Positions 1 to 64,000 of a DNA stretch of 64,000 nucleotides are shown here, in pieces. Position 1 is the stretch's first letter. Every line of letters begins with the position of its first letter. The notes under the pieces are model-generated. The model was not told the DNA's origin, did not search any database, and saw only the letters and a list, made by a program, of their open reading frames with translations. Made by a program: the position numbers and the translations under genes. The stretch is from Branchiostoma floridae. Taxonomy: Eukaryota; Chordata; Leptocardii; Amphioxiformes; Branchiostomatidae. The stretch covers positions 18,223,049 to 18,287,048 of the forward strand of contig NC_049986.1 in the NCBI RefSeq assembly GCF_000003815.2, in the 5' to 3' direction.

Positions 1-2962
1 TTAAGCATATGTTTTTGATATAATAATGCGTCAGCTTGCAGTGGATGTGTATGGTATCCAGTTGTCTAAGCCTTAACCAGTATTTGACTAAGCGAACCGA
101 TATGTCTATGTCTAGAGACAGTCTACCGAGTTCAGCTTTACATGCTGCATTGCTTGCGTTTCTGTGTACACCAAGAATGTTTTTACAGAAGCGATTGTGG
201 ACATTTTCTATCGGGCAGTTGGCATTTTGGTAATCTTTCCCCCAGATTTCGCATCCATAGAGCATGATTGATTTAATACAAACATCGAAGATGCGTAATA
301 AAGCTTTTATGGATATCTGTGAGCGGATAAGGGATTTGATACTGAAAGCTGCTTTGCGCGCTTTCAGTGCGAGTTGTTTCTTCGCTAGGGAGAAGCTGCC
401 AGATGGGGATAATTGCAGACCTAAATAGGAGTACGAATTGGCGATTTCTATGGTTTCAGAACCGAGTAGAAATTTAAATTTTTTAAGTGTGCGTCCTGTT
501 TTGTTGAAGATCAATACCTTCGTTTTCTTTACATTAACTTGCAGTTTCCATTGCATACAAAATGTGTTGAGTTTGTCTAGTGCGCATTGTAGACCTTTCT
601 CAGTTTCCGAGAAGATGACAACATCATCTGCATAGAGTAGGCAGGAAACAAATAAATGATGTAGGGAGGGCGGGGCACATTCTGGGCTATCTAACATTTT
701 AACTAAGTCGTTTATAAATAGGTTGAAGAGTGTGGGGCTGAGGTTACAGCCCTGTCTTACCCCCTTGTCCGTAATGAAGGGTGGTGTTAGACCAGAGGAG
801 GTTTTAATGCATGATTGTGGTTTAGAATACATGGACTTTACAAGACTGTAGAATTTACCCCCTATTCCCGAAATAAGTAGTTTATATCTTAGGCCTTCTC
901 GCCACACACAATCAAAAGCCTTTTTAAAGTCAACGAAACAAGCATAAAGGCGTTTGTTATCGTTGCTGTACTTGGATACTAATGAATCGATGACAAAGAT
1001 ATTGTCATTTGTCCCGAAGTTTTTCCTGAAGCCCGCCTGGTTTGGGGAGATGAGAGCGTGTTCGTCTAAAAAGTTTGTGAGGCGGGCGTTTAAGATTGCC
1101 GTGAACAATTTAGCCAGACAACTAGTGACAGAAATACCTCTGTAATTGTTCGCATCGTCTTTGGCACCGCCTTTGTGTATCGGTACAATGTGACTCGTGC
1201 ACCATTGTTTGGGGAAATAGCCGGAAGAGATAAATAGATTGAAAAGCTTAGTTAAAGGTTTAGTAAGGGCATGTGAGGCACATTTTAACATTTCGTTAAG
1301 TATCAGGTCGCTACCAGAGGCTTTACTGTTTTTTAATTGGGAGATTGCGTGCCTAATTTCTTGTTCCTGTATTGCAATATCTAGTGGATTGTTATTAGCT
1401 AGGTCATTTTCTAGTTCAGTTAAACTATTTTCGATTTGCGTGTGAAAGTCAGAATTACCCGTATGTATGGGGTTGTTTGCATTTTTGCCATATAACTTTT
1501 CAAAGTGTTTATGAAGGTCCTCCTTATTAATTGGTTCTTCAGATTTTGTCGTGTTATTAGTTTTGAATTGTTTAAAGAGCTGCCAGAACGCTGAAGGATT
1601 CTCTTCGGAAAAGGAGTTGAGTTGATGTAGGATGTTGTTTTTGTAATCTGCCTTTGTTCTTCTAATCAGTCTTGTGTATTCTTTCTTTGATTTAAAATAC
1701 TGCCCTCTAATAAAGGGATCTCGTGGGTTTTTTGAAAGTAGCTTAGCGAGATTACTGAGGCTTCGTCTTGCAGCGTGGCAATTCTCTGAGAACCATTTTT
1801 TCTTAGTTTTGGAATTATTTTTAGAAGAAGGACGTCCTTGTTTAGTGAAGCGTAAACAAAGAGAGTTTTTCCCAGCTTGTTGTAGGGGTGCAAGGAAGTC
1901 GTTTAAAGCTGAATCGACCGAGGCCGGTGTGAGATCGTAATTCTTATCAATAAACTTGTTAATGCTATTATAAAAGGCATTGTTATTAATTACGTCTAGG
2001 AATTTATCTTTCGAGCCAGTGCTCCACACGAATCTGCAGTGGGGGCGGGTGGGGAGGGTACTGGAAGTTTTCTCAGGCAATGTCTTTGAACTACCCTGCA
2101 GTATAAGTGAGAGTTTGCAATGGTCAGAAAGTATGTTTAATGGATGGACGTGGAAGAATGTGGTTTTCTGGAGTAAGATAGTTTCGCTTGCTAGGATATA
2201 ATCTACAACACTGGAGCCGTTTGGCTGGTAACAGGTGGGTTTTCCTAGTAGGTCGCCAGGCGTTCTGCCATTTAAAATTCTAAGTTTACTATTTATGCAG
2301 AGGTCGATTAAATTTTTGCCAAAAGGAGTAGGATTGCCTGTGTCCATATTATTGCGTGGGAACGGATGATCTTGGTTATAATCATCTGGCAGATTATGAC
2401 TGTCAATAAGGCCATCGTCTGGAATGTAATCTTTCAGATCACCCACACGTGCGTTTAGGTCCCCCCCTACTATTACCTCGCCGTAGTTTTGGTAGTACGC
2501 TATTTCGTTTTCGAGAACGTCAAATATATCGTATGTTCTATTGGAATGAATTGTGGATCTGTTTGGGCTGATATAAACGGATGCTAGGTAAATATCATCG
2601 TCCATGTTTAACAGTTCTTTGCTTACTTTTACCCAAAGAATGTCCTCAGATTTGCTATCTAATTTTGTAACGTAGTTTTTGTATTGCTTTTTAAACAAGA
2701 AAATAATACCGCCGGAGCTACGTTTGGCTTTCTTAGTTTTGGTTCTAGAGCTACTAAAACATAAAAAGTTGGGAAAATGTTTCTCACCTGCGTGCCAGGT
2801 CTCGAGGAGGGAAAAGAAATCAAACCCTTCTATTTGGCTTATAAAATCACTGTCTTCTACTTTTCTACCTAGTCCATGTACATTCCAAAAGCCAAAGGAT
2901 ATTCCGTGGCTTTTGGAAAGAGTTCTACAGATCTTGTTTCTCTCGCTGTGTGTATGACACAT
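1..2962 (-). CDS. LINE ORF2: endonuclease-reverse transcriptase (partial, open at left edge)
   Basis: ATG at 2962-2960, then at least 987 codons with no stop seen to base 1. The N-terminal endonuclease shows GFWNVHGLG (near 2890), VGGDLNARVGDL (near 2455) and LSDHCKLS (near 2120), the usual EEP-nuclease landmarks. The reverse transcriptase shows HIVPIHKGG...NNYRGISV (near 1170), AFDCVWR, VRQGCNLSPTLFN (near 760) and the catalytic LLYADDVV box (tyrosine codon at 634-632). All checked landmarks share one frame. A C-terminal cysteine/leucine-rich region continues off the edge. The product would nick target DNA and prime reverse transcription of its own RNA. Confidence 0.9.
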   Translation of the reverse strand, partial: MCHTHSERNKICRTLSKSHGISFGFWNVHGLGRKVEDSDFISQIEGFDFFSLLETWHAGEKHFPNFLCFSSSRTKTKKAKRSSGGIIFLFKKQYKNYVTKLDSKSEDILWVKVSKELLNMDDDIYLASVYISPNRSTIHSNRTYDIFDVLENEIAYYQNYGEVIVGGDLNARVGDLKDYIPDDGLIDSHNLPDDYNQDHPFPRNNMDTGNPTPFGKNLIDLCINSKLRILNGRTPGDLLGKPTCYQPNGSSVVDYILASETILLQKTTFFHVHPLNILSDHCKLSLILQGSSKTLPEKTSSTLPTRPHCRFVWSTGSKDKFLDVINNNAFYNSINKFIDKNYDLTPASVDSALNDFLAPLQQAGKNSLCLRFTKQGRPSSKNNSKTKKKWFSENCHAARRSLSNLAKLLSKNPRDPFIRGQYFKSKKEYTRLIRRTKADYKNNILHQLNSFSEENPSAFWQLFKQFKTNNTTKSEEPINKEDLHKHFEKLYGKNANNPIHTGNSDFHTQIENSLTELENDLANNNPLDIAIQEQEIRHAISQLKNSKASGSDLILNEMLKCASHALTKPLTKLFNLFISSGYFPKQWCTSHIVPIHKGGAKDDANNYRGISVTSCLAKLFTAILNARLTNFLDEHALISPNQAGFRKNFGTNDNIFVIDSLVSKYSNDNKRLYACFVDFKKAFDCVWREGLRYKLLISGIGGKFYSLVKSMYSKPQSCIKTSSGLTPPFITDKGVRQGCNLSPTLFNLFINDLVKMLDSPECAPPSLHHLFVSCLLYADDVVIFSETEKGLQCALDKLNTFCMQWKLQVNVKKTKVLIFNKTGRTLKKFKFLLGSETIEIANSYSYLGLQLSPSGSFSLAKKQLALKARKAAFSIKSLIRSQISIKALLRIFDVCIKSIMLYGCEIWGKDYQNANCPIENVHNRFCKNILGVHRNASNAACKAELGRLSLDIDISVRLVKYWLRLRQLDTIHIHCKLTHYYIKNICL

Positions 2963-3195
2963 CAGTTAGAACCTTGAGGTCTTCCGCTGGGTCTGGAGAA
3001 TGTTCCGTGTGGTCCGCTGTTGTAGGGCGGTGGTGTTCCGTAGGGTCCGCTGTTGAAGGGCGGTGGTGTTCCGTAGGGTCCGCTGTTGTAGTGCGGTGGG
3101 ACTCCATATGGTCCGTTGTAGGGTGGTGGTCCGTTGTTGTAGCGTGGTGGTGGTGGGGGACGGGCCCACATAGGGTAGGTGGGGTTGCCACCAAA
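2962..3195 (-). CDS. LINE ORF1, C-terminal remnant with 11-residue repeats
   Basis: This frame is open from just after a TAG at 3198-3196 to a TGA at 2964-2962. It reads FGGNPTYPMWARPPPPP and then about four imperfect 11-residue units of the type TPPPYNSGPYG, encoded by a 33-base tandem repeat (about 2990-3150). Low-complexity P/Y/N/G tails fit a nucleic-acid-binding ORF1 protein. The stop overlaps the ORF2 start as TGATG. Only the tail is present, so this copy is 5'-truncated. Confidence 0.6.
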   Translation of the reverse strand, partial: FGGNPTYPMWARPPPPPRYNNGPPPYNGPYGVPPHYNSGPYGTPPPFNSGPYGTPPPYNSGPHGTFSRPSGRPQGSN

Positions 3196-3330
3196 CTAAT
3201 TACCACTACACACCTGGGGGCTGACTGTGGCACGTGAGTGACAGAACGATGATCATAACAGCTTACTCACAACTACTTTCACCGCTCTTACACTACTGTA
3301 CTTCAGCGTTCGCGCTCTCACCCAGTGACG

Positions 3331-6300
3331 ATGGAAATGGACGTTCGGTACTTCAGCGTGTGGGACTACGTGGTGTTCTCCGTGATGCTGTGCGTGTCGG
3401 CGGGGATCGGGCTGTACTACGCATGCACGGGAGGCAAGCAGAGCACGCAGAAGGAGTTCCTCATGGCAGATAAGGTCAGTCACCTGAAACGTACAGATCC
3501 CTATAATTTCTCCAAGCAGATTCGACTGCAGCATAAGATAGTATCCAAAGGAGTGAAGCTGGCCTAGGAGCGTTACGCTACCGGTGCCCCCTTGACTCCC
3601 TTTGGCCGGCTATACTCCTTGGCCAACTTTGATACTATCTTATGCCTGTACCTAGCCCGATAGGACATGAATGTGGAATAAAGGTTATGGCACCGCACTG
3701 GGCAGGATCTGCTTGGAGACTACAGGGCCCCACGGCTTAGGTCCCAATCCCAACCCGGTGCCCGGCCGGGTAGTTTTCGGAAATGAAAAAAAAATGACAT
3801 AACAAGCAACAAAACACACATAAGGTAAACAAAATTAGTCATGAGCATCATTTGTATACATTCATTGGAGAACACTTATTTTTCGTTTCGGCCCCGACTA
3901 ATAAAACGTCAAAAAACAGCCGGGGCCTAACCTCTACTTGGAGAGTACTTCGAAAGGAGAAGAGCTATTCTTCAAGCAGAAGTTACGGTCGGGAGGCTAC
4001 TACTACATGTAATAGCAGTCTCCGCGCCTTCTGTGAACACTGCTAGCCCCTCAACTGTGGTCTCCTTCCCCTTCCCATGTTCATTTTTCCCTGCTACTAC
4101 AAAAGCAAGCAAGTTTCCCATGTAAATGTGCCACTACCACGCACACCATAAGTCTTAACAAACACACACACAAACAAACACACAAACAAACAAACAAACA
4201 AACGAACAAACGAATATGTTGTGATATAGTTCCAAGCCAAACGAACAGATTTTAAAAGTAGATATAAAGAGTGCCGTTTCTCACATGTTAATTTCCTTTC
4301 CTACCAGTCCATGTCAACGCTGCCTGTGGTCATGTCCCTGTTAGCCTCCTTCGTGTCCGCCATCACGGTACTGGGGAGTCCCGCGGAGGTGTACAGAAAC
4401 GGCACCATGTTCTGGTTCTTCGCGGTGTCAGGGTCCCTCAGCATGGTGCTGGTAGCGAGGCTATTCGTGCCGACCTTCTACAACCTGGGGCTGACAAGCA
4501 CCTATGAGGTCTGCTCATCTCTGTTACTGTGGATATACAACCATATATATATACTTATCTACTTAGGACAGTTGTCTTGTGTGTATTTTCAAAGTGTTCT
4601 CCAATACGTTGCTTTGTTGTAAATTGAAGTTGTGTTACCCTTGACTTAATAATGGAAATATCATGCAAAACTAAAAATATTACCTTTATATTTGTCCTGA
4701 ATGCAGCTATATGACTTTCCAAAAACTGAAGATGCAGAATACAGTGACTGAAGATGATGATTTTTCCTAATTTCTCGTTGCAAATAATTGATTGCCTTTT
4801 ATTTTCCCCGTCCAGTACCTCGAAATCCGGTTCTCGAAGCCAGTTCGTTTACTTTGCACCGTCCTCTTTGTGATCAACATGGTAAGCTTAAAACATTTCC
4901 TTGACGTACATGCAGACTATAGCAACATATTCTGAGTACTGTTATTAATTGTAAGAATTTATGTTGCTTAGATTGGTTTGAGAATTTTATCTTTCCATGC
5001 AGATGAGTATCAAGACAGTATCTTGTTATACCACACGTTTCATCGTTGTTTATCAATATTGTATACCATTACCATACTTTAAGATAAAAATACGTAGGTA
5101 GGTTTATACAACAAAAGGACGGCATTTCTATTACATGTATAAGCGTTTATCTTATTTTTTGTTTCCTCTGTAGCTGGTGTACATGGGCCTTGTTCTGTAC
5201 ACGCCCTCTCTGGCGCTTAACGCAGGTGAGTGTAATTATTTCACACGCATACGAACGTACAGTGTCTTCTTAAGACCACAAGCCATAAAATCAGTAACTC
5301 GGTCTCCTATCATATAACTTATAATAACAAAGGACGATAGTTCTCTTGAATGTATATTATGTGGCATGTGTGTCTAACTGTACTCTGTATACATGTACTG
5401 TAGCATATAAAATGGATCATAATTCGTCGTGATATTTGCTGAAGATTGCCATTATGATATTGACGTCGAACACTGCCTCAAACGAGGGTACATTTCATTC
5501 TAGAAAACTACCTTTCTCAATGTCAATAATTTCTTCTTTTTGTCCAATATACAGTGACTGGCCTGACTCTTTGGGGAGCAGTCCTAGGAATGGGATTCGT
5601 CTGCACGTTCTACACAGCCCTGGTGAGTGACGTGTATCTTCAATTTCATGATCATGAATGAATGGGTGGATGGATGGATGAACTGGCGGATCGATGGATA
5701 AATTGACGAATGAGTGGATGACTGACTGAATGAATGAACAAATATCTGAATAAGCGAATGAATACCAGTATGTAAGGGCTCAAGATCTTATCACTTCTAA
5801 GACAGCTTTGATTGTGCGGTCATGATACTAATATTCGTGTAAGATGAAAGAAACAATCAATCGGCAAGTGTTTACTCTCCAAGCAGAGGTTAGGCTCNNN
5901 NNNNNNNNNNNNNNNNNNNNNNNNNNNNNNNNNNNNNNNNNNNNNNNNNNNNNNNNNNNNNNNNNNNNNNNNNNNNNNNNNNNNNNNNNNNNNNNNNNNN
6001 NNNNNNNNNNNNNNNNNNNNNNNNNNNNNNNNNNNNNNNNNNNNNNNNNNNNNNNNNNNNNNNNNNNNNNNNNNNNNNNNNNNNNNNNNNNNNNNNNNNN
6101 NNNNNNNNNNNNNNNNNNNNNNNNNNNNNNNNNNNNNNNNNNNNNNNNNNNNNNNNNNNNNNNNNNNNNNNNNNNNNNNNNNNNNNNNNNNNNNNNNNNN
6201 NNNNNNNNNNNNNNNNNNNNNNNNNNNNNNNNNNNNNNNNNNNNNNNNNNNNNNNNNNNNNNNNNNNNNNNNNNNNNNNNNNNNNNNNNNNNNNNNNNNN

Positions 6301-9300
6301 NNNNNNNNNNNNNNNNNNNNNNNNNNNNNNNNNNNNNNNNNNNNNNNNNNNNNNNNNNNNNNNNNNNNNNNNNNNNNNNNNNNNNNNNNNNNNNNNNNNN
6401 NNNNNNNNNNNNNNNNNNNNNNNNNNNNNNNNNNNNNNNNNNNNNNNNNNNNNNNNNNNNNNNNNNNNNNNNNNNNNNNNNNNNNNNNNNNNNNNNNNNN
6501 NNNNNNNNNNNNNNNNNNNNNNNNNNNNNNNNNNNNNNNNNNNNNNNNNNNNNNNNNNNNNNNNNNNNNNNNNNNNNNNNNNNNNNNNNNNNNNNNNNNN
6601 NNNNNNNNNNNNNNNNNNNNNNNNNNNNNNNNNNNNNNNNNNNNNNNNNNNNNNNNNNNNNNNNNNNNNNNNNNNNNNNNNNNNNNNNNNNNNNNNNNNN
6701 NNNNNNNNNNNNNNNNNNNNNNNNNNNNNNNNNNNNNNNNNNNNNNNNNNNNNNNNNNNNNNNNNNNNNNNNNNNNNNNNNNNNNNNNNNNNNNNNNNNN
6801 NNNNNNNNNNNNNNNNNNNNNNNNNNNNNNNNTGACTAAAAAACGTTAAAAAACAGCCGGAGCCTAACCTCTGCTTTGAGAGTACAAGTAATCCCTTCTA
6901 TGCTTTCCTGTGGTTTACATTTTGACAATGTTTTGCTTGTATTTCACCAAGTGCATGTCCTTCACTTGTTTATTTGTTTATCAAACTTGTTTATTTGTTT
7001 ACCTCCAGGGCGGCATGAAGGCCGTGATGTGGACAGACACGTTCCAGGTGTTTGTGATGGTGGCGGGGTTTCTGGCCGTCATCATCCAGGGGACTATAGA
7101 GGCAGGCGGGCCGACTCGCGTCTGGGAACTCAACAGGCAGGGACAGAGGCTAGAGTTCTTCAAGTAAGAAATAATTTTTCATTCTTTTTAACGGTTACTG
7201 TAATTCTTCAAATTTTCGACATGGTTTTATGTTCACGGTTTTTGCATTGACCGCTTCACGGCAAACTTACAACCATTGTTTTACATTACTGTGTAACATT
7301 TACTATAGTGCTATCGCGAAGTCAAAACCACCGCGAACACTCAGTTTTTGTCAATGAATCACAGCGAATTTAAAGGCATTTACAGCTTTAACATAAGGTC
7401 AAAACATCAGCTACGAAACACATATTCTCCTTCTAACATCTCAAAACCCACACATGATAGAAAAGATCATAGGTTTTCCACTGTCTTCGGAAAAGAAGTC
7501 CAACCTAATAACCCAGAATCTAGAGTTACCTTTTAGATTACAGCCCTGTTATACATTGTTTGTAACCTTTGATGTTACGTACAATGAGCCCACGGTCAAG
7601 AATTTGCAATTAACTTTCCATCATATACATGTATTAGACTGATTTTCTATTACACTATTAAACACATATTACTCTGTTTTCTCGACGGAGAACCTGATAT
7701 TTCATGATCCAACACATAAAAAAAAAATCCGTGTTGTTTTTATATTTTCCTTACCTTCCCCTAAGTTTTGACCCCGACCCGCGAGTCCGGCACACGACGT
7801 GGAACATCCTGGTGGGAGGAACGTTCTTCCGATGCGCCATGTACGCAGTGAACCAGGCACAGGTGCAGAGGTACCTCAGCTGCCCGTCCATCAAAAAGGC
7901 ACAGCAGTAAGTCTAATAATGATGAACAAACGTTACGACCTCCCTCACACTCAGGGTTGACAATCGCGGCAAAGCCTGTGATATCGTTAGGCTTTGCCGC
8001 GATTGTCAACCCTGAGTGTGAGGGTGGTTACGACAGGGATGTCTCTATAGCTTAACTGGTAGCAGCCTCCTGTTTCCAATTATTTGGTAACTGAGAGACC
8101 TCGGTTCAATCTTGGGAAGGGCATCTCGATTGGGGCTGCACGCGTCTTTGGTAAGGGACCTAGAATGGGGGTCCAGTGCTTAAGGGCGAGTCTCTGGTAC
8201 GCTTTCAAGCAGTCTGTGACAGAACCATTCACCAACCTCCGACAAGGATCTCAGAAAGTCATTTTCACAATAAGATTACTGGACTTTGCCATTATGTACA
8301 TGTACCTCTTCAATCTTTTCTTTGCTTAAGAGTTTTTTTTTGCGCGTCGGGACGCTAATATAGGCGATTTTATGTTGCAGAGCTCTCTACTGGAACATCC
8401 TGGGACTGATTATGTTCATCTTCTTCGCGGTCCTGAGTGGAATGGTGATGTACGCACGGTACTTCAACTGCGACCCGAAGACTATGGGGTACATTCAGAA
8501 CTCTGACCAGGTAGGTTATTCGGCGCTACGCAATGTTGTTATCACAGATCCCCGAGGCCTAGAGAAGGGAATGAAAGATTGGGAAACTGTGACACAGAAA
8601 GTGACACCGGTTCTTGTGAAAGGGTTTTTGGCGCGATGTGGAAGATAATAGGAAAAGACAACTCACCGGTATGCCAGTTTTCCCATAACAAAAGGAAGTC
8701 AAACTCTTTAATCTGACTAATAAAATAAATGTATCTATTATCTAATTGCATGAAATACAATGAACATGTATTATCATCATCAAAAACCAAAGGAGATGCC
8801 AAAGTTTATTCTGCATTTAGGAAAGTCAATCCTCTGTCTATAAGATCCAAGCAGCTCTAACGGTGGCAAGACAGTATCCAGCCGGCCAAGGGCCAAAACT
8901 CGCCCCGGTGGCCGGCTGGATACTGTTTTGGCCTCTTGTTACTGGTAGATATGCTTGGATATCACAAGATTAGGTAGAGCTTACCCATCTTACCAATACA
9001 TAGCTACTCAAATACCGTTTGTACCTACAGATGATGCCGTACTTCGTGATGGGCATCCTGGGCCAGTTTCCAGACTAGTTTTGAAACAAGCAGAAGGCCT
9101 GGTCAAAATTCGTTTCATCAAATTTCTTCTGTCGAAAAAACACAACTTAAACTTGTCTAAATTACAATTTGCTTCATTTACAGATGATGCCGTACTTCGT
9201 AATGGACATCCTCAGCCAGTTTCCGGGCATGCCCGGCCTCTTCACGTCCTGTGTGTTCAGCGCAGCCCTCAGCACCATGTCCTCGGGCCTGAACGCGCTT

Positions 9301-12300
9301 GCCGCCGTGGCGCTGGAGGACTTCGTCAAGCCCTGCTTCCCCAACCTCAGCGACGAGAGGTACACCTGGATATCGAAGGTTCTAGGTGCGTTCAGACAGC
9401 TTCATATACAACAAAGTACATTTGTAGTGATTAGTGGCACATAAGGCAACAAGTTTTTTACTGAACAGAGACGGTGGGCGTTATAAACTTCCTGGCACGT
9501 TTGCCCTTCTAACGTGCAAGAAAAGTTGTCGATGAATCCTTATGATATTTGGTACGTTGGGGTCGGGAAAACAAAGGTCAACTTCGATAGTAGGTGTTCT
9601 AGCGGCTCTCTAAAGTAGTGCAGTCGAAATTCCGGTTTTGATATCCGGCGTTCTGTACATATAATGGTTGTAATGTTTGAGTTTGACCGCTATTAGTGCA
9701 GAAAGTAAGTGGCGTAGGTTTGCGGCCTTTTAAAAGTGTTTTTCCCTGATCATGACTGTTGACATCATACATACATGCTAGCTCAGCTTAAGCAATGTCT
9801 GTAACCCAATACGTTTCCTTCTTTACAACAGCGATGGCTTTCGGTCTGTTGACGATCCTGATGGCTTTCATCGCCTCTTACCTGGGCCCGGTGTTCTCCG
9901 CTGTCATCAGCCTGTTCGGCATGATCGGCGGCCCGATCCTCGGCATCTTCGTGCTCGGCATGATGTTCCCCTGCGCTAACAAATGGGTGGGTGCTGCCGA
10001 ACTTCTAAGTTTCAGGCAAATATCCATCCTCCTATGCACGGTCCCCAACGGCTAGCTAACTTCCTATGAGTTTCGACACGACTGTGGTCCCTCTGCGTAG
10101 AAGAATGGCAAGTATCTAACTGTTATTAGAAAAAACAACTACTTCAGTCCAAATGCTACAAGGTCACTGGTGAAATGTAGTCAGAAAATGGACAAGCATG
10201 ATACATGCACTACGTGAAATGTTAAGAAAAACTGAAAACAGTGTGATGGAGAAAACTGTTCGTCAGATCTTCTGTCTTGCCCCAACAGTCTTATAGTCCT
10301 CGGCACGATGTTCTGCTGCGACGACAAATGAAATGGATGGGTGCTTTTAAACCTTTTCAATGCAACGTAAAATATGAGAACGGACAGGCATGGCACTAAA
10401 AGAAGCTTAACAAAAACTTCTTAACAGAAACAGTCTTAGAATGGCGGATAAAACTACTTGTCAGACCTTCTGTGGTACCCAACGGTCAAATAGGTATAAC
10501 AATGGGCCTAAATTCTACCGAGTCGGTTGAAGAAGAAACCATTAATTTGGGACTATGGTGAGATGAGTAAGGAAAGTCTTAAAGCAGTTCTTTCTCTTCC
10601 GAAAATAATTTCATCAGGTTGGTAGATAATAGAACATAAGATAGTGTTCTCGCCGTAAAAGCGCCACCTACATCGGCTACATATAGCGGCGAGAAGCAGA
10701 ACTCCAGTTAGAAGCTCTGAGGAAGATGTCTGACGTCATGACAGACATCGAAACGTCAGCAGGTGAGAAAAACTGGTTGTGTAAAAGAAAATTCTTATGT
10801 TCAGTTCTTTCTCTATTTGGCAGGGAGGTCTTGTAGGCCTTGTATGCAGCCTTGTCCTGACCCTATGGATTGGGATGGGCGCGATCGTGTGGCCGCGGGC
10901 TCGGGCTATGCCGCCAGTCTCCACCGAAGGGTGTTCCGCTAACATCACGGCAAACTTCACCTCGAGCTCCACCATGTCGACTATGGCAATGGCTCAGTAC
11001 AGCGTCACCACTCCGGCCGGACCCACAGATAACGGATAGTAAGTAACAATTACATCTCAAAAGCTTCAGTATCATACATGTAGTTGTAAGGACAGTAAGG
11101 GATTGTATTCGTCATTTCGGATGGTGACGTAAAGCGCCCGGTACAATGGCCGAGTGAGTAGAGGTTCATTTGGTATGCATTCGGAGTTCGATCCCTGGTC
11201 GATTCATGCCAAAGACTTTAGAAATCGTACATGCTACGTATACTTTCTCTGCTTAGCACTCAGCACTAATGAGCACATCGATATCCTTACCAGCGGACTA
11301 GCCCCCAAGCTGTAGTGGCAGAAATGTGTGGCCCAAGGGCTACAGAAATGGAGATGGGCGCCACCCTTAAGCATCGGTTAAAGATGTACTGCCACTACCA
11401 TCGGACTAGCTTCATGCTTGCACAAATGTGTGGCCCAAGGGCTACAGAAATGAAGCCAAACCAAAGTGTCAGTTACAGATGTACGGGTAGCTTTAACTTT
11501 TTAACTTAACAGTTCTGAGAATTAACATTACATTTGTTTCCCCAGCCCCCCTGAAGCCGCGCTGTACGAGCTGTCTTACGTCTACCTCGGAGCGGTGGCA
11601 ACCCTCAGCTGCGTCATCGTGGGACTCCTGGTGAGCTTCGTCACAGGTATGCGAACTTTGCTGATTGCTTGTTAATTTGTAATCATGATTTCATCATGAC
11701 TCTATTCAATATCTAACGGAGTCATCGGATCTTTGAACGCCTTTTCCCCAAATACCAATACTCAAGCAACTGGATATGATTTTTGAAACGGTCAGAATCC
11801 ACTGTGCCAGAATTCACTGTACAAGAATCCTCTACAGAATCCACTGAACCAGAATCTATTGTTACAGTACCGGAATCTACTACAGAATCCGCTGTACCTT
11901 TACATTTCGTCAGTGATACTACGCATGTGTCCCATTGTTAATGATGAAAGGTAGTGCATTCTACCTGAAACGCCTGACCGTTGCCAAAATCATATCCAGT
12001 TGCTTGTGAGTGATTGCTATTTGATGTTTCTTATTACCTTTTGGTTTGGTTTGGTTTGGTTATACAGATCTCCATTAGTGACTGATATGTCACTATTCTT
12101 CCTGGAGTCCAGGTGATTTGATGTCTATTAAATCTATATCGATGCCCTTTATTTTGTTTTTCCCAGGCTCCCAGGACCCGAAGACAGTGGACCCCAGACT
12201 GATCGTCCCGTTCTACGACAGCATGTTCTGCTGCCTGCCCAACAGCTGGCTGGAGTGGCTGCGCTGTGGGGTCAGGCATGGGGAGGAGGTAAGCATCGAA

Positions 12301-12834
12301 GCTTCCATCTGAATTTTCAGACTAGTTATCCTGGTATATACATCTTCTTCTTCGTGTAGCTAAAAGGCCTTCGTCATATTTCCTGCACGAGGCCCGGTGG
12401 AGTGAGGAGTGTCTTGAAAAGTGTCCTTCCGAAGCAAAAAAATTGTTTGCATGACAGGAATCGAACCCATGACCTCTAAATTCTGGACGAAATACCCTGC
12501 GATTATGCCACACGACCCCCCCAAACCGTAACAATCGCAGTTGACCGGGGTGTTGAATTGTATTGACTGTGATGTTGTCCACACCGTCCTATGACCTAGT
12601 ATAAAGAGCTATGCCATGGGATTTATACCTATCTACTTCACCTTTTACTTGTCCCCTGGTTTTCAGGAGAAGGAAGCTGTAGACATTCCAATGACGACAG
12701 CCACTAGCAACCCGACATTTTCTTTAGGGGAGGACACGAAGGAACAAGGAGGTTCTTGGAAGGAGGAGAACGGTGTCTCACACCTCAGTAATGGTCACCA
12801 CATAGTCGTGGATGAAGAAGGAACCAACCTTTAA
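3331..12834 (+). CDS. SLC5A8-like: SLC5A8-like sodium-coupled monocarboxylate transporter (14 exons, 639 aa)
   Basis: Exons: 3331-3474, 4308-4508, 4816-4881, 5174-5225, 5555-5622, 7009-7163, 7766-7906, 8381-8510, 9184-9385, 9832-9986, 10824-11038, 11546-11646, 12167-12288, 12667-12834; total 1,920 bases, all GT-AG and phase-consistent. The protein aligns by eye along the whole of human SMCT1 (610 aa): [11 protein letters not shown] at the N-terminus, [66 protein letters not shown]. It is a 13-helix, plasma-membrane Na+-driven carrier of lactate, pyruvate and short-chain fatty acids in that family; substrate range here is inference. Two sequons (NIT, NFT, about N478 and N482) lie in the large extracellular loop. 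The last residues GTNL fit a class I PDZ ligand. It could equally be called SLC5A12-like. The assembly gap is in intron 5. Confidence 0.93.
3531..3645. mobile_element. Fold-back inverted-repeat element (MITE)
   Basis: The left arm GCATAAGATAGTATC is mirrored by GATACTATCTTATGC at the right end. Inner segments (AAAGGAGT, GGCC) are also mirrored, giving arms of roughly 40 bases with mismatches. A longer, better-preserved relative sits at 59189-59336. It lies at the start of intron 1 of the transporter. Confidence 0.7.
3897..3946. mobile_element. Right end of a TIR element (same family as the one holding the assembly gap)
   Basis: AAAAAACAGCCGGGGCC, CTAACCTCTACTT and GGAGAGTA closely match the right end at 6837-6884. 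I could not find a matching left end upstream, so this is a partial copy or one with an eroded end. It is intronic. Confidence 0.55.
4157..4213. repeat. (AAAC)n / (CA)n microsatellite
   Basis: Runs of CACACA followed by repeated AAAC units with a few AACG variants, in intron 1 of the transporter. Confidence 0.9.
5650..5765. repeat. Degenerate tetranucleotide repeat (GAAT/GGAT)
   Basis: Repeated GAAT, GGAT and GACT units with much drift, in intron 5 of the transporter. Nothing coding is seen. Confidence 0.75.
5873..6884. mobile_element. TIR DNA element of about 1 kb, interior lost to an assembly gap
   Basis: The left end TACTCTCCAAGCAGAGG continues to GTTAGGCTC and then 935 N. After the gap the right end reads GAGCCTAACCTCTGC and then TTTGAGAGTA, the inverse of the left end with one mismatch. 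A short full relative with the same termini lies at 62282-62374. The unsequenced interior is therefore most probably the body of this element. Confidence 0.8.
5898..6832. other. Assembly gap (935 N)
   Basis: A continuous run of N inside intron 5 of the transporter. No exon need be missing: the reading phase and protein alignment continue directly from the exon ending 5622 to the one starting 7009. Confidence 0.98.
7190..7345. mobile_element. Decayed copy of the TACTGTAAATGC MITE family
   Basis: It has the family's inner phrases (GGTTTTATGTTCACGGTTTT, GACCGCTTCACGGC, CACCGCGAACA) but lost or blurred ends. Compare the good copies at 13295-13506 and 62092-62275. Intronic. Confidence 0.55.
7932..8034. 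mobile_element. Near-perfect hairpin MITE with 8-bp target duplication (hAT-like)
   Basis: Two 36-base arms (7942-7977 and 7989-8024) are perfect reverse complements around an 11-base spacer. They are flanked by the direct repeat GTTACGAC at 7932-7939 and 8027-8034. An 8-bp target duplication is typical of hAT-type insertions. The element is only 87 bases long and must be non-autonomous. It sits just after the donor of transporter exon 7. Confidence 0.85.
8041..8330 (+). mobile_element. tRNA-derived SINE
   Basis: The head resembles a tRNA gene: an A-box-like TAGCTTAACTGGTAG, then a B-box-like GGTTCAATCTT about 45 bases on, followed by a non-tRNA body (GGGCATCTCGATTGGGGCTG, GGGGGTCC). Relatives occur at 31155-31585 (plus) and 36690-36970 (minus). 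It is in intron 7 of the transporter. Confidence 0.7.
8640..8815 (-). mobile_element. LINE fragment, 5' end of the endonuclease region
   Basis: The minus-strand reading contains [21 protein letters not shown], which matches FISQIEGFDFFSLLETWHAGE of the LINE at the left of the window, so the two belong to one family. Only about 60 codons remain, with the region around the start replaced by low-complexity AT-rich sequence. Located in intron 8 of the transporter. Confidence 0.7.
8845..8960. mobile_element. Fold-back element
   Basis: ACAGTATCCAGCCGGCC at 8871 is mirrored exactly by GGCCGGCTGGATACTGT about 25 bases later. The outer arms (ATCCAAGCAG / ATGCTTGGAT) are mirrored less well, giving total arms of about 45 bases. 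It is related in style to the fold-backs at 3531 and 59189. Confidence 0.75.
9031..9073 (+). pseudogene. Partial duplicate of transporter exon 9 (acceptor plus first 43 bases)
   Basis: TACAG followed by 43 bases encoding [14 protein letters not shown], against [14 protein letters not shown] in the real exon that starts at 9184. After this the similarity stops and the frame soon meets a TAG. If used as an acceptor it would truncate the transporter, so it is read as a decoy left by tandem duplication. The copy lies 5' of its parent exon. Confidence 0.8.
10285..10350 (+). pseudogene. Eroded duplicate of the 3' end of transporter exon 10 with its donor
   Basis: CCTCGGCACGATGTTCTGCT, then GACAAATG and GATGGGTGCT, mirror the end of exon 10 (CTCGGCATGATGTTCCCCTG, AACAAATGG|GTGGGTGCT at 9952-9995). 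It lies 3' of its parent exon, and a second, fainter repeat of the following intron sequence appears near 10430-10490. Confidence 0.6.
11115..11310 (+). mobile_element. tRNA-derived SINE (second family)
   Basis: An A-box-like TGGCCGAGTGAGTAGAGG and a B-box-like GGAGTTCGATCCCTGGTC are at tRNA-like spacing, followed by a non-tRNA body. It is in intron 11 of the transporter. After it two near-copies of GTGTGGCCCAAGGGCTACAG (near 11325 and 11431) form a short tandem duplication. Confidence 0.6.
12345..12560 (-). mobile_element. tRNA-derived SINE, minus strand
   Basis: On the minus strand: GTGGCATAATCGCAGGG (A box) and, after about 35 bases, GGGTTCGATTCCTGTCATG (B box). Its head matches the SINE at 59680-59900. 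It fills much of intron 13 of the transporter. Confidence 0.7.
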
Positions 12835-13203
12835 TCCTATCCAGACTGGGCTTTTTTTGGCATTCCCTGACCTGTAAACTTAGTCTATTTTTTGTAAATT
12901 GTTGCCAACAATATTCTAGGAAAATTCACCAACTTTGGCTGTTCTAGCACAAGCCGTTTGGGAGATATACGACGTCAAAGGTGGTGCAGGCACTTCTAGC
13001 ACCCCCCCCCCGGCCTGGATAGGGTTAAAGGCAGGCTAAGCAATGTTAGAGCGTTAAAAGTGGAAATATTCTGGATGAGGCAATCTGTATGAAATCGATA
13101 TGTACTGCACTATATTCCCACATTTCCCTTATTCCATACTTTGAATGGCACAGAAACAAGCCGTGCTAGGATTCCCTAAATATTGTAACCCACAAAAATT
13201 AAA
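12835..13203 (+). other. Putative 3' UTR of the transporter
   Basis: No further coding sequence is seen after the TAA at 12832-12834. A variant poly(A) signal ATTAAA occurs at 13198-13203; no AATAAA was found nearer. The end point is therefore a guess. Confidence 0.4.
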
Positions 13204-13294
13204 CTTCACGGTGTCCTCGCGCCACTGCGGCATTGAATATCTGCTCCTTCAAAATTGGTATGGAATAGAATAGAATAGAGTTGCATCATCTTAT

Positions 13295-13506
13295 TACTGT
13301 AAATGCAGAAATCTTCACGGTGAATTAATGTTCGCGGTTTTCGCGATGACCACTTCACCGCGAATTTTAAACCACCACGAACATTTTTCTATTATGATAT
13401 TAGATTGCAGTCTATGGTGTTACCACGAACTTAAATCCACTGCAAAAAGTCCCTTTTCCCGCTACCGCAAAATTAAATCCCCGCGAACTTTAATACATTT
13501 ACAGTA
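13295..13506. mobile_element. MITE with TACTGTAAATGC termini
   Basis: TACTGTAAATGC at the left is answered by CATTTACAGTA at the right. The interior carries the family phrases GTTCGCGGTTTTCGCG and TCCCCGCGAACTT. It lies in the gap between the tail-to-tail transporter and CCDC18 genes. Other copies: 19211-19423, 34235-34372, 44893-45113, 62092-62275. Confidence 0.85.
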
Positions 13507-13689
13507 TGTAGAAAAGTGCCCCCCAAAAATTGACTTTGATCATTGAAATTGTACAACCCTGACTCGGGCATATATTGCTTAGGATGCCTTTAAGTTCACA
13601 ATCACTTAATGTCTGTAGCTTAGCACTACAGAAGAAAGTTGGTTCAGTTCTTAAGAAAATTGTAATTGTCTTCATCAAAAAGAAAACCG

Positions 13690-15302
13690 AGACACAATCT
13701 ACAAACATTTTAAAACTTTATTTACAAAAAACTATTAAAAACAAAGTTGAATCCTGATTATTGTGACAATTTCATTAGGTATTGATTCAACTACCATGTA
13801 CAAAAATACAAGTAGCTTAGTTAATGCTTTAGGAAAATCAACAACTTTATGTGATACAAATATTATGATATTTTTGCACATTCGTAGAGTAGTCATCAAG
13901 TCAGATATCACTTTTGTAGATTGCTCATTTGTTCCACTTTAAGTGTACTTCAAGGACAACCCTAGCCCTTGTTCGATAATTATCTGACTTCAGTAAAAAT
14001 AACCACTGGTTTTCTGGATAAATAGAAAGTACACAATGTGATGTGAATTGGATGAATTATCATGACATCTAGCACTCTTTGCGTGTCAAAAAGCTTCTAT
14101 TACAATGTAATTATGTGGAAAGTTAGAGTTATCCTAAAGTGACTGTGTTATATAATTATCAAGACTGTGTACTTGTGCTAGATATACATAAACTCTTGGG
14201 ATCCTATGAGAAATCAATATTTTACTCTCACTTACATATCATTTTAGGGACCAAGTTTGTGGCAAAAAGAAATATACAGTCGGTGCCTAATAATATAATA
14301 GAATGTGGCATTGAAAATAAATATGTCTAACTACAAACAGCAAACTAAATACTTGTGTATAGATTCTTTTTAAAGAAGTGTTGATCTATCAAACTATCTA
14401 CAAATTTATACGTACTGTGCAACACTCCTACACACACTGTGAGAAACGTACGAAATTTCCCTTACCTACTTTTTCCTTCTCTCATAGTCAAATAGATATA
14501 TACTAACTACTGAGAAGACTTGTCTTAGAACCATTCTTGCACTTTCTTGGGAATAGTGAACATCACAGTTAGAAAAATAAAGTACCTGTCAACTTGAGGT
14601 TAGATTATCGTTATAACATCTCAGAATTATTTTCTGTACACTGCATGTCCAAATGAGCTGCCTTTGAGAAGTTTCTGGCACATGAACAATTTTCTAACCT
14701 CAATATTAATACACTTACTTGTTAATGTATTCTTGGAATTTCGTTTTCAGAAGGCACAAATTGAAAAAGAGATATTTCTAAAAAAAATCTGGGTGCTGTT
14801 TAGGCTTTGATCTTGAACTGGGAATTATTACCGTAACTACCTAACCATATTAAACTAAGATGAGGAAGCAAAGTGTGATACCTAAAATCAATCGTGAAAT
14901 TTTAACCATATAATTTTGGGTGAAAAACGTGACAAAATGTATAACTGGCTGCCATTTGGAAGCACATGGTATTTGAAAACCCTGGTACTAGTAAATATTT
15001 CCAGACTTGAAGTCATTTGGCAAGTGAATGGTTTCTGTTACTTCAGGACTCTCCCCACAAATTTAGTACAAGGTGATGCAGCAGTAGCAATTTGTGTTAA
15101 CACAATCTCTTGCTGGCTGGGGTTAATGACCCCCTCCCCATGAGGTAGCAACTGTAAGGCTGGCCTCTAGGAGCGCGCTTTTAGTCAGATGACTGCTTCC
15201 AATATTTCACCTTAAAATGTCCAAAAACCAAGAAAATAAAATGGTGTGGTCTTAGGGAGAGCCCTGAACGTAGAAATGTTTGTATGTGGTAGTTCTTATG
15301 TC
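13690..15302 (-). other. Putative 3' UTR of CCDC18
   Basis: AT-rich, no coding evidence, downstream of the CCDC18 stop. An AATAAA on the minus strand lies at 13722-13717, which would give a 3' UTR of about 1.6 kb. The end is inferred only from that signal. Confidence 0.45.
13717..13722 (-). terminator. Poly(A) signal AATAAA (CCDC18)
   Basis: Minus-strand AATAAA followed by an AT-rich stretch. It is the most plausible cleavage signal for the gene whose stop codon is at 15305-15303. Confidence 0.45.
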
Positions 15303-18300
15303 CTATCTGTCACTGGGACCGATCCTATCTTGTGCCCTCTGCATGGACCCGTGCATGTCGGCTAGTTGGTGCTCGATCTCCTGTCTGCGCAGCTCATTCG
15401 CCCTCAGCCTTTCCTGTAACGTCCTCATGCTGTGGGGAAAACACACAAATTTTAATTAAAAGTGAAGTGTGTGACATAGGTTTAAGGCTAGCATGTGGCC
15501 TCCTTCGTTCAATATTGTCTGTTGTAAAATCCTAATCGATATCAGCCCTACAGCGTCGGGTGTGGCTGAACTGTCTTTTACAAAGAATGACAGTCTCTGC
15601 CACATAGGGCACATCTGTAAGCTGGCACAGGTCTGTTGTAGGGTTCTTTTTGCAGGATCCGCTTTGCTAAGGAGGTAAAATAAACTACCCAACAGCATCT
15701 GAACACAAGAGCTCAACAGTGAGGATGCTACCAGTTGAACAACAGACATCCTTGAAGTACTGTATAAAGCTGACAAAAATGTGTTTTGTTTTTAAATCAG
15801 CTCTAAAAGAATTCAGATGAGTCTTACTGTTGTGAAGGCTCCATATCGTTAGAAGTTGTCTGTTGATAGTGGTCGTCTGTCTGGTCGAGGAAGCTGCCTG
15901 GACTGTCCGGAGCAGAACCTAGTGAGTTGAGAGTCACGTCTGGCCAGGTGGCATCTGTTCATAACATGAAAAGGTCAAAACTGACGTGGTTATCCTTAAC
16001 TTACACAAGATACAGCATCCATAAAAACTACTAACAGATCTTCCTTTTTGTGGAAAAGGGCAAAGATATCTTCTTTTATGAGGGTAATTTACTCTATTCC
16101 AGGCCTTGTACCTGCACTCGATTAAGGTGTTGAAATTACTGCAACTTTGCCTTAGAATTTTGCCAAGCACAAGCAACTACAGTAGAAGCTGTCACATTGC
16201 ACACATATTTTGTGAAATTATCTGGGTGGTGCAACATTGCAAAGTTATTCCGCTGGACCGCACCGGATTTGGTGGTTCTGTACAATTAACAGAAGTGGCT
16301 TCTACTGTATTTGGGAAAAGGATGACAGAATACAAAAAAGAGCTACAAGATATTTTCAAGATAATTATCTATAGATGTTAAATGTCTCCCAGCCAAACAC
16401 CTTTCACATTAAGAAAGATTAGCAGCCTTGATAAAGATAAATGCCCTACCTGCTGCCCCAACGTCCATCCCTGCCAAATATGGTAATGAGCTGGACCGTG
16501 TCATCGGATGACCTCTGGTCACATAACTCTGCTCCGACTTCTCTGGTGTGGGCGACACTGAGCGTGCGCGGAAAGACGCACCTGATGGGAGTCCCTGAGA
16601 AGTTTTGGTTGGAGTAGACTGGAACATGTACTGGCTAGACTCATCGTGATACGCATGCCTATCTGAAGGACTTACAAAATGGCTAGACAGTGGTTGTGCT
16701 TTGGTCGGTGTCCTATTTGACGAGGTTTGATGGTACTCTCTAGGTCGAAATTCTGCCCTATTCAAAGGTACAGGAATTCTAGACCTCGAGTCCTCTTTAC
16801 TTATATGCTTATTCACGTGTTTCAACATTCCTTCGAATGTCTCGATAGCTTCGCTGTCTGTTTCCGACGGCGCGTATGCACCAAAGCTTCCGCGATCCTG
16901 GCTCAGTTCTGAGTCTCTTCCCATCGGTAATTCGAACTCATGTGACCTACTGACAGACAAGTTTGTCCTGTTGGAAGGGGGCCCGGATATCCCAAGCTGT
17001 CTTGTAGAGTTGAACGCGGTATGTTCCTCCATGAATGTTCCCGATTGGTTCGGGTGAAAGTCAGCTGAGTTGTTCCGTGAGCTGCCCGGAGAAAGGTGAA
17101 GAGTTGGTCCCAAGGATGGCAGGAGAGGTGGAACTGTTCTCTTCCTCCCCTGGCTGCTGGGACGCTTGCCTCGGCTGGTGCTTACGCCAAACGTCGCTCG
17201 CTCATAGCCGGAGATCTTAGCTTCTAACCTCGCTACTTCTGCTTCCTAGAAAGACAAGAAGATGTTAAGGTTTTAAAACAGTCATTTTCTGACAAGGCAA
17301 TTTCTTTGACAATACAAATGGTCTCAATCAAAAGTTATTTATTGCATACCTGGTAAACTAACTCAATGCATAACACACCAGGTTTGTACTGTAACAATCC
17401 AGTAGTGCAGTAGAATAGTTAAGTATAGTTACAAACACACCTTTGTGGTAAGAGGTCACTGCAAATTTCTAATTTGTAGAATAAAACCAACTTGAACATT
17501 TCAATATATACAGTACCTTGATGACTGTCAATTCATTACTTGTAGCAGCATCCAATACATGTAAAATACCATAATACATTATGTATCTACAAAATACCTT
17601 GATAACTATTTGTTCGTTAGCGGCATCAATGACCTCCTTCCTGGCAATGAGCTCGTTCTCCAGGCTGGTGATCTGGTCCTGCTCTTCCTGCACCTGCTGC
17701 TGCAGCTGTTTCTGCAGCTGTTCCAGGTGCTCCACCTGCTGCAGGTGGGCAGACTCCGCCGCCTCCTTTTCGGCGATCACCTGGTTGTGCATCTCTTGTA
17801 GGGCCATGATCTGTGAGAAAATGTGAGAAATCATGGATTTGTGAGAAAGAAAGTTCCAGGCCTTGTCTAGGAAGATGCTTGCAAAATATAAAATGGATGT
17901 TATTTTTCTCAAAGTTAGATATAAGACTGGTATTACATGTGCAGTAAGAGGTATCAGTAATGAAACAGGTGCAGACTTCTTTTCAGCGATCACCTGGTTG
18001 TGTGTCTCTTGTAGGACCATTATCTGTAAACATTTACAAAATCATGAATTTGCTACCAATAAAAAGACTCCAGGACAAATAGCATTCTGTACTCTACTAT
18101 ATTAGTACATTTCAGCCTAAGCATAAGAATCTGCAGACTCCTTCATAGCGATCACTAGTCTGTGTGTCTCTAGTAGGGCCCTTATTTGTCACGATGTGTT
18201 AAAAAATAATGGATTTACGAAGGACTATGGATGTCACTCAAAACATCCAGAAGTAATCTACACTTCTTATCACCAGCTGTACATGTAAAGACTGAAAAAA

Positions 18301-21300
18301 ATCCATTGCAATCCATTGTACCTTGTTCTGATGCTGCTCCTGTACAGTCATCATCTCCGTCTTGAGTTTCCTGACCTCGGCCTGAGCCCTGGACTCTGCC
18401 TGCGCTTCACGGGCCTTCGCTGCACCCAGCTCCTCAGCCAGCCGACTGGCATCCGCCTCTTTGTCCTACATCAGTTTTACATTAACATGTCAACATTTAA
18501 GGTGGACCGTTAGAGGTTTGGCCGGGAGACATCAAGATCTCAGTACAAAATAGAAAGCCTGATAAAATGCCTAAAAATCTGCCAAAGGACAGCTGCAGAC
18601 CAACCTTTCCTTGGAGAGTAGGTTGGTCCACTGGTAGTGGTAGCACATTTTTTTATTTTTCTAAAATCCGAGAACCAACAAATTAAATTGGTGTGGTCTA
18701 AAGCTAAAGTCAGTAACCACGTCTGCCATGCCAGCCCACCTGTGACACTGCTATAGTGGCTTCCAGTTCCCTGGTGAGCCTGTCGCAGTCGCGCTGCACC
18801 TGCGCCAGCTGTCTGTGCGCCTCTGTCAGCTCTACGTGCTGCCTCTGCATCTGTTCCCTGGTCAGCCGCAGCTGCTGCCCCTGCTCCAGGCCATCTTCCT
18901 GAAGCTCAGCTGCGTGACTGTGCTGCTCATCGAGTTGCTACAAACACAAACAAAACAAACATTAACATTTAGTGTTCAACATGTCCCTGTTTCCTGGTCA
19001 GGTGCAGCTCCTTTTCTGGTTGCTAGAGAAAGCAAACATGACTAACGTTAATGTCAAGCTTTCCAACTACATTGCATCTGTTTCCTGGTCAGCCGCAGCT
19101 GCTGGCCCTGTTCAAAGCCATCCTGCAGCTCAGCTGCGTGACTGTGCTGCTCATCTAGTTGCTACAGACACAAACATACCGTAACCCACATTAACAGTTA
19201 GCCTTCAAAATGCTGTAAATGTATTTAAGGTTGCAGGGATTTAATTTCACAGTAGCTGGAAAAAGAACTTTTCACGGTGGTCTTAAGTTTGCGGTAGTAT
19301 CATGCACTGTAGTCTCTTACTGCCATATGAAAAATGTTCGCAGTGGTTTTATGTTTGTGGTGAATCGGCCACCGTGAAAACCGCAAACATTAAACCACAG
19401 CAAAAGTTTCTGCATCTACAGTATCCCTGCCTTGGTCAGACGTACATGAACATGTACATGTACACTTGTAGCTACTCCCTTATTCCTGTAGGTCAGCTGC
19501 ATGACTGTGCCTCCTTTAGTTATATGTTTTGTCTGATCCTTACCTCTTTCCTCATTACCTCAATGAAAAGCGGCCTGCGTGCCGATTTGAGCTTTCATGA
19601 ATAAACAAAGGTTCAAACAAACAAACCTTTTGCAGCTGCTCAGCTTTCTCCACCCTCTGTGCAATACCCTATGTCTACCAACCTGATGAAACTATCAACT
19701 TACCTTTTGCAGCTGGTCAGCTTTCTCCACCCGCTGTGCGATGTCCTTCTTGAGCGCGGCTGTCTGCTGCTCCAGCTGTTGCACCTGCAGGTCCTTCTCA
19801 CGCAGCTGGGACTGCAGCTCCTGCAGACGCTCGTCAAGCTCAGAGATCTGGCAGGGAGGAAAAGATATTATCAATCCAGTTTAGCTGACTTAAGAGCTAT
19901 TCTTCTATTGGTTATGCTGCACCTGCAGGTCCTTCTCACGCAGCTGCGACTGCAGCTCCTGCAGACGCTCGTCTAGCTCTGAGATCTGATGGAAGAAAAG
20001 CCAAGTAAAGTCAAACCTGTATTAGCCGCCACCTTTACATAGCGACCACCTGGCCATTGCGGTCCCTTTTTGTTGGTCCCTTAAATTTTTCCCATTTACC
20101 TAAGCATTAAGAATTAGTCTATAGCGGCCACCTCTCCAACGTGGCCACAGCCATATCATTTCCAATCCCGTAGGAACACTGCCTATTATGACCAAACAAA
20201 GTTAGTGCAGCTCACGTATGTTGCACATAAATACAAAAGCATCTTTTTTCAAAAATGATATTTCTTTGATCTTTTTGATAAACTCAGACAAGTTGGTTTG
20301 AAAAGGGAATATCGCTTTGATGTATTAAGGAACTGATTCTTAGAAGGTTATTCCTTATGTGCCATCTGTATCTGACCTGTCTGTTCTTGTCCTTGACCTC
20401 CAGTTGACCTCTACTGTAGGCAGTTTCCAGCTGGATGCATTTCTGTTCCATCTCACTCCTGTGTTCCTTGATGCTCATGTCAAGTTGGGTCACCTGGGGT
20501 AGAAGGGGAGGGGGGCATCAGTCAAACATGTACATGTACCAAACTTTTTGAAAGCCGCTGGGCTGGACCTCATTCCTTCCTGGGTACTAAAACAGTATCA
20601 TGAAGAACTTGGTCCTGTTTTATGTGACGTCTTCAATTCTTGTCTCCAGAACTCCTCTTTCCCACTGCAGTGGAAAGAGGCTGTAGTTACGGCAGTGCCT
20701 AAGAAGCCACGACCACATTTCCCATCGGAATACCGACAAATTTCGCTTGTCAGCTGCGTCAGGAAAGTGTATGAAGGGCTGCTCCGTGATGCCCTGCTAC
20801 AGGACACTGCCAGAGGTCTCGCACCGTCTCAACATGGCTTCCTGTCAAGAAGGTCTACGGTTACTGCGCTAATACACACCCTCCAATCGTGGCACGAAGC
20901 GTTAAACAGTAACCCGAAGCTGGACGTTCATGCTGTGTTCGTCGACTTTTCCCGTGCTTTTGAAACCATCAGTCACAGTCAATTGCTAATGTGTCTAGCC
21001 GACATGGGCATCAGGCGGTCCTTATGGATGAGCATCAGTAGCTATCTGGAAGGACGTACACAGAAGGTAAAGTGGGGCCCCTGTGTATCTAAGTCCCACG
21101 ATGTCCTCGCGGGTGTTCCACAGGGTGGTATTCTGTCACCAACGCTTTTCGTCATCTGCATAAATACCTTGGATGAAAGGTTGCCAAGGCCCATTGTTCC
21201 TGTCAAATATGCGGACGATCTGACAACCTCTGAAATGCTAATGGCGTCACTTCCTGGTCAAACGCAGAAGGCACTTGACTCCATTGTTGAATGGGGGGAG

Positions 21301-24300
21301 GACTACACTCTCAAGGTAAACGGGAAAAAGACAATGGACATAGTAATCAGTGCAAGGAAGGAGGTAAACATTCCTGTCCCTCCTCATCCGACAATATCTG
21401 GTCACCTGATTCAGAGGACTACGTCTTTCAAACTACTTGGAGTACACATCACTGCCAACCTTACCTGGGATGAACACGTTCACTTCATGCTGACGAAGTC
21501 CCGCCCACGTGTATATTACCTTGCGGCTGCAAAGAGGGCTGGTCTCCCTACTGATGTCCTGCTCCAGATTTATCTGACATTCATTCGCCCCTCACTGGAG
21601 TATGCCAGCCCTGTGTGGGGAGGGCTACCGAAGTACCTCTCCGACATGTTGGAAAAAGTTCAGAAGCGATGTCTGAGACTGATCGGAATTCCTGCGGACT
21701 CTTTGCCTTCACTGTCCAGTAGACGTGACCTTGCTACGCTCAGTACTTTGCGCAACACACTCCAGGACAGTAGTTCTCCTCTGAACGAGTTCATTGCCCC
21801 ACCTCAGAACAATTGCTATAACCTCCGTCGCGAAGGGCGCTACCGGGCACTGACAAAGAGTAAGACTAAGAGACATGAACTCTCCTTTGTTCCTAGAGCA
21901 ATGAAATTGCTCTATCAAGATGGCGACTCTGTGGCGATAGGTCACTAGTACTGCGTCTGTACAGAATATACATGCAGTTACTTTTTCCTTGTAAATTTTA
22001 CGTACGTTATTGTTTGCAGACATAGTTGTGTCCACTTTTGTCTCTCCGCCACTGCTATGTTTAATCCAGTGCCAACGTCTAGGTTTTTAAACAAAATGTG
22101 ATTATGCATGTTTGTAAATTGTATTGACTTTTAAGGATTTTACGAAATGTAATTCGTGGCACACTTCATGTGGCAGTTATAATTTGCCATTTGCCATGCC
22201 AAGAACCAATAAATCTGAATTTGAATCTGAATCTTCACACACTCACACACCAAAATACACACACATACACACACACACACAATATCATGCACACACACAC
22301 TAAAATACACACACACTAACACACACAACACACTAACACACACACACAAATACAGAAACACACACACAAACACACACAGTGACACATAAACAGACACAGT
22401 CATTTGTCTTTCTCTCTCTCACTTGTAATTTTTGCTCAGAATAATCTCAGTCTGCTAACCTGAGCTGCTCGTTGTTTGAGCTGCCACTGCTGTTCCCTCA
22501 GCACCTGGTCCATCTGCTGTGTCACACACAAACACACACACACACTTACACACACACTAACACACACACACACACACTAGTAATAACCCCTACTGACCTG
22601 AGCTGCCCGCTGTTTAAGCTGCCACTGCTGTTCCCTCAGCACCTGGTCCATCTGCTGCAGGTCCCGGTCTTTACTGCGCAGCTCATCCTCACTCTTCCTG
22701 TACGTGGTTACAGGAGGAAAACAGCACAATTTACAAAATGTTGAAAGTTAAGCTACGGTCACATCTTCACCGTAGGGGGTGAAGCTGGGCTCAAATCTGT
22801 CCTGAATCATGGACTGCTGGATATTATGTGTGTTCAGCCTGAGTACCATCCTCTGTAGTGACCACTGGATCAATCCGTAGTTAGCAAGCAAAAGGATTGA
22901 ACCAGGGGTCACTATGGAAGGTGGTACTCAGGATAGGTCCTGGAATTATCTTGGTGATTATAGTCTGATGAGCAAGTTTATTGAAAAGTGATATATTGTT
23001 GCCTTTTCAATTATAATGATTATATCCTTGCATTTATGAATGGTCTGTTGTGCCATATTGTCTTCCATGTTTCGACCCATGTGCTTTGTGCAAATATCTG
23101 TCTGATGATGTGATGTAAGGCAATCATTTTGTACTTTGATAATTTCACGTGTTTTTGAAGAGACGATGGTCTTATTGTCACTGATTAGGTTGCGTTTATT
23201 TGAATCTTGTGTTTCAATTTTCCAAAATGTCATTGAAATTTCTGTGAGATTACGATTTTATTATTTTTTTAAATCATCTAAAGATGGGATGGACTTTACT
23301 GGAACCTACTCATGTTGGGTCTCACTGTCAGTAGTGAGGGACTCATCTGTGTCCTGGGGAGGAGAGTCATCCCTGAATCAGACACATCAGGGTACAATCA
23401 GATAGAGTGCTGGTTTCTTTGTGATATTCTTTAGAATTTGGAAAGGCTGATGATTATCACTAGTCTTTTAAGATAACTTTTAGTCTTGATTGAACTGTGC
23501 AATTGAATCCAATTTTTCATCAATTTTCTAGATTATAATTTAAGAGATGATTATCATTTCTAAACAATTTTCTGTTTCGATTCAAATTTTGATTTCTTTT
23601 TATTGACTTAACATCTGTACTTGTTACAGTATTAACTTTACAAGGATAGGGTAACAATTTTAATCAAATTATTGGCAATAATCACAGAAATTATGTGTCA
23701 AGGAGAATCTTTTCTGGCTGAAGGAATACATCTTCTTTATTCACTTATCTCTAAGGCTTATGAGAGCAAATCTGAAACTGGCTGCTGTAGTAGTCAAACG
23801 TATTTTTTGACAAAATCAATTCTTACAAATGCTGTTGACAGTCAACTACAAAAAATGCTAAAATGTCAAGAAAATCTAGAGTGTATCCAAATTGAAAAAA
23901 AAATCTGTACAAAATATGCTTCTGTCTTGAAGTGTCGCCTACACTTACTTGAGCGAGCTCCTCATCTCTTGAACCACTCCGTCCTTTTTCTTGACCTCCG
24001 ACCTCTGCTGGTTCAGCACCTTCTCCAGATCCTCCAGCTGGTTCATGGTCTGGTGCAGTTCCGCCTGGGTCTGCTCGAGGGCCTCGCTGAGCCGACCGTT
24101 CTGCTGGAGTCTCTCTTCTGATGCGATCTCCGTTTGGGCCAGCTGCTCCTCAAGTTTTCTTACTACAAAAAAATGCAACAGAACAAAACAAAACAACAAT
24201 TACTTAATAGTTCTTACAAAAGGGCATAATCATTAGGTGAAATAATCTCTTACAAAACTTCCAGAGTTGGCATCAGATGATGTTCTAGACAACATATCAA

Positions 24301-27300
24301 TCTGTTGAAACAGAAGCTTAAAGCATAATCTACTAGTATTCACTTATACTTATACAGGTATTTTCACTGATTTTCTAACTTCTTTTTTGAAATTCTGAGG
24401 AGTCGTAATTAGTGCAATTAGTCTAGAAATTTTTCTACAGTCAAACCTGTACTAGTGACCACCTCTACATAAGGACCACCTGGCCATTGATATACAGTAA
24501 AATCTGTACCTCTGCATGAGCACCATCTGTAAATTGTGGCCACTTTTTAGGTTCCTTTCATATTGAACCAAGTATCGAGAGTCCTGTCTATAGCAGCCTC
24601 CTGTCTAGTGTGACTATTTTCTTCAAGTCGCTTCAGCAAATCACTTTACAATTAACAAACTATATCATTATGTAGTAGATGTCCTGTATTTTTAGATTGT
24701 CCCAAGATGTTTTGTCCCGACGTCTCAGAGAGTGATAAAGTGTGTTAGGGAAGAAGACACGATTTTCTCACCTTCCTGCATCTTATTCTCCAGGTTCTTC
24801 TCCGTTTCCCTGACCTTGACCTCCAGGTCGCTGACCCTCCTGTCCTTGCTGTCCCCGTCCCGCTGTGTCTCTCCCAGCTGTGACTCCAGCATGCTGACCT
24901 GGTCGGTGCTGTGCTTCAGCTCAACCTGCAGCTGCCTGGGGAGGCATGAATGAACTGGTTAACGATATATTTGAAACCTCTAAAGTAAACCCCCTGTCAC
25001 AAAGTTGACAGAATTCAGTCGCTATTGTTGATTACCAAGATGTTGCTGAATTAAAAAAAAAAAAACACCAATGAGTCAAGCATATCTTATCCTGAAAATC
25101 TAGCCGATACCTGCATATTACTGCATTACTGCTTAAAATGACATTTAGACCTTGCAGACTAGTCGATGGAGTACAACCAATAACTTACAGTACCTTCAGG
25201 AACGAATGTCTGGCATCTTCTCAATCTCAGGCAGACAGGAAGATAAGAAATGAGAGTCAAATAGATAAGACAAGAGAAGGGTGGATGATAATCTTAGAAG
25301 GAAGAAGAGGAAGGATAAAACAATGGAAAAACAGAGTCTGACATTCCTTAGACATACTGTAAATGAATGTGATTTTGCAGGGATCTGATTTTAGGTTAGG
25401 GAGAAAACGGTGTGTAGACAATGATTTTGAGTTTGCAGTTGAAACAAGGGGGTAGGTGATCAGAAGACAGAACAAGCGATTTTTGCAGTGGTTCTACATG
25501 TAAGTTTGTGGTGAAGAGGTCACAGTGAAAACAGTGAGCAAAAAACACCTTGAAGAAGTGCCTTGACCAGTGTCTTTCAGCACACAATATCCTGTGTTTT
25601 TTTTAAGGGAAATCTTGATGCTTTTTCAGAAGTTTTGTCAGCCCTGTGCTTACCTGATAGTATTGGTGAGATCCTGGACTTGCTGCCTGCCTGTCTCCAG
25701 ATCACGACAAGCCTGGTGAAGTTTCCCTTCCATGTCTCTCAGCTCATCTGCTGTGGACGACTTCTGCCTCTGCAGATCCCTCTCCAACTTGGACAGCTGT
25801 AGGAAGGAATACATGAACACACTGATTTTCTGCTTCGGACAGACTGGGGGGCTACTGTCCAAAATCGGGGAAATATGAGGGGTGGAAGAAACATTTTGTA
25901 GTACACAGCTATGGTCCAAGTAAAGACAGCGTGGTTTGTGTCCAACCTTCTTTTACTACAAAGCTTGCTGTTCCCATACACTACCAAACCTTTTCTACAG
26001 ACCTGCTATTCTGCGTTGCTATCCCCTTGCTATGACTCATACAAACCTTGCTGTTCCCCATCTATTGTTAAAGATTCACACAAACCTGCTGTTCCCATAC
26101 ACCACTACACACCTGTTGTTACTGTGCCATTGCTGTCCCCCATCTATGACTCATACATCCTTGCCACTACATGCCTGCTGTTCAATGTATCAAACCTTCA
26201 CTACACACCTGCTGCTCCATGTTGCTGTGCCTGACCTCCAGGTCCTCTATCCTGCTGTGACTCATAGTATCGCACAAACCTTGCTGGTTCAATGAACCAC
26301 CAATCCTTTTAACTACAAACCTGCTGTTCCATGTTGCTGTGCCCTTGCTGTTGCCATACACCACTAAACCTTTCCTATACATCTGCTGTTCCATGTACCA
26401 AACCTTCACTACAAACCTGCTGTTCCATGTTGCTGTACCCGTCCTCCAGCTCCTCTATCCTGCTGCTGTCCCATTACTGTGACTCGCACAAACCCTGCTC
26501 CTCCTATCTATTGTCATCAAAGTTGCACACGAACCTGCTGTTCCATGTTGCTGTCCCCTTGCTTAGATACTGTTCCTACACACCACTAAACCTTTACTAC
26601 CAACCTGCTGTTCCATGTTGCTGTGCCCATCCTCCAGCTCCTCTATCCTGCTGGTGCTCTGCTGTAACATCTGCTGCCTGTGGTCCAGCGCCCGCTCCAG
26701 CTCCACGATGTGCCCCGCCCTCTCCTCCACATCTCGCCTGGTCTGCTGGAGCTGCTTCTGCAGCCTCTTCAGCTGTGAGATGGGAGTTAAAAGAAAAAAA
26801 ATTGTTTCTGTATTATTTCTGTATTTATTTCTGTATTCTTTAACCAGGGTACAGTGACACAGGCACTGATTTGTACACACAGAGTTAACACACATGTAGG
26901 AACAATACATTGGGTATACATAACAAAGACGAGTCCATCATTAAAGACATGCCCCCCTTTGGTAACTATTGACCATGGTAAAATCCTATCAGAATTTTGT
27001 CTTAAGTATGTCAACACAACAACAGCTTAACCTCTTTCAAAATCCTATTTGATATCAGACCTACCGCTTTGGCTATGGAGTCCTATACGAGAATAAAAGT
27101 CTCTGCCACATACAACACATCTGTCACATGTAGGGAATATCCACAGCAAGGCGAGGGTAACTAAAACAAAGCCCCACCTCTTCCTCTTTTTTGGCAACCT
27201 CTCTGTCATGCTGCTTCTTGTTGTCCTCCAGCTGAGTCACGTACGTCTGCAGTTCCTCCTTGGTCTGCATGAGGGCGCTCTCCATCTGCCTGACCCGGGA

Positions 27301-30300
27301 GGTCCCGTCGGCTGCCTGCTGTTCCAGGGATTTCAGTGCCTGTTGGTTCTGCCTTGTTTCTCTGTTCAGTTCCTAAAACAAAAGAAAGTGAGAATCATTA
27401 TTAGACAAAATTCATCAGTTCTGACTAGAACTGGGGACTGGTACATTTAACCAGTACAAAATTGTTTTTCTTCTTGGACCAGTCCAAAAAAATGGACCTG
27501 AAATATCAGTGTACAAAATTTAGGACAGATTAGAAAATGAACACAACATATGAGTAGGCTTCCGCACGTTTTGGTGCTTATCAGTCCAATTGAATATTGA
27601 AAGGAAAGTGTAGTAAAGTTTATACATGTAGTCATTCCTACCAAGTTTCTCCTGTCAAATGTACAAAGGCAGTTGAAGTCATATTCATTTGTAAAAATGC
27701 AGTCCATTTGGAACCTTAACTTGCAGACTTCCATACCTTGGACTTCTCCTCCAGTGCCACCTGTAGCTGCTCCACCTGTGCAGTCTTCAGGGACATCTCC
27801 CCTCGCAGGGAGTCCACCATCAGCTCTGACTCTCGTAACAACATCATCTTCTCTTCCACTCGCTGTTGGAGCTGGGCACAAATATGATACAAGACAGGAT
27901 ATGAACTATTCTTATAACTGTGATAAAAGTTACTGAGCAGTCAGATAAATTTTTGACTGCTAAGGCCATGTTTCGCCTTACAATCCTAAAGAAAGACTCT
28001 TTTTTTTTCTTTTTTTAATCAAAAGATTTTCTCTGGCCGGTCCTACTCACAGCTGGACACCTGAGGTGACAGCATGTTGTATTCTATATGTACATCACCC
28101 AACCTTGTACACTTCCAAGAAAACAACAGAAAATTGAACTGTTAAAATTGAAGCCATGTATCACAGTAATCAGAACTAGAAGAAATTATCATGCAAAGAA
28201 CCGTCCAGGGAGGAAAAGGAGTAGGTAACAGAAAAGATGGGGGTTAGATATCATAGACTGTACAGACATGATACTAAGTAAAACATTAAGAAGAACAGAA
28301 AACCAAGAAGAGTGGATAATCTGGTTGCCAAATCATCTGTGGTGACCTTGAGTAAGGGATGTATGAGATGAGAGATAAAACCTTCCAACCACCTACCAGT
28401 TCTATCTGCCCCTCCAGCTCCTTGCACTGCTCAGAGTGCAGGTTCTTCATCCGTGAGGATGAGGCCATGGACTGGCTGAGCTCCGAGTCCTTCTCCTCCA
28501 GCTGGGAGCGGAGTTCGTTCAGGGTGAAGCTCTTTTCCCGCAGCTCTTCCTCGAGCTCTGACAGTTTGGTGGCATGGAGCGTGAAGGCCTCCACCTTCTC
28601 ATCAAGCTGCTTCTCAAGCATGGAGATCTGTGAGTTCTTCTGTCGCAACTGGAAAAACGCAAGTTCAATGTTAAGGTGGTCCTTTGAGGCCATAGGGGCG
28701 AGCTGCGACAGTTTGGTGGCGTGCAGTGTGAAGGCCTCTACCTTCTCATCAAGCTGTTTCTCCAGCATGGAGATCTGGGAGTTCTTCTGTCGCAGCTGAA
28801 AGAACACAAGTTCAATGTTAAGGTAGTCCTATAATCTTTGAGGCCATAGGGGCGAGCTCTGACAGTTTTGTGGCGTGTAGCATGAAGGCCTCCACTTTCT
28901 CGTCAAGCTGTTTCTCCAGCATGGATATCTGAGGGTTCTTCTGTCGCAGCTGGAAAAAAATAGGTAAGGTTAGTCCCATAGCCTTTACAAGGTTGCAGGG
29001 ACAGTGGGTTGTTATCCACTGTGTCTAGGGCATTGAATGGCAGAGCCCAACCCCTCCTTCCACCTTCTCATCAAGCTGTTTCTCCAGCATGGAGATCTGG
29101 GAATTCTTCTGTCGTAGCTGGAAAAACATATAAGTTCAATGTTAAGGTAGTCCTATAATCTTTGAGGCCATAGGGGCGAGCTTTGACAGTTTGGTGGCGT
29201 GGAGCATAAAGGCCTCCACCTTCTCGTCTAGCTGTTTTTCTAGCATGGAGATCTGAGAGTTCTTCTGTCGCAGCTGGAGAAATATAAATTTAATGTTAAG
29301 GTAGTCCTATAATCTTTGAGGCAATAGGGTGAGCTCTGACAGTTTGGTGGCGTGCAGCGTGAAGGCCTCCACTTTTTCGTCAAGTTGCTTTTCTAGCATG
29401 GAGATCTGAGAGTTCTTTTGTCGCAGCTGGAAAAAAATACATGTTGGTAAAGGTTAACGTAGTCTGTAACAAATGGAGGCTGTAACAAATAGAGTTGGCA
29501 TCAGGAAGAACATCCAGCTGTGCAACCCTGCTCCAAACCTTAAGTTGCTTTGCCTGATCTCCTGGAGGTCAGCAATCAGACCTGACCAACATCCCGCAAC
29601 ATCCAACCCTCACAAAACGGGGAACAACAGACATTAAACTAGATAGAGAGAGAGAGAGAGTCTCATAGCCTTTCTAAGGCCGTAGGGGCAGTGGGTTGTT
29701 ATCCACTGTGTCTAGGGCACGGTATTGGATGGCGGAGCCCAACCCTCTCCTTGTACTGCCTTTTACTTCTCCAACTGAAGGTGGGCACCCATTTTACTTC
29801 TGGGTTGAGTGTTAGGTGCCTTTTCCAAGGACATAAGGTCTAGCTAGGAATGGAACTGTGACCTCTAAATCTTGTGTCCAGTAGCCTAAAGCCACTTGGC
29901 CATTCAATGCCACGGATTTAAGCCAAATTAAGGAGTTGTAAAGACTTAACAATACCAACATAACACATGGTTACCTCTCTTTGCATTGTAGTAACCTCTT
30001 CACACTTGTCATCTAGTTCTTTCTGCGCTTCACTGTATCTGTTTGTCCTCTGGGAAAGCCTGGTCTCCAAAGACGTTACCTGCAAAGGGAACAAATAAGT
30101 TGAAAGCATTGGCAAGCAGGTATAAAATTTACTATCAATCTATCAAGAAGAAAGCAAGCAATGCATCAACCAAATGTTTCTATGAATGACATATTGGTAG
30201 ATTTTAAAAGCCCATGCAATGGGCAACAACTTTACATATCTTACAAGGTAACTTTAACCTTTGTTGCATGTAAAGCATAATGCTTTGCCCAAATACTTGC

Positions 30301-33300
30301 ATGCAGACGCAAAATCAGCATTAGCATTTGGCTGATGTTGCCCCAAACGTGTTTCGAACTCTGACTTGTCTAACCCTGATACCTGTGCAGTCTTGTCTGC
30401 CAGCTGTTCCTCCAGCCGCAGCAGTTTGGAGGCGTGTTTGCTACGTTCATCCTCCAGTCGACCAATGATGTGCTCCAACTCCTGAGACTTTCTATCACCT
30501 GCAAAATTAAGTCAGAACTTTTTGTCAGTCTGAATCATCTTAAGACAAATGCACTTTCGGTAGTTCTATCCCATATACTTTGGCACATCAAAAATAAATC
30601 AGCTTTTCCACACATATGCATGCTTAGAAAGAATACATTCATGCTTATGATTATCTACTGAACATTCCAAAACATGTACATGTAAGAGTTTCTACTAATT
30701 TTCAAAGCAATTTCAGCTATGAGCAGTTACATGTAAAGTATACATGAGCAGTTGTTTGGTCATTTTTGTAGTTCCTAAATCTGGCAATGGAAAAATCCTT
30801 GCTCAAATACAGGTACACTTAAACCTTGATTTTGATCATAGAAACTTTATATCAAATCAAGAATAATCTAGAGACACGTTGACTGAATTGCTACATTTCT
30901 GACAAGGTTTGCCGTACCTAGTCTACTCCTCTCAATAATGGCTGTGAGTTCCTTCCTCAGCCCGTCCATACGCCCGCTGTCGTTAAGTCCGATGGCTTCC
31001 CGCTGGCTAACCGCAGCTGCAGCCGTCATGGAGGTGAGATTAGCCTGCAGTTTCTGGATCTCTGCTTCCTTCATGGCAAGTTTTAACCTGTGATAGAATA
31101 CAGCAACAGTTACATACAAGTGATGTTCATGCAAGTCTCGTCCCAGTTGAACTCCTGGTTTCAATTGTGATGTAGTTGGTAACTGGGAGAACCTGATTCA
31201 AGTCCAGGTATCTTGGTGGGGGCTGCCTCTTTCGAAGGGATGTAAAATGGGGGTCCCACATTCTGGAAGTTACCTCAACATGATTAAAGGAAAAGGGCTA
31301 GCAACCCCTCCTGAGTCCTGTTTCAAAATGTTAGAACTACAACACACATGTCCCTATCTGGTATGCAGATCAATACTTTCTATGTACTGCTATAATGTCT
31401 ATATACAATCACGTCAATTTCTTTGTACACTATCTAAATTGTGAGACCAGATCACAAATATTTGACTGTGCTGTTATCAATAATTTGTTGTTTTGTATGG
31501 AGCCTTGTAGTATTGTTGTTAAGTAGTTGTTGCCATACATCATACCTTGTACAATTGTTGAGCAATAAAGTTCATTCATTATCATAGTATAGAAAAAGTG
31601 GGATAGAAAAGGTAGGATCCTTTGTCTTCTCAGGAAAAGAAGTCAAACCCAACAAGTTACAGTTTATAGTTAGCTTATAGATTAGATTAGAGTAGACATT
31701 ATTCTATACCGTTCTACACTACTTGTCTGTCCCCTTTCATGTTAACTGCAATTAGCCTTCCGGGCAGGAATTTGCAATAAAGTATTATTATCCTTCCTTC
31801 CTGTTCCCTCCCTACCTGAGGTCAGCCACCGTGGCCCTGCTGGGAGACACGTTTCCGTCCGCCTCGTCTGGACTGGTGGAGTCTCCGTCCCGATGCCGCT
31901 GACTGAACCCAGAATCACTGGTGGGCTGGGGGTCCCAAATATGCAAATACAATTATGAAAATTAGAAGGAAGCTATGATTTTGTTAATATAAGGAAAAAA
32001 GGCAACATGTTTATATTTGATACAGTCAAAGGCAATGTATTTCATCCTTCATACAGATTTACAAATAAAAGTTATGATGGATTGGCAGTCTCCAAGACAC
32101 GTCCCTCCATCCCAGGAGGGTATTTTTTTGTTATGACAGAAAAACAATTTCACCCTGTGCATCATAAAAAACTTATTGACGTGATGAAAAGGTATTCTTC
32201 AAAGCTTAAAATGACAGATTTGACCATACAACATACAACATGGGGTCCCAAATGGAGAGTGGGACAAACATAAATTCATAGCCAGAGACAGCCCTGCATA
32301 GAAGTATTGCGAAGGGTTCTGTTGTTGTGAGTAGATGTTATATTTTTACCGTGAAGGTGACGTGTTCTTATATGCTTAGAATGACAGATTTAACAACAAC
32401 AAAAAAACATTTGAGCTCCCATAGTCAGTGGGACAACAAAAAAACTCATAACCAGATACAGCCTTGCATACTAGTACTAGTATTGCGAAGAGTTCTATTG
32501 TTGTAAATAATTGAAAGCCTAAATCGTAACATGGCTCGGAACTGCGCAATATGGCAGAAGGCAGGGTAGCCAGGCAGGAATAGTTGTCAGTTTTACCGTG
32601 AAAGTGACATGTGACTTCTCCTGTATCCGCTGCACCATGGCCTCCAGTCTCCTCAGCTCAGACTGACTCTGCTCCACTTCGTACTGACACTTGGCAAGCT
32701 TCTCCTTCTGGCGGCTTGACAGCAGCTTCAAGTCTGTGTTCTCTTGTTCCTGGGAAATAAAGTACAACTCACATAAAGAGTTATAGGTACAGGTTATAGC
32801 AACAGTCAAGCCTGGTTGTACTGACACTTGGCAAGCTTCTCCTTCTGACGACTCGACAGCAGCTTCAGGTCCGTGTTCTCTTGTTCCTGGAAAAAACATG
32901 GGGCCATTTTTGCTGCCAGGGTTCTAGGCTAGTAAATTGTAGCATAATAGGCCATTGCACTATCATTTGCAACCACCACTCAAATTTGCTTGAATGCAAG
33001 TATTTACTTGAATGTGTAATACAGTCAACTTAAGTCAGATCAAATGTGAAAAATGTGGTTTTAGAGATTGTGACTCCAAACTAAGCAGGTTAAAGAATCT
33101 ACCACACTTAACAAGAGGGGAGTTGGGTTTCTTCACAGTTAGAGTAGATCAAACCTTGCAATCAGTTTATACATGTATTACTTCTCTTCTTCGTCTTCTT
33201 CTTGTTGAGTGCCCTCAATTTTTATCGTAGACTATTATCATGGGACTTTTGGGGGAGCGCTGATGCCGGTGCGGGCTGACACTGAGGATGATCCTGTGCA

Positions 33301-36300
33301 ATAGATAACTATCGTACAAACGACATGCTATGCCTAAAGGTGATTTACTGGTTATACAAAACAAACAGAACAGAAGCCGAACCTTGGCTCCCAGGTCACT
33401 CTCCAGTCGGTTGATCCTGTGCGCCTGCCGACTGACCGTCCGCTGCATCTCAAGGTTCTGCGTCTCGAGATCCGTCTTGGACGTCCTCTCAACCGTTCCT
33501 TCATTCTGTAACCTCCTGGGGAAAGTACAGCAGATGTTCAGGCCTTGATATTACAGGTAACTGAAATTTTGCTAGATCATGCAGTAAAGCATGCATAAAG
33601 CAAGATATTGAAAATCAGCCAAGGCTGAATAGCGTAGAACTGTATGCGCCTTCAAGGTTACATATCATTATCGTCATCATCATCATATAAGTAGATAGCT
33701 TAAAAAAAAACGATTCCCAGATATTTCCGTAGTGGGCTTTTTAGAATGGATCAGAACCAGGGCTATCTCCATGATCCATCCCAAAAGAGAAATTCACTTC
33801 TTTGATCGGATAGACAAAAAGTTCACCCCATCCGTCCAAAAAAATCTTTACTTCATGAATTTCAAATCAAATTGATGGAAATGTATTTTCAAAAGCTTAA
33901 AATGACAGATTCAACAACTGAAAATAACATGGGCTACTGAACAATGAAAAAAAACTTAAACCTGGCGCTGATCAGAACCCTGTCCTTACTTGAGCTGCTG
34001 TTGCAGGTCCTTGACCTGTGCCTCCAGCGAGGTTGCTCGGTCCAGCAGCTCTCCCCTCTCGCGGTCCGAATGGAGCAGGCTGTCCCGCAGCTGCTCTTCT
34101 GTTGACTGGTGCTAGGGGAAGCAGTTAACACACACAAATGTTGTGCATCACATTGTAGGAAAAAGTCCAAACTAGATTTCTGACATGAATAATATCACCA
34201 GGTTGAAAACCTTTACTCACTACCAAGATATGTAGTAAGGGATTTAATTTCGCGATAGCAGGAAAAATGATTGTTCGCGGTGGTTTTAAGTTCGCGGCAA
34301 CACCATAGACTGCAATCTTATACCATATAAGAAAAACATTAATCCACCGCTAACATTTCTGCATTTACAGTATGCAACAGTCAAAGTTCTGGTCATTGCC
34401 TGTCACCTTTCTCAGGGCAATCATGATCAATTTTGTTCTATTCCACACTGCAGCTAGGTGTCACTGTTAACAATGCAGTCCTAGTGTGAACTAGATTTCT
34501 GAGACTGCAGGAACAATCTCCCAAAGCAGCCAAAAGTCCATGGTGACCTTACTCAGTTACTGTTTCAATAGAGCAGTCAAAACCAGTCACTTTGGCTTTT
34601 TCCTCCACTTAAATTTACAGAGCATAAGTGGAGATCCATTTATAGTCTAAAACTCGCACTATGGGTAAGTACAGCACATGTAGCTGGTTTTTACAATCAA
34701 TCAGTTCTTACCTTCTTGAGTTTCTCTTTGACCTTTGACCTATAGTCCTCCAGCTCTTCTGACAGTTCCTCCACCCTCTGCAGGGCTTCGTCTCGCTGGT
34801 TCTCAGATCTAGGGAGGAAAATATGACAAATGTTTCAAAATGAAATATTTAAAATATCTAAAATAAACTACAGATACAGCATATGCAAGCCAGTACATAA
34901 TGTTAACCTTCACATAGTCTAGCCTAACTACCGGTACTTCTCTGTTTATTCTTACTCAGTCACATTCATATATACTGTGACCAGCCCCTCCAGCTGTCCT
35001 GCCACTTGCTACATTATGTAATTGAACACCACAGGGTGTCTGCTGCATTCAGATTAGAAAATCTGCAGTGTTAGCCATAGTCTTTTTTCTTCATAGCTTT
35101 CAATGTTGGGCATGCAACTAAGCTGAACTCTCTTAGATCTATAAAACAAGAAAAGAATGAGGGCATTTTCTTTGTTCCTAATGACTATACACTAAGGGGA
35201 GTCAGGGGACTGATATACAAACCTTTTCCTCTCCCCCGTCTCCTCCAGTAGGTCTGCCTTGATGCTTTTGTTTTCTGCCTGGAGTCTCTTGACGTCCCGC
35301 TCCCTGTCTGTGAGCTGTCTCTGCACCTCATCAAGCCTTTCCTCTGCCTCTCTGAGCACACAACAACAACAACAACACATGTTTAAGAACAAAACACAAT
35401 AATACCAGTACATTAGCCTGATTGCAAGAAAAAGTGTTGATCGGACAAGCGTAGTAGTATCCAGTATTTGATTATACTGCTACTGGGGTCCCTGACACGG
35501 GTACGCAACAGTCGGCTAGTCTTCACACCACACTTCCATGCGGCTCTGTCCAGCGGGTTCACCCTAGTTAGACCGCACATTTTGATGTCTCTCCTATCAC
35601 ATTCCATCTAAGATTTCCTTGGTCTCCAATGACCTGTGTTGCCTAACAATTTCAATTTGGTGATGGTTAATAATTTGCTGTACTTGCCTGATCGGGCTAG
35701 TAAGATTTTTCCAAAGGTGTGATTCTTTTCATGGACTTTTTACAACTTATGATATCCACTGCTCACCCTGCCAGGTGTTCTACATGCATAACGTGACATA
35801 ACAGAAGCAGTAGATTGGTCATTCCTTGGCATAGACTGCAGGTGGACAGTCAGAAATTTAGATAAATTTGTGTTGGTAATGGCTGTCTCCAGCTTTAATT
35901 TTTTTTAGTCCCACTCATTGTTTGGGAGCCTGTGTCGTTGATTTTCCTTGTTGAACATGTCATTTGAAGCTTATGAAAGTAGATTTTCAACAGTTTCATG
36001 TCATGAAGTTCAGGTTGTTTTAGACGGATGAGGAAATATTTCTATTGTTTACCTTAATGCCTTGTCGTGTGCAGTGACTTCTGCCTCCAAACTAACCACC
36101 TTGTCCTCCAGTGAAGGGACACTTTCCTTGTGAGCCTCCAGCTCCATGGTCAGGATCTTCATCTGGTGGAGTTAGGAAAAGGATAACTTTTTGAATATAC
36201 ATGTATCTGTTAAAGACCTAGTACAACAGTATGTAGAGAACAGATGGAGGGCACTGTTATACCCTGTTGAAGTAGGATGTAGGGGGTTTGTAGGAACGTC

Positions 36301-39300
36301 CATTACACGCCTCTGTAGAGAACTCTCAATCAGCCACAAGCAAGCAACTAGTAAAAGAGTTATCTGAAGAAGTAGAGCAATGCAGTTTCTGGCTGTGGAT
36401 GAAGAGAAAGGATCTGCAATGGGGAAGCAATGACTAGTCAGGAAGAGGTTACAGAGAAGCACAGCAGAGACATCCGCCCTGCTGTCCCCCCAACTAGAGG
36501 CCATCTCAGATTAGGGGACGAAACGACCAATGAGAGGTGGTTCTGACTGATGATTTCTGTAACGGAAGGCACTGGAAAGCGCGACAAGTAGCAAGCCTAC
36601 TAGGCAGGTGAGTTTCATACTCATGCTGTATACAAACATGTACGTCCTAAATATCTGTTAATAGCATAATCTGGTTGGTTCATACATTCTGCAGACCCTT
36701 TTATATTTGGTAGCTGTGGGCATATAGTGCAGCAAGCTTTGTTGTGTTTCTGTTGCAGGGTATATTTTGACAGGGACAGGGGTTGCTAGCCCCTCCCTTT
36801 TAATGTGCTCAAAGCAACTTCTTGGACCACTAGACCCTAATTCTACGTCCTTTACAAAAAAAAGCCCGAACCAATCTGTCATGATATGCGATTGAATGTC
36901 CATGTCTCCCAGTTACCAATGGTGAGGCTCCCAACAGTTACCAGTTGAACTACAGGGACATTCCATTTAGGTTGAAAAGTCATACAAAAACATGGTTCAT
37001 TTCAACACAACTTTGCTCAGTTCACCCAGGCCCAGAGGAAGTTGTCAGTTACCAAAACCTTGGCCAGGTAAATGTCTTTGACATTATGTTGAAAAGAACC
37101 CTGAGTTAAGTAATCATAGTGTGTATACTCTAAGTGCAACATGTTTGGACAAGAGGTACATTCATTACCAATGACCAGAAAATCAAACAGACTGCTATAA
37201 GCTCTCTTTCAAAAGAAATCATTTTGCTATTGACAACAGTGTAGACAATCTCTGTACATACTAAAATTTCAACACAGGAAATACATGACTGTACAAGGTT
37301 GTTGATGATAGGATTCTTAATTGTGATTGTGTTTGAGCATTGTCCTTCAAAAGTAAGCATTTATTTCCTCATGCATACTGGTACATTTGTATATTCTTTC
37401 TCCACTTCCTGTATGTTAGTGCCCCCTACCATAAATTGTTAGACTGGTGCAGTAGTACACGGTCTCTCCATGTCCAAGGAAATACACTTGCATTACAAGG
37501 TTGCTGATAACAAGATTCTTGATCAGAGCATTGTCCTTTAAAAGTACTAACCATTTCTTTTCTCCTGCATAAATTCTTTCTCCACTTCCTGTACATTAGC
37601 ACCCCCTACCTTATTGTTAGACTGAAGCAGCTGGTACATGGTATTCTCCATGTCCAAGAAAATACACGTACAAGGTTGTTGATAATAAGATTCTTAATAC
37701 TATAGTATTTGAGGATTGTCCTACGAAAGTAAGCATTTCTTTCCTCCTGCATATATCTTTTCTACACTTCCTGCATGTTAGCGCTCCCTACCTTATTGTT
37801 GGACTGGTGCAGCTGGTACATGGTGTTCTCCATGTCGGTGTGTAGCTTGTGGTTCTGGGAGATCAGCTGAGTGTTCTCCTGCCGAAGTTTTGCCAGCTTC
37901 CTCCGAAGGAGCTCGTTTTCTCCGTCCCCCATGTCAAAGCTGGAGGCAGACGACCGTGACCTTGCAGAGGACGGCTGGAAACAAATTCAAACATTCCGCA
38001 GTTTGCTTGTTGCTGACACGTTATCTTTTCACGTCCATGTTGACATGGTACACACCGCCTACAATCTTGTCATGTTGGTGGTCTGGGTTGTGCCTAGTGC
38101 AGTGTTCTAGCCAGCTTGAATTTTTTTCCGTCCTTTTGGTATGGCAGACAGTCCTGACCAGTCACTAGCCGGCGTCAGAAATAATCTAAATGGGCTTCAC
38201 AGCAAACTTTTGCTGATTTTCTGGAGATCCTTACAAAATTCTTGAAAACTCCAAGTTCTGTCTATATTTTACAGGCTAATTTCTGTCCATTGAAGGGATG
38301 GAAGGGGCAACATTTTTTTCTGTCCTGAGCGGCAGAATTCCGTCAAAGGACGGAAGGATGGGTGCTGGCTAGAACCCTGGCCAAGTGGCACATCAGTCAA
38401 CAAGTTTCCTTGCTGTTTCAGATTTGTAACAGTAACTTTTTGATAGTCTAATGTTTGTAAGGGATAGGCTATACATGTACTTTAAAAATATTCAGTCTTT
38501 AAACACTCTTCAAATTCAGTACAGTATGCAAAAACATCACAATACAACAACAACAACAAAAGCCTTACCATATCTCTTTGCATGGGAACACCAAAATCAG
38601 CCCTCACATTCCCATAGGACAGGCCTACCGGAGCTACTGCATCATGGTTGCTATAGAAACCACGGTCATCCAAGGCATGTTCTGAGGGGTCAGGGGTCAA
38701 GTCCTCGAGGGTCAAAGGTGGTAACCTCTCTGGAGACGAGAAGTTGGACTGGAAATCATCAAATCTGTGGAGGAAGTATAAATTGTAGATATTTAGAATT
38801 GACTCAGTCACATCAGCAATGGTTACAGGTTTAGCTAGTTTGCGTAACGGTTAGGGTGCATGGCCAAGAACCCATCTTACTCACTTGGTCCCCAGGGTTC
38901 AAATCTCCTGAAATGACACCGATGTTGTGACATTGGGAAATTCTAAAAACACTTTGCACGACTTTCCACACTCCACCTTGGCATGAAAATGGGTACCTGA
39001 ATTCAGTTGGTGAGGTAAATTTTGTGGTAGAAAGAAAGGGTTGAGCTTCACCTCACAATACCTTGCCTATCTAGAGTAAGACGCAGTGGATAACAACCCA
39101 CTTTTGATCACTGAAATAAATTGTATTTGTACTGTAAAAAACATCATCCAATCAGGAGCATATCAAGCTTTAGCTCTGATATACTTACTACAGTTCTTTA
39201 ACAGCACATCTCCTTGTTACTATCTCAGTGCACAATAAAATACACCTTTATTCAGTACTGAGGAAATTAGGGGTTGTACAACCTACAAGGGCCTTTTTAG

Positions 39301-42300
39301 ATGCTGGAAATACCTGATGTTTGTAGCAGCTAGTACATCCTAAATACTTCATTAAACTGCTTTTCAACACCAGCAGATTTGTACAATATGTCTTTGTTGG
39401 TAATTCTGCCCTACATTCTCACACAATGCCTGCGCCTTTCACTTTCTATAGGGACTGTCTACTCATTCAGAAAATTGGAAAGCACTAATCAGGAAGCAAC
39501 AAATAGCTTGAGGATCAAGCAAAAGCAGAGGAAATTACTATTAGGAAAGCTCATGATAGTACAAAGGATAAAAACCCTTTCTTTTGCTTGAGTTAAAACA
39601 GGATTGAACCAAATTGAATGTTTGAAGGGGTGTTACATGTACATGTGCAATTGGACGATATTTTCCGACAAAAATGTTTCAAATGCATGAAATTATGAAG
39701 GCTATTAGTATTACTTGTCACATGATGTAACATCAGAAAAAAAACACACGGAAAAGTCAAGTCCATTACTAGTACTAGTAGAAAAATCAGACCAATAACG
39801 TCCTTGATCAGACTGAATAATAAAAAAAGAGTCATACTTTTAGCATTATCTCTTCCGAGGTTCCTTTCCTGTTCATGCATGTCTGTTTTGGAAAATATCT
39901 TTAGAAGTATGTTAACAACTGTTTTCTTCAACTCACCAAGCTCCTGTTACAATAACATTCGCCGAATGGCTCCTTTCTACCGATGCATGGAAACATACTG
40001 TCTGCCTTGTTTGGTTCGTCTCCTCCATGTAACATCAATTTTTACACAAACCCAAGTCTGCAACTCTCAAGGCAGCTTTTCTCATTAAAACATTCAGCTT
40101 GGTCATGGCTTGTATTAATTATAAGGACATCTAAATTAGAGAGTCAACTGATGTTGGCTAAACAAGTAAAACATGTAAATTGTTTGAAAGTCTACTAGTA
40201 CCTGCTTTAAAAATTTCTGAACCAAAACAGTGTTCATACATGTATGTTTCGGTAAAAGATATCAGACCTTTTTCCACATAGAAGTATCTGTCAGATGGTA
40301 ATATAATAACTATACTACCTCACAAAAACCATGACCATTACATGTAGGTTGCATTGTACAAAACCAGAATTTCTGCTTCAGTACCAAGGAAATCTAAACT
40401 CACAGGATATGATCTTACCATCAAGCTCATCCATAGCTTTTGAAGTAATATTATATTTATGCTGCTAAACCATATACACATTCATACAAACATACATCTG
40501 AACGTTTGCAATGTAACCTTGTCAGTAATGTTACTTACCAAGGTAATTAGAGAACACCTGCACACCTACAGGTACTAGTAATAGCCTGTTTATAAGCTAA
40601 CTTGAGCTTTACCCTATTTGCTCTCAGCACACCTTTCTGCACAGGTGCACCTGGCAAACTCCTTCCCACAGTAGTTTCCGCCTTTGTTAATCCTCTGTAT
40701 AGTGACAATTGTGACAATTATTATTTACTGAACGACAACCAACCCGACTACCAAGTACTTTACTTTACCCCCTTTTACATGCCCCTGAGAAAACATAAAG
40801 GGAACCTGGCGATCATATAACTAAGTAAACAATACACGTGATATACAAGACCGAAACCTTTCATCTGCTTCAACTCTATCCTTCTTGTAACCAAAGACAC
40901 GTTTAAACATACATGTGTAAACCACTTCAGCTTAAGGATTAAAAAAGGATCTTACCCTGACCGTTTACTGTAAAAATGAAAAACAGAAAGTTGTAGTGCT
41001 AGTATTGACACTGTATTGCCCTAAGAATAAACAAGTCTTAGACGACCAGAATGTATTTAACCTTTGACATAGATTATCAATAGCCCAATTCAATAGGGAT
41101 TCTTATGTCACTAAACATATATTTGTGGAGACAACAAAGTCAAAGTACCAAATGTTCCAGCTGCAATGTATCGACAGAAGTCAGAAGGCAATGTGAAAGG
41201 TTCTTTAAGAATTGCTAAAACGAAGATGGAAGAAATGAATGTTACAGAAAAAAGTTTCAAAATCTTAAATAGGAAGTTCTTGATTTGCAAATGTTCACCA
41301 CAACCTAGTATCAAGTCAAAAATATGTCAGCACAATACTGACATGACTGAAGAGTACTTAGATTCAAGAACTGCACACACTTCCTTCCTGGTACACTGTT
41401 AGATTGAGTAAAATCTCGACCTGCAAAGCCCAATAAAATGCAGCTGAGCAATAAAATGCCTGCAATATAGAACGTACCTGCTTGATCAAGGCTTGAAATG
41501 TTCTTGACAGTAATAAAACAACTCTAAAACCAAGAGTACAAACTGATCGACTGAACTGCTTCACAGAAGGGACATCTTGTCCAGTTCGAATTCAGTGGTT
41601 CACTGGTCACACACACACACACACACTACTAACCCTGACCTTTCCTCACATGGTTAGTGCTCAGGTCAGGGCATTGTTACCAAAAGGTTACTCAGTGAGC
41701 CCCTATTCACAAGGAAAGAATAACCCACGGTAGCCTGGTTGCCACACTGTTTACAGGGCCTTCTTCATCAAGCCTAGTAACTCAAGCCAGCTCGTTGGCT
41801 CTTGCCCTTTTACCAGATAACTAGAGGCCAACTCTCATAGCAGGCCATACTTTGGCCAAAGGAGCTTGCTTGTAGTGTTATGGGTCTGGCAACCAGACTG
41901 AACAGGCTGAAAATCATGTTTTTAAATGCTCAGGTGGTTACATTATGGTTAGGTGGTTACATTACACGTTTCTGCAATACAACTGCAAAAATCAAAATGA
42001 CAACTCAGGTACAATATATGACTAACTTACTTACTTACTTACAATATATCAGATAACATATGTACATGTACACTCCCAGTTTGACACCTGATTATCTTGC
42101 ATTTAGAATGGTTCAAAAGAATCAATTACACTTAAGTCAACAAACAGCCAAGTTAGAGTTTCCTAAATACATGGCTTGGACAGATACAAGGTTAGCTGAA
42201 AAGTCTACAAGCCAGAAAGCGATACTGATGCATTGACGCACAAGCTGTGTTTGTCATAACGATGGTCGTGCTTACCTTTGACTTACAAAATGTATGTGTA

Positions 42301-45250
42301 CTTAAGGCTATCTAAGCCCTCTGTGTGGTACACAACTTTCCAACAGGTGTTACAGCAAATACGCTGGTGTTTGTTGAAGAGGCGACACAATCCAACAGCA
42401 ACTTGAGTTTCAGGCCGCTGAAAGCCCGGGGAGTTTACAATATTTGGTAACCACCACAAGCATGCTACGCTCAGCCTTCAACACCAAACAGAGAGCTTTG
42501 TTCCAGGAGATCTTCACAACACCAGAAACGCTGGTCAAATCAGCTTTGCACAGCTTCACTATGAACTTGTGCACTTTACCAGATAACATCGAAGTAATAC
42601 ATTTGTATTGCAGTGCATTGGATCTAATTGATAAATCACATCAAAATCCTCAATTTATATTCAGTGTTAGTCATCACGAGTATTCCCATTGTCAAGCAGC
42701 TTTAGTGAAAGCTCACTTAAAACAAGCGAAGAGGTCTTTGAATCAATCAATTCTGCATTTTAAAGACTGGTAGGTTAGACATAGAAAATGTAGCACAGCA
42801 TTCTAACACCCTAGTGTTTACATTCAAAAGTTCTTAGTTTCTGGTTTATCAAAAGACAGAAATATCAGTATTCATTAATTTTCTTTGAAAATTCATTAGC
42901 TAGAAAAAATCTAGAATGAAATAAAAGAAGCTATCACAGCTTGTTTCTAAAAGCATTTTTCTGTACAGCAACTGATGAGATAATTATGCTCTTTTCACAA
43001 CAGTCCATCAGGAAAACCTTCCAGCTAGACTGTCTTAGGAAATAATTCAGCTTAATCCCCACTGATAACTCTTAAACACTAACGGTAAGAGGACAACAAA
43101 GCTATTTTCTTACCTGGAGGGATAGAAACACAGAAGCAGGTAGAAAACCAGGCAGATGGTTTAACTGGGCAGGCACAAGTCGTGCCGGGACTGACTGACG
43201 CTTGGCTGTCTATGGTCTGGTGAAGCGTGGGTTTTTATGTGAGTAATTACCATGTGAATGTATGCCCCCAGGCATATTGGGTGTAAACTACAGTACAGGG
43301 CCCCAAACAGTTACACCATGTTACTACATACATGCTATCAAGGTCCTTGGTGCTATGTGGTAAACAAGAATGGGTATCGAGTCAGTCTCATAAATTTAAA
43401 GCTAAAAGTGTTTGTAAAGGTTTAGTATTATAATGTAAAACCATACAGAAACCATTTTTTTAGCTTTAACTAGATTTTAGCCCTGAGAAAATTTTGTCTT
43501 GTCGTTAACCCTCCTTCATTGCGTTACATGGTTGTCAGTAAGAACTCTTTGTCTGTGTACAACAAATTACCCACTGTAATCATATTCATCAGGTCAACAC
43601 ATCACTATTATCTCTCCAGGAAACTACAGCAACAAGTGGTTGTATGGCTGATAATTCATATGTATGAGGCTAATTAGACTCACAAAAGATACAGATGACC
43701 TATTTGTTGATCTTGTCTTTCTGGTCTGTCAATTGCAGACCGTTAACATTTAATAGGGCTTCATCAACTGATTTGTAGGTACTTGAATAGGACTTCCTAT
43801 TTTTGCATCATATCAGTAATCTATTATTTAGTGCTACATTAACAAGTTATTTTGTGAAGTTTTATAAATCTTTATATCCATGTTATCATTGTACAGGCAA
43901 AATGACGAAAGCCATACATTGCATAAGCACAGAGTTATTTGATCAATTTATCAAAGAAGTACAATGTTTGATACACATTCTTGCAACAAATGTTCCACGC
44001 ACGGTGACATATCTGTTAATACAGTGGCGACATGTTTTTCCCTGGATAGATAAATAAAAAGAAAATGAAATGAAATACAGCAAATCTGTTTTGAATTTCA
44101 TTTCTGAGGTATCAGACACTAACAGACAATTTTATGTCCCTTTTAATACCAGCGGGGACCCCCTGTTGGGTTATCTGACTTACAACATATTTTCCTAGTA
44201 TTAATCCTTAGGGTCTAACCATAATACCTCCTTGGTCTAACATCAATGGTTGAAATTGAAACTGGTGACATGACATGCACGCCCCCTATCTGTTGTGTAA
44301 ATCATTGCAGTTGATGCAATCCTACAATTAGATTTACTACTAAAAACTAAAGATTCTTGGGTACAGACTGACAAGGTACTTCCACTGGTCAGCCAACTCT
44401 GTTGAAAATGTCAGTGAGTACCTAGCTTGGGTTGGGGACGTCTCTTGAATAGGACATTAATGGAGGTCCTGTGTTTGAGGACAGCCACAACGTACTGGAG
44501 CATGTAAAAGAACCCATCACACTTCTCAAAAAGAAAAGTGAGATGATCAAATAAATCTGTCTGGTGGATATACAGCTTATACTCAGTACAAACCTGGTAT
44601 GTTGCGCCATTAGGTAGTTTACTAGGAATGCAATACAAACAAACGAAGGCTGTCTCCAAGTTTAAATTTTTTTCCCATCCCATTCATTGTTTGGGAGCCC
44701 ATGTTATTGATTTTCCTTGTTCAACGTGTGATTTGAAGCTTATGAAAATAGATTTTCAACAGTATCATGTCATGAGGTTCAGATTTTTGGAATGGATGGG
44801 GTAATATTTTTTTTCTTCCCAACAAGCAAATTTACGTCCAGGGATGGAGGGATGGGTTTTGGAGACAGTCGTTTCAGAGTGAAACAAACAGTAAGTTGTA
44901 AATGCAGAAATGCAGTGGTTTTATGTTCGCGGTTTTCACGGTGGCCACTTCACTAAGAACTTAAAACCACCACAAACATTTTCCATTATAGTATGAGACT
45001 GCAGTCTAAAGCACTACTGTGAACTTTAAACCACCGCGAATACTGTACTTCACTTTCCTGCTAACACGAAATTAAATCCCCGCGAACTTAAATGCATTTA
45101 CACAAATTACAGTAACTTGACTCACCCGTTGGCGTCCACTGCTGCAGCCACTGCTGCGGTGTCCAGCCTGCGGAGACTCTGCTCCGTCTGCTGCAGCCGT
45201 TTCCGCAGGTCCGACACATTCCGCATCAGGATCTCCTCGTCAGACGACAT
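15303..45250 (-). CDS. CCDC18: Coiled-coil domain-containing protein 18 orthologue (30 coding exons, about 1,665 aa)
   Basis: Coding exons in transcript order: 45250-45126, 40967-40956 (12-nt microexon), 38764-38569, 37974-37792, 36162-36053, 35351-35223, 34808-34712, 34111-33990, 33515-33383, 32749-32597, 31925-31816, 31087-30918, 30498-30383, 30079-29975, 28648-28397, 27871-27737, 27372-27178, 26772-26605, 25796-25654, 24935-24772, 24162-23949, 22697-22598, 20493-20377, 19847-19704, 18937-18740, 18465-18322, 17810-17598, 17245-16450, 15954-15828, 15429-15303. They sum to 4,998 bases and every phase fits. Compared from memory with human CCDC18 (about 1,454 aa) there are matches along the length: SVPSLEDKVVSLEAEVTAHD, KEAEIQKLQANLT (near residue 465), LDMSIKEHRSEMEQK, ARLEAKISGYE and FEGMLKHVNKHI (about 1453-1464). 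It is coiled coil from about residue 130 to 1330, with a Ser/Pro-rich tail. In this article, exons are numbered with a non-coding exon 1 and the microexon counted as 3, but older-style 'exon N' labels below skip the microexon from exon 4 on. The cellular role is unproven; vertebrate relatives are centrosome/centriolar-satellite linked. Confidence 0.9.
15518..15770 (-). repeat. Dispersed repeat (SINE-like, minus strand)
   Basis: It shares AAAATCCTA...GATATCAG, CCTAC and GTCTCTGCCACATA with the stretch at 27040-27140. On the minus strand it begins GGATGTCTGTTGTTCAACTG, which is A-box-like. It lies in the last-but-one intron of CCDC18. Confidence 0.45.
16178..16309. mobile_element. MITE with TACAGTAGAAGC termini
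   Basis: TACAGTAGAAGC at the left, GCTTCTACTGTA at the right. The interior phrase TTTCGTGAAATTATC or its variant recurs in the copy at 49805-49991. Intronic in CCDC18. Confidence 0.8.
17508..17545 (-). pseudogene. Diverged copy of the 3' end of the CCDC18 exon at 17810-17598, with donor
   Basis: The minus-strand reading LDAATSNELTVIK followed by GT resembles DAANEQIVIK followed by GT at the end of the real exon. It lies 3' of the exon. It could alternatively be a tiny extra exon, but no acceptor was identified before it. Confidence 0.45.
17982..18187 (-). pseudogene. Two upstream partial copies of the CCDC18 exon at 17810-17598 (acceptor plus exon start)
   Basis: At 17982-18022 the minus strand repeats the acceptor and MVLQETHNQVIAEK (real exon: MALQEMHNQVIAEK). 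A more eroded third copy covers about 18131-18187. Both lie 5' of the exon in transcription direction and lose similarity after about 40 bases of exon. Confidence 0.75.
19080..19165 (-). pseudogene. Upstream partial copy of the CCDC18 exon at 18937-18740
   Basis: After a good acceptor (TCTGTAG) the minus strand encodes QLDEQHSHAAELQDGFEQGQ, close to QLDEQHSHAAELQEDGLEQG in the real exon, then breaks off after about 85 bases. Shorter echoes occur near 18978-19015 and 19490. Confidence 0.8.
19211..19423. mobile_element. MITE, TACTGTAAATGC family
   Basis: Ends TGCTGTAAATG and GCATCTACAGTA, with the family interior (GGGATTTAATTTCACAGTAG, CCGTGAAAACCGCAAAC). Inserted opposite in orientation to the copy at 13295. 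Confidence 0.75.
19628..19987 (-). pseudogene. Flanking partial copies of the CCDC18 exon at 19847-19704, on both sides
   Basis: Downstream, 19628-19668 repeats the exon end plus donor (AEKAD-like coding, then GT). Upstream, 19910-19987 repeats an acceptor and ISELDERLQELQSQLREKDL. The intact exon sits between them. This is the one exon in the window with clear copies on both sides. Confidence 0.7.
20010..20190. repeat. Dispersed repeat (TCAAACCTGTATTAG type)
   Basis: It shares CAAACCTGTA.TAG and CGACCACCTGGCCATTG-like phrases with 24438-24660 and ends with a GTGGCCAC-like inversion. Probably a short non-autonomous DNA element; its exact ends are unclear. Confidence 0.45.
20548..21948 (+). 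CDS. LINE reverse transcriptase, 5'-truncated but open (466 codons)
   Basis: No true start is present, because the frame is entered at KAAGLDLIPSWVLK, the conserved RT0/RT1 region. Motifs follow in order: VVTAVPKKPRP, EYRQISLVSCV, LAPSQHGF, HAVFVDFSRAFETISH (first catalytic aspartate), GVPQGGILSPTLF, KYADDLTT (catalytic pair; tyrosine codon at 21208), then FKLLGVHI and a C-terminal region ending YRALTKSKTKRHELSF. All residues needed for the RT fold seem present, so the copy is young, but it lacks the endonuclease and cannot move alone. Confidence 0.9.
   Translation: MKAAGLDLIPSWVLKQYHEELGPVLCDVFNSCLQNSSFPLQWKEAVVTAVPKKPRPHFPSEYRQISLVSCVRKVYEGLLRDALLQDTARGLAPSQHGFLSRRSTVTALIHTLQSWHEALNSNPKLDVHAVFVDFSRAFETISHSQLLMCLADMGIRRSLWMSISSYLEGRTQKVKWGPCVSKSHDVLAGVPQGGILSPTLFVICINTLDERLPRPIVPVKYADDLTTSEMLMASLPGQTQKALDSIVEWGEDYTLKVNGKKTMDIVISARKEVNIPVPPHPTISGHLIQRTTSFKLLGVHITANLTWDEHVHFMLTKSRPRVYYLAAAKRAGLPTDVLLQIYLTFIRPSLEYASPVWGGLPKYLSDMLEKVQKRCLRLIGIPADSLPSLSSRRDLATLSTLRNTLQDSSSPLNEFIAPPQNNCYNLRREGRYRALTKSKTKRHELSFVPRAMKLLYQDGDSVAIGH
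20548..22234 (+). mobile_element. 5'-truncated LINE inside a CCDC18 intron
   Basis: It begins abruptly in the reverse transcriptase domain, carries an uninterrupted frame to 21948, then a 286-base 3' UTR ending in a short repeated tail (AATCTGAATTTGAATCTGAA) at about 22212-22234. It lies antisense to CCDC18, with its 5' end only about 55 bases from the acceptor of the exon at 20493-20377. It is a different family from the LINE at the left edge. No clear target-site duplication was seen. Confidence 0.9.
22235..22395. repeat. (CA)n microsatellite
   Basis: Interrupted CACA runs directly after the LINE tail; a second stretch lies at about 22505-22580. The cysteine/valine-rich frames here are artefacts of the repeat. 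Confidence 0.95.
22460..22520 (-). pseudogene. Downstream partial copy of the CCDC18 exon at 22697-22598, with donor
   Basis: The minus strand reads QQMDQVLREQQWQLKQRAAQ followed by GT, nearly identical to the end of the real exon. The copies are separated by a CA repeat. If spliced in it would have to use a nearby acceptor-like CACAG; it would preserve part of the heptad pattern. Confidence 0.8.
24438..24660. repeat. Dispersed repeat (TCAAACCTGTA type)
   Basis: CAGTCAAACCTGTACTAGTG and GACCACCTGGCCATTG match 20010-20190, in an intron of CCDC18. Ends unclear. Confidence 0.4.
26205..26560 (-). pseudogene. Minisatellite-like array of CCDC18 exon ends (3' part plus donor of the exon at 26772-26605)
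   Basis: The phrase AACCTGCTGTTCCATGTTGC (minus: NMEQQ then a GT donor) recurs near 26210, 26318, 26417 and 26532, in two cases with the preceding IEELED coding part. Periods are about 100-115 bases. All copies lie 3' of the real exon (its end at 26605), and the intron between it and the next exon (25796) consists largely of this array and its spacer. Confidence 0.85.
28680..29432 (-). repeat. Array of five partial copies of CCDC18 exon 28648-28397 (acceptor plus exon start)
   Basis: Each unit of about 155 bases contains a polypyrimidine tract, CAG, and about 95 bases coding LRQKNSQISMLEKQLDEKVE, AFTLHATKLS, followed by a shared non-exon tail. The units start at about 28798, 28952, 29119, 29274 and 29429, all 5' of the complete exon. 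The unit at 29119 is shortened. The coding part is conserved and in the same phase in most units. Only the unit at 28648 continues into the full 84-codon exon with a donor. Confidence 0.9.
28984..29062 (-). mobile_element. SINE fragment
   Basis: GGGTTGTTATCCACTGTGTC and TAGGGCAC match the 3' part of the SINE at 29680-29910. It interrupts the third repeat unit of the exon array. Confidence 0.55.
29680..29910 (-). mobile_element. tRNA-derived SINE, minus strand
   Basis: The minus strand starts with a head like GTGGCTTTAGGCTACTGG and has a B-box-like region near 29850, then AGGCACC...GGGTGCCCACCTT and a tail CACAGTGGATAACAACCCAC. The same tail appears at 39075-39105 and 48390-48425, tying these copies into one family. 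An (AG)n run precedes it. Confidence 0.65.
31155..31585 (+). mobile_element. SINE with LINE-like 3' tail
   Basis: GTAGTTGGTAACTGGGAGA and GATTCAAGTCC form a tRNA-like head; GGGGGCTGCCTC and GGGGGTCCCACATTC match the family at 8041 and 36690. It ends CTTGTACAATTGTTGAGCAA, TAAAGTTCATTCATTATC, and that end recurs on the minus strand near 62898-62945. Confidence 0.65.
32340..32440. repeat. Dispersed repeat copies in CCDC18 intron (31990-32480)
   Basis: Two similar blocks (about 31990-32330 and 32335-32500) share AAATTCATAGCCAGA/AAACTCATAACCAGA, ACAGCC and AGTATTGCGAAG. Phrases such as AAGCTTAAAATGACAGATT recur near 33895. They belong with the 35881/44647 element group. Confidence 0.4.
32812..32888 (-). 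pseudogene. Upstream partial copy of the CCDC18 exon at 32749-32597
   Basis: A good acceptor (TTTTTTCCAG) is followed by EQENTDLKLLSSRQKEKLAK, CQY, identical in protein to the real exon for 23 residues, then similarity ends. It lies 5' of the exon; the identity implies a recent duplication. Confidence 0.85.
34235..34372. mobile_element. MITE, TACTGTAAATGC family, left end missing
   Basis: GGGATTTAATTTCGCGATAG starts the recognisable part and CTGCATTTACAGTA ends it. Intronic in CCDC18. Confidence 0.7.
35881..36050. mobile_element. Partial DNA element, GGCTGTCTCCA family
   Basis: GGCTGTCTCCAGCTTTAATT, CATTGTTTGGGAGCC and GATTTTCCTTGTTGAACATG match the fuller copy at 44647-44870. The right end is cut off near CCDC18 exon 36162-36053. 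Confidence 0.65.
36690..36970 (-). mobile_element. tRNA-derived SINE, minus strand
   Basis: The minus strand begins GGAATGTCCCTGTAGTTCAA, CTGGTAACTG, the same head as the plus-strand SINE at 8041. The body includes GGGTCTAGTGGTCC. Confidence 0.65.
37425..37660 (-). pseudogene. Two downstream partial copies of CCDC18 exon 37974-37792 (exon end plus donor)
   Basis: Near 37425-37475 and 37600-37660 the plus strand repeats CCCTACC, TTATTGTTAGACTG, CAGCTGGTACATGGT, CTCCATGTCCA, which is the end of the exon and its donor. Surrounding intron words are repeated too (period about 180). Both lie 3' of the exon. Confidence 0.8.
38092..38387. mobile_element. hAT-type MITE with 8-bp target duplication
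   Basis: The termini CAGTGTTCTAGCCAGC (38100) and GCTGGCTAGAACCCTG (ending 38379) are inverse with one mismatch. They are flanked by GCCTAGTG and GCCAAGTG, a one-mismatch 8-bp duplication. About 280 bases, no coding capacity, in a CCDC18 intron. Confidence 0.8.
38833..39120 (+). mobile_element. tRNA-derived SINE
   Basis: TTTGCGTAACGGTTAGGGTG (A box) and GGGTTCAAATCTC (B box) form a tRNA-like head. The body has CATGAAAATGGGTACCTGAA and AGTTGGTGAGGTAAA, then a tail with GTGGATAACAACCCAC. Same family as 59680-59900 and 29680-29910. Confidence 0.7.
40956..40967 (-). CDS. CCDC18: Candidate 12-nt microexon of CCDC18
   Basis: The minus strand has a strong polypyrimidine tract and TTTTTACAG, then 12 bases TAAACGGTCAGG, then GTAAGA. 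The phase fits exactly between the exon ending 45126 (2 bases over) and the one starting 38764 (1 base to complete), adding GKRS before GFDDF. Without it the reading frame also holds, so it may be a cassette. No homology evidence is possible at this length. Confidence 0.5.
43117..43215 (-). promoter_or_regulatory. Possible alternative first exon/promoter of CCDC18
   Basis: The minus strand shows CATAAAAACCC (TATA-like, near 43228), then CAGTCAGTCCCGG and, about 90 bases on, CCCTCCAG followed by the strong donor GTAAGAAA at 43116. No acceptor precedes it, so it would be a first exon lacking the main start codon. Speculative. Confidence 0.25.
44647..44870. mobile_element. Non-autonomous DNA element with GGCTGTCTCCAA termini
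   Basis: GGCTGTCTCCAA at the left and TTGGAGACAGTC at the right are inverse with one mismatch. The interior phrases (CATTGTTTGGGAGCC, GATTTTCAACAGTATCATGT) recur at 35881-36050, and weaker relatives near 31990, 33756 and 49131. Confidence 0.75.
44893..45113. mobile_element. MITE, TACTGTAAATGC family
   Basis: GTTGTAAATGCAG at the left, AATGCATTTACA and TTACAGTAA at the right, family interior in between. It ends about 10 bases from the donor of the first coding exon of CCDC18. Confidence 0.7.
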
Positions 45251-46262
45251 GCTGCATTATGAGTGGCAGGTGTCAATCTATCAAACTACAGCCAGGAGGT
45301 ACCCTGTGAAGGTAGACATAAAGAAAATAACTAGAGTAGAGTACTTTCATTTGTAGCTTGGGAAAATGACAGCTCAGAGACTGTCTTTCTCAAGAATCTC
45401 AAGAGTAGAGTACTTTATTAGTATTTTATTTAGATCTGGTACAGACCAGGTACCTACATAGGAGTTTCAGGCGGTAGTTTGCGCTGCTCATCTATTCAAT
45501 TGGCAACTTGCGTAAGTACAATACAGGTAACTGTTTTATCATGAAATCTCCCAAAATTGACATGTCACAAACTGAAGTCCTTGCTGAAATCAAGGAGGTT
45601 TTATCACTTAATAAAACCTCCTTACCAAAATGCACTTACTAGTAGTACTTTAATACAGTTACTAATGTATCTCTTCTTCTTTAAAAATCTTAATACACCA
45701 CACCCCTCATCATGTTAAGTTTAAAGACACTTGTTTTCGTTTGGAAAAAAAATGTATTTTTACCAGCATAAAGGTTACTAAAATTTATTAGTAGAGATCA
45801 TCCCAGCCATACGATGGTGTTACCAGGACACCTAAGAGTGTGCGGCAATATAGAGAGCAAACATCATCAGGCGAATGACAAATAACTTCCCCAAACCAGT
45901 TAAACAATTCACCGACAGTTTGAAAAGTTGGCGACAGGGAATTTAAACATACGGATGAGCTTGGTAACGCACAGACAAGACCAACATGATTTTCGGATCA
46001 ATTAAGTACTTTGCACGAAAGTGAAAGTAATCATTTCAGACAGAGTGACTTAAAGCTTACCAGTGTCCGTTATACACCTGTTGTGTGCGTTATTACTTGT
46101 CTATTCGCACCTGCCGACGCGGTGAGAACAAAGTATAATTTAGTACTTTCGAAGCTTTCCAGACTTTTACAGCTTGTTCCCGACACCCTTTCTTTGGGTT
46201 TTAAAGATTCTCTAGACAAATTAGACTAGTAGGTATAGATGAGCGCTGCTCTGTGTACTTAC

Positions 46263-46896
46263 CTGACAAGAATCACATTGAAAGTGGCTTATTTTAGTGG
46301 AGAAATTCCTAAAAATTCGTCAGGTGAGACAAAAACACAAACAGCACGCCGCCATGTTTGTGGACGTTGAGAAACCGCCGCGAGATTTGATTGGGCTAAT
46401 TATGGTCACGTGACAAATTTGGGTAGTCCCAAAATGGGAAATACTGAAGGGGTGTTCATTGAAATGGTCTTTTTTAGCTGAAAACATTTTTGCTATTTTG
46501 AATGGAGATTCACAAGGGAGATTTAGTGAACAAGAAAAGGGAATCGATTTTTATGAGCTGGCAAAGGGAATTTGAAGCTAACAAAATATCTAATTGAAAA
46601 TGTGGTTTCTGAAGGTTGAGGCTATTCAATGTAATTTCTATACTTGCAAATAAATACGTATAGGTTAACTATTCATTGGACATTTGGCATAATGTCATAA
46701 AATACAGTTTCACAAATTTCAATATATCAGAAAAGTTCAGATATGTAACCCCCTGGACGTCTTGGATCAGTCTTCATCCGGGTGATTTGGGAAGGTTTGC
46801 GCCTGCGCACTAATGTTCGGCCTTTTCCGATGATATTTCGTCGGCCCCTAGCCGAGGCTATCTGAGGTCCTACGGACACGGGCTTATCCAGCCATA
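46263..46896. promoter_or_regulatory. Bidirectional promoter between CCDC18 and RPL5
   Basis: The CCDC18 non-coding first exon (about 46370-46263, donor CAG|GTAAGT) and the RPL5 first exon diverge from this region. Visible elements: a YY1-like AAACATGGCGGC on the minus strand at about 46359-46348; an inverted CCAAT box near 46390; an E-box palindrome GTCACGTGAC at 46405-46414; and a pyrimidine initiator CCTTTTCC at 46821-46828 for RPL5, the TCT/TOP type used by ribosomal protein genes. The minus-strand YY1-like ATG also opens an 11-codon upstream frame in the CCDC18 leader. Confidence 0.7.
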
Positions 46897-51896
<5,000 letters not shown>

Positions 51897-51973
51897 GCAA
51901 ACCCACCTGACCTGCCAACACAACAACCTGGCCTGGACGTGGAGAAATAATGTACATGAAATATACAAAAAAA

Positions 51974-51979
51974 AATAAA
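51974..51979 (+). terminator. Poly(A) signal AATAAA (RPL5)
   Basis: 78 bases after the RPL5 stop codon, preceded by an A-run; the short 3' UTR is usual for ribosomal protein mRNAs. Confidence 0.8.
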
Positions 51980-52009
51980 TGCCCTCTCTCTAACCATGGC
52001 TGGCTCCAA

Positions 52010-53040
52010 ATGCTTTTTTTGGGTGAAGTTATTTTGAGCGTGCAATGTAGAGAATGTCAGTGAAGAAATTGAGAACAGTTGTTTGTGTTACCATTAACTG
52101 CAGCTTGTACACCTTTGGACACGGACATACCTATACTGTGTTTCATTTTACACAACTATCATCAGTATGAAATCATCATAATAATATAGGGACAATGACC
52201 CGCCCAGAGGTGTATAGACTGTCATAGGTGATGGTGGGTTCCTTAACTACCAAATCAAGGAGTGACTGACCCTGTCTTAGCCCTTATGACACTATATACA
52301 GGCTTTCATTGTCATTGATGCCATACTAATTATAATTTGAATCTTCCGACACCCATGTTGAATTAATTGCATTAACCACATCTTCGTGTGGTTAACAGAT
52401 GTACACTAATCTAACATGGCGCAGATGACGTTAAATGAAAAGCCTGTATACTGAAGGGAAGTGGGTAATTAACATAAACATCATACATAACTACATATCA
52501 AACAAACAATAAGTTGAGACAGGTCCTGGATAACACGCCTTGTCGCTTTTGTCTAATTGTATGTGGTGTTAAAAGTAACAGACCCAGTTGGCTATCCAGA
52601 TCTTTTATCTATCTAGATATAGCCGGAGTGTCATACCAGTTACTAGTAGTAGTGGGAGTCCTAGCCTGATGAACTAACTTGGTCACAGTCTGGACCAATC
52701 TTACAAAGTTTTGGGAACAAGGAATCTAGCATTGAAGTATGAAGTACAACTCAAAAGGTACAATGCTGTATGAAATTTCAAGAGCCTGGTAAGATTGCAC
52801 ATCACTGTTTAAAGCTCCAGGTGGGTACCTTTAACGACCTGATACTACAAGAGAAGACTCAGTACTAAGTAGTATGTGGATGTAGCCATTAGTTTGCCTG
52901 ACCCTCAATTACACAATCGAGCCAAACCACACTTCCAATACTCCAAGTATCTTACTACAATCTTCCAATTGGCCAACCTTTTTGTGTTTCCGTTTACATT
53001 GAGGCAATGTATAATTGAAGCGTTGGACCAAGCTGGAAGA
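52010..53040. other. Intergenic, nothing recognised
   Basis: Between RPL5 and the first MetE-like gene. No coding similarity, RNA gene or clear repeat was seen, apart from weakly mirrored words (AAGCCTGTATAC near 52440 and TATATACAGGC near 52293) that might be an eroded fold-back. Confidence 0.5.
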
Positions 53041-53045
53041 CATTC

Positions 53046-56000
53046 TTAACTTTCCTGGAACGTCTTGGCAGCAGCGACCATGTTCTTGAGCTTGTCCCTG
53101 AGAACGTGCCTGGGCAGGAAGCCCAGCCCACAGTCGGGGGCCAGCACCAGTCTGCTGGGCGGCAGGAAGCGCAGGGCCTCCCGAACCCGGCCCCGGATCT
53201 CCTCCACGGTCTCCACCCTGCTGCGGGCGATGGCCACCACTCCCAGCACCACCGTGGTGCGGCGGAACTGGGACAGGAACGACAGGTCCGTATGGCAGTG
53301 GGCGTCTTCTATGGAGACTGGGAGGTCGGATACAAAAAAAAGTGGCAAACTTTAGTCATTACAAATATGGTAAACTTCAATCATTACAAAGGCGGACAAA
53401 AAGAATACCTGAAAAAGCAGGAATGACAGGTCGGTGGGGCAGTGGGCATCTTCTATGGAGACTGGGAGGGAGGATACAAACATGGCAAACTTCAATAGGA
53501 ATGTGGTAAACATCAATCATCACAAATAAGGCATCTATGGAAACCGGAGGTAGAGGACAAATATGGCAAGGTTCAATCCTCAAATAAAGCAATCATCTAC
53601 TCTCCAACTTAGTGCAAGAAGAGTTCACTTAAGCTCGTTTGCCTGGTGGTCAAAAAGAAAACCAAACAATACCGGTAGAAATCCCCATTAACGGGTTAAA
53701 GGGATGTCATAAACAACCTGAGCCTTGCCTGTCTGACAAAAAGGAAGCCCGACAAAATGTCGAATACCAGTCTGCTGCATCCAGAAACGGGAATTTTTTG
53801 TCTTCCTTAACAAATGGAAAATGAATGTGATGGTTCAACAGAAGAAAAATACATGTACTATGAAAAGAAAAATACTAAGAACCCTACGTCTGTCGAAGCC
53901 AGCACTGTCCAGTTTGTCTGCCAACCTGCCATACAGCGATCTGTCTGCCTTTAGGTAGTCTTCTTGGTCCTTTGGAAAGAAAAACATAAAGTAAGAAAGT
54001 AACCGAGTTGATACTACTTCAAATTTGGCTTTGACTGACAGCCTGATAGTGCCCCTGGGAAAGAAACTCAATGCAAAATTCACTTCACTTAGGTACAAAT
54101 GAGTACATGTACCTAGCTTCAATTGGAACAACCCTCGGATGTGGAACATGGTGAGGAGAGCCACACCTTAAGCATATGAAAGAACCCAGCACGCTTATCG
54201 AAAGAGAAGGAGCCCTTCCATGTGTGAGTGGATCAATATAGCTGTATGTCCAGTTATGCAGCTTGTACTCCTTAGTACAAACCTGGTGTGTTACACTGGT
54301 TTCCATTATGAAATACCAACAAAGAAAACTACTGGAAGCTTTATATACCTTTGCCCATCTTATAGATGTGCCTATGCTTACCAAGTAAAGTGGATATCCA
54401 CAGCAAGCATGTACAGACTTTGTCACTTCTGGGGGAAGACCCTAAAATGTGCACAAGAAAATAGCATAAGGAAAGGGAAGATCATTTTCAAACTGCATAA
54501 CTTGCATGTTAATGATGAACAGAACATTCTGGTAATTCTTGAAACTGAAAAAACAAAACGAGTTCAGAGACCTCATACCTGCATGAGACCTCATACCTGC
54601 ATAAAATATCAATTCTTTTTGTAAGTGTCTTCTTTTATCTTCCCTCGTTGATAATGCAAATGCATTGGACGTTACAAGTCAACGTGTTGCAGGCCGAACC
54701 CGCGCTGCAGGCCGAACCCGCGCTGCAGGCCGAACCCGCGCTGCAGGCCGAACCCGCGCTGCAGGCCGAACCCGCGCTGCAGGCCGAACCCGCGCTGCAG
54801 GCCGAACCCGCGCTGCAGGCCGAACCCGCGCTGCAGGCCGAACCCGTGTTGCAGATTCCTTTAGGCAATTGGATTTTACCGAGCAAACCAACCAACCCAC
54901 CCCTTTTATTTCCAACATAGAAAATGCTCTCGGTGCCTTTACATGCTTTTTGTGGTACATTTCATGATAGAAGAAACTTTTTTAATGATGAAAACTATAG
55001 ATTTTAGCCAGTTCATTTAGAAAAGAACAAAATTTCGTTTGCCTTTCAAACATATGATTTATTTTGACAACAGTCAGTCCTCTTGATTGACAACAGTCAG
55101 TTCAATGAAGCAACACTGCATAAATTATTCTAATCTTCAGAATCACAACATGAGGATGAAAAGGTACTACAGGAAACTGCACAACACCAGGAGGCCCAAA
55201 ATCAAACCTGAGCTTCAGGCATGACCACCACCACGAACCCATGTACCAAAAATCATTGCAATCTCAAGATTGATTCTGGAGATGTAGCACCGGATACGCC
55301 CCTTCCAAACACTCCCATGCTACTGAAAACTATACCTACATTTCATGCATGATACATGTAACGTTACATGTAGTAGGGTATTGATAATACTGTATTAGTG
55401 TATGTACAAATTGATTACCTCATTTTCACAGATACATTCCTTTACTAGCCCCTGAGTTACCGAACCGCACTCACCTCAAAGCACCTTGAAACATGTTCTA
55501 TCCCATACTCCTCAGCTATCTCTGGTTCCCGCATCATGACGGGCTCGTCGATCTGGATGTATTTACACCCTGCGTCCGCCAGGGCGCGCACCTCTCGGTT
55601 GATCACCAACACCAGGGCTTCGCTTAGATCGCGGCGGTCTTTGTAGAAACGGTCTGCAAAATACAACAAGTCTGACCTTTCACATGCCACTGCATGTAAC
55701 TATTAACTGAAGTAATCAGTGAAATTAATAATTTCATTGGGTTGGAAGATACGGATTCTTTGTTCACAACCATAATAAGTTATGTACAATCATTTCGTTA
55801 TCCTGTAAACTTGAAATTGTACAGTCACAAATGATTTAGAATGAGAATGCTACAGTGTTGATACATTTTCATGTATCTCCGAGGCAGCAAGGAAAGAAAG
55901 ATTGGGGAAAGGAAAAAAGGAACTGCTAAGAATGGTTAAACATAAAGAATACGATTAACACATCAGTGCAAACTCGAGGTGCCAGCTCTTATTTCTTATT

Positions 56001-58000
56001 GTTAACAATCTTAAAGTCAGCATCTGCGGTATACAAAAAGGTTGACCTTATACATACCAAAGGCGTAACCTAGACATAGCTATAAACTTTAATTGGTGTA
56101 TGATTTCATCAGATTAGAAAATCAGGGTTCTTAATTCAGGATCAAAACCGACGTTTCTGTGCTCGTCTGTCATCTTCCTCGTGGCAATAGATACTGTCCA
56201 ACATTGTCGGCTACCTAAGAATAGCGGTCCCAAACGTGAGAGAGTGTGTATGGGAATCTGATTCGGGTGGGGAAGTAAAAGGCCGTGGAAGGAGGGGGAT
56301 GGGCTACCGTCCAATACCGTCAAACAACCGACTGATCATATAGTCTCAAAAAGTCTATGGGACGCACACCTCACCTATTCCGGGGGCTACATGTTAGAAT
56401 ACATTTTCCCTACCTTACTGTGGGATGTACATCGTACATGTATGTAGATTACGTTTCATGTAAGTAGCTTACTTTTCATGTATGTAGATTACTTTTCATG
56501 TATGTAGCTTACTTTTAGTGGTCCCTATGATGGTCATGGGCCCAGGTACGGTGATCTTGACCGGGTGCTCGGTTAGCGCCTGAGACGCCTTCCACTCGTC
56601 TACAACAAACGGGCTGTCGTCCCGTGGTTTGACTTCTGACACCACGGTAGGGAAGAATCCAGTGCAAGCGCCGTTCCGATACGTCACTTTCTCCAACTCC
56701 TCAAAACTGAAGCCGTCCAACTGACGACTGGGGAAGGAAAACAATTCTTCAGTTTCGTAACTTGAAAAGAGTACAAGATGAAGTCCACTGAATAATGTAG
56801 ATCGAAGTTTAGATTGTAACAATAGAACTTTTCTTTTCAAACCTATCATAAGAAAGTTACCTCCATTTGAATCTGAATTTTAGATATGTATTATTAGTGC
56901 TGAAAAACGTTTCTTATGCGTTTTGACCAAGTACGGACGGTTATGTTAGTAGTATCAGTAGCCCAGTCAGTGACTTTCATATCTGTATACCTGTACTTAG
57001 CCCGATGGGTATGAATGTACATTTAGGCTATTCATAATATTCGCACCTCTCGAAAGATTACACTAAAAAAACTACCAATATGCCGCAGAGATGATTTTTG
57101 TGCTCATTGCCTGAAAATGCCACATTTGGTTGAAAGATCAATGATTGAGATAACCCATGTCAAGTCAAACCAACGATGACATTTTGTATCACATACCAGA
57201 AATGGTAGACATAGTTTTCTCTCCGCAGTTCCCCGTCCGTGATCACGTCGATCCCGATGTCCACCTGTTCTTGGATCACCTCCCGGATCGCACGTGTGAT
57301 CTGTTTCTCAAGCTCTGAAGAGTTGTGGTAGTAATCATGGTGTAAAGCTGTGTAGTGCTGTCATTCACATTCTAAACACTGCCTGGCTTTTGTTTGAGTT
57401 GATCAAGATCCATAATTAGCTGAACAATATAATATGTGCAGCTACTCTGTGATCCTTATAAATATATATAGAGAGAAATACACAACTGTACAAAAATACA
57501 TGACACACAGCATAATGATGTACAGAATGTACATACATGTATACATGTACCATGATTCTCGCGATTTTACGTTCTGAAGTGATTGGTCATCAGTATCGAT
57601 CCTGAAGAAGGCAACAGTGGTCGCTGAAAATTTGATCCGTGTGTATTTGTATTGGAAGAAAGTTTAGCTTTGTGCTATGATTACTTTGATTAACTTTTAC
57701 TATGATTACTTTGTACTATGGCTACTTTGTACTATGGCTACTTTGTATTATGATTATCACAGCCAATATCCTTAGAGTATCTTTTATATAAATACGTGTA
57801 GGTGTGCTAGTGATATGTTCTGTTGACATGGACAATGTGTGCCCAAATCTGAATCTACCTTCCTTGTCAGCTGCCCTTTGGAAGTCGTTGAAGTCAGCCG
57901 GAGTGTACTTGTAGCCTTTGGCCAGGTTAGCGTCTGTGAACCAGTCCGGAATCCGGAGGTAGTCCGGCTTAGGGTAGCTGCCGACCACGGTTGTCAACAT
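53046..58000 (-). CDS. Core MetE-like methyltransferase, copy A (7 exons, 355 aa)
   Basis: Exons in transcript order: 58000-57859, 57314-57197, 56727-56513, 55653-55475, 54441-54382, 53969-53888, 53317-53046; total 1,068 bases, phase-consistent. It starts MLTTVVGSYPKPDYLR and has GIDVITDGELRRENY, GPMTIIG, YIQIDEPVMMREPE, VHACCGYP, SIEDAHCHTDLS and LAPDCGLGF, the hallmarks of the C-terminal half of cobalamin-independent methionine synthase (COG0620). The four zinc ligands of MetE seem present: H229 and C231 (HAC), E269 (IED), C328 (PDC). The N-terminal MetE half is absent, so length matches archaeal/bacterial core-MetE proteins, not the plant or fungal enzyme of about 760 aa. The family moves a methyl group to a thiol such as homocysteine; donor and acceptor here are unknown. 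ATG chosen because it matches the family start; no upstream ATG is in frame nearby. Confidence 0.9.
53424..53565 (-). pseudogene. Upstream partial copies of the last exon of MetE copy A
   Basis: At 53424-53470 the minus strand repeats CTCCCTCCCAG and SIEDAHCPTDLSFL before diverging; a weaker third echo (ATCTATGGAAACCGGAGGTA) is at about 53530-53555. They lie 5' of the real exon (53317-53046), and the intervening intron words (GGCAAACTTCAAT) are also repeated with a period of about 70-140. Confidence 0.75.
54687..54850. repeat. 18-bp minisatellite, nine units
   Basis: GCAGGCCGAACCCGCGCT repeats from 54689 with starts every 18 bases to 54833. The nine copies are identical apart from the edges. 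Because 18 is a multiple of 3, open frames with ALQAEP-type repeats appear on both strands; they are not genes. It lies in the intron between the fourth and fifth exons of MetE copy A. Confidence 0.97.
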
Positions 58001-59188
58001 TTTGGGTTGAGGCAAGTTGCAGATCGGGTGCAAGTTAAGGATACCGACCTCAATAAGAAAGAAACGCCGCGGCGAGGCAGTCCAAAGTTCTGTTTATTTT
58101 ACTTTCTAGCTATGGTTGTGCTCTCTGACCTGAATGGTCAATACGAACCAGTCATCGGTCAAATTTACTTTAAAGTTAGTGCAAATTAAAGATGAGGTAC
58201 TTTGAATACGCAACTAGAGTCGTAGGCGGGTGAAAAAGGGTAACGAAAAAAGGACTGTTCTAGAAATTTACATTGTTGTCATTTTAGAATCCCCTGGCTA
58301 AGTCTGTGGGTTAGTTTTACTGAAGTGATCATATCGGAATAGGTAACGTAACATTTACTTAATTACGTTCCCTAATTACGTAAAATTTACTTATTTACGG
58401 CCCTTCTGTGACAAGTAGAAAAAAGACACAATCGCGTTTCATGTATATTTTATTACTGGAATACAAATAAAAAGTTTTAAAAACCCGTAAAAGTAATACA
58501 TGTAGTAAACTATCTAAAGGAATTCCAATTTCACATTCAATACTTTGAAAAAAAATTCAAAACTTTTGTGGCCTGGATATGGTTTCATTCAAAATAATTC
58601 AGACTTATTTCAAATATTATTGAAAAATCTCGGTGAAGTTGAATGGAATCTATTATGGAATGAATATGATTCAGCACTCGAATGAAAGTTAACCTGTGAC
58701 TGTAATCAAGATAATAAAGTTACATGTTATATCCGTACACAAAATAAACAAGCGCTTACAAACAATCTTTCGACCAGTCCTATGATCCGACGACTACGTC
58801 AGTCGACCCGAGCGAAAGTGTGACGTCAGGACCGGGTCAAGGGTACTCGGCAGTTGGTATCGGCCCCCGTCTTTGTTGAGGGATGGCCGAGTGACGTTGG
58901 TTTGCAAAAGGACGTCGACCAGAAGACGGGTCGAAAGCTTGTTGGTAAGCATTTAGTTTGCACGGTGTAGTTTTAGGGCGGAAATGGCGTGTAATAGGTC
59001 TATTTCTCGGTGCATACATTCATCACAGTAGTTCGCTTTAAACATTTAAAAAAATTCTCTTACAGTGAGGCATTTGGCACTGGTAGTTCTGATTCTGCCT
59101 CTATGTTATCATTCTGACGGAACGTTATCTATTCCATCTTTATTCCCTATCATAAAGCGATCTTAAATTATCTTCCTTTAATCTACAA
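58001..59188. other. Intergenic between MetE copies; promoter side of copy A
   Basis: AT-rich, no coding similarity found. It should hold the promoter and 5' UTR of copy A and the 3' end of copy B: a minus-strand AATAAA at 59144-59139 would end copy B's transcript. No TATA box was assigned with confidence. Confidence 0.45.
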
Positions 59189-59336
59189 GCAGATCCTATG
59201 GTAGCATAACATAGTATCAAAAGCTGGCAAAGGAGTATAGCCGGCCTAGGAGTGTTCGGTTGGCAATGAACACCCCTAGGCCGGCAACGCTCCTTTGCCA
59301 GCTTCTGATACTATCTTATGCTACCGTAGGATCTGC
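59189..59336. mobile_element. Fold-back MITE with arms of about 65 bases
   Basis: GCAGATCCTATGGTAGCATA at the left is mirrored by TATGCTACCGTAGGATCTGC at the right. The mirroring continues inward (ATAGTATC/GATACTAT, GCTGGCAAAGGAG, GGCCTAGG), leaving a loop of about 15 bases. It starts 19 bases after the stop codon of MetE copy B, so it is probably part of that 3' UTR and would make a long RNA hairpin. Confidence 0.9.
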
Positions 59337-59355
59337 TAGGAGATTATCTGCCTTA

Positions 59356-62300
59356 TCAGTTCTCCGGAAATGTTTGTGCAGCTGCGACCAAGTTCTTGAG
59401 CTTGTCCCTGAGAACGTCCCTGGGCAGGAAGCCCAGCCCACAGTCGGGGGCCAGCACCAGTCTGCTGGGCGGCAGGAAGCGCAGGGCCTCCCGAACCCGT
59501 CCGCGGATCTCCTCCACGGTCTCCACCCTGCTGCGGGCGATGGCCACCACTCCAAGCACCACCGTGGTGCGGCGGAACTGGGACAGGAACGACAGGTCGG
59601 TATGGCAGTGGGCGTCCTCTAAGGAAACTGGAGGGCAAGAGAAAGATCGGAGTTACGGCTTTGTCGAACAAGCCATTGCGGAGCCGTGTGGCGTAACGGC
59701 AGAGTATTCAGCTCAGGACCAAGTGGTCCCGAGTTCGAATCCTGTCATGTCACCGATGTGCCCCTGGGAAAGGTACTTTGGACGGCCTTCCTCACTCTAC
59801 TCAGGTGTGAAAATGTGTACCTGACTTCGGTTGGGGACGTAAAAGGCGGTGGAAGGAGCGGATTGGGCTCAGCTTCCAATACCTAGACAATGTGTGAATA
59901 ACAACTGTCTGAAATTTCTATGGAACAACCTTTACCTTTTGTTTGTCCTTTGTAATAAGGTATACCAACTTGAGTGTGGTGACACAGTGTTCTGGTCTGT
60001 CTTGAATAAAAAAGCCATATAGTTTTATCAAAGGCTTAAACAGACTTGACTACGGACCTAACATTGTAGAGGTTCCGTATGGCATAGTCTAGATCTATAC
60101 GATTATACTGTCTATTTCGTTACGGAATAAATGTTTTAAAAGTCTATCAAAATCTATTTCATTCCCATCTTGCAATGAGGCGAGGCTTTGCGAGACAAAG
60201 TTGAACCAAGGAGGTAAAAATGGCACATCTCTAAAAGTCAAACACATAGATCACGATATCGACTACATGTAAACGCCTTCATGTGAAGTTTGGATAACAA
60301 AGTTGAACTTCGGTCGAAGTCGACGTTATCTAGTTTTGTTACCAGTCGATCATACAGGGTTTAAACGCATATCTTTAAGTTAAAACATACTATTCTTCCA
60401 TATAACAGTCACTCGGAGTTCAAAACTTCAAACACATGGATCACAATGAATATCGACTACATGTATACGACTTTTTGTGACGTTTGGATAACAAGGTTGA
60501 TCGTACTTCGGTCGAATCCGGCGTTATCCAGTTTCGTTGCCAGTCGGTCGTACAGGGTCCTGTCGGCCTTCATGTAGTCGGTCTGGTCCTGAAGTAAAGA
60601 AGCAAAAGGTTTTTTTTTAGAAACTTCTGCTCAAAGATAAAATTTCAAAGTTGAAAATTAAAATCTTCTCAAAATCTGCACGTTACCGACTTGTGGAACC
60701 GGAACAAATCTAGTATTCTAGACAGTCCAATTTTGGGTGGTTATACTTGCATTGTACCTGTGTTGCATGCATGTTGATCGATGTATTGATATATTGACAC
60801 CCCTATTTCAGGGATCCTAGCAGCAGTTACTTTCTGAGCAGGCATTTAAGATACATAGTACACGTAGTTGACACGTCCACCAGTTTATAAGTCATTTTGT
60901 ACATCATCCATGATGATCCATGATCCGTGACACTTTTTCTGTCCTCGAGTGGCATCCACTGATTCCAATGACTTACTTACTAGGTATGATGGATACCCAC
61001 AGCAGGCGTGAACGGTCTTGGTGACATCCAATGGAAGACCCTGATGGCAAAGAAGAAGAGAGTAGCAAAAGTTACCGAACAAAAGCTTTTCATTTTCATT
61101 CTTTCGCATCTTTCTTCTTTGACATTGGCATTGACAGTGACATTCTACGACGTTAGAATACGTTTTTCCTATGTTTTATTTCTTTTGTTAGATCGTGTAC
61201 TGTGGCTTACTCGTACTCACGATATTGTAGATTTAGATGGCGTATTACCTCGAAACACCTTGTGACGTGTTCTATCCCATAATCTTCAGCTATTTCTGGG
61301 TTCCGCATCATGACGGGCTCGTCGATCTGGATGTACTTACACCCTGCGTCCGCCAGGGCGCGCACCTCTCGGTTGATCACCCACACCAGGGCCTCGCTCA
61401 GCTCCTTTCGGTCTTTGTAGAAACGGTCTGGAAAAAACAACAACAGAATTTTGTAAACGAAGTGACCGTTTTCTTGTGTCAGTAGATCAGAGGTTTTGCC
61501 TGGAAGACTCCCTGTATTCTTTGTAAATACATGTGTCGAGAAATTAAACTTCCTCTTGTTACAAGCAAGGAGGTTATGCCTCCTTGTTACAAGTAACCAT
61601 ACCACTTTTGACGCACACGTCAAGTATATTATTACGTATATATTTCTATTTTTCGTTTCCACTTACTAGCAGTGGACCCTATGATAGTCATGGGCCCGGG
61701 GATGGTTATCTTGACGGGGTGGTCCGTGAGGGCCTGCGCCGCCTGCCATTCCTCCAGGACGAACGGCTTGTCGTCTCGCGGGCCGACCTCCGACACCACG
61801 GCGGGGACATAGCCTGACCACGCCCCGTTCCGGAAAGTCTCCTTCACTAAGTTATCGAAGTCAAACCCGTTGAGTTGCCGGCTATATTGAAGAAAAAAAT
61901 AGTCAAGCCATTTTAAAACTTAACAACATTACAAATGTGTGTATCAAGCTGACCGAACCTCTCGGACCCTACTAGCCGCAAGAGGACAATCATGTAGCCT
62001 CCACTAGGCTCCGCGGATCGGAGGTCTAATAGTAGAAATTGGACAAATAGAGTCAATAGTACGCTATAGGGAGTCGGCCGGCCAAAGGACTTACTGTAAA
62101 TGCATTTAAGTTCGCGGGGATTTAATTTCGCGGTAGCGGGAAAACGGTTTTAATTTCGCGGTATCGCCATGCACTATAGATCTCTTACTGTTATGGAAAA
62201 ATGTTCGCGGTTTTCGCGGCGGCCGCTTAACCGCGAATATTTAAAACCACCGCGAACATGTCTGCATTTACAGTATTTCCTTACTCTCCAAGTAGAGGTT

Positions 62301-62683
62301 GGTGGGGATGTGACCTTTTCCTTATATGCCGTATTTTTCGACCAGCCCCCCCACCAACATCTGCTTGGAGAGTAGGGCCTACCGCGAACATCGTATCTTT
62401 GTCAAGTTGGCATTTATATACCTGGTCGGTTGCTGTACCACAAATCAAATCAGCTCCATCTACATCAAGGTACATAGTTCTGACTTAAACAGTTTTTTTT
62501 TTACTCAATGGTCACCACGTAACAAGGCCTGAAGGCCACTCATAGTTAAAGCGTTGAATACATACCAAAAGTAGAGGATGTAGTTTTCCCTCCTGAGTTC
62601 CCCGTCCGTGATCACGTCGATCCCGATGTCGACCTGTTCTTGGATCACCTCCCGGATCGCACGTGTGATCTGCTTCTCAAGCT
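59356..62683 (-). CDS. Core MetE-like methyltransferase, copy B (6 of 7 exons in window)
   Basis: Exons in transcript order: 62683-62566, 61881-61667, 61427-61249, 61040-60981, 60588-60507, 59627-59356. Lengths (118, 215, 179, 60, 82, 272) and phases are identical to exons 2-7 of copy A, so the two are tandem duplicates. Motifs: IGIDVITDGELRRENY, GPMTIIG, YIQIDEPVMMRNPE, VHACCGYP, SLEDAHCHTDLS, LAPDCGLGF; the zinc ligands (H, C, E, C) are kept. The first exon, with the GSYPKP start, was not found between 62684 and 64000 and probably lies beyond the edge. Exon 3 protein is only about two-thirds identical to copy A, while the last exon is about 97% identical in DNA. Confidence 0.88.
59680..59900 (+). 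mobile_element. tRNA-derived SINE
   Basis: GTGTGGCGTAACGGCAGAG (A box) and GAGTTCGAATCCTGTCATG (B box) form a convincing tRNA-like head. The body has GTGCCCCTGGGAAAGG, TGTGTACCTGACTTCGG, GGTGGAAGGAGCGG. It is the best-preserved member of the family also seen at 12345, 29680, 38833 and 48385, and it lies in the last intron of MetE copy B. Confidence 0.75.
60240..60365 (-). pseudogene. Downstream partial copy of MetE copy B exon 60588-60507 (exon end plus donor)
   Basis: The minus strand near 60355-60310 encodes LYDRLVTKLDNVDFDR before a GT, against LYDRLATKLDNAGFDR in the real exon. Flanking words (ATCACGATATCGACTACATG, GTTTGGATAACAA) are repeated as well, giving a unit of about 180 bases. 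The copy lies 3' of the exon. Confidence 0.8.
62092..62275. mobile_element. MITE, TACTGTAAATGC family, well preserved
   Basis: TACTGTAAATGC at 62092 and GCATTTACAGTA ending 62275 are exact inverses. The interior carries two mirrored blocks of CCGCGAA-type words. In an intron of MetE copy B. Confidence 0.9.
62282..62374. mobile_element. Short MITE with TACTCTCCAAG termini
   Basis: TACTCTCCAAGTAGAGGTTG and CCAACATCTGCTTGGAGAGTA are inverse with few mismatches; total 93 bases. Same termini as the element of about 1 kb that contains the assembly gap. It lies six bases from the preceding MITE. Confidence 0.85.
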
Positions 62684-62897
62684 CTGAAAAAAACACGACA
62701 AAGGTCTAGTCATATTTTTATGGAGAGCTGTGATTTTGGGGCTATGTGTGTTTCTGTCGGTCTACCTGTCTGTCTGTCTGTCTGTGGACAGCGTTGTTAG
62801 AGATGCGGATGAAGCTTTTAAGCTCACATACCTCGTCACATTTGGCGAAAATCGATCGGACGACGATTCTGCGGCAATCGCACGAGCCTCGCTTATA

Positions 62898-62945
62898 ATA
62901 ATAAACTTTATTGCAGAACAATTGTACAAGGTACAAAGTATGGCT
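62898..62945 (-). repeat. SINE/LINE tail
   Basis: The minus strand CTTGTACAATTGTTCTGCAA, TAAAGTTTATTATTA matches the tail of the repeat ending at 31585. What lies upstream of it (62945-63400) may be the body of the same element but was not recognised. Confidence 0.5.
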
Positions 62946-64000
62946 TATGTGTGACAGGGACGGTTTACAGGTGAAAAATACGCGGAACCCTCTGTCGATC
63001 TTAGATATGGCCGATCTTCCATCGATACGCCCGAAGATCGTGGATAATGTGACAGGGGCATAATGACATTGCGTTTATTGACAGAATTAAAAAAAATGAT
63101 TAGATTATGGTCTCCCTGGCGACTTTCCATGGCACTGCAGCAGGACTTCCGGATTTTGATATCTTGTGTTCAGGACGCCATATGGTCTGAATTCCTAGTA
63201 TTGTTCTGTCCCCAGTCTTCAGGCCTAATGCACTGGTCAAGCTCAATAGGTCACGGCCCAGGCACAAGAGAACCCGCTCTGAGGCAAATGAGGGCTCTCC
63301 CAAAATCCTCAGAGGCCCTGAAATAAGCGCAAGTGCTCTTCGAAGGTTTGCAAAGTAGACTAAGCTTCGGGTACGACAAGTATTAGCCACAAAACCGTGT
63401 TGTGTCGTCATGTGTTACGGTGCTATCAGTTAACCTGCAGTTGAAGTAAAGATGACGCAACTATTTATTAATCATCTGTCAACCAAGCGGTTTTGTTTTA
63501 GCTAGATTTCTTATTCAAGCTTGTATACCCCAGAAGGTAAAAGTTACTAAAACCTAGGTATACTAATTACTATATTAGACTATATTAGCTTGAATGTATA
63601 TCCACGACACCAATGTACCAGCCCTGCCGCGTTTCGGAGTGCCCCAAGGACGAGCATGCAATAAATCTTCATTACTTGTCCCTGTTTCTAGGTCACAGGT
63701 TGACGAGTTCAATTTTTAAAAGTCCCAGATATCCGATATCGCGATTCAAGTCTGTTTTCGATCCGCCAGGTTTCAGTACAGCCAGATGGTAATCTTATCT
63801 TCAATTGCCAAGCAGATATGGGAAGGAAAGCTTTAGGAGATATTGGAAGGAAAGCTTTTAGCTTTAGGTATAAATAGGTATAATGTGTCATATTATATGA
63901 CACCCCCACCCCCAACGTCTGCTTGGTTATTAGTGTCCATGAACCTTGACCGCCTCGAGCTTCAGGCTTCATAATCATACCCTTGGGGATAGAATCCATT
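62946..64000. other. Probable first intron of MetE copy B; nothing else recognised
   Basis: No exon, RNA gene or clear TIR element found. Short open frames on the minus strand (about 63130-62945 and 63411-63100) have no recognisable domain. A CACCCCCACCCCCAACGTCT / TCTGCTTGG word near 63901 resembles the end of the TACTCTCCAAG elements. Confidence 0.4.

Follow-up and report, generated by a model that had tools for sequence, protein, structure and literature searches.

A chromosome of the amphioxus Branchiostoma floridae carries two spliced and, by their sequence, intact-looking copies of core-MetE, i.e., the catalytic half of MetE standing alone, and their closest relatives, among the best 80 of 588 found, are bacterial. 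The encoded proteins can be tentatively read, with a probability of roughly 0.4, as zinc homocysteine methyltransferases of the bacterial core-MetE type with N-methylated taurine or aminoethylphosphonate as the methyl donor. The zinc-homocysteine chemistry of the clade is well supported by the alignments and by the predicted fold of a bacterial member; the donor we infer from the bacterial gene neighbourhoods only.

A tandem gene pair resident in an animal chromosome

Reading frames and splice sites in the window, i.e., the whole 64-kb stretch analysed, bear out the spliced tandem core-MetE pair proposed in the first-pass annotation, as two minus-strand genes with GT-AG introns (Table 1). The seven matching exons that it described hold for gene A (58000 down to 53046, ATG to stop, 355 amino acids), but gene B has six in the window (exons 2-7, 62683 down to 59356, 308 amino acids), with exon 1 outside. 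Both genes encode no more than the catalytic half of MetE, as had been claimed, with the four zinc ligands present in each. Exons 2-7 of the two genes agree in length (118, 215, 179, 60, 82 and 272 nt) and in phase, and protein B is 84% identical to protein A.

Table 1. Exons of the two core-MetE genes, in window positions
Feature	Positions	Strand	Basis
Gene A exon 1, ATG start	57859..58000	-	reading frame and splice sites
Gene A exon 2, E76 within	57197..57314	-	
Gene A exon 3	56513..56727	-	
Gene A exon 4, D194 within	55475..55653	-	
Gene A exon 5, zinc ligands H229 and C231	54382..54441	-	
Gene A exon 6	53888..53969	-	
Gene A exon 7, zinc ligands E269 and C328, stop	53046..53317	-	
Gene B exon 2	62566..62683	-	
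Gene B exon 3	61667..61881	-	
Gene B exon 4	61249..61427	-	
Gene B exon 5, zinc ligands His and Cys	60981..61040	-	
Gene B exon 6	60507..60588	-	
Gene B exon 7, zinc ligands Glu and Cys, stop	59356..59627	-	

Exon 1 of gene B has no tblastn match inside the window, and two candidates for it lie just past the window end, at window-relative positions 64776-64932 and 66547-66703 (L102:925-1081 and 2696-2852), both of the form ATG...GAAG/GT and in the correct phase. These tandem first exons may be used alternatively, or one may be the remnant of a duplication. Both candidates start with MPL, as do many bacterial members, and exon 1 of gene A differs. Pseudogenes were considered and rejected, gene A being intact, and gene B likewise provided that either copy of exon 1 is used. 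When protein A is compared in six frames with the whole host genome (513.4 Mb in 431 contigs, E<=10), all 15 matches fall at this locus on contig C8, two of them past the window end.

The genes had further been regarded as resident rather than contaminating, and contamination is indeed excluded by their position at 18.2 Mb in a 25.6-Mb contig, their introns and the neighbouring RPL5 gene. The exons of the latter (RPL5/uL18) lie on the plus strand at 49.6-51.9 kb, some 1.1 kb short of gene A; against PDB sequences its 29 top rows score at least 197 bits and the next row 150 bits, the former being, as we take it, animals and the latter a plant. By this sequence comparison the neighbour is of animal type. 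Additionally, the genome retains the B12-dependent MTR (activation domain PF02965, five exon matches on contig C1), and hence core-MetE would be no replacement for MTR. Judging from 18 exon matches to PF02574 on C1, C2, C4, C7, C12, C16 and C330, the genome probably also encodes BHMT-type enzymes.

Across exons 2-7, the dN/dS between A and B is 0.15 (Nei-Gojobori), a sequence-based value that places their divergence under purifying selection. Synonymous divergence is uneven, at 0.42 in exon 2, 0.34 in exon 4, 0.19 in exon 7 and 1.9 in exon 3, with saturation in exons 5 and 6, and the low values in exons 2, 4 and 7 form a pattern that would be expected from gene conversion. The introns hold a few further elements, namely, a 44-bp partial copy of exon 7 (89% identity; 53418..53461, minus strand) in the gene A intron preceding that exon, a 52-bp partial copy of exon 6 (85% to gene B exon 6; 60309..60360, minus strand) in the gene B intron preceding exon 7, and an 18-bp GC-rich tandem repeat of 9.3 copies (98% matching; 54688-54854) in the gene A intron between exons 4 and 5.

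Family membership and the active site

Protein A matches the Pfam family PF01717 with 146 bits (E 1.9e-42) and protein B with an E-value of 1e-37, and the single MetE catalytic domain of protein A is of the length expected of a core-MetE (about 340 amino acids). No NCBIfam cut-off is reached, the top score being 209 bits for PRK04326 against a cut-off of 406, and the nearest solved structure by PDB sequence is 3rpd, a MesD (E 1.3e-40). Several other family assignments were rejected. Full-length MetE is precluded by proteins that start at the catalytic half and have no N-terminal folate-binding half, and PF02574, the BHMT family, is not among the Pfam families matched by A or B. Further, a UROD-like protein without methyltransferase function would combine a UROD family match with the lack of a zinc site, a combination that was not found.

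Relatives were collected by a scan with one genome per species, from which the best 80 of 588 were used; 29 of these 80 (L010-L038) are 40-50% identical to protein A, and the next relative is 37% identical. In a tree of 95 rows, from which L031 was omitted as an identical row, A and B group with 28 bacterial rows in a separate clade with support of 100/99, outside which fall 15 MesD rows, L040, L050, 44 further rows and four MetE rows. The phylogeny called for in the first-pass annotation hence groups the animal proteins with a bacterial core-MetE lineage apart from MesD and MetE. A second tree of 30 rows (two animal, 16 from the clade and 12 others) recovers the clade with support of 100/100, and forcing A and B to group with MesD is rejected (p-AU 5.24e-05). 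Inside the clade, neither a grouping of the bacteria alone (p-AU 0.47) nor one of the animal pair with L010 (p-AU 0.32) is rejected, so that either placement of the pair fits the data and no donor lineage is singled out. The bacterial members come from uncultured Alphaproteobacteria, Pelagibacteraceae, Roseovarius, Kiloniellaceae, Pelagibius, Granulosicoccaceae, a gammaproteobacterium, Acidimicrobiales and a Desulfobacterales MAG, groups which are presumably mostly marine. On the simplest view, a bacterial core-MetE gene would have been acquired, and in the animal it would have gained introns and been duplicated in tandem. Among the matches listed, no close relative lies on a plasmid, the best reaching 34% for protein A, 34% for L016 and 37% for L013.

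Inspection of the alignment, with residue roles taken from the accessible part of PMC7857596, places the zinc ligands of protein A at H229, C231, E269 and C328, a set that is complete in 30 of 30 clade rows. The homocysteine ligands are S8, E76 and D194, equivalent to Ser433, Glu484 and Asp599 in E. coli numbers. The two that bind the amino group (E and D) are invariant in all 30 rows, and the carboxylate ligand position S8 is occupied by Ala in 26 of the 28 readable rows. Certain residues around the site, namely, C232, R88, R200, K245, D270 and H272, are confined to the clade. For a bacterial member, structure prediction, as had been proposed for the zinc site, likewise gives a one-domain MetE catalytic barrel, in which the zinc site is complete, both ligands of the homocysteine amino group are present and the folate-binding half is missing.

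Bacterial neighbourhoods and the candidate methyl donor

The surroundings of 29 clade loci were compared with those of 60 controls (MesD, split MetE and other core-MetE) using eleven neighbour proteins (tblastn, 1e-25). Among the 29 clade loci, PhnY and Fe-ADH are each matched 14 times, PhnA 13, PhnW 9, AlaDH 6 and AptA 5 times, with rarer matches to PehA (3), an FAD oxidase (2) and Xsc, a DMGDH-like and an MtmB-like protein (one each). At least one of PhnY, PhnA and PhnW is found at 15 of the 29, and none of the eleven proteins at any of the 60 controls at this threshold, a contrast favoured by queries drawn from the clade's own loci and by nine control loci with 3-kb instead of 5-kb flanks. 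Four clade loci (L012, L016, L034 and L037) match none of the eleven. In the arrangement typified by L019, PhnA, PhnY, a binding protein, core-MetE and Fe-ADH follow each other on one strand with short gaps, and in L011 the order is PhnW, PehA and core-MetE. Single representatives of PhnY, PhnA, PhnW, AlaDH, AptA and Xsc pass their NCBIfam cut-offs, and those named Fe-ADH, PehA, DMGDH-like and FAD oxidase score below theirs. The PhnA/PhnY loci derive from two sublineages and thus represent few independent events. By eye, a likely MetZ lies near the core-MetE gene of L013.

In SAR11, the order of L035, core-MetE occurs in 35 of 197 genomes (E<=1e-50), and all of the 20 positive loci sampled (L123-L142) contain, in order, a PotD-like binding protein, an ABC ATPase, core-MetE, AlaDH, a methyltransferase-like protein and Xsc. 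The gene after Xsc is DMGDH-like in 15 of the 20 and an aminotransferase in the other five; in eight loci, seven with DMGDH, the reading was extended outwards and the aminotransferase comes next in every case, such that it is present in all 12 of the 12 loci for which the stretch examined reaches that far. The small methyltransferase-like gene of the AlaDH-Xsc interval is present in all 20, and in two an extra FAD amine-oxidase-like gene, noted by eye, separates it from Xsc. Xsc itself occurs in 159 of the 197 genomes. As controls, 20 Xsc loci were hand-picked in genomes for which no core-MetE match was listed, and three of these loci (L151-L153, at contig edges) were left out; the remaining 17 have no match (1e-20) to DMGDH, AlaDH, PotD, the ABC ATPase or that aminotransferase. 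Xsc loci with core-MetE thus form a class of their own, in which most also carry the demethylase. The three left out have the aminotransferase in each case and DMGDH in one. Since the SAR11 genomes are related members of one order, the association might reflect a single event.

Demethylation of glycine betaine in SAR11 has been proposed to proceed through BHMT, DMGDH and SARDH in sequence (accessible part of PMC3160333). With core-MetE in the place of BHMT, and with DMGDH-like, aminotransferase, AlaDH and Xsc genes beside it, an analogous plan suggests itself for N-methylated taurine, and the PhnW/PhnY/PhnA loci suggest one for N-methylated aminoethylphosphonate. By the chemistry of the family, the zinc would hold homocysteine as a thiolate, onto which a methyl group would be moved to yield methionine. 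This methyl would be taken directly from N-methylated taurine or 2-aminoethylphosphonate, for instance from a trimethyl, betaine-like form, in a counterpart of the reaction of BHMT with glycine betaine. The proposed likeness to BHMT (PF02574) hence lies in zinc, homocysteine and a quaternary-ammonium methyl donor, although BHMT belongs to another protein family. In the bacteria, the leftover methyls would go to the DMGDH-like enzyme and the carbon skeleton to the aminotransferase and Xsc, or to PhnW, PhnY and PhnA. In the animal, methionine might be recovered from such compounds, obtained through marine food or self-made, which is the least supported step. A cited study reportedly describes N-methyl derivatives of aminoethylphosphonate in a sea anemone. 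The N-methyl form is common in nature and is not processed by PhnW, according to the accessible part of PMC10590968, and the literature found on SAR11, taurine, DMGDH and Xsc does not mention N-methyltaurine. Counted against the N-methylated donors are the predominance of Ala at the S8 position, the loci free of such neighbours, the likely MetZ near L013 and a Phaeobacter mutant in a mes-like gene, at most a candidate clade member, in which the shortening of the lag by DMSP is retained (accessible part of PMC12366255).

A slightly less probable extension of this proposal makes the clade one more family of core methionine synthases, the fifth. Its members, which occur in SAR11 and further bacteria of mostly marine groups and, by transfer, in an animal, would draw methyls directly from taurine and aminoethylphosphonate in their betaine forms. 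Such a family would be set apart from MesA, MesB and MesC by their descriptions and from MesD by the tree. If true, an enzyme could be named for a step so far unassigned, the opening of N-methylated taurines and aminophosphonates in marine bacteria including SAR11, and one source of methionine methyls for genomes described, in the accessible part of PMC12478193, as lacking MetE and MetH. The animal would then use a bacterial-type core-MetE alongside its own MTR, which would give it another route to methionine, free of B12 and of the betaine type, on a MetE instead of a BHMT fold.

Competing explanations and known systems

Three other readings of the chemistry are unlikely, in nearly equal measure. 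The enzyme could be a corrinoid-fed core synthase like MesA-C, passing a methyl from methylcobalamin or a corrinoid protein to zinc-bound homocysteine; characterised core synthases accept methylcobalamin in vitro (accessible part of PMC7857596), and a methylamine-methyltransferase-like gene seen by eye near L010, without an NCBIfam match, would fit such a donor, but no corrinoid gene was recognised beside core-MetE in the 20 SAR11 or the PhnA/PhnY loci, as judged from representatives. Hardly less plausible is another donor, such as S-methylmethionine, DMSP, glycine betaine or a further methylated compound, with the neighbours reflecting shared regulation or nutrient stress. The conserved active site in all 30 rows and the several clade loci free of taurine or phosphonate genes are compatible with this, yet two distinct and chemically parallel pathways, one for taurine and one for aminoethylphosphonate, are encoded near the gene repeatedly. 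Elsewhere in the UROD/MetE fold, enzymes make or break thioethers or use other thiol acceptors, and a scaffold turned to such a reaction, which trails the foregoing slightly, would be in keeping with the clade-specific residues and with the absence of Ser433 from the majority of bacterial rows, though not with the invariance of both homocysteine amino-group ligands.

Two readings based on better-known relatives are far less probable again. A MesD-like enzyme with the oxygenase partner MesX is suggested by the nearest solved structure (3rpd; PRK09121), but the separate clade and the topology test oppose it, four plasmid MesD rows are only 32-33% identical to protein A, and MesX (DUF1852) adjoins 13 of 13 MesD loci as against none of 49 loci of the animal-type clade. 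MesX is likewise absent beside the animal genes within the window or L102; a MesX search of the animal genome gave no match, a control query also matching nowhere. Equally improbable is a conventional MetE that uses folate but is split between two genes, the one for the N-terminal part lying unlinked; it would account for the top NCBIfam score, PRK04326 being the haloarchaeal split MetE catalytic subunit. The split-MetE loci L006, L060 and L068, however, have an adjacent N-terminal-domain gene and lack the insertion holding Y234, whereas no such partner is present at the 49 clade loci, in the window plus 9.9 kb or in L102. By sequence, then, the animal protein belongs with none of full MetE, split MetE and MesD. 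Among the closest known systems are also MesA, MesB and MesC, which share the core-MetE architecture and zinc chemistry (accessible part of PMC7857596) and come from methanogens and Wood-Ljungdahl anaerobes; these are compared here by description only. Also by description, the horizontally transferred cobalamin-independent methionine synthase of spider mites (accessible part of PMC4011162) is another MetE-type animal gene.

The literature search returned no match joining cobalamin-independent methionine synthase with amphioxus. A Phaeocystis MetE-fusion study (PNAS 2024) reportedly describes eukaryotic homologues that may be relatives. On viral contigs, three loci were found (L090-L092), all placed with MesD rows in the tree, and the MesD-type genes of L090 and L092, on viral-classed contigs, each have a MesX match at the locus. 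A core-MetE relative outside the clade, L007, lies on a conjugative plasmid beside genes for citryl-CoA lyase, a CoA-transferase and a ring-cleavage dioxygenase.
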